Position numbers and translations under genes: made by a program. This document shows positions 1-64,000 of a stretch of DNA of 64,000 bases, one piece after another; within the stretch, counting starts at the first letter, position 1, and each line of letters begins with the position of its first letter. The notes under the pieces were generated by a model. It saw nothing but the letters and a program-made list of their open reading frames with translations. It ran no database searches and was not told where the DNA came from. The stretch spans positions 124,001-188,000 of the forward strand of contig JALNJX010000002.1 of the NCBI GenBank assembly GCA_023268255.1, written 5' to 3'. This stretch comes from Candidatus Wolframiiraptor sinensis. Lineage in GTDB: Archaea > Thermoproteota > Nitrososphaeria_A > Caldarchaeales > Wolframiiraptoraceae.

Positions 1-182
1 TCTATCAGCGCCCTCAGCTGAGGTATCGCATTCGGAAAGAGCGAACCACCAAGGTAAACTTCGTCATATTCCTTTATGAGCCTCCTGAGATCATTTACCT
101 CAAAGAGCCTAACTCCATCTGGATCGTAGCATGTACGCGGTTTGGAGTTCCACGTCATGTTGATGAAAATCATTCTAATCAT
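1..182 (-). CDS. hypothetical protein, 5' part only (runs off left edge)
   Basis: An open frame on the minus strand starts at ATG (182; a GTG lies one codon upstream) and reads without a stop for 60 codons to the window edge. The visible N-terminus begins MIRMIFINMTWNSKPRTCYD and continues with a strand-like segment DEVYLGGSLFP. Codon use (AGG, AGA, ATA, CTC) matches the neighbouring genes. I do not recognise the family. The gene is transcribed away from the GGR gene at 517, so the two are divergent. Confidence 0.55.
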   Translation of the reverse strand, partial: MIRMIFINMTWNSKPRTCYDPDGVRLFEVNDLRRLIKEYDEVYLGGSLFPNAIPQLRALI

Positions 183-516
183 CACCGCATCGCAGGAAAA
201 ATATTCTCACAGAGGCTTAAGAGTTTGGGAGTATGATGAAAGTGAACATGGGGGGTAAATGAACGTTTTTATGTTATGGATGCGGGATTGGTGATGTTAG
301 AGTGGCGAGTATTATGAGGGGTTAGAAATATTGGAGTTCTACTGGATTATATCTCCCTACCTAAAATACTTCCAGGGGATAATAGTCGAGCCAGGAAAGG
401 ATCTTAGGATAGAGGATAGAGTATCCATGCGAGGTAGAGACAGAGGGATGACTCAATAATCACAACAGACATGAGTAAGGCCCATAAAATGGTATCCCGA
501 CGAGAGGTTCTGAAAA
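183..516. other. non-coding gap, possibly holding gene debris
   Basis: This is the only gene-free stretch over 300 bases in the window. On the plus strand two short in-phase pieces look protein-like: bases ~254-316 (reading ...RFYVMDAGLVMLEW) and bases 301-459 (reading ...EYYEGLEILEFYWIISPYL...), in different frames and without a good start. They could be remnants of one decayed gene, but 20-50 codon runs also occur by chance. No RNA gene, repeat or convincing terminator was seen. Confidence 0.25.
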
Positions 517-1617
517 ATGATTGAGATGGCCGTGGTCGGGGGAGGGCCAGCGGGCTTGATAGCTGCTCGGGAGGCGGCGAGGGCGGGCGCCGAGGTGATG
601 GTGTTCGAGGAGCACGTGGAAATAGGTGAGCCGGAGAGATGCGCGGGCCTCATAAGCCTCTCAGGACTCGAGAGGCTGATGCTCCCGGCTAATGGAGTAT
701 ATCTGCAGAATGTCGTGAGAGGGGCGGCGATAAAGAGCTCCACGGGTTTCTGGAGAGTTCTTGATGCCGGCAGGCCCATGGCGGCGGTCGTTAGCAGGAG
801 GCTTTTTGACGCGGAGATCGCGAGGCAGGCTGAGAGAGCTGGAGCCGAGATAATCCGCGGGGCCAGAGTAAGGAATGTCGAGAGAGATGGAGAATGCTTT
901 CGAATAATCACAAGCGAGGGAGTTTATCGAGCATGTTGGGTGGTGGATGCCGAGGGAGCTGGAGCGGCCTTAATGAGAAGATTTCTGGGAGCCGGAGCCG
1001 AGTCGAGGAGATGGATCCCGATAATCCAGCTCATCGTGGAAGATCACGGGCTCGACCCGAGATTCGCGTACATATACCTGAAGGATTATCTCCCGGACTT
1101 CTTCGCCTACCTAATACCCATCAATGATCATCTGGGCAAGCTCGGCATCGCGTCCAGGATTCCCGGATTGAGAAAGCTACTGGATAGATTTCTGAGAGAA
1201 GAGTTTCCGAGCGCGCGCCGCCTCAATTCATCTTCTCACGTAATTTACACGGGCTATCCCATTGATAGCACGAGGCTGTTTCCGACGAGGTTTATTCCGG
1301 TCGGTGATGCCGCGGGCCACGTGAAGGCGACGACGGGCGGCGGGGTTGTAATGGGCGGGCTAATCGCGGCGAAGATCGCATCTGCCATCGCGATGAGCCT
1401 CAGAGGCGAATCGCCGGAGAAGTCCCTCGCCGAGGCCGCCTGGATCATCGGAGAGCTTAAGAGAATAGCGCTCCTCCGGAGGCTGATCGGGAAAATAAGC
1501 TCTCCTCTCCTCGATCTTCTAGTAATTCTCGCGACATCGAGAATCGGGTGCTTCTACTTCTCGAGGATGGGCGACATGGATTTTCAAGCATCATCCATAT
1601 TCGGGGTGCGCCGCTAG
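517..1617 (+). CDS. geranylgeranyl reductase family FAD-dependent oxidoreductase
   Basis: This is a flavoprotein of the GGR family, whose archaeal members saturate the isoprenoid chains of ether lipids at the membrane surface. The FAD dinucleotide motif VVGGGPAG lies at about residues 6-13, followed by the family-typical RCAGLIS segment (residues 44-50), where a conserved Cys sits near the flavin. The second FAD motif GDAAG is near residue 263, followed by the glycine-rich TTGGGVVMGG. At 366 residues the length is near-normal for the family. It is convergent with a second GGR-like gene and their ends overlap by 4 bases. The exact substrate (geranylgeranylglyceryl lipid, quinone or other isoprenoid) cannot be read from sequence. 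Confidence 0.85.
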   Translation: MIEMAVVGGGPAGLIAAREAARAGAEVMVFEEHVEIGEPERCAGLISLSGLERLMLPANGVYLQNVVRGAAIKSSTGFWRVLDAGRPMAAVVSRRLFDAEIARQAERAGAEIIRGARVRNVERDGECFRIITSEGVYRACWVVDAEGAGAALMRRFLGAGAESRRWIPIIQLIVEDHGLDPRFAYIYLKDYLPDFFAYLIPINDHLGKLGIASRIPGLRKLLDRFLREEFPSARRLNSSSHVIYTGYPIDSTRLFPTRFIPVGDAAGHVKATTGGGVVMGGLIAAKIASAIAMSLRGESPEKSLAEAAWIIGELKRIALLRRLIGKISSPLLDLLVILATSRIGCFYFSRMGDMDFQASSIFGVRR

Positions 1618-2765
1618 ATGCTGAGAAGCTGCCTCGCCAGCTTCACGGCGAGCCTCGGGTGGCTTAGGAGCTTCCTCGCAACCCTCCCCACGTTAAGGCC
1701 GTTCGCGAGATCCACTATATCCTCGTCATCGAGTATCTCTGCGAGCTCGTTTAGATCCTCGTCGCTTAATCCCTCGATGACTCTCAGCACTCGGAGGCTC
1801 CTTCTTATCCTCTCAAGCCACGGCCTATACTTCTCGTCAAAACTCCTGAGCCTCTTCTCCGATGCCTCTCCTTCCTGAGAGGCTTCCCCCACCACTTCTC
1901 CGGCGGCAATCCCCGCGGCTATCGAGGAGTGTATTCCCCCGCCGGTCATCGGTATGACCATTCCCGCGGCATCGCCGATTAAGATCACGTGATCGAAGAT
2001 GTATTTGCTTATCACGCCGCCGACGGGAACGGGCGCGCCGCGATTATCTATCACCTGGGCTGACCCGAGCTCGCTTTTTAGCATCCTGAGAACTCTATCC
2101 ATGTATGGCTTGAGGGGCGCGCCTCTAACCCCGAGGCCAATCTCAGCTATTCTATCGCTGAAGGGGAAAAGCCAGGCATATCCTCGAGGAGCTATTTCAT
2201 TCCCGACATAGATCCTGATCTCGTCAATGCTCTCGAGTCTCGATCCGGCCATGAGGTACTGGAGCGTCGGAATCGGCTCTGATCTCTCATTGACGCCGAG
2301 GGTTCTCGCGACCCTAGAATTGTATCCATCCGCGCCTATCAATGCCGAGCACTCGTATTCGGCTTTGGGCGTCTTCACGATCAAAATATCCCCTCTTCTA
2401 GCAAAGCTGATAAATGGCTCATTTACGTGAATCTCGGCTCCATATTCCGCTGCCTGGGCCGCGATCTCTTGGAGAAGCAGGGTCTTGTTTATCAGGTATC
2501 CGGTCTCGGGGATCTTAACGCTCCTGCCATTCGGCGCATACACCCTTGCGCTCACGCGATTCAATATCATGGATGACGTCGGCTTAACCCCGGCGGTCTC
2601 GAAAGTGTGCGCGCTGACGGCTTGACCGCATGGCTTCACGGCCATTATCGCCGGATTCCTCTCCAGTAGAAGCGTCTTTGCGCCGGTTTTAGCTGAAGCC
2701 TTCGCCGCCGCAACGCCAGCAGGCCCCCCGCCAACAACTATCACGTCAAATCTTCGGGAGCTCAT
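1614..2765 (-). CDS. geranylgeranyl reductase family FAD-dependent oxidoreductase (second copy)
   Basis: A second GGR-type flavoprotein of 383 residues, clearly diverged from its convergent neighbour. It has the N-terminal FAD motif VVGGGPAG (about residues 10-17), the active-site region KPCGQAVS (residues 43-50) with the conserved Cys, and the distal FAD motif GDAAGMVIPMTGGGI near residues 260-275. The family reduces isoprenoid double bonds of archaeal lipids or related prenyl compounds. The C-terminal ~60 residues are helical and charged, as in other members. Two different GGR paralogues side by side suggest separate substrates, for example core lipids and a quinone or dolichol chain; that split is inference. 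Confidence 0.85.
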   Translation of the reverse strand: MSSRRFDVIVVGGGPAGVAAAKASAKTGAKTLLLERNPAIMAVKPCGQAVSAHTFETAGVKPTSSMILNRVSARVYAPNGRSVKIPETGYLINKTLLLQEIAAQAAEYGAEIHVNEPFISFARRGDILIVKTPKAEYECSALIGADGYNSRVARTLGVNERSEPIPTLQYLMAGSRLESIDEIRIYVGNEIAPRGYAWLFPFSDRIAEIGLGVRGAPLKPYMDRVLRMLKSELGSAQVIDNRGAPVPVGGVISKYIFDHVILIGDAAGMVIPMTGGGIHSSIAAGIAAGEVVGEASQEGEASEKRLRSFDEKYRPWLERIRRSLRVLRVIEGLSDEDLNELAEILDDEDIVDLANGLNVGRVARKLLSHPRLAVKLARQLLSI

Positions 2766-2820
2766 CCCAGGAGTCGCCTAGAAACGCGGCTCCTCCGAGC
2801 TTATAGTTTTTCCCTCCTAA

Positions 2821-3720
2821 TTAGTTGTGTGGAAGGTGTGAAGCCCATTCAGCCGAGATCACGTGGTTTCTCATAGTTCCGATCTTCTCGATCCACATCT
2901 CGACGGCGTCTCCTGGTTGTAGGAGCTTAGGCTCCGGCTTATGGAATATCCCGACGCCCGCCGGCGTCCCCGTAGCTATTATGTCCCCCGGCTCGAAGGT
3001 CATTCCCTGGCTCAGGATCGAGACTATCTCTGGTATCTTCCTTATCATTTTGGACGTGGAGGAGTTCTGCCTTATCTCTCCATTAACGATCGTGAGCATC
3101 CTGAGGTTGTGGGGGTCTTCCACCTCCTCCTTGGAAACCAGGCATGGGCCGGTCGGCGCGAACGTATCCATGATCTTCCCGCGAGTCCACTGGCCATCCC
3201 TGAACTGTATGTCTCTAGCCGATACATCGTTCATGATCATGTAGCCGAAAATGTTCTCGTATGCCTCCTCGGGCTCGATGTCTCTGCATCTGCTGGCGAT
3301 CACCACTGCGAGCTCAACCTCGTAGTCCAGCTTCTCGACGCGCCTCGGCTTTATGATGGGGTCGAATGGCCCCGTGAGCGCTGTCGCGGGCTTCATGAAT
3401 ATGGGCATTCCCTCGGGTGGCTCGAGGCCCGCCTCCTCCGCGTGGTCGAGATAATTCAAGCCGAGGCAGATTATCTTGCCTGGGTTTGGTATCGGCGGGC
3501 CCAGATGAAGCTCCTCCAATGATATCGCCTCCACGGGAATCTTGTCTATGATCGACTTTATGAGCTCCACTAGCTCCCTGTCCGGCAGAAACGCCTTAAC
3601 ATCCCTCGGTAAGCTCACGCCGAGAACTCCCTCGACAAAGTATCTCGGTATCACGCTATTTCCTGGAAGAAGGAAGCCGTAATCCTGCTCATCGCCGAAG
3701 TCGTAGCTCACTATCCGCAT
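2821..3720 (-). CDS. fumarylacetoacetate hydrolase (FAH) family protein
   Basis: The protein has 299 residues with the FAH catalytic fold in its C-terminal two thirds. Visible hallmarks are the metal-binding E-x-E in DYEVELAVV, the NDVSARD segment, the FAPTGPCLV motif and the closing IATGTPAGVG loop. The family hydrolyses or dehydrates 2-keto acids and acylpyruvates using Mg or Mn. Archaeal members include 2-keto-3-deoxy-sugar-acid dehydratases and homoprotocatechuate-pathway enzymes, so the substrate is undetermined. The start ATG at 3720 is the only reasonable one. It lies downstream of the methylase on the same strand, 43 bases away. Confidence 0.85.
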   Translation of the reverse strand: MRIVSYDFGDEQDYGFLLPGNSVIPRYFVEGVLGVSLPRDVKAFLPDRELVELIKSIIDKIPVEAISLEELHLGPPIPNPGKIICLGLNYLDHAEEAGLEPPEGMPIFMKPATALTGPFDPIIKPRRVEKLDYEVELAVVIASRCRDIEPEEAYENIFGYMIMNDVSARDIQFRDGQWTRGKIMDTFAPTGPCLVSKEEVEDPHNLRMLTIVNGEIRQNSSTSKMIRKIPEIVSILSQGMTFEPGDIIATGTPAGVGIFHKPEPKLLQPGDAVEMWIEKIGTMRNHVISAEWASHLPHN

Positions 3721-3763
3721 GCCGCTTAAGGATTATGCGCAGGAATATGATAATTGCCGAATC

Positions 3764-4780
3764 CTAGGGGGCCGGCTTCGAGAATATCAGTATGCTCTCC
3801 CTCGCTTCTCCGATTTTTATCACCCTCCGTGTTGTCGCAACCCTCTTGTTCACGGCGATCAGCCTCTCCGGCTCGAACCCGACGATCTCGGCGAGCTTCA
3901 TGATGAGCTTATCCGACTCGACAACCCTATCCGGGAAGGCTCCTCCGGCGACGACCAGCGCGACCCTGCCGCCGGGCTTCAGGACCCTGAACATCTCCTC
4001 GAGGCAGAGCCTCATATCGTGGAAGTATGCTTTCGCGATCTCCGGAAGATTCAGCTCCGGAAACTGGTCCACGACGTTCTTCGGATTCAGCCCGAGATAG
4101 GACCTGATGGGATCTATCTTCACGTCGCCGAAAAAGAGCTCGTACTCGATCCTGTAAACTTTCGTGTACTCGATCTTGTTGAGGTATGGCGGCGAGGTTA
4201 TTATCGCGTCGAACATCTCATCTTCTAGGAAGTCCATCTTCCTCGCGTCGCCGAGATGCACCTCCAGCCTGCATGGCTTGAAGCTCAGCCTCGTCAAATC
4301 TCCTATCATCTTCTTGACCATTCTCTTGAAGAACTTCCTGAAGGGTGGGACAGGCTTATCCCTCACCACTTTTAAAACCGCTCCATCCTTGTAGGCGAGA
4401 GAAACCTTCATCGCCGCGTTCATGAGGGCCAGAGTGAAGAAGTTCCTGACGAGGGGGTTCTCGATCTCGCGAATCTTCTCCCTGAAGAAGATTATGTCCT
4501 CGAGCGATGGCTTTAGGAAGAACTGCTTGACGAAACCGCTCACGCCCGAGAGATCCGGCCTCTGGAATGGCTGGCTTAGGAGCCAGCTCGCGGCCCTCTT
4601 AAGCTCCTCCAGATCATAGTCCGCTATCTTGACTTTGCTCACGAAGACTGCGAGCGGGGCCACGTCGATGCCCACGCCGTCCACGCCGAGCTCTTTGCAA
4701 GCCAGTAGGGTTGTGCCCGAGCCTAGGAACGGGTCTAGGATAATTGAGCCCGGACCGGCATCGAACTCCCGGAGCATCAT
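3764..4780 (-). CDS. DNA (amino) methyltransferase-like protein, 5' end frameshifted
   Basis: This is a Rossmann-fold SAM methyltransferase of the DNA adenine/cytosine-N4 type. SAM-binding motif I, DPFLGSGTT, lies near residues 17-25, and the catalytic TSPPY motif near residues 191-195. A late segment, MFRVLKPGGRVALVVAG, is typical of these folds. The frame as it stands starts at ATG 4780, giving 338 residues. About 40 plausible N-terminal residues are encoded just upstream in another frame (see the entry at 4781-4901), so the native protein was probably ~378 residues. No restriction endonuclease or specificity gene lies nearby, so it looks like an orphan methylase; some archaeal relatives may modify RNA instead. 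Confidence 0.8.
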   Translation of the reverse strand: MMLREFDAGPGSIILDPFLGSGTTLLACKELGVDGVGIDVAPLAVFVSKVKIADYDLEELKRAASWLLSQPFQRPDLSGVSGFVKQFFLKPSLEDIIFFREKIREIENPLVRNFFTLALMNAAMKVSLAYKDGAVLKVVRDKPVPPFRKFFKRMVKKMIGDLTRLSFKPCRLEVHLGDARKMDFLEDEMFDAIITSPPYLNKIEYTKVYRIEYELFFGDVKIDPIRSYLGLNPKNVVDQFPELNLPEIAKAYFHDMRLCLEEMFRVLKPGGRVALVVAGGAFPDRVVESDKLIMKLAEIVGFEPERLIAVNKRVATTRRVIKIGEARESILIFSKPAP

Positions 4781-4901
4781 GTGGACGAATTCCCGGGAGA
4801 AGCCTTCCTTAAAGAAAAAACCAGTTGTAGATCGGCGTCCTCTTGTTCGGGACGAATGTCACGAGCCTGCCGAGATCCCAGCGCTCCTCGTATATTACCA
4901 T
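4781..4901 (-). pseudogene. out-of-frame N-terminal segment of the methylase gene
   Basis: From ATG 4901 the minus strand encodes 27 residues ending ...NKRTPIYNW, then runs through six Ts (plus-strand As 4815-4820) into a TAA stop. Taking one T out of the run lets the reading continue as FFFKEGFSREFVHMMLREF, straight into the methylase frame. The joined reading has the look of archaeal DNA methylase N-termini, with an aromatic run and a KEGFS segment before motif I. A one-base change in a homopolymer can be a true frameshift or a sequencing error. Confidence 0.65.
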
Positions 4902-4953
4902 GCGATCCTTCTCCGGGAAGATTCCGCCCGAGGCGGTTTATAGCGTTATCTCC

Positions 4954-5388
4954 CTAGCTTATGATCCTTAGAACCACCGCCGTCTCCGTGCTCCTCACGC
5001 CCTCTATTGCTCTTATCCTGTCTATTCTTTCATTAAGCTCCGAGATCTTGGATGCCGAGATTATCACTATGGCGTCGAATCTCCCGGTCAGCTCGTAGAT
5101 CGTCCGGACGCCCGGCACCTTCGCTATCTTCTCGACTATCTCTCCCGGAAGTCTGCTCGACTCGAACTGGAGGAAGATAACCGCGCTCACCTGAAAGCCC
5201 TCATCAACCTCTATCGTGAACTTCCTGAGTATCCCACGCTCTTGGAGCATCTTCACCCTCCGCCTAACCGCCGCCTCGGATAAGCCGATCCTCTTCCCCA
5301 GCTCCACGAAGGGCATTCTCCCATCCCTCCTCAGGAGTTCTATTATCTTGAGATCAACCGGGTCGAGCGCGTAGTGCTCCTCCACCAT
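4954..5388 (-). CDS. Lrp/AsnC family transcriptional regulator
   Basis: The protein has 144 residues with the standard two-domain architecture. An N-terminal winged HTH (residues ~8-55, IIELLRRDGRMPFVELGKRIG followed by LSEAAVRRRVKML) is followed by a C-terminal RAM ligand-binding domain (residues ~65-142) with VPGVRTIYELTGRFDAIV. Such regulators control amino-acid metabolism in archaea. It is divergent from the branched-chain aminotransferase at 5495, with a ~106-base intergenic region between them, which makes that gene a natural candidate target. Confidence 0.9.
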   Translation of the reverse strand: MVEEHYALDPVDLKIIELLRRDGRMPFVELGKRIGLSEAAVRRRVKMLQERGILRKFTIEVDEGFQVSAVIFLQFESSRLPGEIVEKIAKVPGVRTIYELTGRFDAIVIISASKISELNERIDRIRAIEGVRSTETAVVLRIIS

Positions 5389-5494
5389 CAGGATCCCGGA
5401 ATCTCAATCGCCCCACCCGCTATAATTGTTTAGCTGAGGCGCTCTCCCCCAGCCGGAACTTTTATCTTCTGGAAACTATAAGCTGAGAGAAGCC

Positions 5495-6391
5495 ATGAGC
5501 GGCGAGCTTCTCGTCTACATTAACGGGGAATATTACCCCAAGAGCAGGGCCATGATCTCGGTCTACGATCACGGATTCCTCTACGGAGACGGGGTCTTCG
5601 AGGGGATAAGAGAATACGATGGGGTAGTCTTCATGCTCAGAGAGCACATCGATAGGCTATACGACTCGGCGAAGGCGATAATGCTCGAGATACCATTGAC
5701 GAAAGATGAGATGGTGGAGGCGGTCGTCGAGACCCTGAGGAGAAATGGCCTGCGCGATGCATACATAAGGCTCGTGGTTACACGCGGGATCGGAGACCTC
5801 GGCCTAGATCCAAGGAAGTGCAGTAACCCGAATGTCATAATCATCACGGAGCCGGCTCTAACACTATACAGCAGGGAGGCGAAGATGAGGGGGATCTCCC
5901 TGATAATCTCATCCGTCAGGAGGGATAGGGTTGACGCGACGACGCATCAGATAAAATCCCTGAACTACTTGAACAGCATTCTGGCGAAGCTCGAGGCGAT
6001 AAGCGCAGGAGCCGATGACGCGGTCATGCTCGATGAGAGGGGCTTCGTCGCCGAGACAACATCAACGAATATATTCATGGTCAAGAACGGCGTGATAGCA
6101 ACCCCGCCGCCGACCACTGGAATGCTGCCCGGGATAACTAGGGCCTTCACCATGAAGCTCGCCCGAAAGCTCGGATATCAGGTCGAGGAAAGGGAGATAA
6201 CGCCCTTCGAGCTGATAACGGCGGATGAGGTATTCGTGACCGGAACAGGAGCCGAGATCCTCCCGGTAACAAAGATTGCTGGAAGAATCATAGGGGATGG
6301 TAGAGCCGGAAAAATAACCCTAAGGCTGATGGAGGAGTTCGAGAAGGAGTGCCGAAACCCCGCGAATGGCGTGGAAGTCTACCCGCGTTAA
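5495..6391 (+). CDS. ilvE: branched-chain amino acid aminotransferase (class IV)
   Basis: This is a fold-type IV PLP aminotransferase of 298 residues that interconverts Leu, Ile and Val with their 2-oxo acids. Visible marks are YDHGFLYGDGVFEGIR near the N-terminus, the PLP lysine in HQIKSLNYLNS (about residue 153), ETTSTNIFMV and the TGTGAEILPV loop. An AT-rich TATA-like element (CTTTTATCTT, ~5458-5467) lies about 30 bases before the ATG. It is divergent from the Lrp-type regulator. Its 2-oxo acid products could feed the 2-oxoacid:ferredoxin oxidoreductase at 12.5-15.3 kb. A D-amino-acid aminotransferase role is less likely. Confidence 0.88.
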   Translation: MSGELLVYINGEYYPKSRAMISVYDHGFLYGDGVFEGIREYDGVVFMLREHIDRLYDSAKAIMLEIPLTKDEMVEAVVETLRRNGLRDAYIRLVVTRGIGDLGLDPRKCSNPNVIIITEPALTLYSREAKMRGISLIISSVRRDRVDATTHQIKSLNYLNSILAKLEAISAGADDAVMLDERGFVAETTSTNIFMVKNGVIATPPPTTGMLPGITRAFTMKLARKLGYQVEEREITPFELITADEVFVTGTGAEILPVTKIAGRIIGDGRAGKITLRLMEEFEKECRNPANGVEVYPR

Positions 6392-6643
6392 ACGTGCAAC
6401 GCGAGAAACTTCAGGCGAGGATCATCATCCACATCCCTCAGCAATAAAATGCGAATATCTCCGCTTCTCATGGAAGGGATGTGAGGCGCCAAACATGATT
6501 TCCCCCGGCAGACCCGCCGCACCCCAACATCATCCAAGACATTTGTTTATCGTCTCTTTGCGGTGTGATGCCTTATGCAGGGCTTTTTCGCGAGATAAGG
6601 TTTATTAGCAAGTAAGAAGAGAAATTGTATGAGGTGTTGACGC

Positions 6644-7966
6644 GTGTCAACAAAATCCGCGCCTGATAAGATTGAGGCCATTAAGAGAATTTTGAAGGCT
6701 TTGCATGCTGGCGAGAGTGTTGAGAAGCTGAAAAGAGAGTTCGGCGATGTCCTTTCTCAGGTATCTCCTTTCGAGATACCACTGATCGAGCAGCAGCTAG
6801 TTAGAGAGGGCATTAAGATAGATGAGATACTGAGGCTGTGCGATCTTCATGTCGAGTTATTTAGGGAGCATCTCAGATCAAGGGAGCTCGAAGGAGTTCC
6901 GAGGGGACACCCGCTCGACCTTCTCATTAGGGAGAATGAGTGGATAGTGAGGCAAGCGGATGCCCTGAGCCTACATGCCTTCGCCATCCTGCAAGCTGGA
7001 AGCGATGAAGAGGCTAGAGGCGCTCTTGCGGGCTTGAAGCAAGCCGCTCTCGAGCTGGCGAAGATCAGGCTTCACTATCGCAAGATCCAGATGCTGTTGT
7101 TCCCGTATCTTGAGCGGAGGGGGATAGTGGCTGTTCCGAGGGTGATGTGGGGTAGAGAGGACCAAGTGAGGGTGAAGCTTCGAGGCCTCCTAGACGCGAT
7201 CGGCAAGTTGGAGACCGAGTTCAATAGATCTCGAGTGAATGAGGTGGCTAATAGAGCTCTCGAGATAGCCCATGAAACCTCAGACCTAGTCTTCAGGGAG
7301 AACAAGATACTCTTTCCGGCCGTCTGGGCCCTGCTAACGGAGGGCGAGTGGGCAGCGGTAGCCGAGATAGCCGAGGACCTCGGATACCTAGTTGAGGTTG
7401 ATGAGAGGTGGAGAAGCGAGGCGGAGCCCATCCTGCCCCATCAACTGAAGGCCGGGATATCGCCGGAGCAGGTCGAGAAGCTCCCGCAGGAGTTCAGGAT
7501 CATGGCCCTCTCGCAGAGCCTTCAGCCCGACACCTATGAAATCCGCTCGGAAGGAGATCTGGATCTCGGGACAGGGTTCCTAAGCCCCGAGGAAGTTAAA
7601 GCACTCTTCAGAGCACTTCCAATCGAGATCACATATGCCAATAAGGATGATAGGATCAAGTTCTTCACCGAGAGCGTATTCCACCAGCGCTTCGTGAGGG
7701 CGAAGACGATAATCGGGAGGAGACTCGAGTACTGTCATCCGCCGAGGCTCGAGGGCGCCGTCAGGAAGGTCGTTGACGAGATAAAGATGGGGAAGGCCGA
7801 TTACAGGGAGTTCTGGACGAGGATCGGCGACAGGATAGTAAGGGTCCTGATAGTCGGAGTGAAAAATGAAGAAGGCGAGCTCCTCGGAACGGTCGAGATA
7901 GTCGAGGACTTCACAGATGTGATAAACAATCCAGAAGAAATAAGGAAGAAGATCATAGTGCTATAG
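6644..7966 (+). CDS. DUF438 / hemerythrin-HHE / PAS domain protein
   Basis: The protein has 440 residues in three parts. An N-terminal DUF438 helical region (~1-85) carries PFEIPLIEQQLVREGI. A hemerythrin-like four-helix region (~90-245) has His and Glu residues suited to a di-iron site: HLRSR, RGHPLD, LHYRKIQMLLFPYLE and AHETSDLVFRENKILFP. A C-terminal PAS-like domain (~320-435) carries NKDDRIKFFTES and GTVEIVEDFTD. The family is widespread in anaerobes and is thought to sense or handle O2, NO or iron. The start is GTG with a GAGGTG element a few bases upstream and TTTATTAG as a possible TATA box. It is followed within 2 bases by an HTH regulator, so the two are probably cotranscribed. Confidence 0.85.
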   Translation: MSTKSAPDKIEAIKRILKALHAGESVEKLKREFGDVLSQVSPFEIPLIEQQLVREGIKIDEILRLCDLHVELFREHLRSRELEGVPRGHPLDLLIRENEWIVRQADALSLHAFAILQAGSDEEARGALAGLKQAALELAKIRLHYRKIQMLLFPYLERRGIVAVPRVMWGREDQVRVKLRGLLDAIGKLETEFNRSRVNEVANRALEIAHETSDLVFRENKILFPAVWALLTEGEWAAVAEIAEDLGYLVEVDERWRSEAEPILPHQLKAGISPEQVEKLPQEFRIMALSQSLQPDTYEIRSEGDLDLGTGFLSPEEVKALFRALPIEITYANKDDRIKFFTESVFHQRFVRAKTIIGRRLEYCHPPRLEGAVRKVVDEIKMGKADYREFWTRIGDRIVRVLIVGVKNEEGELLGTVEIVEDFTDVINNPEEIRKKIIVL

Positions 7967-7968
7967 CC

Positions 7969-8373
7969 ATGAGGGACGTATTTGAGCTGGTCGCGAGGTA
8001 TCTGGTGCCCTCCGTGAGGCGGCACTTGGCAAGAGAGCTTGTCAAGATGGGGATGATGGAGGCTGAGGCCGCTAGAAAGCTCGGCCTATCACGCTCGGCA
8101 ATCACGAGGTATATCAGGTCGGAGAGAGGGGCTGGCATGAAGCTTACCAGATTCAGCGATGTAACGCGGATGATCGAAGATCTCGCCGCAAAAATATTCA
8201 TGGGCGAGCTTGACGAAGACAAAATTCATGAAAAGATTATCGAGATAACCTCCTACATTCTATCCATGAAGTATTTCTGCTCCTATCACAAGAGGCTTGA
8301 TCCCAGGATTGATGTCTCGCGCTGCAATGTATGCCCAACAATATTCGCCAAACAAGTAGCATCGAGCATCTGA
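7969..8373 (+). CDS. HTH transcriptional regulator with C-terminal Cys/His motif
   Basis: The protein has 134 residues. An HTH spans about residues 25-47 (EAEAARKLGLSRSAITRYI), followed by a helical linker. The C-terminal motif is C-x3-H in CSYHKRLDP, then C-x2-C in RCNVCP. The C/H/C/C pattern could hold Zn or an Fe-S cluster and so sense redox state. Similar small archaeal regulators with a C-terminal HKxLDPxI...CxxCP segment are known by sequence but not by function as far as I can recall. Its coupling to the DUF438/hemerythrin gene suggests an oxygen- or iron-related role; that is inference. Confidence 0.75.
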   Translation: MRDVFELVARYLVPSVRRHLARELVKMGMMEAEAARKLGLSRSAITRYIRSERGAGMKLTRFSDVTRMIEDLAAKIFMGELDEDKIHEKIIEITSYILSMKYFCSYHKRLDPRIDVSRCNVCPTIFAKQVASSI

Positions 8374-8443
8374 TGATCGGCCGGGCAGATGATTGCCGGC
8401 CCGCAAATCATTTTTAACTCACGGCACCTAACCTCATATCGGT

Positions 8444-9406
8444 ATGAGGTGTGGTTTTCAGTCTGGAGAGCTGCTGGAGCAGATCTCAAAAGAGATAAGC
8501 AACTTGGTCGAGGGGGCGTGGAATAGCGTTGTGAGCGTTATAGCGACTGGGATAAGGGTGGATGCCTTCCTCAGGCCTGTCCCCGTGAGAGGCGTAGGAT
8601 CGGCTTTCGCCATCTCCCACGACGGGCATCTCGTGACCAATAATCACGTGGTCTCCGAGAGCGGGTCTATAGAGGTGTTGATCGGCGGTAGGAGGCTTGA
8701 GGGAAGAATTGAGGCTAGATCGCCATCCCGTGATGTCGCACTCCTGAGAGTTCCAGGTGCGGATCTCAAGCCTCTGAAGCTCGGCGACTCCGATGAAGTC
8801 AAAGTTGGAGAGCTGGTTTTAGCTATTGGGAGTCCTCTCGGGCTTCCCGGGCCGAATGTTAGCCTCGGCATCGTGAGCGCCGTCGGGAGAACTATCGAGG
8901 GCGACGGCTTCATCTTGGAGGACTTGATCCAGACGGGCGCGGCGATAAATCCCGGCAATAGCGGCGGGCCGCTCCTCAACATGAGGGGCGAGGTCATAGG
9001 CATGACTACGGCCATGATACCATACGCCCAGGGAATCGGCTTCGCTATACCGATAAACACGATAAAGAGATTCATCGAGATGGTCTCCAGATATGGCAGA
9101 GCATTAAGGCCCTGGATCGGCGTGATAACGATGCCGCTGAGAGAGCATATTGCCAGATATTTATCCTTAAGGGTCTCCGAGGGGCTTCTGGTCGTCAGGG
9201 TTTTCGAGGGAAGCCCAGCGCACATCTACGGCATCAGGGAGGGGGATGTAATAACCGGGGCAAACGGCCACGCCATCCGCAGCATCAGCGATCTCAGAAA
9301 AATTTTGGAGGAATCAATGGACAAGGGCAGAATCAAGCTGATGATCACGAGGGGATACAGGAGCTTCGAGCTGGAAGTGCCCATAGCTATAGAAGAGGAA
9401 GGCTAA
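8444..9406 (+). CDS. HtrA/DegP-like serine protease with PDZ domain
   Basis: The protein has 320 residues. The trypsin-like catalytic triad is readable: His68 in TNNHVV, Asp97 in SRDVALLRV and Ser173 in NPGNSGGPLL. A PDZ domain occupies about residues 220-315, with SPAHIYGIREGDVITGANG. There is no signal peptide or membrane segment at the N-terminus, so it is probably cytoplasmic, unlike many bacterial DegP proteins. The role would be degradation or holding of misfolded proteins. The start is ATG 8444. It stands between the HTH regulator and the broken SDR gene. Confidence 0.9.
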   Translation: MRCGFQSGELLEQISKEISNLVEGAWNSVVSVIATGIRVDAFLRPVPVRGVGSAFAISHDGHLVTNNHVVSESGSIEVLIGGRRLEGRIEARSPSRDVALLRVPGADLKPLKLGDSDEVKVGELVLAIGSPLGLPGPNVSLGIVSAVGRTIEGDGFILEDLIQTGAAINPGNSGGPLLNMRGEVIGMTTAMIPYAQGIGFAIPINTIKRFIEMVSRYGRALRPWIGVITMPLREHIARYLSLRVSEGLLVVRVFEGSPAHIYGIREGDVITGANGHAIRSISDLRKILEESMDKGRIKLMITRGYRSFELEVPIAIEEEG

Positions 9407-9467
9407 TCAGTTTCACGGCGCCCACAAATGCCGTGCATAAAAATATTGGAGGAGGCTGGGGGCGCTT

Positions 9468-10228
9468 CTACTGTATTGTGTAGCCGCCATCTATCACTAT
9501 ATTTTGCCCGGTTATGAAGTCCGATTTATCGCTCGCCAGAAAGAGCACTAAGTAGGCGACCTCCTCCGGCTTCCCAAATCTCCCTAGGGGAATAGCTCGC
9601 CTCACCTGCTCGTAGGCCTCCTTGCTTAGAACCCCTATGCCTGGCGTCTCGATAGGACCTGGGGATATCGCATTCACGGTTATGCCGTATTGAGCTGTCT
9701 CGAGGGCCAGCGCCCTCGTGAACCCAATTATCCCCGCCTTGCTAGCCGAGTAGTGGACCAGGTTCGGAAAGCCCACGACAGATCCAGCGATTGAGGATAT
9801 GTTTATTATCTTACCCTTATCTTACCCCTTCTCTGCTCAATCATCCTCGGCAGAACGGCCCTCGTGAAATTGAATACTCCCTTGAGATTTACGTCTAGAA
9901 CCTTATCCCAATCCTGCTCGCCCATCTCCGTAAACGGCTTAAACGGATAAATGCCCGCATTATTGACGAGTATATCAATCCTCCCGAATTTATCCAGTAC
10001 CTGATTCACCGCCGCCTGAACATCCTCCCAACGCGATACATCGCATTTAATGGCCAGACCATCTCCGCCAAAACCCCTAATCTCCCTCAAAACATCGAAA
10101 ACCTTATCACTAACATCGATCAAAACCACCTTTGCGCCGGCTTGAGCAAGCTGCAGGAAGACCTCCCTGCCTATCCCCTGGCCTGCGCCGGTCACTATAG
10201 CCACCCTATCGCTCAAGTTAAGCATCAT
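9468..10228 (-). pseudogene. short-chain dehydrogenase/reductase (FabG-like), disrupted by 11-bp duplication
   Basis: The N-terminal piece (10228-9806) has the NAD(P) motif TGAGQGIG and NNAG. The C-terminal piece (9776-9468) has the catalytic YSASKAG (Y-x3-K) and NAISPGPI. They belong to one SDR of about 249 residues. At the break the plus strand carries TTATCTTACCC twice in a row (9806-9816 and 9817-9827). Removing one copy restores an uninterrupted GKIINISSIAGS, exactly the SDR beta-strand with its catalytic Ser. The gene as sequenced stops early after ...GKIRVR. It shares a divergent promoter region with the permease at 10344. Substrate unknown. Confidence 0.88.
9806..9827. repeat. perfect 11-bp tandem duplication inside the SDR gene
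   Basis: The unit TTATCTTACCC occurs twice with no spacer and no mismatch. It shifts the reading frame of the SDR gene, and deleting one unit restores the conserved protein. Confidence 0.95.
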
Positions 10229-10235
10229 GTGTAAA

Positions 10236-10248
10236 ATAACATTGTCAT
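10236..10248. promoter_or_regulatory. dyad ATAAC-N3-GTCAT, candidate operator
   Basis: ATAACATTGTCAT lies 8 bases before the SDR start, next to an AT-rich TATA-like stretch read on the minus strand. It matches the dyads found before the permease, rubrerythrin and SOD genes (ATAAC-N3-GT then an AT-rich arm). Confidence 0.45.
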
Positions 10249-10282
10249 AATTTAAGCATTCCCATCAAGGTTTATTATGTAG

Positions 10283-10295
10283 ATAACAAAGTTAT
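10283..10295. promoter_or_regulatory. perfect dyad ATAAC-AAA-GTTAT, candidate operator of the permease gene
   Basis: This 13-base element is a perfect inverted repeat with 5-base arms. It overlaps the TATA-like TTATATTT, so a bound protein could block TBP/TFB. It is the best copy of a motif also seen at 10236, 15731, 18524 and 18539. Confidence 0.55.
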
Positions 10296-10343
10296 ATTTG
10301 GTGGGGTGTTATTTGATGGGGATTCTCGCGGGTATAGCTGCCC

Positions 10344-11441
10344 GTGCTGGGGGTGGTTGAGAGTTTGGGTCGTGCTTGTGGGGTCGAGCATGATGGTGAG
10401 TGCTGTCATGTTTGTTCCCGTGAATCTAAGAGGTGGTATGAGGAGAGGCTTCTCCTAGTAGCTTTGGGGCTGATCGCCCTCTACGCGGCCCATATTGTCT
10501 TAGACAAATTCGGAGCATCGGTTCTGGGGAGCCTATTATCCTCATTCCACGATTATGTGGGGATTATATGGCTGCCGATGACTGTTGGGCTGCTCGTGGG
10601 CGGCTTGATCGACCGATTTGTTCCGCGTGAGTACGTCTGGAGACTTCTCGCCCGGCACGATAAGAGGAACGTGATCTACTCGGTTGGCCTTGGATTTCTC
10701 GCATCCGCCTGCTCCCATGGAATTCTCGCGATATCCATGGAGCTTTATAGGAAGGGGGCTTCAACACCCGCCGTGATCGCATTTCTACTGGCCTCGCCGT
10801 GGGCCAGCCTGCCGATCACCATACTGCTGCTCGGGCTCTTTGGGCTTAAAGGCTTGATATTCCTCATCTCCGCGATAGCTATCGCCGTAATCACGGGTCT
10901 ACTGTATCAGGCGCTGGATAGGGCTGGCTTGGTGGAGTGCAACGCTCACCAAGGTAACATCGAGGATAACTTCTCGATTCTAGTCGATATTAGGGCAAGG
11001 TGGCGCGGGTATGATCTCAGCGCTGGAAATGTTTTCAGAGATCTGGTCGGCGTTCTTAAAGGCTCATGGGAGCTGACTAGGATGATATTGTGGTGGATCG
11101 TTATAGGGATGCTCATCGCCGCCGCGATTCGGGCCTACGTCCCCGGGGAGATCCTCATGAATTATATGGGGCCGACTCTCCCCGGTTTGCTGGCGACGCT
11201 GATCTTCGCGACCGTGATAGAGGTGTGCTCGGAGGGAACGGCCCCACTCGCCCTAGAGATTTACGGGCAGACCGGGGCTTTCGGCAACGCGCTCGTGTTC
11301 CTTATGGCGGGCGTTGCGACGGATTATACGGAGATAGGCCTAATCTGGTCCAACATAGGCAAGAAAGCCGCGCTATGGCTTCCCATACTTACAATCCCAC
11401 AGATAGTATTTGTCGGATATTTCCTTAACATGATTCTATAG
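10344..11441 (+). CDS. permease of the COG0701 type (putative metal/metalloid efflux)
   Basis: This is an integral membrane protein of 365 residues with about eight hydrophobic segments in two halves. It has the family features GFLASACSHGILAISMELY and PWASLPITILLLGL in the first half and VIEVCSEGTAPLALEIY in the second. Relatives include ArsP and SO_0444-type transporters proposed to export arsenicals, Cu or Zn. The first 30 residues are cytosolic and rich in Cys and His (CGVEHDGECCHVC), suggesting a metal-binding tail. I used GTG 10344 as the start, which keeps this tail. It is divergent from the SDR gene with shared dyad operators between. The cargo is not determinable here. Confidence 0.8.
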   Translation: MLGVVESLGRACGVEHDGECCHVCSRESKRWYEERLLLVALGLIALYAAHIVLDKFGASVLGSLLSSFHDYVGIIWLPMTVGLLVGGLIDRFVPREYVWRLLARHDKRNVIYSVGLGFLASACSHGILAISMELYRKGASTPAVIAFLLASPWASLPITILLLGLFGLKGLIFLISAIAIAVITGLLYQALDRAGLVECNAHQGNIEDNFSILVDIRARWRGYDLSAGNVFRDLVGVLKGSWELTRMILWWIVIGMLIAAAIRAYVPGEILMNYMGPTLPGLLATLIFATVIEVCSEGTAPLALEIYGQTGAFGNALVFLMAGVATDYTEIGLIWSNIGKKAALWLPILTIPQIVFVGYFLNMIL

Positions 11442-11552
11442 ATGGAAGAGGTCAGGAATTCGAGAGCGCGCATCATGTTCCCTGAATCCGGATGGGCTTC
11501 TTCGTTGAAGAGGCCACCAAATCTTATATTGGCCTGCTAGATCAAATTCATC

Positions 11553-12491
11553 ATGGGCTCGGGGGAATTATATGATGTCGTTATTTTGGGTTCTGGACCG
11601 GCTGGATGCACCGCAGCGATTTATGCCGCTAGGGCTGGCTTAAGAACCTTAGTGATAGGCGGCGTAGCCCCGGGCGGCCAGCTCATGAAGACCACGATCG
11701 TCGAGAACTTTCCCGGCTTCTCCGAGGGTATCAGAGGCCCGGACTTGATGATGGAAATGATGGAGCAGGCAAAAAGGTTTGGAGCCGAGATATTGCACGA
11801 AGATGCAACAGGCGTTGATTTCGCATCACGTCCATTCAAGATTTTTGTTAGGAATGTGGAGTATCGCGCGCTATCTGTCATAGTAGCTACTGGAGCTTAT
11901 CCCAGGCCCTTGGGCCTGGAGTCTGAGCAGAGGCTAATGGGAAGAGGGGTCTCGACTTGCGCCACGTGCGATGCTCCCCTCTATAGGGGGGCTAAGAACC
12001 TCGTGGTTGTTGGTGGAGGGGATAGCGCTGCCGAATATGCGCTCTTCTGCGCTAAGGTGGCGGAGCACGTGACCCTTATTCATAGAAGGGATAGGCTTAG
12101 GGCGTCCAAAATCCTCCAAGATAGGCTGCTATCCGAGCCCAAGATCACGATAATCTGGAACAGCGTCGTCGAGGACATAATTGGCGAGGATCGTGTGAGG
12201 GGCGTGCTCGTCAGGAATCTGTTGAGCGGCGAGCTCATCAAAGTGGAATGCGACGCGGTCTTCATAGCGATAGGCCATAAGCCGATGACCGAGATATTCC
12301 GTGGATGGCTGGAGCTGGATGAGGAGGGCTATGTGATTACGAGGGATCTAGTCAAGACCAGCGTTGAGGGGGTCTTCGCCGCCGGCGAGGTCATGGATAA
12401 GCGATACAGGCAGGCGATAACATCCGCTGGATTCGGCTGCATAGCCGCGCTTGAAGCGATAAGATACGTGGAGAGCATTAAAGGTCGTTAA
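11553..12491 (+). CDS. trxB: thioredoxin reductase-like NAD(P)H:disulfide flavoprotein
   Basis: The protein has 312 residues with the low-molecular-weight TrxR architecture. The FAD motif GSGPAG spans about residues 13-18, the redox-active CATC is Cys136/Cys139, the NAD(P) motif is GGGDSAAE, and the closing FAD segment is AAGEVMDKRYRQAITSAGFG. It passes reducing power from NAD(P)H to thioredoxin or glutaredoxin-like partners in the cytoplasm. No thioredoxin gene is adjacent. It fits the redox-defence set in this part of the window. Confidence 0.92.
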   Translation: MGSGELYDVVILGSGPAGCTAAIYAARAGLRTLVIGGVAPGGQLMKTTIVENFPGFSEGIRGPDLMMEMMEQAKRFGAEILHEDATGVDFASRPFKIFVRNVEYRALSVIVATGAYPRPLGLESEQRLMGRGVSTCATCDAPLYRGAKNLVVVGGGDSAAEYALFCAKVAEHVTLIHRRDRLRASKILQDRLLSEPKITIIWNSVVEDIIGEDRVRGVLVRNLLSGELIKVECDAVFIAIGHKPMTEIFRGWLELDEEGYVITRDLVKTSVEGVFAAGEVMDKRYRQAITSAGFGCIAALEAIRYVESIKGR

Positions 12492-12509
12492 AAGCCGTGT
12501 GGAAGCCGC

Positions 12510-13448
12510 TTATTCCGTCTTCACGAAATAGGCCGCGAATATTCTCCTGAAAATCTTCTCGGTGATCACGGGTTTACCATCATCCTCGATCTTCTGAGCC
12601 GCCGGTGGGTTCGCCAGGTAACTTGGTAGCCTACCGGCTATTCTATCTTCCATGATATCGCGCGTCGGATCTTGGTAGAATAAGCCCACCGGTATTCTAT
12701 CCCCGTTCTCCATCGATCGCCTAAGAGCCTCCAGAAGCTTATCGCGCCTCTCCACGGGATCCTTCACAACCGGGTCCCACCCACTTTCCTCAACCCGATA
12801 AATTCTTCCGCGATAGTACTCCGGAGTATGGATGTCGTTGTACGTTATGCATGGCTGAAGCACGTCGATGAATGCGGCTCCTTTGTGCCTCACCGCCATC
12901 TTGATCAACTCCTTGAGGTGCTCGGTCATGAGGGAATATCCCCTGGCCACGAACGTGAAGCCCGAGGAAAGGGCTAGCGCTATCGGATTCACGGCGTCCT
13001 GTATGTTTGGCCTTGGAAGAGCTTTAGGCATGAGGCCCCTCTCGAGCGTCGGTGCAGCTTGGCCCTTCGTGAGGCCGTAAACCCTGTTATCATGCAGTAT
13101 GACCGTCACGTCGAGATTTCTCCTTCCGAGGGCCACGAAGTGGCCTGCGCCTATCCCAAGAAGATCTCCATCGCCTCCATTAACTATTACCGTCAATCTT
13201 GGGTTCGCCAACTTAATTCCCATGGCATAGGGTATTGCTCTCCCATGGATAGCGTGAACACCATTTACCTTGATGAAATGCGGCGTCTTGCCCGAGCACC
13301 CTATCCCGCTCACGATCACGGCCTTCTCTGGCGGGAGCTGTAGCTCGGCGAGGGCCTTGTGCATCGCCGCCAATATCCCGTAGTTCCCGCATCCCGGACA
13401 CCAGTCAACCCAAACATCGGTCTTGTAATCGGCTAAGTCAGGGGCCAT
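12510..13448 (-). CDS. 2-oxoacid:ferredoxin oxidoreductase, beta (TPP-binding) subunit
   Basis: This catalytic subunit binds thiamine diphosphate and oxidises 2-oxoacids to acyl-CoA, passing electrons to ferredoxin. Visible are [11 protein letters not shown] and CSGKTPHF (cluster and TPP region), the TPP motif [14 protein letters not shown], and [12 protein letters not shown] start at ATG 13448 (MAPDLADYK), about 312 residues, because an upstream ATG at 13472 only adds residues encoded inside the preceding gene. The start overlaps the alpha-subunit stop by 11 bases, implying coupled translation. This matches the two-subunit crenarchaeal enzymes with broad 2-oxoacid specificity. Confidence 0.93.
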
Positions 13449-15348
13449 GAGACAGCACCACCCTGCTCTCACCGCGCAATATTCTCTTAACTGCTTCGAT
13501 CAGCTCATTTTGATATATTGGTCTCCCGGTATACTTCACTATACTCTTCTCGATTTTTGCGCCCGTTCTCATGTTAATCAATATGGCTAGTTGAGCCATG
13601 TAGTTGTGCTCGACCGCTATCAGTTTGCCAGCATCAAAGCGCTCCACTATTTTCTTGAAGAGCCTTGATGGGAATGGTGAGAGTATTCTGAGGTGCATGT
13701 AAGCCGCCTTAATCCCTTCCTTTCCAAGCTCCTCGATGGAATCTATCGCGGCTCCCTTCACGGACCCCCATCCGACGAGCAGCACATCCGCGTCATCTTC
13801 CCCATAATATGAAAGCCTAGATTCCTCTGGGATCTCTCGGTCGGCGAGAGCCAGCTTCTCCATCCTTCTTCTATACATCTTTTCTCTATTCTCCGGATCC
13901 TCGTTTATGTGCCCCCACTCGTCATGCTCATCTCCGGAATGCCAGATGATTGCCCCGGATCCGAGAACGAATCTCGGAGGCAACTTCTCGAACGAGTCGA
14001 ACCTCTTCTGCGCTCCCGAGCTTATCGTCACAATTCTGCCCCGTTCTATTCTAACATTATCGAGGTTTGGGGGCAGCATCGTGGTTATCGTGTTAGCCAG
14101 GAACTTGTCAAGCAAGTGTATCACGGGCATCTGGTACTTCTCGGCGAGGTTGAAGGCCTCGATCGCATCATAAAAAGCTTCCAAATGATCTCCCGAGGAG
14201 ATCACTATTCTCGGGAACTCTCCATGCGAGGCGTGGAGAGCGAATAGAAGATCGGCCTGGCTCCCCCTCGTCGGCTGGCCCGTGCTGGGGCCGCCCCGCT
14301 GATAATAGGTTACCACGATCGGGACCTCGTTAATTCCAGCCCATCCGAGAGCTTCCACCATGAGGCTGAATCCAGGTCCGCTTGTGCAGGTGGCCGCCCT
14401 AGCGCCCGTTAAGGCCGCACCTATCGCTGAAGCTATCGCTGCGATCTCATCCTCGGTCTGAAGGACCACTATGGACGCTATATCCGATCCATCAAACTCG
14501 ATCCGCTCATTCGCCTCGATGAAGAAACTCTCGTCGGCCGCGGGCGTTATCGGATAATAACTCTGATACCTCACACCGCCAACAATCTTGCCCATCGCTA
14601 CCACGTCGTTTCCCGAGACAACCATAAGCTCACTTTGATTTAGCGCGGATGGAGCTAGCGTGACCGGGGATTGATGCCTTTCCCTGATCAGCTGATAGAC
14701 TTCTCCGACAATCAACTTGTTGATAGATATTATCTGATCTCTTCCACGAAACCTCGCTGCTATCGCGTACTCGATGCTACTCTGGTTCAGCCCGAGAAAT
14801 GCTGCTATAGCGCCATAAACGATCGCGCTCACGTATCTGGATGCCTGCTGCGCCGGTAAAGCAATCCTCTTGGCGAAGCTCGCTATCAAATCCGCGTAGT
14901 TCAAGCCGGCGGCTATTATCCCTCTCTCGCGAGACATGTAGCTCACGAGACTCTTGATTGATCCATCTACTCCGAGCTCGCCGAATAGACGCTTAAGCCT
15001 GTCCACGAGCTCCTTCTCCATGCTCGGTATGCTATCGAATGCCTTATTCTCGGTTGAGAGATCGTAAACCAGCACGCCACCTCGCTCAACATCCTGAAAG
15101 TGCGTGAAAATGGTCTCAGCGTCCATCGCCCCCAGCAGCTGAATTGGGTAGGTGAGGGATCTTGGAAGCCTGATTGAGGATGCCCTCAGGTGGATGTAGC
15201 TGTGCCTTCCAACTATATTCGAGAAATATTCTCTATCAGATATCACGCCATACCTGAGCCTAGCTAGAGAGATTGTTAGAAGCTGAGCCGTTGTCTCAAG
15301 CCCCGCTCCCTGAGGCCCTCCAATTATCAGGCAAGCTTCGTCCCTCAT
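13438..15348 (-). CDS. 2-oxoacid:ferredoxin oxidoreductase, fused gamma-alpha subunit
   Basis: The protein is about 636 residues. An N-terminal gamma domain ([15 protein letters not shown] onward, ~8-190) is fused to an alpha domain containing the YPITP signature ([11 protein letters not shown]) and [18 protein letters not shown]. The gamma-alpha fusion is the crenarchaeal two-subunit form. I start at ATG 15348 ([11 protein letters not shown]), placing the gene 10 bases after the upstream Cys-rich protein; a longer frame from 15396 would overlap that gene. It forms an operon with the beta subunit downstream. Confidence 0.92.
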
Positions 15349-15358
15349 TCTCTCACGC

Positions 15359-15664
15359 CTAATCCGCCGCCGGAGATTCCTCGTAGGAAACATCATCTGG
15401 TGGAAATGCCGCTATCACCCGATCCCCAGCATGCCGGGGCAGCTCATCCTGCGAGTAAATCGGCTGCCGGCAGTCGGCGCAATAAAGGACGCCACGCTCA
15501 AGAAGGAGCTTAGCCAATTCGTCAAAATCTCTCTTGATATAGACCGAGCATTCCTCCACGCCGGAGACCACGCGGCAAGCCTCTAGGCAGATCATTATAA
15601 ATGGATAGATCGGGTGAGGAGAACACCTCAGGCATTCTGAGCACCTGGAACTCTCGCCCGCCAT
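15359..15664 (-). CDS. small Cys-rich protein upstream of the oxidoreductase operon
   Basis: The protein has 101 residues with two Cys clusters. The first is C-x2-C-x2-C near the N-terminus (CSECLRC), followed by ICLEAC ~15 residues later; the second is a C-x2-C in YCADCRQPIY near residue 63. Spacing resembles an Fe-S or Zn site but is not a standard ferredoxin. The frame is tightly placed ahead of the 2-oxoacid:ferredoxin oxidoreductase genes on the same strand, so it may be an accessory electron carrier, assembly factor or Zn protein. The family is not recognised. It is divergent from rubrerythrin. Confidence 0.65.
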   Translation of the reverse strand: MAGESSRCSECLRCSPHPIYPFIMICLEACRVVSGVEECSVYIKRDFDELAKLLLERGVLYCADCRQPIYSQDELPRHAGDRVIAAFPPDDVSYEESPAAD

Positions 15665-15730
15665 GCCAATGTAATTGGTTCAGAGGTGTTTAAAATGTTT
15701 TTGAAGAAGTCCCTTAAAAACAACGCTTAT

Positions 15731-15743
15731 ATAACAGCGTTTT
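15731..15743 (+). promoter_or_regulatory. TATA region with dyad ATAAC-AGC-GTTTT before rubrerythrin
   Basis: The TATA-like TTATATAA (15727-15734) lies ~35 bases before the rubrerythrin ATG. It is flanked by an inverted repeat AACGCT (15722-15727) and AGCGTT (15736-15741). The ATAAC-N3-GTT core also occurs before SOD and the SDR/permease pair. Overlap with the TATA box suggests a repressor site. Confidence 0.55.
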
Positions 15744-15764
15744 ATACTGGTACTCGTGTGAGCC

Positions 15765-16322
15765 ATGCCTGTTAGACCCATGACGAAGGATGCCTTGCTG
15801 AGCGCATTCGCCGGCGAGTCTATGGCCCATATGAGGTATCTCGTTTTCGCCGATGTGGCCGAGAGGGAGAAGTTTCCAAATATAGCGAGGCTTTTCAGGG
15901 CCGTAGCTCACGCTGAGTTCGTCCACGCTAGAAATCACTACAACAATCTAAGAGAGTATAAGGAGGATTTCAAGGCGATTGCGGGGACTCCGGCGGGCCC
16001 GGGAAATACCTCAAAGAACCTAGAGCTCGGCATCATGGGCGAGGAATATGAGATCAATGAGATGTACCCCGTTTACATTGAGATCGCGAGGTTCCAAGGT
16101 GTTAAGGGGGCTGAGCAGAGCTTTCAGTGGGCCTATGAAGCCGAAAAGATTCATGCCCAACTTTACAGGGAGGCCAAGGGTTATGCTGATAAGGGGGAGG
16201 ATTGGCCGCTGAAAGGAAAGGTCTGGATCTGCTCGATCTGCGGGCACACATACGTTGGAGATGAGCCTCCGGAGAAGTGTCCCATCTGCAACGCGCCGAG
16301 AGATAAATACACAGGCTTCTAA
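15765..16322 (+). CDS. rubrerythrin
   Basis: The protein has 185 residues: a ferritin-like di-iron four-helix domain (residues ~5-145) with Glu/His ligands in FAGESMAHMRY, AVAHAEFVHARNH and AYEAEKIHAQLY, then a C-terminal rubredoxin-like domain (WICSICGHTYVGDEPPEKCPIC) with two CxxC pairs. Rubrerythrin reduces hydrogen peroxide in anaerobes using electrons from rubredoxin or NAD(P)H donors. The start is ATG 15765. Its 3' region is overlapped on the other strand by the out-of-frame tail of the damaged GAPN gene. Confidence 0.95.
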   Translation: MPVRPMTKDALLSAFAGESMAHMRYLVFADVAEREKFPNIARLFRAVAHAEFVHARNHYNNLREYKEDFKAIAGTPAGPGNTSKNLELGIMGEEYEINEMYPVYIEIARFQGVKGAEQSFQWAYEAEKIHAQLYREAKGYADKGEDWPLKGKVWICSICGHTYVGDEPPEKCPICNAPRDKYTGF

Positions 16323-17739
16323 GCAGCCCGTTGCCTACAGATACCTCCACACCCCCTTTTTCTCTGAAGTTATAAACTATGGTCTTATAAGCCGTTACGT
16401 ATTCGATGGAGTAGCCGACGCCCTCTCTCCTTATGCCGGATTCTTTTCGGCCACCGAATGGATAATAGCCCATGCCGTGCCGCGGCATGTCGTTTACGTA
16501 GATCGCGCCGAACTCCAAGAATCTAACGAGCTTTCTTACCTGATCTATGTTGTGTCCGAAGATTGCCGCATCAAGTCCGTAGGACCTTCCATTGGCCAGC
16601 TCGATCGCCTCCTCCAAGTCGCTGAAGCTCGTGATCAGAACAATGGGCGCGAAGATCTCCTCCTTATACAGTTTGAGACTCCTCAACGCGTTCTTATCTA
16701 GGATCTCGATGAGTGTGGGCTCGACATAGGTCTCGCCCAACCTCTTCCCGCCACATAATACTCTGCCGCCTGCCTTCACGGCCTCATCCACGCTCTTCAT
16801 CATCTCATCAACTGATTCGGGGCTTATCAGCGGTCCCATGGTGGTCTTTTCATCGCGAGGATCCCCCACAACCACCTTAGAGAACTCTGAGACGAGCTTA
16901 TCCTTGAACTCGGAGTATATTTCCTCGGCAACCAAGATTAGCTTTATTGCATCGCATCTTTGGCCCGCGTAGCTGTAGATCCCGGCTGCAATCCTCTCAG
17001 CAGCAAAATCTAGGTCAGCATCAGGCAAGACTATCGCGGGATCGCCTCCGCCTAGCTCCATTATGAACTGCTTGATTCCGGCTGTCTGTATCACCTTTTT
17101 TCCGGTCATGCTGCTCCCAGTGAAGCTTATGACCTGAATTCTCCGATCTGCTATCAACCTATCGGACTCTCTGCCGGGAATGGTTAGAACGGAGAAGGCC
17201 TCTCTCGGGAAACCCGACTCCTCGACAAGCTTGGCGAAAAGCAGTACGGGTATCGGGTCGGCGGAGGGCGGCTTGATGACGACAGCATTTCCCGCGACGA
17301 TGCTATAAGCGAATTTCGAGACCGCATCAAACAGTGGATAGTTGAACGGAATTATCGCGAGCACCACTCCGAAGGGTTCGCGCCTAACCACCGCCTCCGT
17401 CTCGATCGTCGTGGGATCCCAATCGCCCGGCATATACTCCCCATATATCTTCCTGGCATCAAGGTCAGCTCTTCTGAGCCTATCTATGCTCGCATTAACT
17501 TCCCCAAGGGCCTGGGATCGAGTCTTCCCGGAATTGATCATGAGAGATTCCACCAAGTCGTCTTTATGCTCCTCCATGAGCCCAGCCAACCTCTCAAGCA
17601 TCTCCAATCTCCTCCACCCGGGAGTATCCCGAATCCTCCATCTCCCAGATTCATAGACAACATCGAGCGCGCGATCGACATCTTCCCAACTGAGCCTAGG
17701 CACCCGCCCTATGACGCTCAGGTCTATAGGACTTCTCAC
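16102..17739 (-). CDS. non-phosphorylating glyceraldehyde-3-phosphate dehydrogenase (GAPN), damaged at both ends
   Basis: This is an aldehyde dehydrogenase superfamily protein with the archaeal GAPN look: PFNYPLFDAVSK, FTGSSMTGKK, the catalytic Glu in ELGGGDPAIV, the catalytic Cys in SYAGQRCDAIKL, and PRHGMGYYPFGGRKESG. GAPN oxidises glyceraldehyde 3-phosphate directly to 3-phosphoglycerate. The frame from GTG 17739 reads to 16102, but its last ~80 residues are non-homologous and antisense to rubrerythrin. Deleting one base in the C5 run at 16352-16356 would end the protein as REKGVWRYL with a TAG at 16335, the expected GAPN terminus. At the 5' end an in-frame TAG (17758-17760) cuts off ~34 homologous residues starting at ATG 17862. 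It is either a recent pseudogene or affected by sequence errors. Confidence 0.85.
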   Translation of the reverse strand: MRSPIDLSVIGRVPRLSWEDVDRALDVVYESGRWRIRDTPGWRRLEMLERLAGLMEEHKDDLVESLMINSGKTRSQALGEVNASIDRLRRADLDARKIYGEYMPGDWDPTTIETEAVVRREPFGVVLAIIPFNYPLFDAVSKFAYSIVAGNAVVIKPPSADPIPVLLFAKLVEESGFPREAFSVLTIPGRESDRLIADRRIQVISFTGSSMTGKKVIQTAGIKQFIMELGGGDPAIVLPDADLDFAAERIAAGIYSYAGQRCDAIKLILVAEEIYSEFKDKLVSEFSKVVVGDPRDEKTTMGPLISPESVDEMMKSVDEAVKAGGRVLCGGKRLGETYVEPTLIEILDKNALRSLKLYKEEIFAPIVLITSFSDLEEAIELANGRSYGLDAAIFGHNIDQVRKLVRFLEFGAIYVNDMPRHGMGYYPFGGRKESGIRREGVGYSIEYVTAYKTIVYNFREKGGVEVSVGNGLLRSLCIYLSARCRWDTSPEAHLQRMCARRSSRSRPFLSAANPPPYQHNPWPPCKVGHESFRLHRPTESSAQPP

Positions 17740-17862
17740 ATCAAGTAACTCATTCCTCTAAATCCACTCTCCGCCCGCAAAAACTGCGAACTCATATACC
17801 CCGTCGGCTCGGCGATATATCCCGGAGAAGATCGATCCCTTCAACTCGAGCGAGCCCGCCAT
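17740..17862 (-). pseudogene. N-terminal segment of GAPN separated by an in-frame TAG
   Basis: From ATG 17862 the minus strand reads 34 codons ending ...FAVFAGGEWI, then TAG, then RNELLDVRSPIDLS in the same frame as the GAPN body. The AGEW ... SPIDL spacing matches what I recall of Thermoproteus-type GAPN N-termini, with no length change. The lesion is therefore a single nonsense codon, not a different start. Confidence 0.7.
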
Positions 17863-17890
17863 GCTTCGCAGTAGCCGATGTATAACATGC

Positions 17891-17925
17891 TTATAAAATT
17901 TCGGCTCAGGTGCTTTTTCACCTGA
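17891..17925 (+). promoter_or_regulatory. TATA box and perfect 7-bp inverted repeat before the ArsC-like gene
   Basis: TTATAAAA (17891-17898) is followed by the inverted repeat TCAGGTG-CTTTTT-CACCTGA (17906-17925), which would cover the transcription start. This is the usual position of an archaeal repressor site. The repeat could alternatively act as an RNA hairpin in the short leader. Confidence 0.6.
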
Positions 17926-17943
17926 AGGCCAACGTTAAAATAA

Positions 17944-18393
17944 TTGTCGACAGCAGGTAATGTGTGGTGCTTCTTGGAAGCATCGAGGCGAGTTCTCTTC
18001 GTTTGCGTCGAGAATAGCTTCAGAAGCCAGATTGCTGAGGCGTATTTTAATGCCTATGCTCCTGAGGGCTGGGCGGCTGTTAGCGCCGGCATCAAGCCGT
18101 CCGAGAGCGTTCATCCAAATGCCGTCAAGCTCATGCTCGAGGAGGGGATAGACATCAGCGGTAAGAAGCCAAGGCTCCTCGATAGGGAGCTCCAAGAGCA
18201 GGCCGATCTCGCGGTGATAGTGTGCAGCGGATCGCAGTGCCCCGTGGTATATGCCAAGAAGGTGCTGGAATGGAATATCCCGGATCCAGCCGGCATGCCG
18301 CTCGAGGAGGCGAGGAAGATCAGGGACGAGATAAAGAGAAGAGTTCTCGAGCTCGTAGAATTCATTAAACGACGTGAAAGCAGGGATAAATGA
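17944..18393 (+). CDS. low-molecular-weight phosphatase / arsenate reductase (ArsC) family protein
   Basis: The protein is about 149 residues with the P-loop C-x5-R in VLFVCVENSFRSQ (about residues 20-32) and the later general-acid Asp in WNIPDPAG. This fold includes protein tyrosine phosphatases and thioredoxin-coupled arsenate reductases. The VCVENSFRSQIAEAYFN form is closer to the ArsC side, and a second Cys pair candidate is present in VCSGSQCPVVY. TTG 17944, GTG 17962 and TTG 17974 are all possible starts; the conserved domain begins at about residue 16. A TATA box and a strong inverted repeat precede it, consistent with inducible expression. Confidence 0.8.
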   Translation: MSTAGNVWCFLEASRRVLFVCVENSFRSQIAEAYFNAYAPEGWAAVSAGIKPSESVHPNAVKLMLEEGIDISGKKPRLLDRELQEQADLAVIVCSGSQCPVVYAKKVLEWNIPDPAGMPLEEARKIRDEIKRRVLELVEFIKRRESRDK

Positions 18394-18523
18394 CGCAGCG
18401 AAGGCGGCGGCACTCAGCCTCAAAGACCCTAAGGACGAAGATCTTTCATCGCTTTATCTTAAGGCCTGAAATCAAGATAACCTTACTGCGTATCACTCCA
18501 CCCACTTCTTGGGGGAAATGTAT

Positions 18524-18551
18524 ATAACACTGTTTAAGATAACTGTGTGAT
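18524..18551 (+). promoter_or_regulatory. SOD promoter with two ATAAC-N3-GT dyad-like elements
   Basis: The TATA-like TATATAAC (18521-18528) overlaps ATAAC-ACT-GTTTA (18524-18536). A second element, ATAAC-TGT-GTGAT, follows at 18539-18551. Spacing between them is 15 bases start to start. The same core lies over the TATA region of rubrerythrin and in the SDR/permease intergenic region. Confidence 0.5.
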
Positions 18552-18564
18552 GTGAGAGTTGGTT

Positions 18565-19179
18565 ATGTCGTCTGAGAAGCTTTACTCGCTGCCGCAGCTA
18601 CCCTATGCATATGGGGATCTCGCGCCGTATATGTCCGAGGAGCAGCTTCGAATACATCATACAGTGCATCATCAAGCCTATGTTAATGGCGCAAATGCTA
18701 TATTGAGAAGGCTGGAGGAGGCGCGCAAGGGGAACTTGGATATCGATGTTAAAGCCGCCTTGAAGGAGCTCTCCTTCAATATCGGCGGGCATGTCCTCCA
18801 CTCGCTGTTCTGGGGGAATCTCGCGCCGCCTGGTAGGGGCGGCGGCAAGCCCGGTGGGAGGCTGGCCGATGTCATAGAGAAGGAGTTCGGGAGCTTCGAG
18901 AGGTTCAGAAAAGAGTTCACGCAGGCAGCGGTCAGCGTGGAGGGATCTGGCTGGGCGGCGCTGGCGTTCTGCGGGCTTCTGGGCAGGCCGCTGATAATGC
19001 AGATAGAAAAGCACAATCTCAACATCTACCCGGCATTCCCGATAATAATGGTCTTAGACGTCTTCGAGCACGCCTACTACATAGACTACAAGAACAGGAG
19101 AGCGGACTTCGTGGAAGCATTCTGGAACATCGTCAACTGGGATGAAGTCGATAAGCGGCTCAAGAGGTTGCTCGAATAG
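18565..19179 (+). CDS. sodA: superoxide dismutase, Fe/Mn type
   Basis: The protein is 204 residues from ATG 18565 (TTG 18559 would add two). Metal ligands are placed as in the family: His in [12 protein letters not shown], His in [11 protein letters not shown], and Asp and His in [14 protein letters not shown]. It converts superoxide to peroxide and oxygen; the peroxide can be removed by rubrerythrin at 15.8 kb. The metal (Fe, Mn or cambialistic) cannot be decided by eye. The short monomer and GGHVLHS context fit archaeal tetrameric enzymes. Confidence 0.95.
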
Positions 19180-19274
19180 CAATACCCATAACACCGCATA
19201 ACCCCTTCTCTTTTTCTCAACTTGGGATCCATATCCGCGGGTGAAGTGGATCTGCTGGGATGGTTTGAGGAAAC

Positions 19275-19388
19275 TGGCGCCGGGGGTGGGATTTGAACCC
19301 ACGCGCCCCGGAGGGGGCATCGGCTATCCGGGCCCGATGTCTGCGCAAATCTCCAGGCCGACCCACTACCAGGCTATGGGACCCCGGC
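19275..19388 (-). tRNA. tRNA-Ser(GGA) with 25-nt intron
   Basis: Read on the minus strand: acceptor GCCGGGG pairs with CCCCGGC, discriminator G73 is followed by an encoded CCA, the D-loop contains AGCCTGGTA, and the T-arm is GTGGG-TTCAAAT-CCCAC. A long variable arm (GCCCC-CTCC-GGGGC) marks a class II tRNA. The anticodon stem TCGGC/GCCGA is interrupted by an insert, and after removal the loop reads CTGGAGA, giving anticodon GGA. With G73 this is serine. Confidence 0.93.
19326..19350 (-). other. tRNA intron at canonical position 37/38
   Basis: The 25-base insert lies between purine 37 and A38. A bulge-helix-bulge fits: helix TCGGC/GCCGA, 3-base bulge ATA, 4-bp central helix CTGG with CCGG, 3-base bulge AGA. 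These are the sites cut by the archaeal splicing endonuclease. Confidence 0.85.
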
Positions 19389-19555
19389 TTCTATGAAATG
19401 ATTATCCTAAGCTCCTATTTTGAATTTACTCGGGGTTGCCGGTTACTTGGTCAAGCTACGTCTATGCGCTATCACAGCTCTTAGCCAGCCTTATCCAATG
19501 CATCCAAGTCTGCCCATGAATCCCGCGCTAGTCTCGAGAAGAGGCTGAAGTAGTT

Positions 19556-20176
19556 TTATTTTCTTCCTGTGATTGTGTAAATCGTTGAGTCAGCTATGTA
19601 GACGGCGTGGTCGGCGATTCTCTCTAAGTATCTCAGTGTGAGCGCTAGTGATAGTAGGCATTTGATGTCAATTTTTCCTCCCATTTGGATGAGCTGCTTG
19701 ATGCATTCCGCGTACAGCCCATCCACCTCATCATCCCTTCGCCTCACCTTCTCGGCGAGAGCAAGATCCTTCTCCACGTATGCTCTCCCAGCTTCATCCA
19801 CCATCTCGAAAACTATCCTGAACATATCCTGAAGCATGCTGGTATCGCATCCCTCGCCAGGCATCATCGAGTAAGTTTCCGAGATGTTCGCGGCATAGCG
19901 CCCTATTCTGGAGAAGTCGTATGCTACTTGGATCGCCGACTTGATCTCCCTCAAGTCTGTCGCGACTGGTTGGTATCTTGCCATAAGCTGGACGGCGAAG
20001 TCGCTCACCTCATCCATTAGGAATAGGAGCTCGTTTGACATCTCCCTGACGCGCTTTGCCGTCGCCTTATCTGAGTATGCTGACTCGAGAGTTTTCCTGA
20101 CCAGGATTCTCATGTCATTTATCATGTTTCTCAGCTTCATTAAGCCCTGATCTAATGGTCTGCTAATCTCCCTCAT
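19556..20176 (-). CDS. phoU: PhoU-family phosphate regulator
   Basis: The protein has 206 residues and is all-helical with two PhoU repeats. Diagnostic segments are EMSNELLFLMDEVSDFAVQLMARYQPVATDL and RRDDEVDGLYAE, the latter with acidic residues that bind metal in PhoU proteins. The closing YLERIADHAVYIAD is the classic end of the second repeat. It is the last gene of the pst operon, 4 bases after pstB. PhoU restrains phosphate uptake and signalling when phosphate is plentiful. Confidence 0.93.
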   Translation of the reverse strand: MREISRPLDQGLMKLRNMINDMRILVRKTLESAYSDKATAKRVREMSNELLFLMDEVSDFAVQLMARYQPVATDLREIKSAIQVAYDFSRIGRYAANISETYSMMPGEGCDTSMLQDMFRIVFEMVDEAGRAYVEKDLALAEKVRRRDDEVDGLYAECIKQLIQMGGKIDIKCLLSLALTLRYLERIADHAVYIADSTIYTITGRK

Positions 20177-20180
20177 GACC

Positions 20181-20942
20181 TCACCCTATTCTCCCGACGA
20201 CGTATTTTTCAGTCAGCTTATTAATCGGTCTCGTGAAAACCTGCGATGTCTCCCCGACTTCCACGAGCTCCCCCAAGTAGAGGAATGCGACGTAATCGCT
20301 CACCCTCGCCGCCTGCTGAGGATTATGCGTCACGATCACTATCGTGTAGTCCTCCTTCAGTTCGAGCATGAGCTCCTCTATCTTCATCGCCGCCACGGGG
20401 TCTAGGTTCGCGGTCGGCTCATCCATCAAGATTATCCTAGGCTTCAGGGCTATGGCCCTGGCTATGCAGAGCCTCTGCTGTTGGCCTCCGCTGAGAGCGG
20501 CAGCCGGCCTCCTCAAATCATCCTTCACCTCATCCCACAGGTATGCTTTCTCCAGCGCCCATCTGACCAGTTGATCGAGCTCCGACTTGCTCTTGGTCAG
20601 GCCGTTCAACTTCGGCCCTATTGCGACATTGTCGTATATCGAGAGATGCGGGAATGGGTTTGGTATCTGGAAGACCATTCCGAATTGCCTGCGAACCCAT
20701 GTTACATCGATCTTATCTGAGTATATGTTGATGCCGTCAACCATGACTTGTCCGCTGACCTTCGCGGTTGGATTGAGCTCCAGCAGTCTATTCATGGCCC
20801 TCAGCAGCGTGCTTTTGCCGCAGCCCGATGGCCCCATTATCGCGAATATGACGTTCTTGGGGATTTTCAGGTTGATGTTCTTGAGCACGTGGTTGCCGCC
20901 ATACCAGACATTTAAGTCGCATATCTCCACGGCCCAGCTCAC
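20181..20942 (-). CDS. pstB: phosphate ABC transporter ATP-binding protein
   Basis: The protein has 253 residues. Walker A is GPSGCGKST (about residues 34-42), the ABC signature is LSGGQQQRL, and Walker B is [14 protein letters not shown], followed by the H-loop [17 protein letters not shown]. This is the ATPase that powers phosphate import with PstC and PstA. Its start overlaps the pstA stop by 4 bases. Confidence 0.95.
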
Positions 20943-21772
20943 GTTCTAGCCCCCCTAATTATCATCCTAGAAACCAGGAATATCGTTAATATTATTGTTA
21001 GGAGGACTGCGGAGGCGCCCCAAGCCACCTGGTGCCATCGCTCATACGGCGAGAGAGCGAAGTTATAAATTAACAGGGGTATGGCGTGTATCGGCTGATC
21101 CAAGCCGGCAAAATACGTGAATGTTGATCCGAGTATTGTGAAGAGGAGGGGAGCGGTCTCGCCCGCCGCCTTCGCCATCCCGATTAGGAGGGCTGTTAGG
21201 ACGCCGCTTTTAGCCGCCCCCAGCAGCACTCTCAGGTAAGCCGTGGGAGCCGATAACCCCAGGCTGAATGCCGCTTCCTTCAGGGTGAATGATATCGATT
21301 TGTAGGCTTCCTTCACGTTCAGCGCTATGTATGGTATGATCACTATTGCTAGAGCGAATGCTCCGGCGAGCGCGTTGAACCTCTTTAGGGGGAGGACGAG
21401 GACCGTGTAGGCGAAGAGCCCTACAATTATGGTCGGGAACTCCACCATTATCTGTAATATCATCTGAGTTTGCTGGGCCAGCTTCGTGTGCGAGAACTCT
21501 GAGAGGAATAGGCCCGTAAAGAAGCCTATTGTGCCACCAATGGCCAGGGCTAGTGCTATTAGGATCAAGGAGCCGGCGAGAGCCGGCCCAATTCCGCCGG
21601 CCTTATCCCCGATCGGCGGCGGAGGCAAATCTATGAGAAAGCTTAAGCTAACGTGCTTCATCCCCTCAAAATAGACGCTGAATATTATCGCGAATATTGG
21701 CACCGCTGATAATAGCGCTAGGATCGCTATTAGTCCGAGCATTATTCTCTCCTTTATCTTCCTGAAACTCAT
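20939..21772 (-). CDS. pstA: phosphate ABC transporter permease PstA
   Basis: An integral membrane protein of about 277 residues with six hydrophobic segments. The transporter EAA-type loop is near [19 protein letters not shown]. The frame is open further upstream, but the true start is ATG 21772 ([11 protein letters not shown]), which overlaps the pstC stop by 4 bases; the upstream extension is only antiphase pstC sequence. It forms the channel with PstC. Confidence 0.93.
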
Positions 21773-22668
21773 CTGTGCACCACCATCCTTCTCATCATGC
21801 TGAATCCAATCAGATTTATCGCCAATCCCATAATGAAGAGCATGAAGGCTCCCCCGTATAGCGCTGGAACCATGAATTCGTATACCTCGGCGTTCGGAAA
21901 CTGGCTCGCTATTAAGCTCGATATCGTGTAACCCATGTCGAATAGGCTTTTTGGAAATCTCATGATGTTGCCCACGACCATCGCGACCGCCACGGTCTCC
22001 CCCATGGCCCTGCCGAGCGCCAGAAAAGTCCCCGCGAATATAGCCGACTTTATGTAGCCCAGCATCATCCTTATGACCTCCCACCGATTCATGCCGAGGC
22101 TATACGCCGCCTCCTTCAGGTAATAGGGTATGGCGGAGTAGGCTTCCCTTATTACGCTGGAGGCGAATGGCACTATCATTATCGCCAGCAGGACGCCCGC
22201 GGTGAAGAGGTTTGTCGGAACCGGCCTGGTCGAAAAAAGAGGTATGAAGCCCAGGTGCGTGTGCAGCGGCATCATCACGAATTGATGGAGTATCGGGGCG
22301 AGGACGAATAGGCCCCACAGCCCGTAGATGACGGATGGCAAGCTCGCCATCAGGTCGGATATGTTATTCATTATTATCTTGAATTTGCCGGGAATAAGCT
22401 CGGAAGAGAAAACGGCGAGCGAGATCGATAACGGTAGAGCTATTGCTATCGCTATGGCCGAGGTTATGAGCGTTCCGAGCAGGGCTGGAAGTATTCCATA
22501 ATCCTCTCTCACAGGGTTCCAGGCGCCTCTAATTATGAAGCTGAGCCCATCTCTCATGAATATGGGGTAAGAAGTGGCTATCAACGAGACCACTATGCTT
22601 GCAACTATTATGAATGATGATATCGTGAAGAAAAATAGAGAGAGACGGAAGGCTTTATCCGTATTCAT
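21769..22668 (-). CDS. pstC: phosphate ABC transporter permease PstC
   Basis: The protein has 299 residues with about six membrane segments and the permease loop REAYSAIPYYLKEAAYSLGMNRWEVIRMM. An N-terminal helix is followed by YPIFMRDGLSFIIRGAWNPV, a typical PstC extracytoplasmic segment. It starts directly at the end of pstS with no gap. It pairs with PstA in the inner channel. Confidence 0.93.
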   Translation of the reverse strand: MNTDKAFRLSLFFFTISSFIIVASIVVSLIATSYPIFMRDGLSFIIRGAWNPVREDYGILPALLGTLITSAIAIAIALPLSISLAVFSSELIPGKFKIIMNNISDLMASLPSVIYGLWGLFVLAPILHQFVMMPLHTHLGFIPLFSTRPVPTNLFTAGVLLAIMIVPFASSVIREAYSAIPYYLKEAAYSLGMNRWEVIRMMLGYIKSAIFAGTFLALGRAMGETVAVAMVVGNIMRFPKSLFDMGYTISSLIASQFPNAEVYEFMVPALYGGAFMLFIMGLAINLIGFSMMRRMVVHR

Positions 22669-23859
22669 CTAGCCTCCCGCCCTCAGCATCTCCAATCCTC
22701 TCAAGCCTATCTCAGCTACCTCGGGCGGTAGCGGTATGTATCCCTTCACGATGTTCTCGCTCTCCTGGCCGGCAGTCAGCACCCATTTGAAGAACTCCCT
22801 GAGCAGCTCAACCTTTACTGGGTCATCATAGACCTGCCTGAGGATCACGAAGGAGAATGATGTTATCGGGTAGCTGTCCGGGCCCGGAGGATCCATCACC
22901 TCATGCGGGAATATGCCCGACCAGTCTTCATCCGCCTTCGGCAGCCGCGCCATGAGAGCCCCGGCCGCCGCCTTCATCGTCTCGCTGGTGGGCAGAACAT
23001 ATCGCCCATCGCTATTCCTTATCTCGGCCACATTCAATCCCAGCTCATACGCATAGGCTGCCTCCACGTATCCGATCGAGTACTGGTTTTGTTTGACTGC
23101 GGCGGCCACGCCCTCATTGCCCTTCGCGCCCACCCCACTACCGATCTCATCCACCGGCCATTGAACTGTGAAGTCCGCTCCAACTTTCTCCTTCCATTTC
23201 TCAGAGACTTTTGAGAGATAGGCTGTGAGGACGAAGGTGGTTCCGCTTCCATCTGAGCGGTGCACGGCTATTATCCTCTCGTGCGGTAGCGCTATGTCGG
23301 GGTTGAGCTCCTTGATCGCCGGATCATCCCAGTATGTGATTTCGCCGAGATAGATTTTAGCCAAGATCTCGCCCGTGAGCCTTAGCCGCCCGGATTCGGC
23401 GCCGGGGATGTTATAAACTATGGCGACGCTCCCTATAATCACCGGGAACTGGATTATGCCTCCCTTCTCCTTGAACTCATTGTAGATGCCCTTTTTCAGG
23501 GGTACATCGCTTCCCGCGAAGTCCAGCATGCCCTCCCTGAACTTCGCTTGACCAGCTCCGCTTCCAATAGACTGATAGTTCACCTGTATCTTGCCATTAG
23601 TGAGCTCATAGAATTTCATGGCCCAAGCCTGCATCTGCGGATTCAGGAAAGATGCTCCGGCGCCGTTAATCGTGCCGGATGGCAACTCCCTCGTAGTGAT
23701 CGCGGCCGGCGCTGTCGTGGTGATTAGAGAAGGTGTCGTGCTAATTGCGGGCGTTTGGTCAGCCTCTCCTCGAAAGATTCCGGACAGCCCGAAGGCGATT
23801 ACTAAGGCTATTGCCACAACGATAACCGCGGACATTACAAGAAGATTTCTTCCCCTCAT
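22669..23859 (-). CDS. pstS: phosphate-binding protein PstS
   Basis: The protein has 396 residues. A hydrophobic anchor (about residues 7-29) is followed by a Thr/Ser/Pro-rich linker, suggesting the protein is tethered outside the cell. The binding core has INGAGASFLNPQMQAW, DFAGSDVPL and HRSDGSGTTFVLTAYL, which contact phosphate in this family. It is the first gene of the pst operon. The palindromes upstream are candidate control sites. Confidence 0.95.
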   Translation of the reverse strand: MRGRNLLVMSAVIVVAIALVIAFGLSGIFRGEADQTPAISTTPSLITTTAPAAITTRELPSGTINGAGASFLNPQMQAWAMKFYELTNGKIQVNYQSIGSGAGQAKFREGMLDFAGSDVPLKKGIYNEFKEKGGIIQFPVIIGSVAIVYNIPGAESGRLRLTGEILAKIYLGEITYWDDPAIKELNPDIALPHERIIAVHRSDGSGTTFVLTAYLSKVSEKWKEKVGADFTVQWPVDEIGSGVGAKGNEGVAAAVKQNQYSIGYVEAAYAYELGLNVAEIRNSDGRYVLPTSETMKAAAGALMARLPKADEDWSGIFPHEVMDPPGPDSYPITSFSFVILRQVYDDPVKVELLREFFKWVLTAGQESENIVKGYIPLPPEVAEIGLRGLEMLRAGG

Positions 23860-23911
23860 GTTCTCGGCCCCGATATCTGGAGGGTTCTTTATGTAGATTT
23901 CGGAAATAAAA

Positions 23912-23939
23912 TATAGATCAGGCCATAATCTATATAGAT
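23912..23939. promoter_or_regulatory. palindromes upstream of pstS
   Basis: TATAGAT (23912-23918) and ATCTATA (23928-23934) form an inverted repeat with a 9-base spacer. ATCTATATAGAT (23928-23939) is itself a perfect 12-base palindrome. The region lies between divergent pstS and the M20 peptidase gene and contains TATA-like sequence. It could hold the phosphate-responsive operator. Confidence 0.45.
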
Positions 23940-24022
23940 AGTTGCCGGAGAAAACTTTATGAGCGCTAGCCTGAAATCAATGTCAAAATGCTTATACTCC
24001 CCGTTTCAAACTTGATTACTCC

Positions 24023-25255
24023 GTGAGGGGGCTTATAGAGAGAATTAGCGGCGCTGCGGAGAGGAGCTTGAATGAGGTTGTCGAGGCGTTTATCGATGTT
24101 TTGAGGGTTCCGGCGGTGAATCCATCTGCTGGAGGCCGGGGCGAGCTTAGGAGGGCGGAGAAGATTCAGGCAGCACTCTCGGAGCTCGGGATCGAGCATA
24201 TTACTAGAATCGATGTTCCCGATGATAGGGCTGAGGGCGGCGTCAGGCCAAATATCGTAGCGCTTATTGAGGGTGAGAACCGAGATAAGGTGCTTTGGCT
24301 GATAGCTCACATGGATACAGTCCCGGAGGGCGATGCGAGACTCTGGGAGACGAACCCATTCGAGCCGGTGATCAGGGATGGTAGGATATACGCGAGGGGC
24401 GCCGAGGATAATGGCCAGGCGATCGCCTCCATGCTCCTGGCCGCGAGAATACTCATGGAGCTCGAGCTTAGGCCGAGGGTAAATCTCGGAATGATCTTCG
24501 TCTCCGATGAGGAGGCTGGCAACAAGTATGGCCTCGAGCAGCTCGTGAAAAAAGGCATATTCGGCGATCACGATGAGGCTGTCGTCCTCGATTACGGTTC
24601 GCCGGATGGCTCGAAGATAGAGATCGCGGAGAAGCACATGCTCTGGCTGAGGTTCATTGTGCGCGGCGTCCAGGCCCATGCAGCATTCCCCCACCACGGT
24701 ATAAACGCTCACAGGGTTGGGGCCCGGCTACTAGTAGCCCTAGATGACATATTACACGAGAAATTCGGCGAGAGCGACGAGCTCTATATCCCGCCCAAGT
24801 CGACATTTGAGCCCACCAAGAAGGAATTGAACGTTAATAACGTGAACACCGTTCCCGGCACGGACATCTTCTACTTTGATTGCAGGATACTGCCAAGATA
24901 CTCGCTGGAGGAGGTTTTATCCGCTGTGAGGGATCTCTGCGTGAGATTCGAGTCAATGTATGGTGTGAAGATCGAGGTTGAGGAGGCTATGAGGTGGGAG
25001 GCTCCCCCGCCGACGCCCCTAAGCGCGAATGTCGTCAGAAAGCTCTCTGAAGCCCTGAAGCTCTCGAGAAACATTGATGCCAGGATAATTGGGATCGGCG
25101 GCGGGACCTGCGCTGCTCTTCTCAGAGCTCAGCACATTCCAGCAGCGGTCTGGTCCACGCTGGATGGTATGGCCCATAAGCCAAATGAGTACTGCAAAAT
25201 CGAGAATATTCGGAGGGATGCTGAGACCCTTGTTCTCCTCTCGCTCCTAATTTAG
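24023..25255 (+). CDS. M20 family metallopeptidase / deacylase (DapE-ArgE-like)
   Basis: The protein has 410 residues from a GTG start. Dinuclear metal ligands are visible: His and Asp in LIAHMDTVPEGD, Asp in YARGAEDNGQAIASM, Glu-Glu in FVSDEEAG, and a late His in DGMAHKPNEY. A dimerisation domain occupies about residues 210-330 (QAHAAFPHHGINAHR). Members remove acyl groups from acetylornithine or succinyl-diaminopimelate, or cleave dipeptides; the substrate is unresolved. It is divergent from the pst operon and convergent with cbf5, with a 4-base overlap. Confidence 0.85.
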   Translation: MRGLIERISGAAERSLNEVVEAFIDVLRVPAVNPSAGGRGELRRAEKIQAALSELGIEHITRIDVPDDRAEGGVRPNIVALIEGENRDKVLWLIAHMDTVPEGDARLWETNPFEPVIRDGRIYARGAEDNGQAIASMLLAARILMELELRPRVNLGMIFVSDEEAGNKYGLEQLVKKGIFGDHDEAVVLDYGSPDGSKIEIAEKHMLWLRFIVRGVQAHAAFPHHGINAHRVGARLLVALDDILHEKFGESDELYIPPKSTFEPTKKELNVNNVNTVPGTDIFYFDCRILPRYSLEEVLSAVRDLCVRFESMYGVKIEVEEAMRWEAPPPTPLSANVVRKLSEALKLSRNIDARIIGIGGGTCAALLRAQHIPAAVWSTLDGMAHKPNEYCKIENIRRDAETLVLLSLLI

Positions 25256-26265
25256 CTCGGCCTCTTACCACCCTTCCAGATCGCCGGATATATTCCTCTC
25301 TTCATTATCACGCGCTCCGTGTCCACGGCTATTCCATGATCTTTCTCGAGCATCTCCATGGCGCTCATCATGCTTCTCCCAATTGCCACGAGCTCGCCCT
25401 TCAGCGTCATGACGGCGACGGGCGCACCCCTCTCAACAGTATTCTCGACCTTTGCTATCCCGACCACCGCAAGGTTTGCTCCATGGCATATCGCGTCGAC
25501 CGCGGTGTCCAGGATGAAAACCTTCGGCATGTACTCTACAGCCTCTTCGACGGGCCTTAGTATCACCCTCAGCTGAGTTTCGTCACCGCTCTCCCTGTAA
25601 TCCTTCAGCGCCGAGTAGAGGTCTAATAGCGTGTGAGCCTTCTCCTCGACGAATGGGCCGGCTCTCGTCCTCCTGAGCTCCTGCATGTGGGCGCCGCATC
25701 TCAAGTATAAGCCGATGTCTCTGCAAAGCCTCCGAATGTATGTTCCGCCGGAGCAGGCTACCTTCATCAACACATTTCTTCCATCCCTCTCGATGAGCTC
25801 TATCCTGTATATGGTCCTCGCCCTAATTCTCCGCGAGACACTCGACCTAACTGGCGGAACCTGATATATCTCACCTGTGAAGAATCTTAAAGCCCTCTCG
25901 AGATCCTCATCCGAGATGTCTTCATGAAGCCTCATGAGGCAGATGTATTCTTTCCCGCCGCTCATGATCGCTCCAGCGCACTTGGTCGCCTCATCAACCA
26001 GTATCGGGAGAACTCCTGAGACCGCTGGATCGAGCGTTCCACCATGGCCCGCCTGCCCCACGCCGAGAAGCTCCCTCACCGTGAAGGCTATCTCATGGCT
26101 CGTCGGCCCGCGAGGCTTATCCACATTGACTATGCAGGCTTTGAGGAGCTCTTCTATCGGCCTCTCATGCGGCGGGGATCCATAGCTTGGATCGCTCTCA
26201 GCATCAACCCTGACCAGTATTCTGCGCTCTATCTCCCATGGAGGCTTAACCGCCTCGAAGATCAT
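25252..26265 (-). CDS. cbf5: tRNA/rRNA pseudouridine synthase Cbf5
   Basis: The protein has 337 residues: a TruB-type catalytic domain with the nucleophilic Asp in GHGGTLDPAVSGVLP (about residue 80), then a C-terminal PUA domain (about 245-325). Cbf5 is the H/ACA guide RNP catalytic subunit and also modifies tRNA position 55. The N-terminal segment DKPRGPTSHEIAFTVRELL is the archaeal form. It lies just downstream of L14e, a common archaeal arrangement. Confidence 0.95.
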   Translation of the reverse strand: MIFEAVKPPWEIERRILVRVDAESDPSYGSPPHERPIEELLKACIVNVDKPRGPTSHEIAFTVRELLGVGQAGHGGTLDPAVSGVLPILVDEATKCAGAIMSGGKEYICLMRLHEDISDEDLERALRFFTGEIYQVPPVRSSVSRRIRARTIYRIELIERDGRNVLMKVACSGGTYIRRLCRDIGLYLRCGAHMQELRRTRAGPFVEEKAHTLLDLYSALKDYRESGDETQLRVILRPVEEAVEYMPKVFILDTAVDAICHGANLAVVGIAKVENTVERGAPVAVMTLKGELVAIGRSMMSAMEMLEKDHGIAVDTERVIMKRGIYPAIWKGGKRPS

Positions 26266-26304
26266 CCGGCTGAGAGGACGTTATCTCCGTTCAAAAATGT
26301 TATC

Positions 26305-26595
26305 TTAGGCCAGGGTCCCCAGCTCAACTCTGACCTTGGATTTCATGTAGTCGATCAGACCAGCCGCCTCCAAGGCCCTCATCACCTCCTCGTCGCTGGC
26401 TCCTCTCCCGATCTCTATCCTGTGAGGCGTGAATGCCAAGTGCCTTACGTTGGCCTTCCTCCTCCGGATGCCCGTGAGCTGCTTCGGTCCAGTCACCAGA
26501 ACGAAGTTCTTGTCTATCACGTCGACTATCACGCACTTCTTCCCGGCCTCTCTGCCCGAGGTTTTCACAGCTATCCGACCTATCTCCTCGATCAT
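26305..26595 (-). CDS. rpl14e: ribosomal protein L14e (eL14)
   Basis: The protein has 96 residues with a KOW-like N-terminus (GRIAVKTSGREAGKKCVIVDVIDKNFVLVTGP) and the family continuation RRRKANVRHLAFTPHRIEIGRGASDEEV. It is a large-subunit ribosomal protein found in archaea and eukaryotes. Position ahead of cbf5 supports the call. Confidence 0.93.
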   Translation of the reverse strand: MIEEIGRIAVKTSGREAGKKCVIVDVIDKNFVLVTGPKQLTGIRRRKANVRHLAFTPHRIEIGRGASDEEVMRALEAAGLIDYMKSKVRVELGTLA

Positions 26596-26650
26596 ACCGC
26601 TGAACCGGGTTACAGGTCACTATTTAGCAATTATTCTTTTTAGCGGTATC

Positions 26651-27172
26651 CTATCTCCTAAGCTTCGCCAGGCTCAGTATCTGGTCGGGCTTTAGCACGG
26701 AGATGCCGGTGTATGCTCCGACGACCTCTATCAGGACTATCCAGTCCGGGTTCTTCAGGTCAACTCTCCTATCGACGTTCTTCGCGGTTGCCTCGATTAT
26801 CTCGGAGCTCGAGAGCGACGTGTGCCTCTTCTCGATAGTTATCCTGAAGCTTTGATCCGCCGGTATCTTGGATGCAACCCTCCCGACAGCCTCGGCTATC
26901 ATCTCGAGATTCGAGTCAACGACTTCTTCTATGGGAATCATCCTCATGAGACTTCCAACCCTCCAAGGCTCCTCCTCGGCTATCGCCCTAACCCTCTCAA
27001 TCACCTCAAATGGATTGAGGCTCGTCCACGCGGTCAGGAGGCCGGAGATGCTCGTCACAGATACCTGAGGCTCATTATCGCCGAGGAACCTTAGTAGGTC
27101 CTCGAGCTCTATCGCCGCGAGATTCTCCATGCCCCTCGCGGTTGTAACTATGAGGTTAAACCTCTTGACCAC
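26651..27172 (-). CDS. THUMP domain RNA-binding protein
   Basis: The protein has 173 residues and is essentially a THUMP domain, with a ferredoxin-like first half (FNLIVTTARGMENLAAIELEDLL) and FRITIEKRHTSLSSSEIIEATAKNVDRRVDLKNPDWIVLIEVVG in the second half. No catalytic domain is attached. Stand-alone THUMP proteins of this kind resemble Tan1, which assists tRNA acetylation at C12. It belongs to the same strand block as L14e and Cbf5. Confidence 0.85.
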   Translation of the reverse strand: MVKRFNLIVTTARGMENLAAIELEDLLRFLGDNEPQVSVTSISGLLTAWTSLNPFEVIERVRAIAEEEPWRVGSLMRMIPIEEVVDSNLEMIAEAVGRVASKIPADQSFRITIEKRHTSLSSSEIIEATAKNVDRRVDLKNPDWIVLIEVVGAYTGISVLKPDQILSLAKLRR

Positions 27173-27369
27173 GGGTAAAGGAGCATCGTCTCGAGATATA
27201 AAGATGAGAGCATGTTAAAAGGCCTGGATATCCGACAATATTCCATGCACCTCGCATCCATCCACCGCCTCTGATGAGCCCGCATAGTGTAAAACATCTC
27301 GATCAAGGCTTCGCCTTCCTTAAGATCAATGCATCCAGCTTACGATGGACCTCGCATGATGATGGATTC

Positions 27370-28317
27370 TTAGACGTCTGGAACTATGCCGGGTATTCTC
27401 GGGAATGGCTGGACTTCCGCTACGTGCCGCGCTCCCGTGATGTATGCTATGAACCGCTCTATTCCGAGCCCCGCTCCCGCCGACGGCTTCAGCAGACCCT
27501 CCCTCGCGAGATCTAGGAGGATCTTGTAACTCGATTTCTCCAGGCCATCTCGCTCGAGCTTCATGACGAGCTTCTCGTACTCGTATTCCCGCTCAGCTCC
27601 AGAGATTACCTCACCATATCCTTCTGGCAGGATTAGATCGTAGTTTCTCCATTCGCCGGTCTCCGGATCCTCGTAATCATAGAACTGCCTCGGTATCCCG
27701 GTCACCCAGACCGGGTCTTTGATAATTTTTGAGATCTCGTCCTGCCACGAGCTCCCATATTTCTCCTCGAGCTCGATCCGCTTGTAAACCTTGAATGGCG
27801 CCTGCGGAATCCTCAGCTCTCTTCCAAGGATCTCAAGCTCGTGAGGAAGACTCTCCTTAACGTATTTTATTGACTCCGTTATCAGTTCTTCATAGATCCT
27901 GAAGATGTCGTGCATTTTCGCGTATGCTACCTCGACCTCGAATTGGGTGAACTCGTAGAGGTGTCTTCCGGTTGCAGCTCTATCTCTCCTTTCTATCCTT
28001 ATGTTCGGCGAGAGTATGAATATCTTCTCGGGGCCGAGTGAGACGAGAACTCTCTTATGAACTATCATGCTTTGCATGGCCGATACCTTTTCGCCGTAGA
28101 TCTCGACCTCGATCCTTTTCTCTATGCTGAAGTCGGGGTCGGGCCATAGAGGGTCAGTGGACTTGGAGAGGATGACGGGGAGTATCCAGTAGAAGCCCCT
28201 TTCTAGGAGCTTATTCACCATGACCTTAAGCACTCCAGCCTGGATCCTGAGTATCGCGAGCTTATGGCCGCTCATTGGCTTTCTCAAGTCCAGCCCTTCG
28301 AGCATTAGCCCCCTCAT
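27370..28317 (-). CDS. archaeal asparagine synthetase A (AspRS/AsnRS-like, no anticodon domain)
   Basis: The protein has 315 residues comprising only a class II aminoacyl-tRNA synthetase catalytic core. Motif 2 is in RHLYEFTQFEVEVA, and motif 3 is AGAGLGIERFIAYITG near the C-terminus. The N-terminal OB anticodon-binding domain is absent. This matches archaeal AS-AR enzymes, which make asparagine from aspartate, ammonia and ATP. A degraded tRNA synthetase is an alternative, but the intact motifs argue for an active enzyme. Confidence 0.85.
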   Translation of the reverse strand: MRGLMLEGLDLRKPMSGHKLAILRIQAGVLKVMVNKLLERGFYWILPVILSKSTDPLWPDPDFSIEKRIEVEIYGEKVSAMQSMIVHKRVLVSLGPEKIFILSPNIRIERRDRAATGRHLYEFTQFEVEVAYAKMHDIFRIYEELITESIKYVKESLPHELEILGRELRIPQAPFKVYKRIELEEKYGSSWQDEISKIIKDPVWVTGIPRQFYDYEDPETGEWRNYDLILPEGYGEVISGAEREYEYEKLVMKLERDGLEKSSYKILLDLAREGLLKPSAGAGLGIERFIAYITGARHVAEVQPFPRIPGIVPDV

Positions 28318-28484
28318 CCAGCGCTCCTTGATCGAGATAAGCGCACTATATTTGTCTTTTTAACGGATGATTCCGTCAACCGGATGAAATATGCGGATTT
28401 GCTTATCACCTTTTCTGACAATCTGCCGGCAACCTCACCGCGCCGAGAACATTATAGGCCCGGGAATCACGTTATTTGCCGGCG

Positions 28485-29759
28485 ATGAGGGAGCGGATGA
28501 AGGGTTTTCCGAGACTTATGTCCATCGATGATGCTAGAGACATGCTGAGGAAGAGGATCACGCATAGGATAATGGAGGTTGAGGAGGTTGAGCTTACAGC
28601 GGCCGCTGGCAGGGTCTGCGGCGAGGACATCACGTCTCCGATGGACTCGCCACCACATGATAGAAGCGCTGTCGATGGCTACGCCGTCGTGGCCGAGGAT
28701 ACTTTCGGCGCCTCTCCGACCAACCCCGTGGAGCTTAAGCTGGTTGGCAGGATAGAACTCGGCGCAGATCCATCATTTCTCCCCGAGATCCGGAGGGGCG
28801 AGGCGGTTGAGGTGCCGACCGGCGGCCCGATTCCCCCCGGGGCGAATGCGGTCGTACCACTTGAGCATGCTAGAAGAGCCGGCGACCGCGTTGAGGTGTA
28901 TGAGCATGTTCGGCCGCTCCAGAACATCTCTGGGAGGGGTGAGGATTATCGGAGGGGCGATGTAGTCTTGCGGAGAGGGTTGCTGATTAAGCCATGGCAT
29001 ATCGCGGCCCTCGCATCGCTCGGCTTCAGGAGCTTGAGGGTTCTCAGAAGACCCCGCGTAGCCATTCTCTCGACGGGCAGCGAGCTCATCGAGCCCGGAG
29101 AAGAACCCGCTCCCGGCAAGGTGTATAATTGCACTAAGCCCATGCTCAAGGTCATGCTCACATCGCATGGTGCAGAGCCGATCGATCTAGGCGCCGTCCC
29201 AGATGACGTCAAGCTCATCTCCGAGAGAATTTCGGATGGATTAAGGAGAGCTGATTCTGTGATAGTTACCGGCGGCACGAGCGTCGGGGAGCGGGATCTC
29301 GTTCCAGAAGTGATCTCGAAAGTGGGCGAGATAGTGGCTCATGGGCTCGCGATTAGGCCGGGTAAGCCCACGGGCTTCGCGATCTCCTCGGGCAAGCCCA
29401 TATTCATGCTCTCGGGCTTTCCGGTCGCGGCGCTAATAGGATTTCAGGAGCTCGTTATCCCGGCCCTAGAGCTCATGCTTGGATGCAGATTTGATCCTCC
29501 TCCGAGGATAAGGGGGAGGCTTACTAGGAGGATAGCATCTCCGCCTGGGATCAGGACTTATGCCAGGGTTAGGGTCTTCAAGAGCGGGGATGGAGAGATC
29601 TCGATCGAGCCTCTGAGGGTAACCGGCTCCGGAATTCTCTCAACCCTCACGCGCGGCAACGGCTTACTGGTCATACCGGAGGAGCTTGAGGGCTTTGATG
29701 AGGGCTCGGAGGTCGAGGTCATTCTCCTCTCACCCATTCTCGAGGGTGATGAGATGTGA
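28485..29759 (+). CDS. moeA: molybdopterin molybdotransferase MoeA (first copy)
   Basis: The protein is about 424 residues from ATG 28485 (TTG 28476 is also in frame). It shows the MoeA layout: MDSPPHDRSAVDGYAV, VEVPTGGPIPPGANAVV, ILSTGSELIEPG, ITGGTSVGERDL-type loop and the GKPTGFAI/PVAALI segment, with a C-terminal beta domain. MoeA inserts molybdate or tungstate into adenylated pterin. It overlaps the next moeA by 4 bases, so the two are translated together. Given the nearby AORs, the metal is probably tungsten. Confidence 0.93.
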   Translation: MRERMKGFPRLMSIDDARDMLRKRITHRIMEVEEVELTAAAGRVCGEDITSPMDSPPHDRSAVDGYAVVAEDTFGASPTNPVELKLVGRIELGADPSFLPEIRRGEAVEVPTGGPIPPGANAVVPLEHARRAGDRVEVYEHVRPLQNISGRGEDYRRGDVVLRRGLLIKPWHIAALASLGFRSLRVLRRPRVAILSTGSELIEPGEEPAPGKVYNCTKPMLKVMLTSHGAEPIDLGAVPDDVKLISERISDGLRRADSVIVTGGTSVGERDLVPEVISKVGEIVAHGLAIRPGKPTGFAISSGKPIFMLSGFPVAALIGFQELVIPALELMLGCRFDPPPRIRGRLTRRIASPPGIRTYARVRVFKSGDGEISIEPLRVTGSGILSTLTRGNGLLVIPEELEGFDEGSEVEVILLSPILEGDEM

Positions 29760-31687
29760 GGAGGATCTTCCACGAGCTCCTGACTCTTCGCGAGGCACTT
29801 GAGCGAGCTCTCAGCGAGATCTCGCCCCTTGGAACCGAGGAGGTGAGCCTAGAGAATGCTCTCGGAAGAGCGCTGGCATCAGACATATACGCCGAGATTG
29901 ACTCGCCTCCATTCGATAGATCCCTCGTCGATGGTTATGCTGTTAGAGCTGAGGATACTTATCGCGCTGATGAGGATAACCCGGTCGAGCTCAGGCTGGT
30001 CGGCAGAATCAATGTTGGGGAGAAGCCGCGAGTATTCATAAGTGAGGGCGAGTGTGCTGAGATCGCGACGGGCGCCCCTATACCGCGCGGGGCGAACGCC
30101 GTGGTCATGCTCGAGTATACGAGCCGGTCCGGCGACAGCGTGAGGATCTTCAGGGCTGTCAGGCCCGGGGAGAATATTGCGCAGGCTGGCTCAGACATCT
30201 CGGCGGGAGACCTCGTCCTGAGAAGAGGGAGGATATTGACCGCGAAGGGGATCGCCGCGCTTGCCGCTCTCGGTTGCTCGAAGTTGAGAGTGTATAGGAA
30301 GCCGCGGATCGCGGTCTTCTCGATCGGCAGGGAGCTCGTTCGGCCGGGGCAATCCCTTGAGCTCGGCAAAGTCTACGATGTTAATAGCTACTCGATTCTC
30401 GGAATGCTACGGGAGCTCGGCCTCAGCGCCGAGTTCGGCGGGATATTGCCGGACGATGAAGAGGCGATAACCAAGAAGTTGGAAGAGGCGCTTCAGGAGA
30501 ACGACGTGGTGATAACCTCGGGTGGAACATCGGCCGGTCTCGAAGACCTAACTTACAGGGCCTTCGAGAAGCTCGGGAGGATTATAGTTCATGGGGTTAG
30601 GGTTAAGCCCGGTAAGCCGACGATAATCGCGGCGACGCGTGATGGTAAGCTGCTGATAGGGCTGCCCGGCTTTCCCCTCTCGGCGATGATGATCTTCACT
30701 TCCCTCGTCAAGCCCATCCTCATGAGGTTGATGGGAGCCGATGCCGAGGAGCCTGAAACCATTCAAGCTGAGTCCGCCCTCAGGCTAACTATTGGCGGCA
30801 GAACCCACCTGATCCCAGTGCATCTAGTTGCCACGCCAAGGGGCTTAAGGGCATATCCGATTCTGGGAGACTCGGGCTCAGCATCCGCGCTGCTAGAAGC
30901 CGACGGCTTCATGGAGATACCGGGCGAGAAGCAGCTTCTCGACGAGGGCGAGATTGTTGAGGTGAAGCTCTTCAGGGGATTCAGGCCTGCGAGCGCTGTG
31001 ATCATCGGGAGCCACTGCCCCGCGCTGGACATGCTCATCGATGCTGCTGGATTAAGGAATGTCAAGCTGATTAATGTTGGCTCCCTTGGAGGATGGCTCG
31101 CGCTCAAGAGGGGTGAGGCCGATGTGGTGGGAACGCATCTCCTAGACGAGGAGACCATGACATATAATGTTCACATGCCTAGGAGACTCGGGCTCGAGGA
31201 TGAAGTCGAGATATATGGGGGCTATATCAGGGAGATAGGCTTCATAACGGCGCCCGGAAACCCGAAGAACATCAGGAGCTTCGAGGATCTACTGAGGCCC
31301 GACATCATCTTCGTCAACAGGGTTCCTGGATCCGGGATAAGGACGTTCACGGATCTGCAGCTAAAGAGGATTGGAGTAGCCGATCCGGAGAGGAGGATTA
31401 AGGGGTATACCTATCAGGTGAGGACTCATACAGCTGTCGCGGCGGCGGTCTCGCAAGGGAGAGCCGACGTCGGGGTAGCCATCGGATACGTCGCCGAGAT
31501 CTATGGGCTTGAGTTCATCTACTTGGCGGATGAGAGATTCGACCTCGCAGTGCGAAGGGATAGGCTCTACAAGGAGTCGGTGAAGGCGATTCTGGGAGCG
31601 CTGAGGAGTAGAGGCTTCGCAGAGAAGCTAAGTAGACTACCGCATTACAGAGTCGCCGAAGAAACTGGGCAGAGAATCTACCCATAA
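29756..31687 (+). CDS. moeA: MoeA fused to a periplasmic-binding-protein-like domain
   Basis: The protein has 643 residues. The first ~400 are MoeA (DSPPFDRSLVDGYAV, IATGAPIPRGANAVVML, FSIGRELVRPG, TSGGTSAGLEDL). The last ~220 are a PBP/LysR-substrate-like domain (ASAVIIGSHCPALDMLI, VPGSGIRTFTDLQLKRIG, VGVAIGYVAEIYGLEFIYL). This fusion is known in archaea and bacteria and may bind oxyanion or pterin intermediates. It starts with GTG overlapping the previous stop and lies ahead of the AOR gene. Confidence 0.92.
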   Translation: MRRIFHELLTLREALERALSEISPLGTEEVSLENALGRALASDIYAEIDSPPFDRSLVDGYAVRAEDTYRADEDNPVELRLVGRINVGEKPRVFISEGECAEIATGAPIPRGANAVVMLEYTSRSGDSVRIFRAVRPGENIAQAGSDISAGDLVLRRGRILTAKGIAALAALGCSKLRVYRKPRIAVFSIGRELVRPGQSLELGKVYDVNSYSILGMLRELGLSAEFGGILPDDEEAITKKLEEALQENDVVITSGGTSAGLEDLTYRAFEKLGRIIVHGVRVKPGKPTIIAATRDGKLLIGLPGFPLSAMMIFTSLVKPILMRLMGADAEEPETIQAESALRLTIGGRTHLIPVHLVATPRGLRAYPILGDSGSASALLEADGFMEIPGEKQLLDEGEIVEVKLFRGFRPASAVIIGSHCPALDMLIDAAGLRNVKLINVGSLGGWLALKRGEADVVGTHLLDEETMTYNVHMPRRLGLEDEVEIYGGYIREIGFITAPGNPKNIRSFEDLLRPDIIFVNRVPGSGIRTFTDLQLKRIGVADPERRIKGYTYQVRTHTAVAAAVSQGRADVGVAIGYVAEIYGLEFIYLADERFDLAVRRDRLYKESVKAILGALRSRGFAEKLSRLPHYRVAEETGQRIYP

Positions 31688-31716
31688 GAGATGGGCGAAA
31701 TGAATGACGTAAAGGC

Positions 31717-31724
31717 TTTTATAT
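31717..31724 (+). promoter_or_regulatory. TATA box of the AOR gene
   Basis: TTTTATAT lies 23-30 bases before the GTG start, the spacing expected for a leaderless archaeal transcript. Confidence 0.5.
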
Positions 31725-31746
31725 GCAGCCCTGATAATCAGTTATT

Positions 31747-33570
31747 GTGACATCTGTGAGTGGTTATGCGAATAGGATAGCCTGGGTTGATCTCGCTGAG
31801 AAACGCGTTGAATATCTCGAAGTTGATGAGGATGAGGCCGCCAAGTTCATCGGTGGAAGAGGCCTCGGCGGAAGATTCCTCCTGAAACATGCCGTTGGCA
31901 AGGATCCCCTATCACCCGAGAACATTCTCGCGATCATGGTCGGCCCGATGACGGGCAGCGATGCCCCCCTATCCAATAGAATCGCTGCCGTTACTAGGTC
32001 CCCGCTCACTGGCGGATTCGCGGATAGCCATTGCGGCGGGTACGCTGGGCCTGCGCTCAAGCTCTCGGGCTTCGATGGCGTGATTCTAGCCGGAGCATCG
32101 GATGACCCTGTCCTTCTCGTAGCTAAGAATGGCGCGATCACGATTGAGAGCGCGAAGGCGCTTTGGGGCAAAAACACCTTCGACGCGTATCAGTCTGTTA
32201 AGAGGAAGTATGGCGCGGAGGCCGTGTTCTACGGCATCGGGCCCGCTGGAGAGAACCTCGTGAAGTTCGCAAACATAATGCATTTCAGCAGGTTCGCGCC
32301 CGGTGGCAGGGCTTCCGGAAGATGTGGCACTGGGGCCGTGATGGGGAGCAAGAGGGTTAAGGGGCTCGTGATGCTCCCAGATCTGAAGAGGAAGCCTCAG
32401 CCCGCTGACCCGAGCAAGTTCAGGAAAGCTGTGGATGAATCGCTTAGAAAGATTCGTGAGAGCGAGGTGACGAGCCCGGGGAAGGGCGGCTTATCCGTCT
32501 ATGGGACCGCGGTGCTCGTGAACGTCATAAATGAGCTCAAGGCATTCCCGACGAGGAACGCGAAGCAGACCATCTTCGAGCACGCCTACTACATCTCGGG
32601 CGAGAACCTGAGGGGAACGATTCTGAGGAGGCAATGGACGTGCTTCATGTGCCCCGTGGCGTGCAAGAGGGAGTCCGAGGTCAAGGATGGGAAGTTCAAG
32701 CACGAGAGCGAGGGGCCGGAATACGAGTCGATCTGGGCTCTCGGAGCGATGACGGGGCTGGGGCACATCGAGGCCATATCATACCTGAACTACCTCGCCA
32801 ACGCATACGGTCTTGATACGATAGAGCTCGGAAACACGCTCGCAGTCGCATGCGAGGCATCCGAGATGGGATTGATAAAGGATGCGGTGAAGTGGGGTGA
32901 CGCGGACGCATTCATCGATCTCGTGAGAAAGATATCTTACCGTGAGGGAGAGCTCGGTAACCTGCTGGCTGAAGGGGGAGCGAGAGCGGCTGAGAAGCTC
33001 GGCGCGCCCGAGATCTCGATGTCCGTTAAGGGGCTGAGCATACCGGCCTACGATCCGAGAGGCGTTAAGGGCATGGGATTGACGTATGCGACCTCGAATA
33101 GGGGTGCCTGCCACCTCAGGGCATATGCCATAGCCTCCGAGGTCCTTGGAATACCCTATAAGACGGATCCGCTTGCCTACGATGGCAAGGTCGATATCGT
33201 GATTCTCTTTGAGAGGCTATTCGCGATCCTTGATAGCATGACCTTCTGCAAGTTCAGCAGCTTCGCCATGACGAAGGAGGATTATGCAGCCCTATACTCC
33301 GGCTTAACGGGCCTAGAGGTAACGCCCGACGACTTGGACAAGATAGGCGAGAGAATATGGACTCAGGAGAGATACTTCAACCAGCTTCACGGCTTCTCGC
33401 GAAAGGATGACATACTGCCGAGGAGGTTCTTCGAGGAAACCTCGTCCCACGGCCAAGTCTATGATCGCGAGACGTTCGAGAGAATGCTCGACGAATATTA
33501 TCGCAAGCATGAGTACGATCCCGACGGAAGAGTTCCCGAGGAGACGTTGAAGAAGCTCGAGATAATCTAG
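31747..33570 (+). CDS. aor: aldehyde:ferredoxin oxidoreductase (tungsten enzyme)
   Basis: The protein has 607 residues in AOR domain order. The N-terminal pterin-binding region has FIGGRGLGGRFL and NRIAAVTRSPLTGGFADSHCGGY; the cluster Cys are in CFMCPVACK, with the fourth Cys late in FCKFSSF. AOR enzymes oxidise aldehydes to acids with ferredoxin as acceptor, using a tungsten bis-pterin and a 4Fe-4S cluster. It sits directly within pterin-maturation genes. A glyceraldehyde-3-phosphate:Fd oxidoreductase or another subfamily cannot be excluded. Confidence 0.92.
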   Translation: MTSVSGYANRIAWVDLAEKRVEYLEVDEDEAAKFIGGRGLGGRFLLKHAVGKDPLSPENILAIMVGPMTGSDAPLSNRIAAVTRSPLTGGFADSHCGGYAGPALKLSGFDGVILAGASDDPVLLVAKNGAITIESAKALWGKNTFDAYQSVKRKYGAEAVFYGIGPAGENLVKFANIMHFSRFAPGGRASGRCGTGAVMGSKRVKGLVMLPDLKRKPQPADPSKFRKAVDESLRKIRESEVTSPGKGGLSVYGTAVLVNVINELKAFPTRNAKQTIFEHAYYISGENLRGTILRRQWTCFMCPVACKRESEVKDGKFKHESEGPEYESIWALGAMTGLGHIEAISYLNYLANAYGLDTIELGNTLAVACEASEMGLIKDAVKWGDADAFIDLVRKISYREGELGNLLAEGGARAAEKLGAPEISMSVKGLSIPAYDPRGVKGMGLTYATSNRGACHLRAYAIASEVLGIPYKTDPLAYDGKVDIVILFERLFAILDSMTFCKFSSFAMTKEDYAALYSGLTGLEVTPDDLDKIGERIWTQERYFNQLHGFSRKDDILPRRFFEETSSHGQVYDRETFERMLDEYYRKHEYDPDGRVPEETLKKLEII

Positions 33571-33592
33571 GCTTCATCATTTCTCTCCCAAA

Positions 33593-33602
33593 TTTTTATT
33601 TT
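33593..33602 (+). terminator. T-rich tract between convergent AOR and ThiF/MoeB genes
   Basis: TTTTTATTTT occurs ~23 bases after the AOR stop. Archaeal terminators are commonly T-tracts without a hairpin. It overlaps the last bases of the converging gene. Confidence 0.35.
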
Positions 33603-34372
33603 CCTCCGCAGACGGGGCATCCCGGATTCCTCCTTACTTCTACCGCGTGGAAAGAAAGGTCCATCCCATCTATTACTATGAGCTTTCCGATTGCTGGCTC
33701 GCCTAGGCCGGTGATAATCTTTATGGCCTCTAGGGCCTCGAGAGAACCAACTACTCCTGGAAGCGGTCCTAGAACCGGGATCCTTCCCTGCTCAGCGGGC
33801 TCCCTCGGTATCAGGCATCTGAGGCATGGCCCTTTTCCCGGGATTATCGTCATCAGCCTTCCCTCAATGCCATATATCGCGCCATGAATGAGCGGTTTCC
33901 CGCGCTCCACACATGCATCATTCAAGATGAACCTAGCCCTAAAATTATCGAGGCAATCAATCGCTAGATCCACTCCAGATAGTAGATCTCCGGAATTCCC
34001 CTCCATAAGCCTTTCTCTTATCGCCTCGATCTCCACTTCAGGGTTCAGCTCCTTGAGGCGCCTAGCGGCCACCTCGACCTTCGGCTTGCCGAGGTCGCTC
34101 GTGCCGTATAGTATCTGCCGGTTGAGGTTGCTGAGCTCCACATCGCCGTCATCAACTATTCTCAGCAGGCCAACTCCAGCGGAGGCGAGGTAGAGTGTTG
34201 CGGCGGACCCGAGCCCCCCGACTCCCACGACCAAAACTTTAGCCTTTTTCAGCTTCAGCTGTCCCTCGACGCCGAGACCGAGAAACCTTATCTGCCTATC
34301 ATATCTCTCGAGCTCCCTAGGAGATAGCTTATCCGCCTGCGACTGGTGGTATGAAGGCGACCGAGTCTCCAT
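33596..34372 (-). CDS. E1-like adenylyltransferase (ThiF/MoeB/HesA family)
   Basis: The protein has 258 residues. The RYDRQIRFLG start and ATP site VLVVGVGGLGSAA (about residues 46-58) are typical, as is LNRQILY. Zn-binding CxxC pairs occur in CLRCLIP and at the very end in CPVCGGK. The family adenylates the C-terminal Gly of MoaD/ThiS-like proteins, here very likely the MoaD encoded just upstream. The start overlaps moaD by 44 bases; no closer start codon keeps the RYDRQ motif. Confidence 0.9.
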   Translation of the reverse strand: METRSPSYHQSQADKLSPRELERYDRQIRFLGLGVEGQLKLKKAKVLVVGVGGLGSAATLYLASAGVGLLRIVDDGDVELSNLNRQILYGTSDLGKPKVEVAARRLKELNPEVEIEAIRERLMEGNSGDLLSGVDLAIDCLDNFRARFILNDACVERGKPLIHGAIYGIEGRLMTIIPGKGPCLRCLIPREPAEQGRIPVLGPLPGVVGSLEALEAIKIITGLGEPAIGKLIVIDGMDLSFHAVEVRRNPGCPVCGGK

Positions 34373-34607
34373 CCCTTAGTTTAGTCCTTAAACCATCTAA
34401 ATATGTTATCTCCCTTCCATTCACAAGAACCTTCACGTTCGAATTTTCGCCCACGAGCCTGCTGATATCCAGTCTCGACCCATACTGCTCCTCCAACTTC
34501 TTGAGCAGATCCTCTATGGTCGAGCCCTCTGGGAGCTCGAGATAGAGCATTCCGGTGCCGCCAAATATCTCGCGGAGCGTTGCAAAGGTCTTAACGGTGA
34601 TCTTCAA
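34329..34607 (-). CDS. moaD: MoaD/ThiS-family sulfur carrier
   Basis: The protein has 92 residues with a ubiquitin-like beta-grasp and the required C-terminal Gly-Gly (FIPPVAGG). Segments LREIFGGTGMLYLELPEGSTIEDLL and VLVNGREITYLDGL are MoaD-like. It would carry thiocarboxylate sulfur for molybdopterin or tungstopterin synthesis. It lies directly upstream of, and partly overlaps, the E1-like gene. An archaeal SAMP role in protein modification is a secondary possibility. Confidence 0.9.
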   Translation of the reverse strand: MKITVKTFATLREIFGGTGMLYLELPEGSTIEDLLKKLEEQYGSRLDISRLVGENSNVKVLVNGREITYLDGLRTKLRDGDSVAFIPPVAGG

Positions 34608-34677
34608 GGGAGCGCCTCCTTTACTGTTTCCTGCTGTTGTCCTGAGATTTATCTTTTAGGAGTCTCGCGCTCAACCT

Positions 34678-35469
34678 TTAGACCTTAACCCATTCTACCC
34701 CAAGATCTCTGAAAATTAATAATAGGAGCTCGCGATCCTGTCCTCGCAATCCCTTCCAGTCTATGATGGCGAGCCTAGGTCGCTCCACGGTCTTCTCGAA
34801 TGCCTGCTCGATAAGCGCCCTATCCACGGGCATGGCGTATTTCGGGCACATGTGGCCAAAAGAATACTCCTCGGCCAGGGCGAGCCTCGTGAAAGAGGGA
34901 GCGTAGTGCCCTCCCCCAAATCCGACGGCCGGCGGCGGCCCCGAGCAGATCTCGCAGGCAGCCATGCATGCGCGCGCTACGGCCTCGACCGCTTTCTGAT
35001 CCGGCGCCTCCCCCGAGGGGCCTCCAGCCTCAATGAATATCGTTGGTATGGATGTGGCTGGGCCGTGATGAGTAACCTCCAGGCCTATGCTCCATTCATT
35101 AAGTCCAAGGCTCGAGGCTGCATCCCGGAGCGCCTGCAGAGCTCCATAGAGAGCTATAGCGCTCGTCGGCGATAGTGTTCTCGGAAGGCCTCCCACGAGC
35201 ACCTCATCCCCCCAGTTTCCAACGGGGTGTGTGAGAAGAGCTCTCACGCCGGCCTCGGATCTATGGGATGAGGCGACAACCTGGAGCTCGGGCTTCAGAT
35301 CCTCGCCCAATCCATTCGCGTGAACATGCTTCTCCCTTATCACCCTGAGGCCTATACCTCCTCTCGCGTAGAGGTCATTTCCGATGGGCTTGAAATCATA
35401 CTCCTCGAGAAGGAGCCTGCCGACGAGCATCGATGTTGGATCCGCCTTCGAGACCACTATCAGCTTCAT
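34678..35469 (-). CDS. dtdA: D-aminoacyl-tRNA deacylase, archaeal type
   Basis: The protein has 263 residues with family hallmarks: EVTHHGPATSIPTIFIEAGG in the middle and VGFGGGHYAPSFTRLA followed by FGHMCPKYAMP later. This archaeal/plant (GEK1) enzyme frees D-amino acids from tRNA using Zn. Length is normal. It is divergent from the methyltransferase at 35540. Confidence 0.93.
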   Translation of the reverse strand: MKLIVVSKADPTSMLVGRLLLEEYDFKPIGNDLYARGGIGLRVIREKHVHANGLGEDLKPELQVVASSHRSEAGVRALLTHPVGNWGDEVLVGGLPRTLSPTSAIALYGALQALRDAASSLGLNEWSIGLEVTHHGPATSIPTIFIEAGGPSGEAPDQKAVEAVARACMAACEICSGPPPAVGFGGGHYAPSFTRLALAEEYSFGHMCPKYAMPVDRALIEQAFEKTVERPRLAIIDWKGLRGQDRELLLLIFRDLGVEWVKV

Positions 35470-35539
35470 CTCTCCATCGGGATGGAATATGCTTATCCGG
35501 GATTCCTCTAAAATATTGCCCCCTTAGGCTAGAGACTGG

Positions 35540-36394
35540 ATGAAGTTTAGGGCTCTGAGGAAGCCCCTGATATGCAGCCACGTGGCCGGGCAGCTTCTCG
35601 AAGGAAGGCGCCGAGGCCTCAGGAGCATCAGGACATCGCTGGATCTCGGCAGAAGCTACGTTGAGGTTGAGCTCCTCGATCACGGGATGCGCTGCGGCGA
35701 TGTGGAGCTCGGCTGGGATTACGTCGAGCTCGCCCGCTCCAGGGAGAGGGATATCTACGCGATCGAGGGCGGCCGGCTTATGCCGCTATCAATAGCATCG
35801 GAGCACTTCTACAAGCTCGTCCTAGTGAAGTGGGGTAAGCCTCCAACCCTCGAGATAGATGGAATACACATGCACAGGATACTCGACGTAACGCCGGATG
35901 TGGACTCGGAGATGAAGGTGGCTCTCCTCGGAGACCTTAGGTGCAGGAGGGCCCTCGACGTCTGCACCGGGCTCGGCTACACGGCGGCGGCCGCGCTGAG
36001 GAGAGGAGCATGCTCGATAGTGACTATAGAAAAGGATGAGAACGTCCTGAGGCTCGCCGCGCTCAATCCATGGTCATGGGAGCTTGAAGATGATAGAGTC
36101 GAGCTCGTGCTCGGCGACGCCTTCGAGGCCATAAATGAATTTGAGGAAGAGTTCGACGTTGTGATCCATGATCCCCCGAGAATATCGCTCGCCGGGAACC
36201 TCTATAGCCTCGAGTTCTATATGAGGCTCGCTAAGGCCCTCAAGCCCGGTGGGAGAATCGTGCACTACGTCGGCCAGCCGGGAATACACAGCGGCAAGAA
36301 GATATGGAGGGGCGTTCTTGAGAGGCTTAGGCAGGCGGGCTTCGATGCGAGCTATGATGAGAGGTCTCGATGCGTTTATGGCAGGAAACGCTAA
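35540..36394 (+). CDS. COG2521-type SAM-dependent methyltransferase
   Basis: The protein has 284 residues. SAM motif I is RRALDVCTGLGYTAAAAL (near residue 140), the acidic loop is VTIEKDENV, and motif IV-like VVIHDPPRISLAG is followed by KALKPGGRIVHYVG. The N-terminal ~100 residues form a family-specific beta domain. Archaeal members are predicted RNA or small-molecule methyltransferases without confirmed substrate. It is 31 bases upstream of LysRS and probably cotranscribed. Confidence 0.8.
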   Translation: MKFRALRKPLICSHVAGQLLEGRRRGLRSIRTSLDLGRSYVEVELLDHGMRCGDVELGWDYVELARSRERDIYAIEGGRLMPLSIASEHFYKLVLVKWGKPPTLEIDGIHMHRILDVTPDVDSEMKVALLGDLRCRRALDVCTGLGYTAAAALRRGACSIVTIEKDENVLRLAALNPWSWELEDDRVELVLGDAFEAINEFEEEFDVVIHDPPRISLAGNLYSLEFYMRLAKALKPGGRIVHYVGQPGIHSGKKIWRGVLERLRQAGFDASYDERSRCVYGRKR

Positions 36395-36425
36395 TAGAGG
36401 CTGCTTCCCCGGGATTCTACCGGAT

Positions 36426-38015
36426 ATGCCGAGGAAGATCATAGGCCATGGGACTTGGATGGATAAGGTCGCGGCCGAGCTCATCGAGAGGGAGAAGAAG
36501 CTTGGCAGAAGCCTGGACGTAATAAGGGCTGAGAGCGGTCTAGGAGCCTCCGGGATACCTCACATCGGAAGCATGGCTGATGCCGTGAGAGCGTATGGCG
36601 TGACCCTCGCCCTTAAAGAGCTTGGATACAACTCGGAGTGCATAGCCTTCACCGACGACATGGATGGGCTCAGAAGAGTTCCAGCCGGAATGCCGAGAGA
36701 GCTCGAGGAATATCTTCTAAAGCCGGTCTCATCGATCCCGGATCCTTACGGCTGCCACGAGTCGTTCGCCGCTCACATGAGCGGGATGCTGAAGGATGGG
36801 CTCGAGAAAGCCGGGATAGAGTGCAAATACTTGTCGGGCAGGCAGACCTACGCCTCCGGGCTCCTATCCGAGGAGATCCATAAGATTCTGATGAGCGCGA
36901 GAATTATAGGCGAGAAGATCGAGGAGCTGACGGGCCAGACGAAGTTCAAGCAGATGCTCCCCTACTTCGCGGTATGCAAGAGCTGCGGCAGGATATACAC
37001 GACGCAGGCATACGAGTATGATCCGGAGAGGAGGGTCGTGAAGTATAGGTGCGTCGGCGTGGAGGTTAGGGGGAGATATTTCGAGGGATGCGGGTATGAG
37101 GGCGAGGCCGATATCAGGAGGGATGATGGTAAGCTCGCGTGGAAGACGGAGTTCGCGGCGAGGTGGGCAGCCCTAGACATAAGATTCGAGGCTTACGGCA
37201 AGGATATCGCGGACTCCGTGAAGGTGAATGACTGGATATCGAGGGAGATTCTAGGATTCGAGCCGCCGATGCACGTGCGATACGAGATGTTTTTGGACGC
37301 CTCCGGGAGAAAGATCTCGAAGTCTCTTGGAAACGTTTTCACGCCCCAGCTCTGGTACAAGTATGGAGTTCCCCAGAGCCTTCTCCTGCTGCTCTTTAAG
37401 CGGGCTGTTGGAACCCGCGTTCTAACGCTCCACACAATTCCGAGGCTCATGGATGAGCTGGACTACCTAGAAGACGTCTACTTCGGCAAGGTTAGAGTGG
37501 ATAACGAGCTGGAAATGGCTAAGCTCAGGGGATTATACCTGTACTCCCATCTCCTGAGACCCCCCGAGAAACCCTCACCCCACGTACCATATTCCCTGAT
37601 CGTGGAGCTCGCGTTGGTCGCGCCCGATGGAAAGGAGCTCGAGTTCATTGTAACCAGGCTTAGAAGATATGGGTACGAGCTGGATGAGAGGACGATGGAG
37701 AAAATCAGGCTCGCGATAAACTATGCGAGAGATCTGGGGGCGGTTGAAAGAAAGCCCGTCGAGCTATCCGAGGAGGAGAGAAAGGCGATCGGCGAGCTCA
37801 TGGAGCTGATTAAGGCCTCGCAGAACGGCGAGGATATTCAGTCCGCGATCTTCCAGGCGGCGAGAAGCGCCGGCCTATCCCCGAGGGAGTTCTTCAAGAA
37901 GCTCTACCTGATCTTCTTAGGTAGGGAGAGCGGCCCGAGGCTCGGAGCCTTTCTCTGGGACCTAGGAAAGGATAGGGCGCTGGAGATACTCCGCTCGAGC
38001 CTCCAGCAAACCTGA
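36426..38015 (+). CDS. lysS: lysyl-tRNA synthetase, class I
   Basis: The protein is about 529 residues. The HIGH-type motif appears as SGIPHIGSMADAVR, and the KMSKS-type motif as DASGRKISKSLGN. A Zn-binding insertion has CKSCGRIY and later Cys residues. The class I LysRS is typical of archaea. The frame is open upstream of 36426, but that portion overlaps the methyltransferase gene and has no homology-like character; ATG 36426 (MPRKIIGHGTWMDKVA) gives the normal N-terminus, with ATG 36378 as an alternative. Confidence 0.93.
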   Translation: MPRKIIGHGTWMDKVAAELIEREKKLGRSLDVIRAESGLGASGIPHIGSMADAVRAYGVTLALKELGYNSECIAFTDDMDGLRRVPAGMPRELEEYLLKPVSSIPDPYGCHESFAAHMSGMLKDGLEKAGIECKYLSGRQTYASGLLSEEIHKILMSARIIGEKIEELTGQTKFKQMLPYFAVCKSCGRIYTTQAYEYDPERRVVKYRCVGVEVRGRYFEGCGYEGEADIRRDDGKLAWKTEFAARWAALDIRFEAYGKDIADSVKVNDWISREILGFEPPMHVRYEMFLDASGRKISKSLGNVFTPQLWYKYGVPQSLLLLLFKRAVGTRVLTLHTIPRLMDELDYLEDVYFGKVRVDNELEMAKLRGLYLYSHLLRPPEKPSPHVPYSLIVELALVAPDGKELEFIVTRLRRYGYELDERTMEKIRLAINYARDLGAVERKPVELSEEERKAIGELMELIKASQNGEDIQSAIFQAARSAGLSPREFFKKLYLIFLGRESGPRLGAFLWDLGKDRALEILRSSLQQT

Positions 38016-38019
38016 ATAC

Positions 38020-38027
38020 TTATATAA
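38020..38027 (+). promoter_or_regulatory. TATA box of the SSB gene
   Basis: TTATATAA lies about 45 bases before the ATG. A GGAG ribosome-binding element sits at 38056-38059, so the mRNA probably has a short leader. Confidence 0.5.
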
Positions 38028-38070
38028 TAGGCGAGGAACAAAATCCTGTCCAAAAGGAGTCGTAAAGGGA

Positions 38071-38478
38071 ATGAGTGAGTTGGTAAAGATAGGCCAGTTA
38101 AATCCGCGCTCTAGAAACGTGAATTTGATCGCGAAAGTTATTAGCAAGTCGCCGGAAAGGGTTGTCTCATCGCAATATGATCAAAGGGAACATAGGCTTA
38201 GCGAGGCCCTGATAGCTGATGAGACGGGAGCGATAAACCTGGTTCTCTGGGATGATAAGATAGATGATATCAGGGAGGGCTCGACAATCAAGGTGACGAA
38301 TGGCTTCATTAAACTCTTCAAGGGGAAGATGCAACTAAACTTGGGGCGATATGGATCGGTCGAGGAGGTCGATGAAGCTATAGAAGAGGTAAATCTGGAT
38401 AACAATCTCTCCGAGAGCCCCCAGCCGCAGATGAGCTTCGGCGGTAGAAGACCTCCAAGGCGTTTCAGGCGAAGATAG
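38071..38478 (+). CDS. ssb: single-stranded DNA-binding protein, crenarchaeal single-OB type
   Basis: The protein has 135 residues. One OB fold (residues ~1-100) shows VNLIAKVISKSPERVV, EALIADETGAINLVLWDD and IKVTNGFIKLFKGKMQLNLGRYG, closely like the Sulfolobus SSB. The C-terminal tail (~105-135) is disordered, rich in Pro/Gln/Arg and ends in basic residues rather than the acidic tip of bacterial SSB. It coats ssDNA in replication and repair. The next genes are the coiled-coil, winged-helix and Hjc genes. Confidence 0.92.
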   Translation: MSELVKIGQLNPRSRNVNLIAKVISKSPERVVSSQYDQREHRLSEALIADETGAINLVLWDDKIDDIREGSTIKVTNGFIKLFKGKMQLNLGRYGSVEEVDEAIEEVNLDNNLSESPQPQMSFGGRRPPRRFRRR

Positions 38479-38522
38479 CCCGTTAGAAGCGGGTACTCGG
38501 GGTCTCCCCCGGGAAACCACTA

Positions 38523-38530
38523 TTTTTATA
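38523..38530 (+). promoter_or_regulatory. TATA box of the coiled-coil protein gene
   Basis: TTTTATAT in an AT-rich stretch lies 24-31 bases before the GTG start, consistent with a leaderless transcript. The same T-rich run could terminate SSB transcripts. Confidence 0.45.
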
Positions 38531-38553
38531 TCCTTTTTATGAGTTAGACATAT

Positions 38554-40125
38554 GTGGCGGAAGATTTGAGCGATGAGAGCTTTGAGGTGGTGGTCGCCGA
38601 GACTCCGAGGATCGAGATTGCTATACCGCGGGAGAAGCTTCTCTCCTTCATCAAGCTGGCCGAGGAGCTCGGCTGGAGTAAGGCGAGAATTAAGCGATAC
38701 ATCACCACCGCTCTGAGATTAAGAGAGCTGGAGAGGCGTTATGGGAAGAGCTACGCGGCCCTCGTCAAGAGCTATGAGAAGCTTGTGGCCGATGAGGTCA
38801 AGCTCAAGTACTCCATCGAGCAGCTCATGGATAAGCGCAGGCAAATGGAGGAGGATCTCAAGCTTTACATGGAGCAGTATAAACTGACCTTGGAGGCCGT
38901 TCAGAGCATTGGAAGGCTGGTTGGGGACTTGAGGGCGAGGGGGCTCGACTTAGGCGACCTCGAGAAGGCCTTGAGAGCGCTGAACTTCATGAAGGAGGCG
39001 GGATACGATGTTGAGGAGATACTGAATAGGCTGAAGAACATCGAGAGCTATGAGTCATCGATCAAGGAGCTCGAGAGCGCTATTGAGGAGATAAGGAGGA
39101 GCTTGGAGAATCTCGAGAGCGAGAAGAAGAGGCTTCTCAAGGAGATCGAGGAGGTACATGGGATAGCTGGCGATCTGGAGGACTTGAAGAGGGCCCGGGA
39201 GGCTTTGGAGGAGAGCATTAAACAGGCCGAGGTTGAGCTCTATGACGTATCCAGGCGATTGGAGAGCACTAGATCAGAGCTCGATGCTCTCCTTGGCTAT
39301 AAGGCCTCAATCGAAGAGCTACGTAAAATAATCAAAGAGTTTGAATCAGAGGTTGAGAGGCTGAGGGCTGAAAGGGATTCACTGCGGAGCGAGGTGGCGC
39401 AACTTATTGGAGCACGGGCCAACATCGAGGAGATTAGAAAGAGGATGGAGGAGGAACAGGGGAGGCTGGCTGCTCTGGAGAAGGAGATCGAGAATAGGCA
39501 GTCTTATCTCGAGATACTTGAGGGCGAGCTCGCGGCAGCATACTCCATCCTAAAGCTCTTCGCGGAGCCCGACGCCATTGATGCGGAGGATCTTGAGCCG
39601 CTCGTCACACATCTTCAGAGGATCTTGAAGATCAAGAGGGGCGAGCTTCCGGCCTTAAAGCCACTTGAGCCCCATCTCCTGAACAAGATCAGGGAGGAGT
39701 TGGTATCACTAATCATACCGTATGTCAGGGGCGAGTTCGCCCCGAAGAAGGCCTTTGATCAGCTCGAGAAAGAGGTTAGGAGGCTGCGAGAGGAGAAGGA
39801 GGCTTTGGAGGAGGAGTTAAGCTCCCTTAGAAAACTCGTGAAGGCTAAGCCTCAGGCTGTCCAGGCCGAGCAGCTAAGGCCATCGCTCGAGGCGATCGCG
39901 CCTAGCGGTGAGGCCGTGAAGCTGAGGACGCTTAATCAAGGCAAGAGGTTTAGGATAAAGTGCCCCTCATGTGGCGAGGTCTCGGTCGTCATCTCACCGA
40001 CGGCTGAGGAGCTCGAGGAGCTCGAGTCAAGCGGATGTAGGCTGAAGTTCACATGCGGGTGCGGCAAGTCGGTGATGATTCCACCCGACGTCCTGTTGAG
40101 GAAGCTGGAGGCGGGCGGCGGTTGA
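38554..40125 (+). CDS. long coiled-coil protein with C-terminal zinc ribbon, unknown function
   Basis: The protein has 523 residues from GTG. An N-terminal segment (~15-60) has a possible short helical DNA-binding-like region (LAEELGWSKARIKRYITTALRL). Residues ~60-340 are an almost continuous heptad coiled coil rich in Glu, Arg, Leu and Lys. After a less charged region (~340-415) and another short coil (~405-440), the C-terminus carries a Zn ribbon with CPSCGEVSV and CGCGKSV. The layout resembles SMC-like or scaffold proteins but has no Walker motifs. Position between SSB and Hjc suggests a role in DNA handling; function unknown. Confidence 0.8.
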   Translation: MAEDLSDESFEVVVAETPRIEIAIPREKLLSFIKLAEELGWSKARIKRYITTALRLRELERRYGKSYAALVKSYEKLVADEVKLKYSIEQLMDKRRQMEEDLKLYMEQYKLTLEAVQSIGRLVGDLRARGLDLGDLEKALRALNFMKEAGYDVEEILNRLKNIESYESSIKELESAIEEIRRSLENLESEKKRLLKEIEEVHGIAGDLEDLKRAREALEESIKQAEVELYDVSRRLESTRSELDALLGYKASIEELRKIIKEFESEVERLRAERDSLRSEVAQLIGARANIEEIRKRMEEEQGRLAALEKEIENRQSYLEILEGELAAAYSILKLFAEPDAIDAEDLEPLVTHLQRILKIKRGELPALKPLEPHLLNKIREELVSLIIPYVRGEFAPKKAFDQLEKEVRRLREEKEALEEELSSLRKLVKAKPQAVQAEQLRPSLEAIAPSGEAVKLRTLNQGKRFRIKCPSCGEVSVVISPTAEELEELESSGCRLKFTCGCGKSVMIPPDVLLRKLEAGGG

Positions 40126-40520
40126 GCGGCCGAAGAGCCAACCCCATAATCATGATGCTGGCTTGGAGAGCTAAGAAGCTCAAAGTGGAGGACGTCGAGA
40201 AGATACTCGCCGCTGTCGCCTCGATGAGCGAGGAGCCATTCACATTAACCGACGTCATCGAGAGACTTCCAGACGAGGTTAAGGCGGATCGGAATAGGAG
40301 GAGGCGCGTTGGAAACCTGCTTCAAGCCCTAGTATCCGTGGGCTATCTCTCGAAGCCGAGTGAGCGCAAGTGGATGAAGAACGCGCCGACGCTAAGTCAT
40401 TTCCTGAGCCAGCATCTCCTAGAGCTCTCATCTATCGAGATGCTTTCTCCGCGCCTTTCACCAGCTGGTGGGAAGGTGATCGGCCGCCGGCAGAGGCTGG
40501 GCCAGGCATCCTCAACGTGA
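40122..40520 (+). CDS. winged-helix-like small protein, unknown function
   Basis: The protein is about 132 residues if it starts at TTG 40122, which overlaps the previous stop; ATG 40152 gives 122. Helices and a wing-like region fit a winged helix: LKVEDVEKILAAVASMSEEPFTLTDVIERLPDEVK then RRRRVGNLLQALVSVGYLSK. The C-terminal ~30 residues overlap, in the opposite direction, the 3' end of hjc by 89 bases. Translation is probably coupled to the coiled-coil protein, suggesting they work together. Confidence 0.65.
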   Translation: MSGRRANPIIMMLAWRAKKLKVEDVEKILAAVASMSEEPFTLTDVIERLPDEVKADRNRRRRVGNLLQALVSVGYLSKPSERKWMKNAPTLSHFLSQHLLELSSIEMLSPRLSPAGGKVIGRRQRLGQASST

Positions 40521-40914
40521 TCGAGCCCTTCCAGCTCAGCGGGATCTCGGCGAAGCTCCACTCCCTATTGAGGAATCTCGCAGCTATGATGGGCTTCGGC
40601 CTTATCTCGGCCCCGCAGTGCGGGCATCTAACCGCGAAGAGCCTGCAGAACTCCAGGAGCCTCTCGACCTGCGAGCTGTTCAATATCGCGTAGGGCTTGT
40701 TCGTGGACTTGACCTCGATGGCCAGGAGCTCGCCGGAGTCAACCGCTATTACATCGGGCTTCGGGAGCTTTCCAGAGCCGCTTCCAGGAGTTCTAACAGC
40801 GTATGTCCCAGGCTCCCCACGGTCAGCGAACATCCTCACGAGATAATATTCTCCTTCATAGCCCATTCTCGCCTTATATCTCGGCGAGGAGGGGTTTCTA
40901 GGTCTTCTGGGCAT
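40432..40914 (-). CDS. hjc: Holliday junction resolvase Hjc-like nuclease
   Basis: The protein has 160 residues with the nuclease motifs of Hjc: Glu in GYEGEYYLVRMF, a Ser/Gly-rich loop PGSGSG, PDVIAV, and E-x-K in AIEVKST. The family cuts four-way DNA junctions. Unlike classic Hjc it contains an inserted C-x2-C-G (RCPHCGAEIRPK) near residue 102 and a basic Pro/Arg N-terminus. The 3' end overlaps the winged-helix gene. Confidence 0.85.
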   Translation of the reverse strand: MPRRPRNPSSPRYKARMGYEGEYYLVRMFADRGEPGTYAVRTPGSGSGKLPKPDVIAVDSGELLAIEVKSTNKPYAILNSSQVERLLEFCRLFAVRCPHCGAEIRPKPIIAARFLNREWSFAEIPLSWKGSITLRMPGPASAGGRSPSHQLVKGAEKASR

Positions 40915-40997
40915 GATCTCCGGCCAGAAGCTAGCGAACCGGCACTATTATTATGGTTATCCTTTCAGGGCGTAGCCGAGATATGCTGCGAGCATTC

Positions 40998-42872
40998 CTA
41001 GAACTCGAACTCGTATATCCGCGTCTTCCCCGCTTCTTGAATTGATGCATGTAACTTTGCGAGGGCCTCATTCAGCCCGAGCTCCATCAGCTTCTGAGGA
41101 GTCGGCAGGCCGTTCTCATCCCAGCCTCTCAGTTCATAGTATGCTCTGAGGAGGGCAGCGAACTTCTCCCTATCCAGGATCGCGCCCTTTGTCTCGCCCT
41201 CTGGCACAGGGTCCTCGAAGTCCCTTGCCGGGAGCGTGTCATCCTTCGCGCTTATCCCCTTCTTGAGGAAGGCGATAATCCTGACTAGGTTCCAGACTCT
41301 CTCCGAGCACTTGAGAAGCTCATCAAGCGATGTCTCCCTGCCCGTGACGGCCGAGTATGCCTCAGCGTAGATCCCGGGGTCTATCTTCAGCTCGACCCAC
41401 GGCAGCCTGCATACGCCGAGCATGTCGAATAATGGCCTAATATGCTGCAGATAGATCACCCTCTCCGCCTTATCGCGGCCATAGCTGGTTCTTCCAGCCT
41501 CCACGTCATACGTTATCGCCCATGACCTGTTATGGTGCGCGCCTATATCGCATGTCGCGTAGCTCAGGGCCATGGCCGTCGCAGCCCTATGATCATATGC
41601 GCTTATCTCCAGGCATTTCACGTGCATCGCGAACTTCTCCGAGCCCCTTTTGACGTAGCTCGCAACCGCCTTAACGCCTTGGGCCAGCAGGCTTCCTATC
41701 CCTCTCCTTTGAGCTATCATCTCTATGAGCTTGTAGATCTTGTCGGCCTCGCCCCACGTGATCTCGAAGCCGAGCTCATCCCGCGTGATCAAGCCCCTCT
41801 GAAAGCACTCTATCAGAAATGCTATCACCGATCCGGCGCTTATCGTGTCAATGCCGTAGTAGTCGCAGAGGTAATTCGCCATCGCCACCTCCTGAAGCGT
41901 TCTAAGTCCAAGATTCGAGCCGAGCATTGCCAGATTCTCGTAATCAACGACGACGAAATCATCATCTATCTTCAGAGCATGGCCGCATGGGATTATGCAG
42001 TTAGCGCAGGCGGAGACGTAGGCCTGAGACTCGTGAACCGCTTTTCCCGAGATCGCCTCGGCATACTCGTATACCGTCTTCTGGAAGTTGTATGCCGGCA
42101 ACGCCTCGACGCCGTTCGCCCACTCGATGGTCATGTTCGTTCCATATTTCATCCAGCTCTCATAGGCAGGGCTCGACTTAACCTCCTGGACGAGTCTTCT
42201 ATTCACCTCCCTTAGCCTCTCCTGATCCGCGACTTCCACAGACCCGCTTCCGCGGGCCACGATCGCCTTCAGGTTCTTGCTCCCCATAACGGCCCCCATG
42301 CCCGTTCTCCCGGCCTGGGAATGCCTTCGCTCCCTAACGCCCCAATCCACGTTTATCGACGCATACACCACCATCTTCTCCCCGGCGACCCCTATAGTCG
42401 CCACAGAGCAGTCTCCATACTTTTCCCGGAGCGCGCGATCGGCGTCCTTGGAGCTCATGCCCCAAAGCCCTTGATCCTCGATGACCTCAACGCCGCCATC
42501 ATCCACCAGCAGGTAGCTCGGTGCGCTGGCCCTTCCCCTTATCACGAGCGCGTCGAAGCCCGCCCTCCTCATCATGTAGCCAAAGTATCCCCCAACGCTG
42601 CTGTCGCCATACATGCCGGTCTGAGGGCTGATCGCCGCGAAGCTCGTCTTACATCCTCCCAGGAAGCCCGTCGCCGCCAGCGGTCCAGTCGCCACCACGA
42701 GAACGTTCGACGGATGCGTTCCGTGAATTATGCCCTCGAGATTCTCAAAGATTATCTGCGCGCACCATCCTCTTCCTCCTATGAAGTCCCGGATGAGCCT
42801 TTCATCCGGATCGGAGACGCGGACTCGACCCTCCGTTAAATCCACTTCCGCTATCTTGCCGTAGCCGCGCAT
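40998..42872 (-). CDS. aldehyde:ferredoxin oxidoreductase family protein (second)
   Basis: The protein is about 624 residues from ATG 42872 (MRGYGKIAEVDLTEG); an ATG at 42899 would add nine. AOR features are FIGGRGWCAQI, TGPLAATGFLGGCKTSFAAISPQTG, the cluster Cys CANCIIPCGH and a late Cys in LGVCRLPW. It differs from the AOR at 31747 and is likely another subfamily (WOR/FOR-like) with its own aldehyde range. It is not next to pterin genes. Confidence 0.9.
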   Translation of the reverse strand: MRGYGKIAEVDLTEGRVRVSDPDERLIRDFIGGRGWCAQIIFENLEGIIHGTHPSNVLVVATGPLAATGFLGGCKTSFAAISPQTGMYGDSSVGGYFGYMMRRAGFDALVIRGRASAPSYLLVDDGGVEVIEDQGLWGMSSKDADRALREKYGDCSVATIGVAGEKMVVYASINVDWGVRERRHSQAGRTGMGAVMGSKNLKAIVARGSGSVEVADQERLREVNRRLVQEVKSSPAYESWMKYGTNMTIEWANGVEALPAYNFQKTVYEYAEAISGKAVHESQAYVSACANCIIPCGHALKIDDDFVVVDYENLAMLGSNLGLRTLQEVAMANYLCDYYGIDTISAGSVIAFLIECFQRGLITRDELGFEITWGEADKIYKLIEMIAQRRGIGSLLAQGVKAVASYVKRGSEKFAMHVKCLEISAYDHRAATAMALSYATCDIGAHHNRSWAITYDVEAGRTSYGRDKAERVIYLQHIRPLFDMLGVCRLPWVELKIDPGIYAEAYSAVTGRETSLDELLKCSERVWNLVRIIAFLKKGISAKDDTLPARDFEDPVPEGETKGAILDREKFAALLRAYYELRGWDENGLPTPQKLMELGLNEALAKLHASIQEAGKTRIYEFEF

Positions 42873-42924
42873 CAAGCCTAAAGCTGAGATGTGATTCAAT
42901 TAAAGGATTCCGCGCAGAGGTGAG

Positions 42925-43230
42925 CTACTTCATTGGGCATCGGCAGGGCTTTGAGCCGCAGGCCGGGCAGCCTACCCCGTATCTCGCCAGAACCGCCTCC
43001 TCGAGATCTATGCCGACCACGTTGCAGAAGCTGAGGAGCCACGCGAGGAGATCCGCGACTTCGCATTCCAGCCCAACCCTATTATTCTTCAGGAAGGCGT
43101 CCGCGACCTCGCCGGCCTCGGAGAGCATCCAGAGAAGAGTCTTCTCAGCGCCCCTCTCCCTATCGCGATCGAGATAGATCTCCGCCATGAGCCTCTGAAT
43201 GTCCTTTAACCTCATCTCAGCCATCAGCAT
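42925..43230 (-). CDS. MazG-like nucleotide pyrophosphohydrolase
   Basis: The protein is about 101 residues from ATG 43230 (an upstream GTG at 43284 and ATGs at 43224 and 43215 are alternatives). The metal-binding MazG pattern is SEAGEVADAF followed by LECEVADLLAWLLSF. The C-terminus has three Cys in CPACGSKPCRCP, typical of archaeal small MazG proteins. The family hydrolyses noncanonical or excess NTPs. Confidence 0.85.
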   Translation of the reverse strand: MLMAEMRLKDIQRLMAEIYLDRDRERGAEKTLLWMLSEAGEVADAFLKNNRVGLECEVADLLAWLLSFCNVVGIDLEEAVLARYGVGCPACGSKPCRCPMK

Positions 43231-43287
43231 AGGGACGCGGCTCTCAAAATAGTTAGCCCCTTTCGCCCGCGGATGTCTCGGCACATG

Positions 43288-44274
43288 CTATGCTCGCTCT
43301 ACGCCCCCCGAGCTCAGGATTGGAAGCGAGTTCGAGGCCATGGCTATCGCGCCATAGAGGACGACGTCATCTCCGAGCGGAGTGATCTTGATCTCTGGAG
43401 TCCTATTCACGGTATAATTCCCGATATTCGCGATTATCGGCTCGAGCACGAGCTCCCGGTTATTCAGCGCGATCGACCCGCCAACGGTAATGAGCTCCGG
43501 ATCATAGAGAGTATTGATGTTCGCGAAGCCTATCGCGTTCAGTCTCCCAATCTCTCCGACGATCTCGAGAGCCTTCTCATCGCCGCTCCTCGCCAAGTCG
43601 AAGAGGGACTTGGAGGTCAGCGCGCCCTTCACCACGAGCTCCTCAATTGCGCTTCCATGGAAGTTACTCGGCCTGCTCTCAACAAGATATTTGACGAATC
43701 TTGGTATTCCGGCGCCCGAGCAGTATGCCTCCCAGTGGCCCCTACCGCCGCAATTACATGCTAGTCTTCCCTCGAGGTCTATCACCATATGCCCTATCTC
43801 CGCTGCGTTGCCATCCTTTCCAAGGAGCAGGGCGCCATCAACGATCGCGCCCCCGCCGATGCCCGAGCTAAGGGTAATGTAGGCCAGGTTCTTCAAACCC
43901 TTGCCAGCTCCGAAGATCCACTCACCCAAGACAGCTGCAGTGCAGTCATTAAGCAGATAAACCGGAATCTTGAACTTGTCTCGCAGAGCCTCAGAGATCG
44001 GCACGTTCTTGAAGGGAACATTCGGTGGGCTCAGTATTATGCCCTTCCGGAAGTCTAGAGGGCCGATCGAGCCTATGCCTATCGCGCGGACGCTCTTCAA
44101 GTCATCCGCCGAAACACGCTCTATCAAGCGGATAAACTGCTGAATGACCGCTTCAGGTGATTCCACCCTAACAGTCTTCTCCTCGATTTTCCTGAGAATT
44201 CCGGATCTAATGCTGCCCAGCGCGGCCCGAATTCTAGTGGCACCCAGATCAACTCCCACAACAAGCTCCGGCAT
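43288..44274 (-). CDS. ROK-family sugar kinase (glucokinase-like)
   Basis: The protein is about 328 residues from ATG 44274 (MPELVVGVDLGATRIRAAL). The ATP phosphate motif DLGATRIRAAL is N-terminal, the sugar-binding region is YLLNDCTAAVLGEWIFGAG and TLSSGIGGGAIVDG, and the ROK Zn motif is CNCGGRGHWEAYC. It phosphorylates hexoses for glycolysis, consistent with GAPN and ferredoxin-linked sugar metabolism in the window. An upstream in-frame ATG (44334) is less likely. Confidence 0.9.
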   Translation of the reverse strand: MPELVVGVDLGATRIRAALGSIRSGILRKIEEKTVRVESPEAVIQQFIRLIERVSADDLKSVRAIGIGSIGPLDFRKGIILSPPNVPFKNVPISEALRDKFKIPVYLLNDCTAAVLGEWIFGAGKGLKNLAYITLSSGIGGGAIVDGALLLGKDGNAAEIGHMVIDLEGRLACNCGGRGHWEAYCSGAGIPRFVKYLVESRPSNFHGSAIEELVVKGALTSKSLFDLARSGDEKALEIVGEIGRLNAIGFANINTLYDPELITVGGSIALNNRELVLEPIIANIGNYTVNRTPEIKITPLGDDVVLYGAIAMASNSLPILSSGGVERA

Positions 44275-44435
44275 GCACGCGATAAAAGGTCGGTCTTGAG
44301 ATTTTAATCTCTTACCTTGCGAGATCTCGCCCAATTCCGCCGTTTACATCAAGCTACCTTGGCTGGAAACATGCATCGCGGGACCATGAAATCAAAAATG
44401 CGGGCGTTTCGCGGAGGATTCATAGAATTCTCGAT

Positions 44436-44915
44436 TTAGACCCTTCTCCCCCTTCTCCCGCCCTTTCTTCGGACCGAGTCGTGGGGTATGGGCGTCACAT
44501 CCTCTATCCTCCCTATCATTACTCCTGATCTTGCGATCGCCCTGATCGCTGCTTGCGTTCCCGGCCCCGGGGTCTTTGCCTTAACGCCTCCAGGCGCTCT
44601 CACCTTTATGTGGACCGCCTCTATGCCCTTCTGCTTCGCTATCTCCATCACGTAGCTCGCCGCCCTTGTCGCCGCATAGGGGGTTGGCTCAAGCCTCCCA
44701 GCATCCACGAACATCCCGCCAGAAGCCCTCGCAATAGTCTCGGCGCCCGTGAGGTCCGTCAAGTGAACAATAATATTGTTATAACTCGAGTATATGTGGA
44801 CTATCCCCCACTTAAGGGCCTTTTTCGGAGCTGGTGCCGCCGCTTTCTGGGCTTCTTGAGCCTGCTCAGCGCCCTCCACGCCGCTCTCAACATCCTCAGC
44901 CTGAGCGCTACTCAT
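44436..44915 (-). CDS. rps11: ribosomal protein S11 (uS11)
   Basis: The protein has 159 residues. After an Ala/Glu-rich archaeal N-terminal extension (~30 residues) comes the conserved [22 protein letters not shown], then [21 protein letters not shown] and [19 protein letters not shown] at the end. It binds 16S rRNA in the platform. It stands alone here rather than with S13 and S4. Confidence 0.95.
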
Positions 44916-45019
44916 CCGGGGAGGCTCATCGGGGGCGCTGTATTTAAGAACTTCGCTCCGCCGAGCTTCTCCGCATCATTTATTACTACGCTATCACGGT
45001 TCTCACACAAGTAGGAGAA

Positions 45020-46546
45020 ATGGCTGAGAAGCTTTACCTGCCCGATTTGCTGGCGATCCAGCTCAAGTCCGTGGTCCACTTAGTGGAGAGCGGGCTTCTG
45101 AGAGAGGGGAAGATCCTCATACACCGTGGCATCGTAGCCGAGGCAGAGAGGCTTGCTTCCGAGGGCGATACGCTGGCTATTGAGGGTCTCGAGAGGCTCG
45201 CCAAGACCTGTAAAACCGCGGGCATAGCAGTAGAGCACGTTGGAGCGAGCTCGAGTGGAGATCGCCTAGTAATCCTGGAGGAGGCGAGGAGGAGGGGCGC
45301 CAGCCTCATCACATGCGATCCGATCACGGCCAAGATAGCATCATCCCTCGGAGTTGAGGTGGTTTATGAGCTGCCTCCACCACCATTTAACATCCACGAG
45401 ATCTTCAGCGAGGATATAATGAGCCTGCACTTGAAGGAGGGGCTTCCGCCCAGGGTCAAGCGGGGCTCGCCGAGAAGCTGGAGGCTCGAGGAAATCCTCG
45501 ATAAGCCGGTTACGAGGGAGGAGATGGAGCTCACCCTCGCCCACCTCATGAGAGAGACATATACATCGCTGGGATCGGAGGCATTTTTGGAGATCGATAA
45601 GCCTGCCGTCAAGATATTCCAGCTGAGGGACTTCAGGATCGTGGCCACGAGACCCCCGTTCTCCGACGGATTCGAGCTAACCATAGTCAAGCCGAAGATC
45701 AGGAGAAGGTTGGCGGACTATAGCCTGCCGCTGAAGGTCATCGAGAGGCTTGAAACCCAGGCCGAGGGAATACTGATAGCTGGGCCGCCGGGAATGGGCA
45801 AGTCGACCTTCGCGCAGGCCCTCGCAGAGCATTACAAGTCCCTGAGCAAGATCGTTAAGACCATCGAGAGCCCACGAGACCTCCAGGTATCCCCGGAGAT
45901 AACCCAGTACTCTAAGGCCGCCTCAAAGCATGATGAGCTCCATGATGTTCTCCTGCTCAGCAGGCCGGACTACACGATCTTCGACGAGATTAGGGGGCCG
46001 GAGGACTTCGACCTATTCATAGACCTGAGGCTCGCGGGTATAGGCATGATAGGCGTCATACACGCGACGACGCCAATAGATGCTATCCAGAGAATAGCGA
46101 ATAGGATAGATCTCGGAGTATTGCCCTCAGTAATCGACACCGTGATCTTCATGGACAAGGGTGAGGTCGAGAAGATCTATTCCCTCGAGATGACCGTGAA
46201 AGTTCCAACAGGGCTGAAGAAAGAGGACCTGGCGAGGCCGACGGTCATAGTGAAGGACTTCCTAACGGATGAGCCGAAATTCGAGCTCTACGTATTCGGG
46301 GAAAGAAACTTCGTGGTGCCGATCAAGAAGAAGGAAGAGCGCGGAGAAACATTAAGCAGGCCGGCATTCAAGATCACGAGCCTACTCCAAGAATATATAC
46401 CGGACTTCAAGATAGAGGAGGATGGAAACCTGATAAGGCTCTACATCCCAGAACAATACTATAGGATCTACATCAAGAAATGCCAGAATAAGCTCTTGAA
46501 AATCGCGAGAAAATACAGGGTGAACGTCGAGGCATACCCAAGCTAA
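45020..46546 (+). CDS. PIN-ATPase-KH protein (COG1855, PilT-like ATPase)
   Basis: The protein has 508 residues. A degenerate PIN-like domain (~1-120) keeps an Asp (YLPDLLAI) and a later acidic position but lacks the usual DTS start. The central secretion-type ATPase has Walker A AGPPGMGKST (about residues 254-263) and Walker B TIFDEIRGPED. A C-terminal KH-like RNA-binding region ends with YYRIYIKKCQNKLLKIARKY. This archaeal family is conserved but its role, probably RNA-linked, is unknown. A GGAG element precedes the ATG. It is divergent from S11. Confidence 0.88.
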   Translation: MAEKLYLPDLLAIQLKSVVHLVESGLLREGKILIHRGIVAEAERLASEGDTLAIEGLERLAKTCKTAGIAVEHVGASSSGDRLVILEEARRRGASLITCDPITAKIASSLGVEVVYELPPPPFNIHEIFSEDIMSLHLKEGLPPRVKRGSPRSWRLEEILDKPVTREEMELTLAHLMRETYTSLGSEAFLEIDKPAVKIFQLRDFRIVATRPPFSDGFELTIVKPKIRRRLADYSLPLKVIERLETQAEGILIAGPPGMGKSTFAQALAEHYKSLSKIVKTIESPRDLQVSPEITQYSKAASKHDELHDVLLLSRPDYTIFDEIRGPEDFDLFIDLRLAGIGMIGVIHATTPIDAIQRIANRIDLGVLPSVIDTVIFMDKGEVEKIYSLEMTVKVPTGLKKEDLARPTVIVKDFLTDEPKFELYVFGERNFVVPIKKKEERGETLSRPAFKITSLLQEYIPDFKIEEDGNLIRLYIPEQYYRIYIKKCQNKLLKIARKYRVNVEAYPS

Positions 46547-46602
46547 CCGGCAAGCGAAGCAATTCCGAAAAAACGTTTAAATCTCCAACACAAAGACGAT
46601 CA

Positions 46603-46668
46603 GATAGGGGATGAGGCAGCCGCTCCAGACTGAGCTGTGATGCAGGAAGAGCCGGGCCGACCCCAATC
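46603..46668 (+). ncRNA. candidate C/D box sRNA
   Basis: In a 239-base gap the plus strand shows a C-like box GGGATGA (46608-46614), a D' box CTGA (46630-46633), a C' box GTGATGC (46637-46643) and a weak D box CCGA (46657-46660). Spacers are 15 and 13 bases, suitable for two guides. GATAGG and CCAATC at the ends could form a short closing stem with one mismatch. The D box is imperfect, so this is a tentative call. Confidence 0.35.
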
Positions 46669-46785
46669 CTCCGCCACACTCCTGCTTCGCCGTTTTCCCG
46701 AGGTTTATCTGATCCCAGTTTGATTGTGCTTCTGACAGGCCTCTTTGGAAGCTTATCGCATGTTATTCAAATCTTGAGTTAACGC

Positions 46786-47262
46786 TCATGTTCCGGCTCG
46801 GCGCTTTTCCTCATATGCTTTGACTATCTCGTTATAGTCTTCTTCGCTTATCCTCTTTATCGATCCCCTGAATGCTCTCATCGGGTTTCTCAGACTTCTG
46901 AGAAATGATAGCCTATCTCTTATCTCGAGCGGAGAGATTGCTTCATCCCACATCTCCGCCTCCTCGAAGTCGACGGGGTATTGGAATGCATTTGACGGTT
47001 CTCTAATCACGTGGAATCTCTGCTCCTCTGTTATTGGATGCGCCGGCCCCGCTAAAACTCCCATCCCCATGAACCCCTTTCTCTCCGCCTCGGTGACGTA
47101 GAAGATTACCTTGTCGCCCTTCTCAAGTCTCCTGAGGTTTAATGCTCTCGCGCTCAGGGACCAGAACTTGTTTTTCACCCTGTTTGATAGGACTTCGCTG
47201 GCGGGGATTATTCTACCCATGTGCACGTGATCTTTCACGATGAAGATCCAGTAATTGACCAC
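46786..47262 (-). CDS. EVE domain (PUA-like) protein
   Basis: The protein has 158 residues of the EVE/DUF55 fold: NYWIFIVKDH at the start, KFWSLSARALNLRRLEKGDKVIFYV and AFQYPVDFEEAEMWDEAIS. EVE domains read modified bases in DNA or RNA. In archaea they often occur as single-domain proteins near RNA-processing genes. Specific target unknown. Confidence 0.85.
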   Translation of the reverse strand: MVNYWIFIVKDHVHMGRIIPASEVLSNRVKNKFWSLSARALNLRRLEKGDKVIFYVTEAERKGFMGMGVLAGPAHPITEEQRFHVIREPSNAFQYPVDFEEAEMWDEAISPLEIRDRLSFLRSLRNPMRAFRGSIKRISEEDYNEIVKAYEEKRRAGT

Positions 47263-47295
47263 GTCTTATCGGATGAAAATCGTTCCTATAAAAAT

Positions 47296-48723
47296 TTAGT
47301 TGAGCTTTATTCTCCTCCACGGCCTCTCCACGGACCCCTTCCTCGCATAATCATCCAAGCTTATCCCCATCTTCTCCGCCTTCCTCCTCATCGCCGCCAG
47401 CGTCGGCTCACCGTATTCCTTGACCGCTTCGACCAGTAATTCCCCGATCCTTTCATCACCTCTCGCTATCAGTGCTTGGAGATATGCCTGCTTTATCCCA
47501 TCTGTGGCCAGCATTCCACCGAGCTCCCTTTTCAGAAACTTGAGCTTCCTCCTCAGGCTTTTCTGATCCTCGAGCTCCTCGTCCTCCATTGGGGTATGGG
47601 GCTTTGGGACGAATGGGTTCGCGCTCACCCTTACCTCAAATCCCATGCTCTTCACCTCCTTGATCAGCTTCACCACCTTCTCCAAGTCGCTCAGCGTCTC
47701 TCCCGGAAGCCCGAACATTATGTAGAGCTTCACCCGGGATATTCCGATTCTCTTGAGTAGCCTACAAGTCTCGAGGAAGGATTCGTCGGAGAAGCCTTTG
47801 CCAATTCTATATCTGAGCTCCTCGCAGCTCTCCGGAGCTATTGTTATCGTCTTCTCGCCGCTCTCCGCCAAAGCATCCAGAAGATCCTCGTTCATCGCAT
47901 CGGCTCTTAGGGAGGGCGCTATCAGCCTGAAGCCCCTCATTCTCCTGATCTCCCCCACCGCCTCTATGAGACCATCTAGCTTGCTGTATCTTGAGAGGTC
48001 GCTCGCTATCAGCACCACTGCCTCGTAGCCTCCCCTCATGATTCCCTCCCGCATCACACCCACCAGCTGTTCCAGGCTCCTCTCCCTGTATGGCGCGTAG
48101 AAGCTTCTCCCCAGGCAGAAGAGGCAGCTCCACCCGCATCCCCTGCTCACGTCGAGCATGAGCGCGTCGCCGAATACGCTCTGCACGCTCGATACTTGGA
48201 GCGCCGGGAGAAACGTGTCGAGCTTGCGTGGATATGCTCTTCTCGCCGTCTCGGAGACCTGTGGAACAAATACTCCCTCTAGACGCGCTAGATCTTCCAG
48301 CCCCACTCCATCCATTATTCCCTCGATGAGCTCCATGAGGCTGCTCTCGGCCTCGCCTATGTAAATGTAGTCTGCGATTCCCTTGAGCGGGAATGGGTTG
48401 CATGTGCATGGGCCCCCAATTATCTTGGGCCTATCGAGTAGGTTCAGCCTGATGATTTTGCGGATTATCTCGAGGAGATCCGGCTCGTAGTGGTAGCTGA
48501 ACATTATCAGGTCGAATTCCTTGAGGTGGGAGCCTGTCTCGATGCTCCTATCGCTCTCCGCTGTGAAGCGCTCGCAGTATATCCTGTCGTCGAGGTTTAA
48601 GAGGTGGTAGATTATTCTGAGGCCGAGGTTTGATATCGCGACCTTATACGTGCTCGGGTAGATTAGGGCTATCCTTAGCCTGCCTCTCACCTTCTTTCTC
48701 ACGGCAAACTTCTCATCCAGCAT
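47296..48723 (-). CDS. radical SAM protein with B12-binding-like N-terminus
   Basis: The protein is about 475 residues from ATG 48723 (MLDEKFAVRKKVRG). The radical SAM cluster motif C-x3-C-x2-C is in SRGCGWSCLFCLG. The N-terminal ~150 residues (IALIYPSTYKVAISNLGLRIIYHLLN, IIGGPCTCNPFPLKGIADYIYIGEAE) resemble a B12-binding fold, as in COG1032-type enzymes. The reaction is unknown. The C-terminal ~80 residues are charged and helical. Confidence 0.82.
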   Translation of the reverse strand: MLDEKFAVRKKVRGRLRIALIYPSTYKVAISNLGLRIIYHLLNLDDRIYCERFTAESDRSIETGSHLKEFDLIMFSYHYEPDLLEIIRKIIRLNLLDRPKIIGGPCTCNPFPLKGIADYIYIGEAESSLMELIEGIMDGVGLEDLARLEGVFVPQVSETARRAYPRKLDTFLPALQVSSVQSVFGDALMLDVSRGCGWSCLFCLGRSFYAPYRERSLEQLVGVMREGIMRGGYEAVVLIASDLSRYSKLDGLIEAVGEIRRMRGFRLIAPSLRADAMNEDLLDALAESGEKTITIAPESCEELRYRIGKGFSDESFLETCRLLKRIGISRVKLYIMFGLPGETLSDLEKVVKLIKEVKSMGFEVRVSANPFVPKPHTPMEDEELEDQKSLRRKLKFLKRELGGMLATDGIKQAYLQALIARGDERIGELLVEAVKEYGEPTLAAMRRKAEKMGISLDDYARKGSVERPWRRIKLN

Positions 48724-48842
48724 TGAGCCTCCTGCTCGCCCTTCTCCACACAGCACCCTTGAGCTTTTAGCTATAAAGCTTTGAGCCTCCTCGCCCGGTT
48801 AGGTTTTTCAAACCGCCCGTAATCCTGTGAGCTGGGAGAATT

Positions 48843-49781
48843 TTGAGCAAGATAGTCTTTAGCGAGGATTTGAAGAATTATCTCAGCAGACTTCCGGACG
48901 TAGAGCTAGATCTCCTGCTCGAGGCTTATGAGAGGCCGCTCCCTGAGGCTTTCAGGATTAATACCCTGAAGGCTTCCGAGGAGAAGATCCTGGAGAGGCT
49001 GAGGTCTAGGGGGTATGCTGTGGAACCAATTCCATGGGCTAGGCACGGCTACATTGCATCCGGCGGCGAGGATCTCGGAAAATCTCTCGAGCACATGCTC
49101 GGGCTCATCTATATTCAGGGGCCCGTCTCGATGGCGCCCGTTGAGGTTCTCGACCCGAGGCCAGGCGAGATAATCCTAGACCTGTGCGCCGCGCCGGGGA
49201 GCAAGAGCACGCAGATAGCTCAGCTGCTACGGGGAGAGGGAGTCTTAGTGGCGAACGACGTGAGTTTCGAGAGAGTTAAAGCGCTCTCATCAAACCTGCA
49301 GAGGTTCGGCGTCCTGAACTGCGTCATCACGCTCGCGGATGGGCGGAAGTATTCGAGGTTCGCCCAAGAGCTCTTCGACAAGGTCCTCGTCGACGCCCCA
49401 TGCAGCTCTCTCGGAATAGTGAGTAAAAGCTGGGGGATAGCAAGGTCGTGGTCCATCGGGATCGTCAAGAGGCTTAGCGAGCTTCAAAGGAAGCTCATTC
49501 TAGCTGCTTTCGACTGCCTCAAGCCCGGCGGCATCCTAGTATACTCGACGTGCACGCTGACCATCGAGGAAAACGAGCTCGTGGTGAACTGGCTTCTCGA
49601 GAGCCGGGAGAACGCGAGGGTCGAGGAGATAAAGCTCAATGGCCTGAGATATAGGCCCGGGATAACGGAGTATGAGGGGATGAGGCTGAATGACGAGTTG
49701 TCGAAGGCCATTAGGATCATGCCTTATGATAACTGGGCTGAAGGATTCTATATCGCGAGGATAGTGAAGGAGGCGGGATGA
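48843..49781 (+). CDS. NSUN/RsmB-family RNA m5C methyltransferase
   Basis: The protein has 312 residues starting at TTG. SAM motif I is DLCAAPGSKSTQIAQLL, the motif IV Cys is in VDAPCSSLG and the catalytic motif VI Cys is in YSTCTLTIEENE. The family makes 5-methylcytosine in tRNA or rRNA. There is no separate N-terminal RNA-binding domain; the adjacent PUA protein, overlapping by 4 bases, may supply it. Confidence 0.92.
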   Translation: MSKIVFSEDLKNYLSRLPDVELDLLLEAYERPLPEAFRINTLKASEEKILERLRSRGYAVEPIPWARHGYIASGGEDLGKSLEHMLGLIYIQGPVSMAPVEVLDPRPGEIILDLCAAPGSKSTQIAQLLRGEGVLVANDVSFERVKALSSNLQRFGVLNCVITLADGRKYSRFAQELFDKVLVDAPCSSLGIVSKSWGIARSWSIGIVKRLSELQRKLILAAFDCLKPGGILVYSTCTLTIEENELVVNWLLESRENARVEEIKLNGLRYRPGITEYEGMRLNDELSKAIRIMPYDNWAEGFYIARIVKEAG

Positions 49782-50233
49782 TGAGGATGCTTACATCGGC
49801 TGAGAGAAAACATCTCGTCAGGAGACTTATGGATCAGCATGGCGTCGAGGATGCCTTTGAGAGCCTCATACTCATCCGGTCCGGTCAGGGGAGGATAAGG
49901 GCCGCGACCAAGGAGGCTTATGAAGTCGCTTGTAGGCTGAGAAAGGTTCAGCAGGTTGGACTCTATGTCGCGAAGATCGTGAAGGGCGATGTGGTGCTCT
50001 CGATAGAGGGAAGCCAGCTGCTCGGTAGCACGATAACGAGAAACGTCGTGGAGCTGAGCGAGGAGGAGGCTGAGGAGTGGATGAAGGCGGCGCCGATACA
50101 GAAATCCGGGAGATTCGAGGGAAGATATGTTGTGGCGAGATGCGGCGACTTTTATCTCGGATCCGGGAGAGTCTCGAGGGATGGAAGGATCTATCCGCAG
50201 GTGGCTAAGTGGAGGCGCATCCCCGAGGAGTAG
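49778..50233 (+). CDS. PUA-like RNA-binding protein paired with the m5C methyltransferase
   Basis: The protein has 151 residues. The C-terminal part (EGRYVVARCGDFYLGSGRVSRDGRIYPQVAKWRRI) resembles the RNA-binding tail domain of RsmF/Nop2-like methyltransferases, and the N-terminal half is helical. It overlaps the preceding methyltransferase by 4 bases and probably acts with it as the RNA-recognition part of a split enzyme. Its own catalytic activity is not evident. Confidence 0.8.
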   Translation: MMRMLTSAERKHLVRRLMDQHGVEDAFESLILIRSGQGRIRAATKEAYEVACRLRKVQQVGLYVAKIVKGDVVLSIEGSQLLGSTITRNVVELSEEEAEEWMKAAPIQKSGRFEGRYVVARCGDFYLGSGRVSRDGRIYPQVAKWRRIPEE

Positions 50234-50242
50234 AGCGGCCGC

Positions 50243-51241
50243 TCACCCGGACTCTATTGTTATCCTATAAGGCGTGTATCTGTCGGTGTAGTAGACCACG
50301 TAACCCGCCCTCAACCCGGCCTCCTCGAATCTACTCACCTCGAGCCTCAGCTCTATAGCCGGGTTAAACCACCCATCAACGAAGCTGAACGTACATGCCG
50401 TGAAAAGCAGCCTACTCCTATGCTCCGCTGGTATCTCGCCGAGCAGCTTGGAGAGATCTTGCTCGTAGCTGAAGAATGATTTATTGCTCTTCTCCATGTA
50501 ATAGAGCCTGCTGATGAGCGGAGCGGTCTTGAGGACCACGTAATCGGAGAGCTCCAGAAGCTTCAAGATATCATCTCCACGCGTTATCTCCGGTCCCTCG
50601 ATGAAGACCAGCATGGATTTTTTCCTCAAATTCTCGAGGAGCGGAATGATGTGCTGAATCCTATTACTTGAGGAGATTCTCCAATCATCCCAAGCCATCA
50701 AATAGACCCCGTCGAATCTGAAGTCCATGATGGCTTTCTCAAGCCTGCTGGAGAAGAACTCCGCGTAGCTAACACCGTATATGCTGTTGTTAAAGAGCAG
50801 GAGTTTCCCGGAGCCCACCAGGTTGGGATGCTCTTCAAGCCAGCGCACATCAAATCCCTGAACACTGTATTTGTATATCGGCCCCTCAGCCTTCAAGTAG
50901 ACTCCGAGGAGCACCTTGACTCCACGCGACTTGAGGCCTTTAACAAGCCATAGCAGGTCTGATTGAGTCCACCTATCCGCCTCGACCCTGAACCTAAAAT
51001 ACCTGGTCACGTCTCGGCCGGGCTCGAAGCCATTATAGGTATTAATGAAGTCCGGGGACATCACGAGGACGACGTGCGTGACGTTATAATGTTTCAAGAA
51101 CTGGTTTATGCTCTCCTCTGATGCCGGCATGAATGCCGAGTCCGGGCTCTCCGGAACACCTACTCTGATCGGGTGATTTGGTAGCGTTACCCCGAGTGGG
51201 GGCGGCATAACTGATGCTAGGCCGAGCAGGATCACGATCAC
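50243..51241 (-). CDS. secreted protein with glycoside-hydrolase-like barrel features
   Basis: The protein has 332 residues. A hydrophobic N-terminus (MIVILLGLASVMPPPLGVTL) suggests secretion or anchoring. The body alternates strands and helices as in a TIM barrel: VTHVVLVMSPDF, LKSRGVKVLLGVYLKAEG, FRFDGVYLMAWDDWR, LVFIEGPEI, YVVLKTAPL. The acidic pairs at the strand ends (AWDDWR, IEGPE) are placed as in glycoside hydrolases. The family is not recognised. It overlaps the membrane glycosyltransferase gene by 4 bases, so a surface polysaccharide or glycoprotein role is plausible. Confidence 0.7.
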   Translation of the reverse strand: MIVILLGLASVMPPPLGVTLPNHPIRVGVPESPDSAFMPASEESINQFLKHYNVTHVVLVMSPDFINTYNGFEPGRDVTRYFRFRVEADRWTQSDLLWLVKGLKSRGVKVLLGVYLKAEGPIYKYSVQGFDVRWLEEHPNLVGSGKLLLFNNSIYGVSYAEFFSSRLEKAIMDFRFDGVYLMAWDDWRISSSNRIQHIIPLLENLRKKSMLVFIEGPEITRGDDILKLLELSDYVVLKTAPLISRLYYMEKSNKSFFSYEQDLSKLLGEIPAEHRSRLLFTACTFSFVDGWFNPAIELRLEVSRFEEAGLRAGYVVYYTDRYTPYRITIESG

Positions 51242-52443
51242 ATATAATAGTATGTTCCACCTGCTAAGGTACGCTGTATCATATTTCGGGAGGCCAGAAG
51301 CCTCGTTCCCCCGAATATCCCAGAGGCGATGTTCACGATGTATGGTAGCCCAACCTCATAGCTTTCGGGGACATAGAGCCTGCCGATGTATATGGGGCTG
51401 AAGCCCGCTAAAATTATCCAGGCGCTCGCGATCCAGGCGGCTGCCGAGATGATCAGCATCGTGAGATTTCTCCCGACGTTTTTTGAGCCCCATAGATTTT
51501 TGGACATGAGTATCATGGGGATGAGGAAGTTCATGTGCTGGATGTTGACCTTCGGGGATGTCGCTAGGAATGATGTGATCGTGAGCGTCAGTGCCCATAT
51601 CATGCTGTGATCATCGGCCTTCATCCTCCTTGCAATGAATATCATCATAATGCCGAAGGCTATTAGCGGAATGAACCAGAAGCTCGAGAGGTTTATGAGC
51701 GCGGATAAGGCCATCCAGTAGGTGAAGCCGCCGACGCTTTTAGCGTGGAGAAGTATCGCCCTCAAATACTCCATCGGAGTCGTCAAGAATGGCGTTGAGA
51801 TCGCTAGGAAGGTCGCCGAGGCCGGGAGTATCAGCTTTAGGGCAGCTTCTCCGAGGCCGCACTCCCTCCGCTTGAGCAAGTAGATTGCGGCCGGGATTAG
51901 TATCAAGGCTGGAACCAGCTTGATTGCCGCCCCGACCCCGGCCATTACCCCGGATAGGATGAGCCTCCGCCTAAGCAGCATGTGGATCGCGAGCAGCTGA
52001 AAGAGGACTGCCATGGAGTCGAACATGCCCCAGAATGATGATATGAAGTAGGTGATCGGGTTGAAGAGCCATATCGCCGAGGCCATCAGCGACTTGCGCT
52101 CATCGAAGTCTAGCTCCCTCATTATCCGGTAAATCACGATTGCGGATGCTATGTCGGCGAGAATTATTGGAAGCTTTATCATGAAGATCTTGAATGATGT
52201 TCCCCCGCCTAGGAGCGCGACGATTATCAGCCAGTAAAGCCATGCCGGCGGATAAGCGTAAAACCCCCACGGATACTCGACATAATCTCCAAACCTGTAG
52301 ATGTTCGGGTCCTGTAAGCCGAGCTCGCCCGACTTAAACCAGATATACATGTCCCATGGATGAGCGTAGAATGGCGCCGGGATCAGGCGGGCCACAGCGC
52401 CCATTAACAGTATGATAAGCAGCTTCCTCCTAGCGGATAGCAT
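51238..52443 (-). CDS. multispanning membrane glycosyltransferase (GT-C/DUF2029-like)
   Basis: The protein has 401 residues with about 9-10 membrane segments. The first extracytoplasmic loop has the acidic WDMYIWFKSGELG, and the chain has aromatic-rich YPWGFYAYPPAWLYW, as in GT-C mannosyltransferases that use dolichol-linked sugars. A conserved segment KLPIILADIASAIVIYRIM follows. It would add sugars outside the membrane. It is coupled to the secreted barrel protein downstream and overlaps nothing essential upstream. Confidence 0.75.
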   Translation of the reverse strand: MLSARRKLLIILLMGAVARLIPAPFYAHPWDMYIWFKSGELGLQDPNIYRFGDYVEYPWGFYAYPPAWLYWLIIVALLGGGTSFKIFMIKLPIILADIASAIVIYRIMRELDFDERKSLMASAIWLFNPITYFISSFWGMFDSMAVLFQLLAIHMLLRRRLILSGVMAGVGAAIKLVPALILIPAAIYLLKRRECGLGEAALKLILPASATFLAISTPFLTTPMEYLRAILLHAKSVGGFTYWMALSALINLSSFWFIPLIAFGIMMIFIARRMKADDHSMIWALTLTITSFLATSPKVNIQHMNFLIPMILMSKNLWGSKNVGRNLTMLIISAAAWIASAWIILAGFSPIYIGRLYVPESYEVGLPYIVNIASGIFGGTRLLASRNMIQRTLAGGTYYYM

Positions 52444-52504
52444 TCCGCGGATAGGGTTACGAGAGCATTTTATATCGGTTACCCCATCATCACGCTCGAC
52501 GCCG

Positions 52505-53374
52505 ATGAGTGGGAATTGGATCGAGTTCCTATTCTATAGGGGGCCTTCCTTCGTTGGAGCTGGCGCGAGCTTTGAGGAAGCTGATTACGCCGCTTTCGGC
52601 GTGCCATTTGATGCCACGGCGAGCTATAGGCCCGGGTCTAGATTCGGCCCCCTTAGCCTGAGAGTCGCGTCAGAATACCTCGAGCTCCCCGCAGAGAAGA
52701 TGATAAGATTATGCGATCTAGGTGATCTTCACCCGACCAATAGCGTTGAGGTGATGCTTCGGAGAGTCGGCGAGGCGGTTGAGAGGATCGAGGAGTCCGG
52801 CAGGATACCGGTGATTCTCGGTGGAGAGCACACGCTGACCCTCGGATCGGCCTCGAGGCTTAGGAGCATGGGATGCCTGGTGATACTCGACGCCCACCTC
52901 GACATGAGGGACGAGTTCATGGATACCAAGATCAATCACACAACGTGGCTGAGGAGGCTTCTGGAGGAGAGGAGGATTGAGCGCGTGATAGTGGCCGGGG
53001 CCAGGGCATACGTGGACGAGGAGTCCAGCGCAGCCGATGAAATGGGCATCCACATCATCACGAGCACGGAGATCTTCTTGGATCTCAGGGGCGCCATGAA
53101 GAAGCTCGAGGCGCTTACATCAGGCCTAGAGAACATATACCTGAGCATCGACGTCGATGTGCTCGACCCTGGTTATGCGCCGGGCGTCAGCAACCCGGAG
53201 CCTGGCGGGATCGCGCCAATACATCTGTACGAGCTCATCAAGCTGGTAGCAGGGAAGGGGCTCGCCGCCCTAGACATCGTCGAGGTTAATCCGCTCTTCG
53301 ATGATGGATCAGCAGTTGCTTGCGCGGTTTATGCCGCCTACTACGCCATGCTATCGTCTACCACCTCCTCCTGA
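52505..53374 (+). CDS. speB: agmatinase/arginase family ureohydrolase
   Basis: The protein is about 289 residues from ATG 52505. Mn-binding motifs are GGEHTLTLG, LDAHLDMRDEF and SIDVDVLDPGYAPGVSNPEPGG, with a conserved Glu in IVEVNP. The family hydrolyses agmatine (to putrescine and urea) or related guanidines, in polyamine synthesis. Agmatinase is more likely than arginase in archaea. Its 3' end overlaps the converging NSUN gene by 17 bases. Confidence 0.88.
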   Translation: MSGNWIEFLFYRGPSFVGAGASFEEADYAAFGVPFDATASYRPGSRFGPLSLRVASEYLELPAEKMIRLCDLGDLHPTNSVEVMLRRVGEAVERIEESGRIPVILGGEHTLTLGSASRLRSMGCLVILDAHLDMRDEFMDTKINHTTWLRRLLEERRIERVIVAGARAYVDEESSAADEMGIHIITSTEIFLDLRGAMKKLEALTSGLENIYLSIDVDVLDPGYAPGVSNPEPGGIAPIHLYELIKLVAGKGLAALDIVEVNPLFDDGSAVACAVYAAYYAMLSSTTSS

Positions 53375-54665
53375 GCTTCACGATGAAGAAGCCATTGCAG
53401 TAGTCTTTGTGCGGGTAGAGTCGCCTGGCTTCAGCCAAGCCCCTCAATCCATTCATGCCAAGCCTCGGCTCCAGGTCCACCAGCTCGAACTCGGGATGAA
53501 GTTTGAGGAAGTCCTCGATGAGGAGCTCATTCTCCTCGAGCGAGATGCTGCAGGTCGAGTAGATTATGTGGCCGCCCTTCGCGACGTGTGGCGCAGAGCT
53601 CTCGAGCATCTTCGCCTGAAGCCGCGCGAACATCTTGATATGCCTCGGCTTCACCATCTGCCTGTATATCGGCTCCCTCCAGAAGAGGCCTGTGGAACTG
53701 CATGGAGGGTCGAGGAGAATAGCGTCAGCCTCCATGTTCAGGGGGAGCGGCTTGGTTACATCAGCGACCACATCCTCCACGATCCTCAGCCCAGCTCCTC
53801 TAATCCTCCTTAGATGAGTTCTGAGCCTGCTCGTCGAGGAGTCCATCGAGATTATCAGGCCCTTATTCCTCATCCTGATTCCCGCGAGAATGGTCTTGGA
53901 GCCCGGCGCGGCGCAAATATCGAGGATCCTCTGACCCGGCCTCGGATCCAGCGCGTGAACAGCGTAATAGCTTGACAGATCCTGGATCAGGAGTAGCATT
54001 CTCCTAGTGAGCGATATCAGGCCCCGAGTATCCTCCACATGATCGAGCACGTAAATGCCTGGAAGCCTTCGATCCGGGGTCAGGCGAACACCACTTCTCT
54101 CGGCTTCCTCTAGAATTCTCTCCGGGGATGCGAAAAGCGTGTTCAGCGCCACGTATGTTCTCGGCTTATTCTCATCTTGGAATCTTAGCAACTCGCGCGC
54201 CCCGGCTCTTCCCAAGACTCTTGCCGCGAGTTTGATAAACCACTGCTGATAACCTGGGCGTATTTGGAGGCCGAGCTCCGCGCTTTGAATGGATCTTATC
54301 ATTCCTATCCATGGCTCGACGCCTTTTGGCCAAAGCCTGCCCATCAGCCTCCGGAGGGCGTTCACGAGCTCCTTTGGGTCGCCCAGGTTCAAGCCGGCCT
54401 GGATCGAGCACAATAGCAGGCTTAGTAGTATTACTGAGTCCTGGTCGAGCTTATCTCGGGAGAGCTTTCTCAGGAGGCTGGAGGCCTGATAGCCCCCCAG
54501 GGCGTATAGGTGGAGCATCTTGCGGGCGAGCCTTAAGGCTCGGATCCTCGCCCCATGCTCTTGGTATGAGGCGTAGAGGGCTGATTTGAGGGAGATTTCC
54601 TGCTCCAAGTGCCTTTTAATAGCCGCGAATGCTAGAGAGACCGCCTCAGCCGCCTCGACACTCAT
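53358..54665 (-). CDS. NSUN/RsmB-family RNA m5C methyltransferase with NusB-like N-terminus
   Basis: The protein has 435 residues. The N-terminal ~140 are helical and NusB-like (AARVLGRAGARELLRF and earlier segments), as in RsmB. The catalytic domain has DICAAPGSKTILAGIRM, DPPCSSTGLFWREP and YSTCSISLEENELLIEDFL with both conserved Cys. This is a second, different m5C methyltransferase 4 kb from the first. Substrate is likely rRNA or tRNA. Confidence 0.9.
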   Translation of the reverse strand: MSVEAAEAVSLAFAAIKRHLEQEISLKSALYASYQEHGARIRALRLARKMLHLYALGGYQASSLLRKLSRDKLDQDSVILLSLLLCSIQAGLNLGDPKELVNALRRLMGRLWPKGVEPWIGMIRSIQSAELGLQIRPGYQQWFIKLAARVLGRAGARELLRFQDENKPRTYVALNTLFASPERILEEAERSGVRLTPDRRLPGIYVLDHVEDTRGLISLTRRMLLLIQDLSSYYAVHALDPRPGQRILDICAAPGSKTILAGIRMRNKGLIISMDSSTSRLRTHLRRIRGAGLRIVEDVVADVTKPLPLNMEADAILLDPPCSSTGLFWREPIYRQMVKPRHIKMFARLQAKMLESSAPHVAKGGHIIYSTCSISLEENELLIEDFLKLHPEFELVDLEPRLGMNGLRGLAEARRLYPHKDYCNGFFIVKLRRRW

Positions 54666-54748
54666 CCCTTATCCTATCCTCTTGCGGCTCCTGCAGCATT
54701 CAAGCATCTAAAACCCTATATTAGCCTGATGCGGGTAAATGATCTAGA

Positions 54749-57244
54749 ATGCCCCAGACGCGGCTCGACGAGCATATTCGCCACGACATCTACTTCCTGA
54801 TAGGGTGCAGTTATGATGGAAAGGCTGGGAAGGCCTATCTCAAGCTCCTGAACCCTGAGACTCAGGAGGTCAAGCTGGTATACGATGAGAGCGGGCATAA
54901 GCCCTACTGCTATGTCAAGGAGGCGATCGAGGAGGTTAAGGGGCTCGGGCTCCCCGGAGTCGTGGAGCTAACACGTGAAAGAAAGTATGATCTCCTGAGA
55001 GATCGGGAGGTTGAGTTGACGAAGATAATCGCAAGCGATCCACTGGCTATAGGCGGTAGCAGCAGCTCGATAAGGGAGAGGATAAAAGCCTGGGAGGCCG
55101 ATATACCATACCACCTCTGCTACCTCTATGATATGAAGCTCACGCCATGCATGCCATATATCCTCTCGGATAATAAGCTGAGCGAATATCTACCTAGCGA
55201 CGAGAGGATCAGGGAGATCGTGGAGAATGTCTTCGGCGACCTGCCGGATGAGGAGAAAAGGCTTCTAGCAGAGTGGATAAGCCTCTTCGAGGCCGATCAG
55301 CCGGCATTCAAGCACCTCTCGATGGATATAGAGGTCTTGTCGCCGGTCGCGACCAGAGTTCCGTCGCCGAGCAAGGCTCGAGATAAGGTCGGGACAATAG
55401 CCTTCATCGGAAGCGATGGTAGGAGGGAGGTCTACCTGCTCAGAACGCCGAAGCTGGGAGACATCTCGAGCACGAGCATCTACGAGGTCAAGGTATATGA
55501 TGATGAGGCCAAGATGCTCAAGGATGCCTTTGAGGTCATCCAGCAATACCCAATACTAGCGACATTCAACGGCGACGACTTTGATCTACCATATCTCAGG
55601 CATAGGGCCGAGGCCCTGAAGATCCCAAAGGAGCAGATCCCGATAGTCCTTGGGAAGGAGGGCGCATCGCTGAGACACGGGATACATATAGATCTCTACA
55701 AGTTCTTCATGAATAGGAGCATACAAGTTTATGCCTTCGACAACAAGTATAGGGAGCACACTCTCGAGGCTATAGCCCATGCGATACTGGGTAAGGGTAA
55801 GATCGCGCTGGAGAAGCCGATCGGGGAGCTGAGTGGAGAGGAGCTGGCGAGATACTGCTTCCAAGACGCTCTCCTCGTCCATGAGCTCCTCACGATGGAT
55901 AACGAGCTAATTCTCAAGCTCCTAGTCGTCCTCTCGAGGATAAGCAGGATGCCGATGGAGGACGTATGCAGGCATGGTGTATCGGGGTGGATCAAGAGCC
56001 TCCTCTACTTCGAGCATAGGAGGAGGGGGTATCTGATACCGAGACATGATGAGCTCCTCGAGGAGAAGGGAGTAATCTCGACGAAGGCGATCATTGAGGG
56101 GAAGAAGTATAGGGGCGCGATAGTCGTCGAACCCGTCCCCGGAGTGCACTTTGACGTAACGGTCCTAGACTTCTCATCCCTTTATCCATCGGTTTTAAAG
56201 GAGTGGAATCTCAGCTATGAGACCGCTAGATGCCCGCACCCGGGGTGCAGAGATAACGTCGTCCCGGAGACCAGCCACTGGATATGCAGGGAGAGAAGGG
56301 GGATTCAGAGCGAGGTGATAGGATGCCTCAGAGACATAAGGGTTAGATGGTATAAACCGAAGAGCTCGGATAAAAGCCTCCCCGAGAGCCAGCGAAGATG
56401 GTATGGCGTCGTCCAGAGAGCTCTCAAGGTCTTCCTAAACGCGGCTTACGGCGTCTTCGGATTCGAGGAGTTCCCGCTTTACTGCCCGCCCGTTGCCGAG
56501 AGCACGGCGGCGATAGCGAGATACGCGTTCAGGAGAACGGTCGAGAAGGCGACGGAGCTGGGGATCCAAGTGCTATACGGCGACACGGACAGCCTCTTCA
56601 TAAAGACCGATAATGAGGAGCTGATAAACGAGCTAGTCTCATGGGTCAAAAAGGAAATGAAGCTCGACTTGGAGCTCGACAAGAAGTACAGGTACGTGGT
56701 CTTCTCGCAGAGGAAGAAGAATTATCTAGGCGTCACCGATAAGGGGGTCGTCGATGTCAAGGGGCTCACGGGAAAGAAAGCCCACATCCCCAAGTTCATA
56801 AAAGATTCTTTCGAGGAGATGCTGGAGATACTCAGGGGGGTCAGGAACGAGGAGGAGTTCGAGCGCGCGAAGAGGAGGATCGAGGAGCTGGTTCGAGCCA
56901 AGTATCAGGCCCTTAAGAAGGGGGAATACAACTTGGAGGACTTATCCTTTCAGGTCATGCTTTCTAAGAGCGTGGACAGGTATGTGAAGACGACCCCGCC
57001 CCACGTCAAGGCTGCCAGAAAGCTCATCAGCCGAGGAATATCTATTGTTCCCGGAGATATAATAGCCTACGTCAAGACCAAGGATAGCGATGGCGTGGAG
57101 CCCCTAGAATTCGCTAGAAAAGATCAAGTGGATGTCGATAAGTACGTCGAATACCTCCTATCAACGTTCGAGCAGGTCTTGGACGCGCTTGGAATAGACG
57201 TGAACAAGATAACGGGCATGACGAGCCTGGAATACTTCATCTAG
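54749..57244 (+). CDS. polB: family-B DNA polymerase with intact proofreading motifs
   Basis: The protein has 831 residues. Exonuclease motifs are intact: Exo I D193-I-E195 (SMDIEV), Exo II NGDDFDLPYL, Exo III YCFQD. Polymerase motifs A (LDFSSLYPS), B (KVFLNAAYG) and C (YGDTDSLF) are complete. The C-terminus (MTSLEYFI) resembles a PCNA-binding PIP end. It resembles the crenarchaeal PolB1 replicase, slightly shorter than the Sulfolobus enzyme. A second PolB follows 2.2 kb downstream on the same strand. Confidence 0.93.
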   Translation: MPQTRLDEHIRHDIYFLIGCSYDGKAGKAYLKLLNPETQEVKLVYDESGHKPYCYVKEAIEEVKGLGLPGVVELTRERKYDLLRDREVELTKIIASDPLAIGGSSSSIRERIKAWEADIPYHLCYLYDMKLTPCMPYILSDNKLSEYLPSDERIREIVENVFGDLPDEEKRLLAEWISLFEADQPAFKHLSMDIEVLSPVATRVPSPSKARDKVGTIAFIGSDGRREVYLLRTPKLGDISSTSIYEVKVYDDEAKMLKDAFEVIQQYPILATFNGDDFDLPYLRHRAEALKIPKEQIPIVLGKEGASLRHGIHIDLYKFFMNRSIQVYAFDNKYREHTLEAIAHAILGKGKIALEKPIGELSGEELARYCFQDALLVHELLTMDNELILKLLVVLSRISRMPMEDVCRHGVSGWIKSLLYFEHRRRGYLIPRHDELLEEKGVISTKAIIEGKKYRGAIVVEPVPGVHFDVTVLDFSSLYPSVLKEWNLSYETARCPHPGCRDNVVPETSHWICRERRGIQSEVIGCLRDIRVRWYKPKSSDKSLPESQRRWYGVVQRALKVFLNAAYGVFGFEEFPLYCPPVAESTAAIARYAFRRTVEKATELGIQVLYGDTDSLFIKTDNEELINELVSWVKKEMKLDLELDKKYRYVVFSQRKKNYLGVTDKGVVDVKGLTGKKAHIPKFIKDSFEEMLEILRGVRNEEEFERAKRRIEELVRAKYQALKKGEYNLEDLSFQVMLSKSVDRYVKTTPPHVKAARKLISRGISIVPGDIIAYVKTKDSDGVEPLEFARKDQVDVDKYVEYLLSTFEQVLDALGIDVNKITGMTSLEYFI

Positions 57245-57289
57245 CGGCTTCGCGGTCCCCACGATATTTATCCAGCCCAGTCTTGGGAT

Positions 57290-57940
57290 ATGATGAGGAT
57301 GTTGCGAGTCGAGTGTATCCCCGTCGGCAGGCTATTATCAAATTCCTACCTACTTTATGATCCGGAGCTTGGAGATGGAATAATAATCGATGCGGGAGAT
57401 GATGCGGAGAAAATCATCAAGATCGTTGATGAACGCGGTGTCGAGGTTAAGGGGATTTACCTGACTCACGGCCACTTCGACCACGTGCTCGGCGTCCGGG
57501 ATCTGAAGGAGGATCTTGGATGCGGCTTCTATATCCATGAGGGCGATGCGGCGATTCTATCACGAGCCCCAGCTGACGCGAAATACTTCTTGGACGTGGA
57601 GGTTGATCCGCCACCCGAGCCCGATGAATGGATATTTGATGGGCAGATCTTGCGCGTCGGAGACCATAATGTCAGGGTGATTCATACGCCTGGACATACT
57701 CCCGGCAGCGTCTGCTATTTGGCTGAGGAGATGATCTTCACGGGAGATACGCTCTTCGCCGGATCAATCGGTAGAACGGACTTGCCGGGTGGAAGCCTCC
57801 AGAGCTTACTGAGCTCGATAAGCGCAAAGATCCTGAGCCTCCCGGATCATTACGCTGTTTACCCCGGGCATGGGCCCTCATCGACAATAGGCGCTGAGAA
57901 GATGCTGAATCCATTCTTGAGATTTATGAGAGACCGATAG
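57290..57940 (+). CDS. metallo-beta-lactamase fold hydrolase (glyoxalase II-like)
   Basis: The protein has 216 residues with the metal motif LTHGHFDHVLG (H-x-H-x-D-H), later His in HTPGHTPGSV, Asp in FTGDTLF, and a closing YPGHGPSST. The family hydrolyses thioesters and other esters, or acts as persulfide dioxygenase. It starts ~45 bases after the PolB stop. Function not narrower than this. Confidence 0.88.
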   Translation: MMRMLRVECIPVGRLLSNSYLLYDPELGDGIIIDAGDDAEKIIKIVDERGVEVKGIYLTHGHFDHVLGVRDLKEDLGCGFYIHEGDAAILSRAPADAKYFLDVEVDPPPEPDEWIFDGQILRVGDHNVRVIHTPGHTPGSVCYLAEEMIFTGDTLFAGSIGRTDLPGGSLQSLLSSISAKILSLPDHYAVYPGHGPSSTIGAEKMLNPFLRFMRDR

Positions 57941-57955
57941 TAGCACGTCGAAGCC

Positions 57956-59011
57956 CTAGCTCCTTACCTCGCATATGGGGTTCTCAGACTCCATGAAGAT
58001 GTCGAGGGAGAGCTGCGCTATCCTCTGAGCTATTGACTGGATTATAGTTAGGGCGGCCTCGGCTTGAGCTATCAAAGCTATCAATTGCCTATCCTTCGGA
58101 GGAGTTTCCTCGACCTCCTCCCTCAGGATCCCCGCGAGGTGCTCTTTTGGGAGGCTTAAAATCGAGTGCGCTTGCTCCGGATCTAAGGAGAGATAGGCTC
58201 TGATAGCTCCATCAATGAGTCTTGATGACTCGTCGAGCGCCCTCCTCAATCCATTGTACGTCGTGGAGTCCGCCCATACCTTCTTCCCCAGCATGGATGC
58301 TCGCTTGGCGAGCTCCAAGATGACCTCGGCGAGAGAATCCATCAAGTTCTCCAGGATTATCGAGGAGTATATGTGGGGCGGGTTTTGAAGCTTGAGAAAC
58401 CTCCCCAGCTCCCTCCTCCTGAAATAGGTCATCATGAGCCTGGCATGCAGCTGGAGAAGCTCGCCAATGCGCCGCCTCAAGGTCTCGATATAGGGTATGA
58501 GGTCGTATCTCCCGGTCTCGAGAAAGCTCGAGAGAGTATTGAGCATCTCGGAGACAATGATATAGCTCCGCTTAACGAGATCATCGGCCGGGAATCGGGA
58601 GTAGTCGAGAACATTTCGGAGAATTAGCTCGGAGTTTTGGCCCTGATCCAGCTCGAAGCCCGGAAGGCCCTCGATAAGGCTCTCCAAGCTCCTAGATAGC
58701 TCATGGATCGGGCTCTTCGAGCAGCTTACCTGGACCACATCATAGCCAACCCTATAGCTCGCCAAGATTATCGCTCCAAGATGATCGAGATCCCTGCAGA
58801 GATCAGCATTTATCCTGCATAGGCTCCTCCTCAGCCTAGCCTCTGGCGGGCTAAGCCTAAGACTACCATCAATACCCTCGCTTATCTCGAGGATATCCCC
58901 GGGCTTCAACCCCATTCTAAGAACCCAGCTCTTCGGAATGGAGATAGAGTAGCTGGCCCTACCGACTACCTGAAGCCTCCGGAAGACCCTTTCCGCTCGG
59001 CCGCCTCTCAT
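57956..59011 (-). CDS. AbrB-PhoU phosphate regulatory protein
   Basis: The protein has 351 residues. An N-terminal AbrB/SpoVT DNA-binding domain (RRLQVVGRASYSISIPKSWVLRMGLKPGDILEI) is followed by PhoU helical repeats across ~110-340. This architecture is typical of archaeal phosphate regulators (COG0704). It is far from the pst operon (19.5-23.9 kb) but is the best candidate to control it. It lies between an MBL hydrolase gene and a small Zn-ribbon gene. Confidence 0.88.
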   Translation of the reverse strand: MRGGRAERVFRRLQVVGRASYSISIPKSWVLRMGLKPGDILEISEGIDGSLRLSPPEARLRRSLCRINADLCRDLDHLGAIILASYRVGYDVVQVSCSKSPIHELSRSLESLIEGLPGFELDQGQNSELILRNVLDYSRFPADDLVKRSYIIVSEMLNTLSSFLETGRYDLIPYIETLRRRIGELLQLHARLMMTYFRRRELGRFLKLQNPPHIYSSIILENLMDSLAEVILELAKRASMLGKKVWADSTTYNGLRRALDESSRLIDGAIRAYLSLDPEQAHSILSLPKEHLAGILREEVEETPPKDRQLIALIAQAEAALTIIQSIAQRIAQLSLDIFMESENPICEVRS

Positions 59012-59095
59012 GGTCTCTACTTACTTTATGTAGAAGATTATAGATAAGGTTTATTTGGAGGAAGAAATGCCCTCATGCGGGGGTGAAGGGTCGGG

Positions 59096-59341
59096 ATGCT
59101 GTTTCTGGATAACAAGCCTCAGATGTCTCTGAGGAGGAGCTACGCCAATGGCTACAAGTACTGCTCTAGGTGCAGGATATACTATCTCACGGATAGCGTC
59201 AGGTGCCCGTACTGCGGGATTCTGCTGAGGAACTCGCCTAGGAAGAAGAAATCCTTGAAGAACGCCAAAGTCGTCAAAGTTCCGAATCAGCTTCTGAAGG
59301 AAGCTGAGAAGATCGAGATAGAGGTAAAGACCAAGGCTTAA
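59096..59341 (+). CDS. small zinc-ribbon protein
   Basis: The protein has 81 residues. One zinc ribbon is clear: YCSRCRIYYL and RCPYCGILLR, followed by a Lys/Arg-rich stretch and an acidic/basic tail. It could bind nucleic acid or act as a subunit of a larger complex. It sits 151 bases upstream of the second PolB on the same strand. Not recognised beyond the fold. Confidence 0.7.
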   Translation: MLFLDNKPQMSLRRSYANGYKYCSRCRIYYLTDSVRCPYCGILLRNSPRKKKSLKNAKVVKVPNQLLKEAEKIEIEVKTKA

Positions 59342-59492
59342 GGCCGTAAATCCGGCGCCCATTTCTTGGGGCTAACACGAGCTGTTTAGCGATATTTATC
59401 GCAGCGTATCCTCTAGAGGATCTACCGCGTATTGCTTGCCGGAGGGCCGGGGTTAAAGGCTTATCTCGGCTTCCCGCATACATTCAGGGGCT

Positions 59493-61760
59493 ATGAGGCT
59501 CTGGCTACTCGACCTAGCATCAGAGCAGGATGGAGGGCCCGTGATAGCGCTCTGGATGAAGGCGGGCGACGGATCTACCTGGCTGGCTAGAGTGAGGTAT
59601 ACTCCAAGCTTCTATCTTGTCGGGAATCTGGATGGGGCTGCTGAGTTATTAAGGGCTGAGGGCCTCAGGTTTGAGAGGTGCTCTCGGAGGGTTCGCGGAA
59701 AACCTGTTGAGGCTCTAAGGGTCTACGTGGACAGGGAGGATCTGGAGGATTATGCTGGGAGGCTTTTGAGGAGGATGCCGGCGCTGGAGGCCTATGAGGA
59801 TGATGTCCGAATCACCGTCAAGTATTTGATGGATGTGGGTCTGAGGCCGTGCTCTTGGCTCGAGGTCGATGGCTTGGACGTGGGCGCCGAGGATGGCGTC
59901 CGGGTTCTCGAGTGCTGCGAGGTCAGGGAGGCGGATGAGGCTCCGCCGCCGGCGCTCAAGGTCGTGTCCATGGATATGGTGGTCTTCGGCGAGAAGGGTT
60001 CTCCGAGGGCTGAGCGGGATCCCATTCGGCTGATAACCCTTTGCTTCGATGATGGGAGGATTATCCAGCTCGAGGGCGATGAGGCCGAGATCATTAGATC
60101 CTTCATCTCGACTGTGCGCGAGGCCGATCCAGATATCATCGTCGGCTTCGGCTCGAATAGATTTCAGTGGAGCTATCTCGCGGAGAGGGCTAAGAGGATT
60201 GGTGTTAGGATGGCTGTTGGCAGGCTGGGAGCCGAGCCCAGGATGAGCGTGCACGGCCACGTCTCGATACGCGGGAGGCTCAACATAGACCTCGAGGACA
60301 TGGCCAGGGATATACCGGAGCTCACCGTGGAAACGCTAGAGGAGTTCGTGAGATATCTCGGCATAGACGCGAGGCTGGATACGATAGAAGAATATGAGCT
60401 CGGCGATCTCTGGAGGGAGGACAGGCGGCGGGTTAAGAATTACTCGGCTCAGAGGTCTGAGGCGATTCTCAGGGCATTCGACGCCATCAGGGAGTTCATC
60501 TTCAGCCTGAGCGAGCTGACCGGCATGCCCGCCGACTATGTTCTGACGGCCTCCGCCGGCTTCAGGGTTGAGAGCTACTTGATGAGGCTGGCCCCCCGAG
60601 CTGGCGAGCTCATCCCGAGGAGAACCGAGATCGCGCACGTGAGTTATCCCGGCGGCCTCGTGAAGGAGCCTATAAGAGGCATGCACGAGGACGTCGCGGT
60701 CCTAGACTTCAGGTCGATGTACCCGAGCCTGATAATCAAGTATAACATCTCATTCGACACGCTGAGCGATGATGGTGAGAATATTGCGCCTAGCGGCCAC
60801 AGGTTTAGGGCAAGACCCGAGGGCTTCCTCCCGATGGCCCTGAAGACGCTGCTCGAGGAGCGCAGGAAGATTCAGGAAAGGCTGAAGGCGGCGCCACATG
60901 GAAGCGTTGAGGCCAGGATTCTAGACGCGAGGCAGAGGGCGATCAAGATCATCGCGAACGCCGTCTATGGTTATACGGGCTGGTCGGGCGCGAGGTGGTA
61001 CTCTAGGGAGGTTGCGGAGGCGACTACGGCCTGGGGCAGGGATGTGATCGCCTCCACGATGAGAAAGGCCGAAGAGCTTGGGATGAAAGTGATCTACTCG
61101 GACACGGACTCCGTCTTCCTCAAGAACTACCATGGAAAGCTGGAGAAGCTGGTTGAGTGGATCGAGGTGGAGCTCGGCCTCGAGGCGAAGCTGGAGAAGA
61201 TCTTCAAGAGGATAATCTTCACGGAGGCGAAGAAGAGGTATGCCGGCATAACCGCTGATGGAGGGATAGAGGTCGCCGGGCTGGAGACCGTAAGAGGAGA
61301 CTGGAGCGGGATAGCGAGAGAAGCCCAATACGAGACGGTTAAGGCCTTGCTCGAGACTGGAGATCCAGCTCAAGCCCTTAAGAAGGCCAGAGAATACGTC
61401 CAGGCGCTTAGAAATCACCAAGTCGACTTGAGGAAGCTCATAATCTGGAAGCAGATAACTAGGCCGCTCAGCGAGTACTCCGCGACCCAGCCCCACATAG
61501 TCGTCGCCAAGCAGCTCATGAGCGAGGGATGGAGGATTCAACCCGGAGACAAGGTAGGGTTCATCGTGACCGCCGGCTCCGGCCCTCTATACTCCAGAGC
61601 AAAACCCTACTTCAAGGTCTCAAGAGATGAGGTTGACTGGGAGTATTATGTGGAGAAGCAGGTTGTGGCGGCGTGTGGTAGAATCCTCGAGGCCGTTGGA
61701 ATAAGTGCAGAGAAGATTCTGGAGTCCAGCGAGAGAACGCTAATAGACTTCTTCGGCTAA
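59493..61760 (+). CDS. polB: family-B DNA polymerase with degenerate exonuclease motifs
   Basis: The protein has 755 residues. Polymerase motifs A (LDFRSMYPS), B (KIIANAVYG) and C (YSDTDSVF) are complete, so synthesis should work. The proofreading site is not: Exo I reads D161-M-V163 where D-x-E is expected, Exo II has F224-Q225 instead of F-D, and Exo III has Y317-x3-R321 in place of Y-x3-D. Three of four catalytic carboxylates are gone. The C-terminus ERTLIDFFG is an excellent PIP-like PCNA-binding end. By size it is nearest PolB3-type crenarchaeal enzymes. Confidence 0.92.
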   Translation: MRLWLLDLASEQDGGPVIALWMKAGDGSTWLARVRYTPSFYLVGNLDGAAELLRAEGLRFERCSRRVRGKPVEALRVYVDREDLEDYAGRLLRRMPALEAYEDDVRITVKYLMDVGLRPCSWLEVDGLDVGAEDGVRVLECCEVREADEAPPPALKVVSMDMVVFGEKGSPRAERDPIRLITLCFDDGRIIQLEGDEAEIIRSFISTVREADPDIIVGFGSNRFQWSYLAERAKRIGVRMAVGRLGAEPRMSVHGHVSIRGRLNIDLEDMARDIPELTVETLEEFVRYLGIDARLDTIEEYELGDLWREDRRRVKNYSAQRSEAILRAFDAIREFIFSLSELTGMPADYVLTASAGFRVESYLMRLAPRAGELIPRRTEIAHVSYPGGLVKEPIRGMHEDVAVLDFRSMYPSLIIKYNISFDTLSDDGENIAPSGHRFRARPEGFLPMALKTLLEERRKIQERLKAAPHGSVEARILDARQRAIKIIANAVYGYTGWSGARWYSREVAEATTAWGRDVIASTMRKAEELGMKVIYSDTDSVFLKNYHGKLEKLVEWIEVELGLEAKLEKIFKRIIFTEAKKRYAGITADGGIEVAGLETVRGDWSGIAREAQYETVKALLETGDPAQALKKAREYVQALRNHQVDLRKLIIWKQITRPLSEYSATQPHIVVAKQLMSEGWRIQPGDKVGFIVTAGSGPLYSRAKPYFKVSRDEVDWEYYVEKQVVAACGRILEAVGISAEKILESSERTLIDFFG

Positions 61761-62311
61761 GCCCTCGGCCTTCTATCGAAGTATATGCTCTTACCGTAGG
61801 CGGATAGCGGGACGCCGAGAGCTATATCGGACTCCCTCAGGAATCCGACTCTCAAAGCAGCGGCTCCAACAGAATACATGATCCTATTATCGATGTTCAG
61901 GAGCGAGGCCGTCTTGACGGCCGATCCAGCCGCTATTCCCAGGTCAATGAGCTGGAACGCGCAGCTAGGCCCATGATAAGGCTTCCCGCTCATCCTCCTC
62001 GCCTTCCTGAACTCCTCGCATGTCGGGTAGCCGCATCCGCCGCAGTTCAGCTCCTTGGGCTTCGAGGACTTCACACCGATAAGGAGAACAGCATCCGATT
62101 GCCTCACGTTCTCGGCATCGCGTTGGAAGAACGCTAGGCCTAGCTCGGAGCCCATGCGCTCCATCTCATCAGCCAGCCTCCTGAGATCGCCCTCATCGGA
62201 TATTACCAGGATCTCCAGGTCGTCTAGTCCGCGGGTTTTCGGGGCTGTTCTGGCGCTCACACACATGAGGCCTGCGGCCTGGATCACCTGATCCTTCAGC
62301 TGGGATCCCAT
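61757..62311 (-). CDS. DUF2148 ferredoxin-domain protein
   Basis: The protein has 184 residues. The Cys pattern CGGCGYPTC (C-x2-C-x4-C) lies near residue 94, with another Cys in GPSCAF, which suits a 4Fe-4S cluster. The N-terminal VIQAAGLMCVSARTAPKTRG and C-terminal ALGVPLSAYGKSIYFDR are family features. Function is unknown in general. It overlaps the PolB stop by 4 bases on the opposite strand. Confidence 0.88.
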   Translation of the reverse strand: MGSQLKDQVIQAAGLMCVSARTAPKTRGLDDLEILVISDEGDLRRLADEMERMGSELGLAFFQRDAENVRQSDAVLLIGVKSSKPKELNCGGCGYPTCEEFRKARRMSGKPYHGPSCAFQLIDLGIAAGSAVKTASLLNIDNRIMYSVGAAALRVGFLRESDIALGVPLSAYGKSIYFDRRPRA

Positions 62312-62387
62312 GACCCCATCTCATAACTGCACGCTATTAAACGGTTCGCCGCGGACTTTATAGCCGCCGAGCCGAATAATCTAGGCG

Positions 62388-63572
62388 ATGATGAACCTGG
62401 AGTATAGGGAGGCGTTGGGACGGGTTTCCTCGCTACTTAAAGAGTTCCGCGAGGCTCTCCTGATCTTTCACGATGATGCCGATGGCCTTTGCGCCGGAGC
62501 AATCCTCTCCCTCCTCTTGGATAGAGTTGGGATATCGCATAGGCTAATATGCGTCGAGAAGCTCTCTCCGGAGATCGTGAAGCTCATACATTCTCGAGGT
62601 GAAGGTCTCTATCTTTACGCGGATATAGGCTCGGGTAGGGCCGACCTGATAGCGCGGGCTCTCGAGAGGTTTGGGGGCGCGGCAATAATCCTAGATCACC
62701 ACGACCCGGTTGAGGCGGAGCATCCGAGGCTCCTTCACCTGAACCCCGAGCTGTATGGATATGAGGGCGAGAGCGATGTTAGTGGATCAACCGCCGCCTA
62801 CCTCTTGGTTAGAGAGGTGCTGGGCGCGCGGGATGCAGCCTGGATGGCCGTGATCGGGTCGGCTGAGATCCCCGGAGAATTGAGGAAGCTGAATAGAATT
62901 GCGCTGGAGGACGCCGTGAGCTCTGGAGACGTGGAGGTAGTCGGCGAGGGCAGTGGAGAGAGCTATCAGGTGAAGTTTCTAGGGAAGTCCTGGAAGGAGC
63001 TCTCCTCAACGCTCTCTGCGATCGGGAGCGTGGGATATTATATGCGGGGGCCGCAGGAGGCTGTGAGACACCTTAAGAATAGGATGATCCCGGAGAGCTT
63101 GGCGGCCAAGTTCGAGGATCTGAGGAGGAGGAAGTTCGCTCAAGCCTTCGCCCTCATCGCTAAGACCGGAATGCGGAGGAGCAGATGGGCTCAGTGGTAT
63201 CATCTCGGAGACCTTTTCAAGGGCTTGGGATCAAAGACCATCGGAACATTAACCTCGATGCTCAGCTACAGGAAGAACATCGATCCAGACCGCTACATCA
63301 TAGGCTTCATGAACTTCGAGCCGGAGATCCCGGAGCTCGGGAGAATACATGGCAGCTGGATCAAGTTATCTATCAGGGCGCCGAGGAAGCTCGCGGGCCT
63401 AGTGGAGAGGGGCTCTATGCCGCCGATCTCCGATCTAGCGATAAAGGCTTCCGAGATGGTCGGCGGATCGGCTGATGGGCACAAGTTCGCCGCCTCAGGC
63501 CTCATACCCGCCGGAGCCGAGGATGAATTCATCCGGAGCTTTGACGGCCTCGTGGGCGAGTTTAAGACGTGA
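62388..63572 (+). CDS. DHH-family phosphoesterase (RecJ-like)
   Basis: The protein has 394 residues. Metal motifs are HDDADGLCAGAIL (motif I, about residues 28-40), ADIGSGRAD (motif II), LDHHDP (DHH motif III) and GSAEI (motif IV). A glycine-rich DHHA1-like end is SADGHKFAASGLIP. Archaeal DHH proteins include the GINS-associated nuclease and nano-RNases; which one this is cannot be settled from sequence alone. Neighbouring PolB genes are compatible with a DNA role. Confidence 0.88.
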   Translation: MMNLEYREALGRVSSLLKEFREALLIFHDDADGLCAGAILSLLLDRVGISHRLICVEKLSPEIVKLIHSRGEGLYLYADIGSGRADLIARALERFGGAAIILDHHDPVEAEHPRLLHLNPELYGYEGESDVSGSTAAYLLVREVLGARDAAWMAVIGSAEIPGELRKLNRIALEDAVSSGDVEVVGEGSGESYQVKFLGKSWKELSSTLSAIGSVGYYMRGPQEAVRHLKNRMIPESLAAKFEDLRRRKFAQAFALIAKTGMRRSRWAQWYHLGDLFKGLGSKTIGTLTSMLSYRKNIDPDRYIIGFMNFEPEIPELGRIHGSWIKLSIRAPRKLAGLVERGSMPPISDLAIKASEMVGGSADGHKFAASGLIPAGAEDEFIRSFDGLVGEFKT

Positions 63573-64000
63573 GGGAGGAGCTTATCGAGCTGGCCAGCTC
63601 AAATGTCTTCACCAGATAATCTGGGAAAACTTCCTTGAGCCTCATCACCGCAACCTCCGCATCTTCTTTCAGCGCCAGCGCGTGGCATGCCTCGCCAATC
63701 ATGTTCTGGGCATAGCCGATCAACCGGAGCCTCTCGAGCTCTCTGAAGATCTCCTGAACCCTCTTGGTCGCGAGCCCCGTCTCCAGCGCGAACTCCCTCG
63801 ACTTCTCGAGAAAAATCTCAGGCGTCGGGTTCTCCAAGATCTCGCCGATCTTCCTGTCCCCGACCTCCTCGATCATATCGAGGTCACCTCGGCTCAGTGC
63901 TCTATGAGTCTCAAGCGGGCCGGCGGCCACGACTATGAGGACGGAATTGCGCGGCAGCGGAATGGAGTCAACTCTGAGCTTAGGAGGCGCGCCAGCATTC
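63562..64000 (-). CDS. probable pantoate kinase, C-terminal part (runs off right edge)
   Basis: The frame is open to the window edge (about 145 residues seen, no start inside). The sequence LIVVAAGPLETHRAL, then SREFALETGLATKRVQEIFREL and GYAQNMIGEACHALAL, resembles the C-terminal half of archaeal pantoate kinases (GHMP fold), which act in CoA synthesis. The GHMP ATP motif would lie beyond the edge. It overlaps the DHH gene stop by 11 bases. Confidence 0.6.
   Translation of the reverse strand, partial: NAGAPPKLRVDSIPLPRNSVLIVVAAGPLETHRALSRGDLDMIEEVGDRKIGEILENPTPEIFLEKSREFALETGLATKRVQEIFRELERLRLIGYAQNMIGEACHALALKEDAEVAVMRLKEVFPDYLVKTFELASSISSSLTS

Follow-up and report, generated by a model that had tools for sequence, protein, structure and literature searches.

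An archaeal PolB3-type DNA polymerase with a dismantled proofreading site is one member of an extensive, seemingly undescribed PolB3 branch

The window, a stretch of 64,000 nucleotides from Candidatus Wolframiiraptor sinensis, carries two family-B DNA polymerase genes, one of which appeared at first sight to have lost the acidic residues needed for proofreading. Three questions follow: whether this is a functional polymerase or a local accident, which PolB subfamily it represents, and what such an enzyme could do in a cell with other replicative polymerases. The organism belongs to the Caldarchaeales, called Aigarchaeota in former naming.

Pfam models recognised a family-B polymerase domain and, with a weaker score, an exonuclease domain in the open reading frame (Table 1). 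The best solved relative of its product (P0001) was the Pyrobaculum calidifontis PolB3 (5mdn; E=1.4e-166, full-length alignment), which scored 559 bits in the PDB search vs 140 bits for the PolB1 structure 1s5j; the nearest named record was that of Ca. W. allenii (87% protein identity). The sequence-only reading had claimed the changes E163V, D225Q and D321R, and all three were exact, because the alignment with P. calidifontis PolB3 reads D161-M-V163, F-Q225 and Y317-x3-R321. One of the four exonuclease carboxylates (D161) is thus left in P0001, whereas 5mdn has all four. Motifs A (LDFRSMYPS), B (KIIANAVYG) and C (SDTDS), as well as the TEAKKRYAG segment, agree with active enzymes, and the polymerase motifs and PIP-like end were found intact, as had been proposed. 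Support for a loss of proofreading alongside a retained polymerase is strong. The tail (ERTLIDFF) is PIP-like by its sequence and lies in a low-confidence part of the structural model; similar tails are found in most exo-dead and exo-intact PolB3 proteins.

Table 1. Positions of the genes and motifs discussed (numbering of the window)
Feature	Positions	Strand	Remarks
PolB1	54749..57244	+	exonuclease intact: DIE / FNGDDFD / YCFQD; not part of the feature
Zn-ribbon gene	59096-59341		81 aa
Exo-dead PolB3-type DNA polymerase	59493..61760	+	755 aa; reading frame open
Exo I VVSMDMVVFGE	59961..59993	+	D161 present, E163 -> V (S-M-D161-M-V163)
Exo II IVGFGSNRFQWSYL	60138..60179	+	D225 -> Q (N-R-F-Q225-W); motif Asn -> G220
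Exo III VKNYSAQRSEAIL	60432..60470	+	Y317 present, D321 -> R (Y317-S-A-Q-R321)
Motif A VLDFRSMYPS	60699..60728	+	catalytic D405, steric-gate Y410; intact
Motif B RQRAIKIIANAVYG	60930..60971	+	intact (KIIANAVYG)
Motif C YSDTD	61095..61109	+	both catalytic Asp there
PIP-like C-terminal tail ERTLIDFFG	61731..61757	+	PIP-like by sequence
DHH-family (RecJ/GAN-like) nuclease gene	62388..63572	+	recurrent polB3 neighbour, both exo states

The exonuclease site could in principle have been rebuilt from relocated acids. The alignment argues against this: no other acid at the motif columns appears to replace the missing carboxylates, and the clade-specific acids E268, E280 and E300 fall outside the motifs. 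The AlphaFold model of P0001 had a mean pLDDT of 82, its exonuclease domain was mostly at 80-96 with a dip near residues 271-280, the exonuclease fold was complete, and the best Foldseek match in the PDB was again 5mdn (TM 0.79). In 16 pairs of exo-dead proteins dN/dS was 0.04-0.13 in the polymerase domain and 0.05-0.23 in the exonuclease domain, therefore the entire protein is held under selection. The low dN/dS of the exonuclease domain, its pLDDT values and the match of the model to 5mdn indicate that the fold of this domain was kept; its chemistry is lost.

An assembly error was ruled out, because exo-dead orthologs are also present in another 13 genomes of the window's family. In fact, every ortholog in this family has dead exonuclease motifs, and in two members (L014 and L017) even D161 is replaced, by Asn. 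Using the four carboxylate columns, we scored the exonuclease state of PolB3 proteins throughout the phylum, in a cleaned set of 118 proteins that included the 5mdn reference and from which two divergent rows of family f3, the degenerate Sulfolobaceae-like rows of f21 and fragments were left out. In this set 64 of the 118 proteins were exo-dead and 54 had all four carboxylates; among the exo-dead proteins one carboxylate was left in 48, none in 15 and two in a single case, and the residues at these four positions differ freely from one protein to the next. The feature is therefore not confined to the local PolB pair to which the sequence-only reading had tied it; PolB3 exonuclease loss is phylum-wide. 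Twelve polymerase-site columns were invariant in all 118 rows, exo-dead and exo-intact alike: the Asp and Tyr of motif A, the Lys, Asn, Tyr and Gly of motif B, the Asp, Thr and Asp of motif C, and further a Lys and the Tyr of KKxY and the Tyr of Y-GG. The idea that the gene is decaying, or that P0001 has a structural or regulatory part without catalysis, is hardly tenable: the single point in its favour is that one of the two active sites is dead, and against it stand the invariance of the polymerase catalytic residues in the 64 orthologs and the low dN/dS of the polymerase domain.

An exonuclease-inactive archaeal PolB brings PolB2 to mind (Dpo2, encoded with PPB2 and iRadA), a translesion extender polymerase (PMC8764526). 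In PolB2, motif C is as a rule altered (GIVDS in the PolB2 of this genome) and the exonuclease domain decayed, whereas P0001 has the canonical DTD, a complete exonuclease fold and a PIP-like tail. In a tree of polymerase domains PolB1 and PolB2 stood apart, and the exo-dead and exo-intact PolB3 proteins of the phylum grouped together with a support of 95. P0001 is thus a PolB3 ortholog and not a PolB2; the latter identity is excluded by the tree, by the canonical motif C and by the presence of a separate PolB2 gene (718 aa) in the genome, preceded by a 91-aa ORF. No family model matches this ORF, which we call PPB2-like from its size and position only. PPB2 and iRadA were not found at the P0001 locus, where the neighbours are DUF2148, DHH, MBL and PhoU/AbrB genes. 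The comparison with the PolB1, PolB2 and PolB3 families suggested earlier thus places P0001 with PolB3, with the exonuclease columns lost. P0001 resembles the crenarchaeal enzymes (P. calidifontis 5mdn; Sulfolobus Dpo3) in sequence and fold, subfamily, dnaG or DHH neighbourhood, PIP-like tail and canonical motifs A, B and C with the two Asp of motif C. It differs from them in the exonuclease site, which is typical of characterised PolB3 enzymes without being clade-defining, and in which three of the four carboxylates are replaced.

Gene order points to the same locus being inherited in both exonuclease states. Crenarchaeal polB3 sits beside a convergent dnaG (PMC4104785). In the phylum, dnaG (NCBIfam equivalog) adjoins polB3, mostly convergently, in 10 families with exo-dead and 9 with exo-intact PolB3. 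The window's family has a DHH gene as neighbour instead of dnaG; the product of this gene has HDDADG and DHH motifs and scores under the RecJ and GAN cut-offs. Such a gene lies beside polB3 in five exo-dead groups (at most 3 kb away in f1, L046/L047/L049, f19, f27 and f65) and in three exo-intact groups (f33, f43 and f47). This proximity is what speaks for an arrangement in which the nuclease cleans 3' ends in trans, so that the pair would still edit; we consider it very improbable, as the same neighbour accompanies exo-intact PolB3 and is not beside most of the exo-dead ones.

Other suggested partners of P0001 fared differently. The genome encodes three PolBs (PolB1, the exo-dead PolB3 and PolB2). 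The neighbouring PolB1 does retain its exonuclease motifs, as had been stated, and in this respect the idea of a proofreading replicase as partner stood; the adjacency itself did not, since polB1 and polB3 are close to each other in L037, L038, L048 and the window but not in L034, which belongs to the same genus. A conserved polB1-polB3 pairing was therefore rejected, being present in part of the family only. The Zn-ribbon gene upstream, also proposed as a partner, was seen in the greater part of the order, also where genera or families have no PolB3, and its position in G001 and G003 is close to PolB1; therefore it is not a PolB3 partner but travels with PolB1.

The second potential source of accurate replication is PolD, which in this genome consists of DP2 and a DP1 with intact nuclease motifs (SDIH, GDIVD, GNHD, GHVH). 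The exo-dead form was found in 29 family groups (28 without the divergent f3), each with at least one PolD-bearing genome; exo-intact PolB3 occurred in 23 family groups, 20 of them without PolD, the exceptions being f33, f43 and f47. Counted by genomes, after correction with second DP2 and DP1 models and with the f3 and degenerate f21 rows included, 62 were exo-dead with PolD, 50 exo-intact without PolD, 7 exo-dead without PolD and 4 exo-intact with PolD. Of the seven exo-dead genomes without PolD, three belong to f21, a group of mixed state, since the decay of its PolB3 extends to the polymerase motifs; G280 is fragmented (86% complete) and has a PolD-bearing sister genome. With the profile models used, DP1 and DP2 were not found in G053 (98% complete), nor was either found in the incomplete G010 and G013, both from genus g4 within the window's family, where PolB1 may be the sole proofreading polymerase. 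Five further candidate exceptions (G382, G383, G007, G002 and G204) were dropped, as additional DP2 and DP1 models showed them to be PolD-bearing. In G382 the N-terminal DP2 model found no match and the catalytic model matched only 71 positions, and DP1 lies near the opposite end of the single contig; its DP2 may have been split, or may have diverged strongly.

A first tree suggested multiple independent losses of the exonuclease site, but placing the exo-dead rows in one clade, next to that of the exo-intact rows, fits equally well or better (AU p=0.599, the constrained tree being slightly better). One ancient loss fits the tree, together with a second one in f39, inside the exo-intact clade (G192, 9% contamination). 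Because a single ancient loss fits the tree, the association with PolD is mostly one historical contrast; PolD could not be upheld as a statistically independent correlate, since the sign test cannot reach significance with just 2-5 independent pairs. It is conceivable that selection on the exonuclease was simply relaxed once PolD replicated accurately, and that the protein performs ordinary PolB3 repair synthesis without any new specialised function. The co-occurrence of the exo-dead state with PolD, the several PolD-bearing lineages without any PolB3 and a slightly raised exonuclease dN relative to polymerase dN (median 1.45 vs 1.26, p about 0.05) are consistent with this. However, euryarchaea have PolD alongside an exo-active PolB3, and so do f33, f43 and f47, thus PolD alone does not make the exonuclease dispensable; as the tree favours one old loss, statistics do not decide the matter. 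We regard relaxed selection as quite unlikely. PolD permits exonuclease loss without forcing it, given that the euryarchaeal PolB3 (KOD) keeps a live exonuclease in PolD-bearing cells.

The reading to which we give slightly more than an even chance is that P0001 is an active polymerase, unable to proofread and tethered to PCNA, whose task is damage tolerance and gap filling, while PolD and PolB1 replicate accurately. We infer its polymerase activity, its use of PCNA and its role. The enzyme is probably recruited to PCNA through the PIP-like tail, which could bring it to stalled ends and gaps. A polymerase unable to remove the last nucleotide would tend to commit to imperfect ends and could extend primer ends from which a proofreading enzyme would remove nucleotides, whether at a lesion, a mismatch or a repair gap. 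High-fidelity copying would then fall to PolD, with its DP1 exonuclease, and to PolB1, and a non-proofreading PolB3 would be affordable because these two carry out accurate replication. Published work on related enzymes is compatible with such a role: the PolB of a PolD-bearing Thermococcus is reported to be dispensable and required for repair (PMC6759347), mutants of the S. islandicus PolB3 show sensitivity to 4-NQO (PMC8100216), and the exo-null PolB2 acts as an extender polymerase (PMC8764526).

The distribution of Y-family polymerases (PF00817, surveyed in relatives G000-G043) also fits damage tolerance: none was found in the 22 genomes of the window's family, vs 17 of the 20 genomes of the sister families f2 and f4, both of which are without PolB3. 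The complementarity is not general, since exo-dead PolB3 coexists with a Y-family polymerase in f5, f10 and f17, and genus g3 (G009, G012, G015, G017, G019 and G021; 95-98% complete) showed no PolB3, no PolB2 match and no Y-family polymerase. Among the polymerases surveyed genus g3 has PolB1 and PolD only, an unusually small set. An exclusive damage-tolerance role is opposed by the Y-family enzymes of f5, f10 and f17, by the presence of PolB2 in the same genome, with its PPB2-like neighbour, through which the translesion niche may already be occupied, and by the contribution of T. kodakarensis PolB to lagging-strand synthesis (PMC13136892). We put forward only tentatively, at somewhat less than an even chance, the wider view that an ancient major PolB3 branch, unrecognised until now, has abandoned proofreading for good and provides TACK archaea that rely on PolD with their general polymerase for damage tolerance, sometimes replacing Y-family enzymes, as in the Wolframiiraptor family.

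The lagging strand deserves attention in its own right. The protein could work like eukaryotic Pol alpha, a family-B polymerase with an inactivated exonuclease and no proofreading, in short primer extension or Okazaki maturation, its product being corrected or replaced by PolD or PolB1. Thermococcus PolB was mapped to the lagging strand and is better in strand displacement than PolD, and in that organism a PolB allele deficient in exonuclease, its steric gate intact, could be obtained readily (PMC13136892); the dnaG gene adjoining polB3 in many families is in line with this. On the other hand, that linkage is mostly convergent and common to exo-intact PolB3 too, the PIP-like tail suggests that the enzyme depends on PCNA and does not work bound to a primase, and PolB3 is missing in the related PolD-bearing f2, f4 and genus g3, which would be unusual for a core replication step. 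On balance we think a lagging-strand function unlikely, and prefer the damage-tolerance and gap-filling polymerase.

It is instructive to compare the exo-dead PolB3 with two more systems. Thermococcal PolB (KOD, Pfu) is likewise a PolB3 in a PolD-bearing cell, dispensable and with repair and lagging-strand roles, but its exonuclease site is intact (DIE / DNFD / YSMED in KOD). Eukaryotic Pol zeta is, like P0001, a family-B enzyme with an inactivated exonuclease (PMC7544198), an analogy of function only: Pol zeta and Pol alpha belong to another clade, are multi-subunit and have C-terminal metal-binding domains, which are absent in P0001.

In the literature searched the exo-dead archaeal PolB is PolB2, and PolB3 is proofreading or repair-capable (PMC4104785, PMC7544198, PMC11791011, PMC8764526). 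We found no description of an exo-dead PolB3 in the literature searched; subscription papers and supplements lay outside the search and an earlier remark is possible. This large branch is thus apparently undescribed. PolB3 figures in the same literature as a proofreading replicative or repair polymerase, yet about half of the sampled diversity of the phylum is without a proofreading site, which bears on models of which polymerase replicates and which repairs DNA in its uncultured PolD-bearing lineages. In annotation, these proteins pass as ordinary DNA polymerases. They are a natural example of proofreading being given up by one polymerase in the presence of another replicase that proofreads, and thermostable, naturally exo-minus family-B enzymes can be of practical use. 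The proposed function, if true, would add to PolB2 and Pol II one more way in which prokaryotes arrived at a translesion enzyme of family B.

Some sequences related to this branch depart from the common pattern. In f21 (L143, L145 and L147) exonuclease and polymerase motifs both degrade, unlike the loss restricted to the exonuclease described above. Two members of f3, in the same order (L030 and L031), have a very divergent PolB of 764-766 aa with the motif C YIDTDGIQF and dead exonuclease motifs, which falls outside the PolB3 group of the phylum, its very long branch lying close to the euryarchaeal sequence; Y-family polymerase (PF00817) was absent from both f3 genomes. Exo-dead PolB3-like proteins with intact polymerase motifs (30-32% identity) also occur in a separate phylum represented by four genomes (L050, L163-L166); in G409, the one genome of this phylum screened for it, no match to the PolD DP2 was found.

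Finally, at the positions that we take to be those of the euryarchaeal uracil pocket (I-P-F) in the N-terminal domain, the aligned residues are V-R-I in P0001 and I-R-Y in P. calidifontis PolB3. Since these differ from the euryarchaeal residues, template-uracil sensing may be altered across the whole branch.
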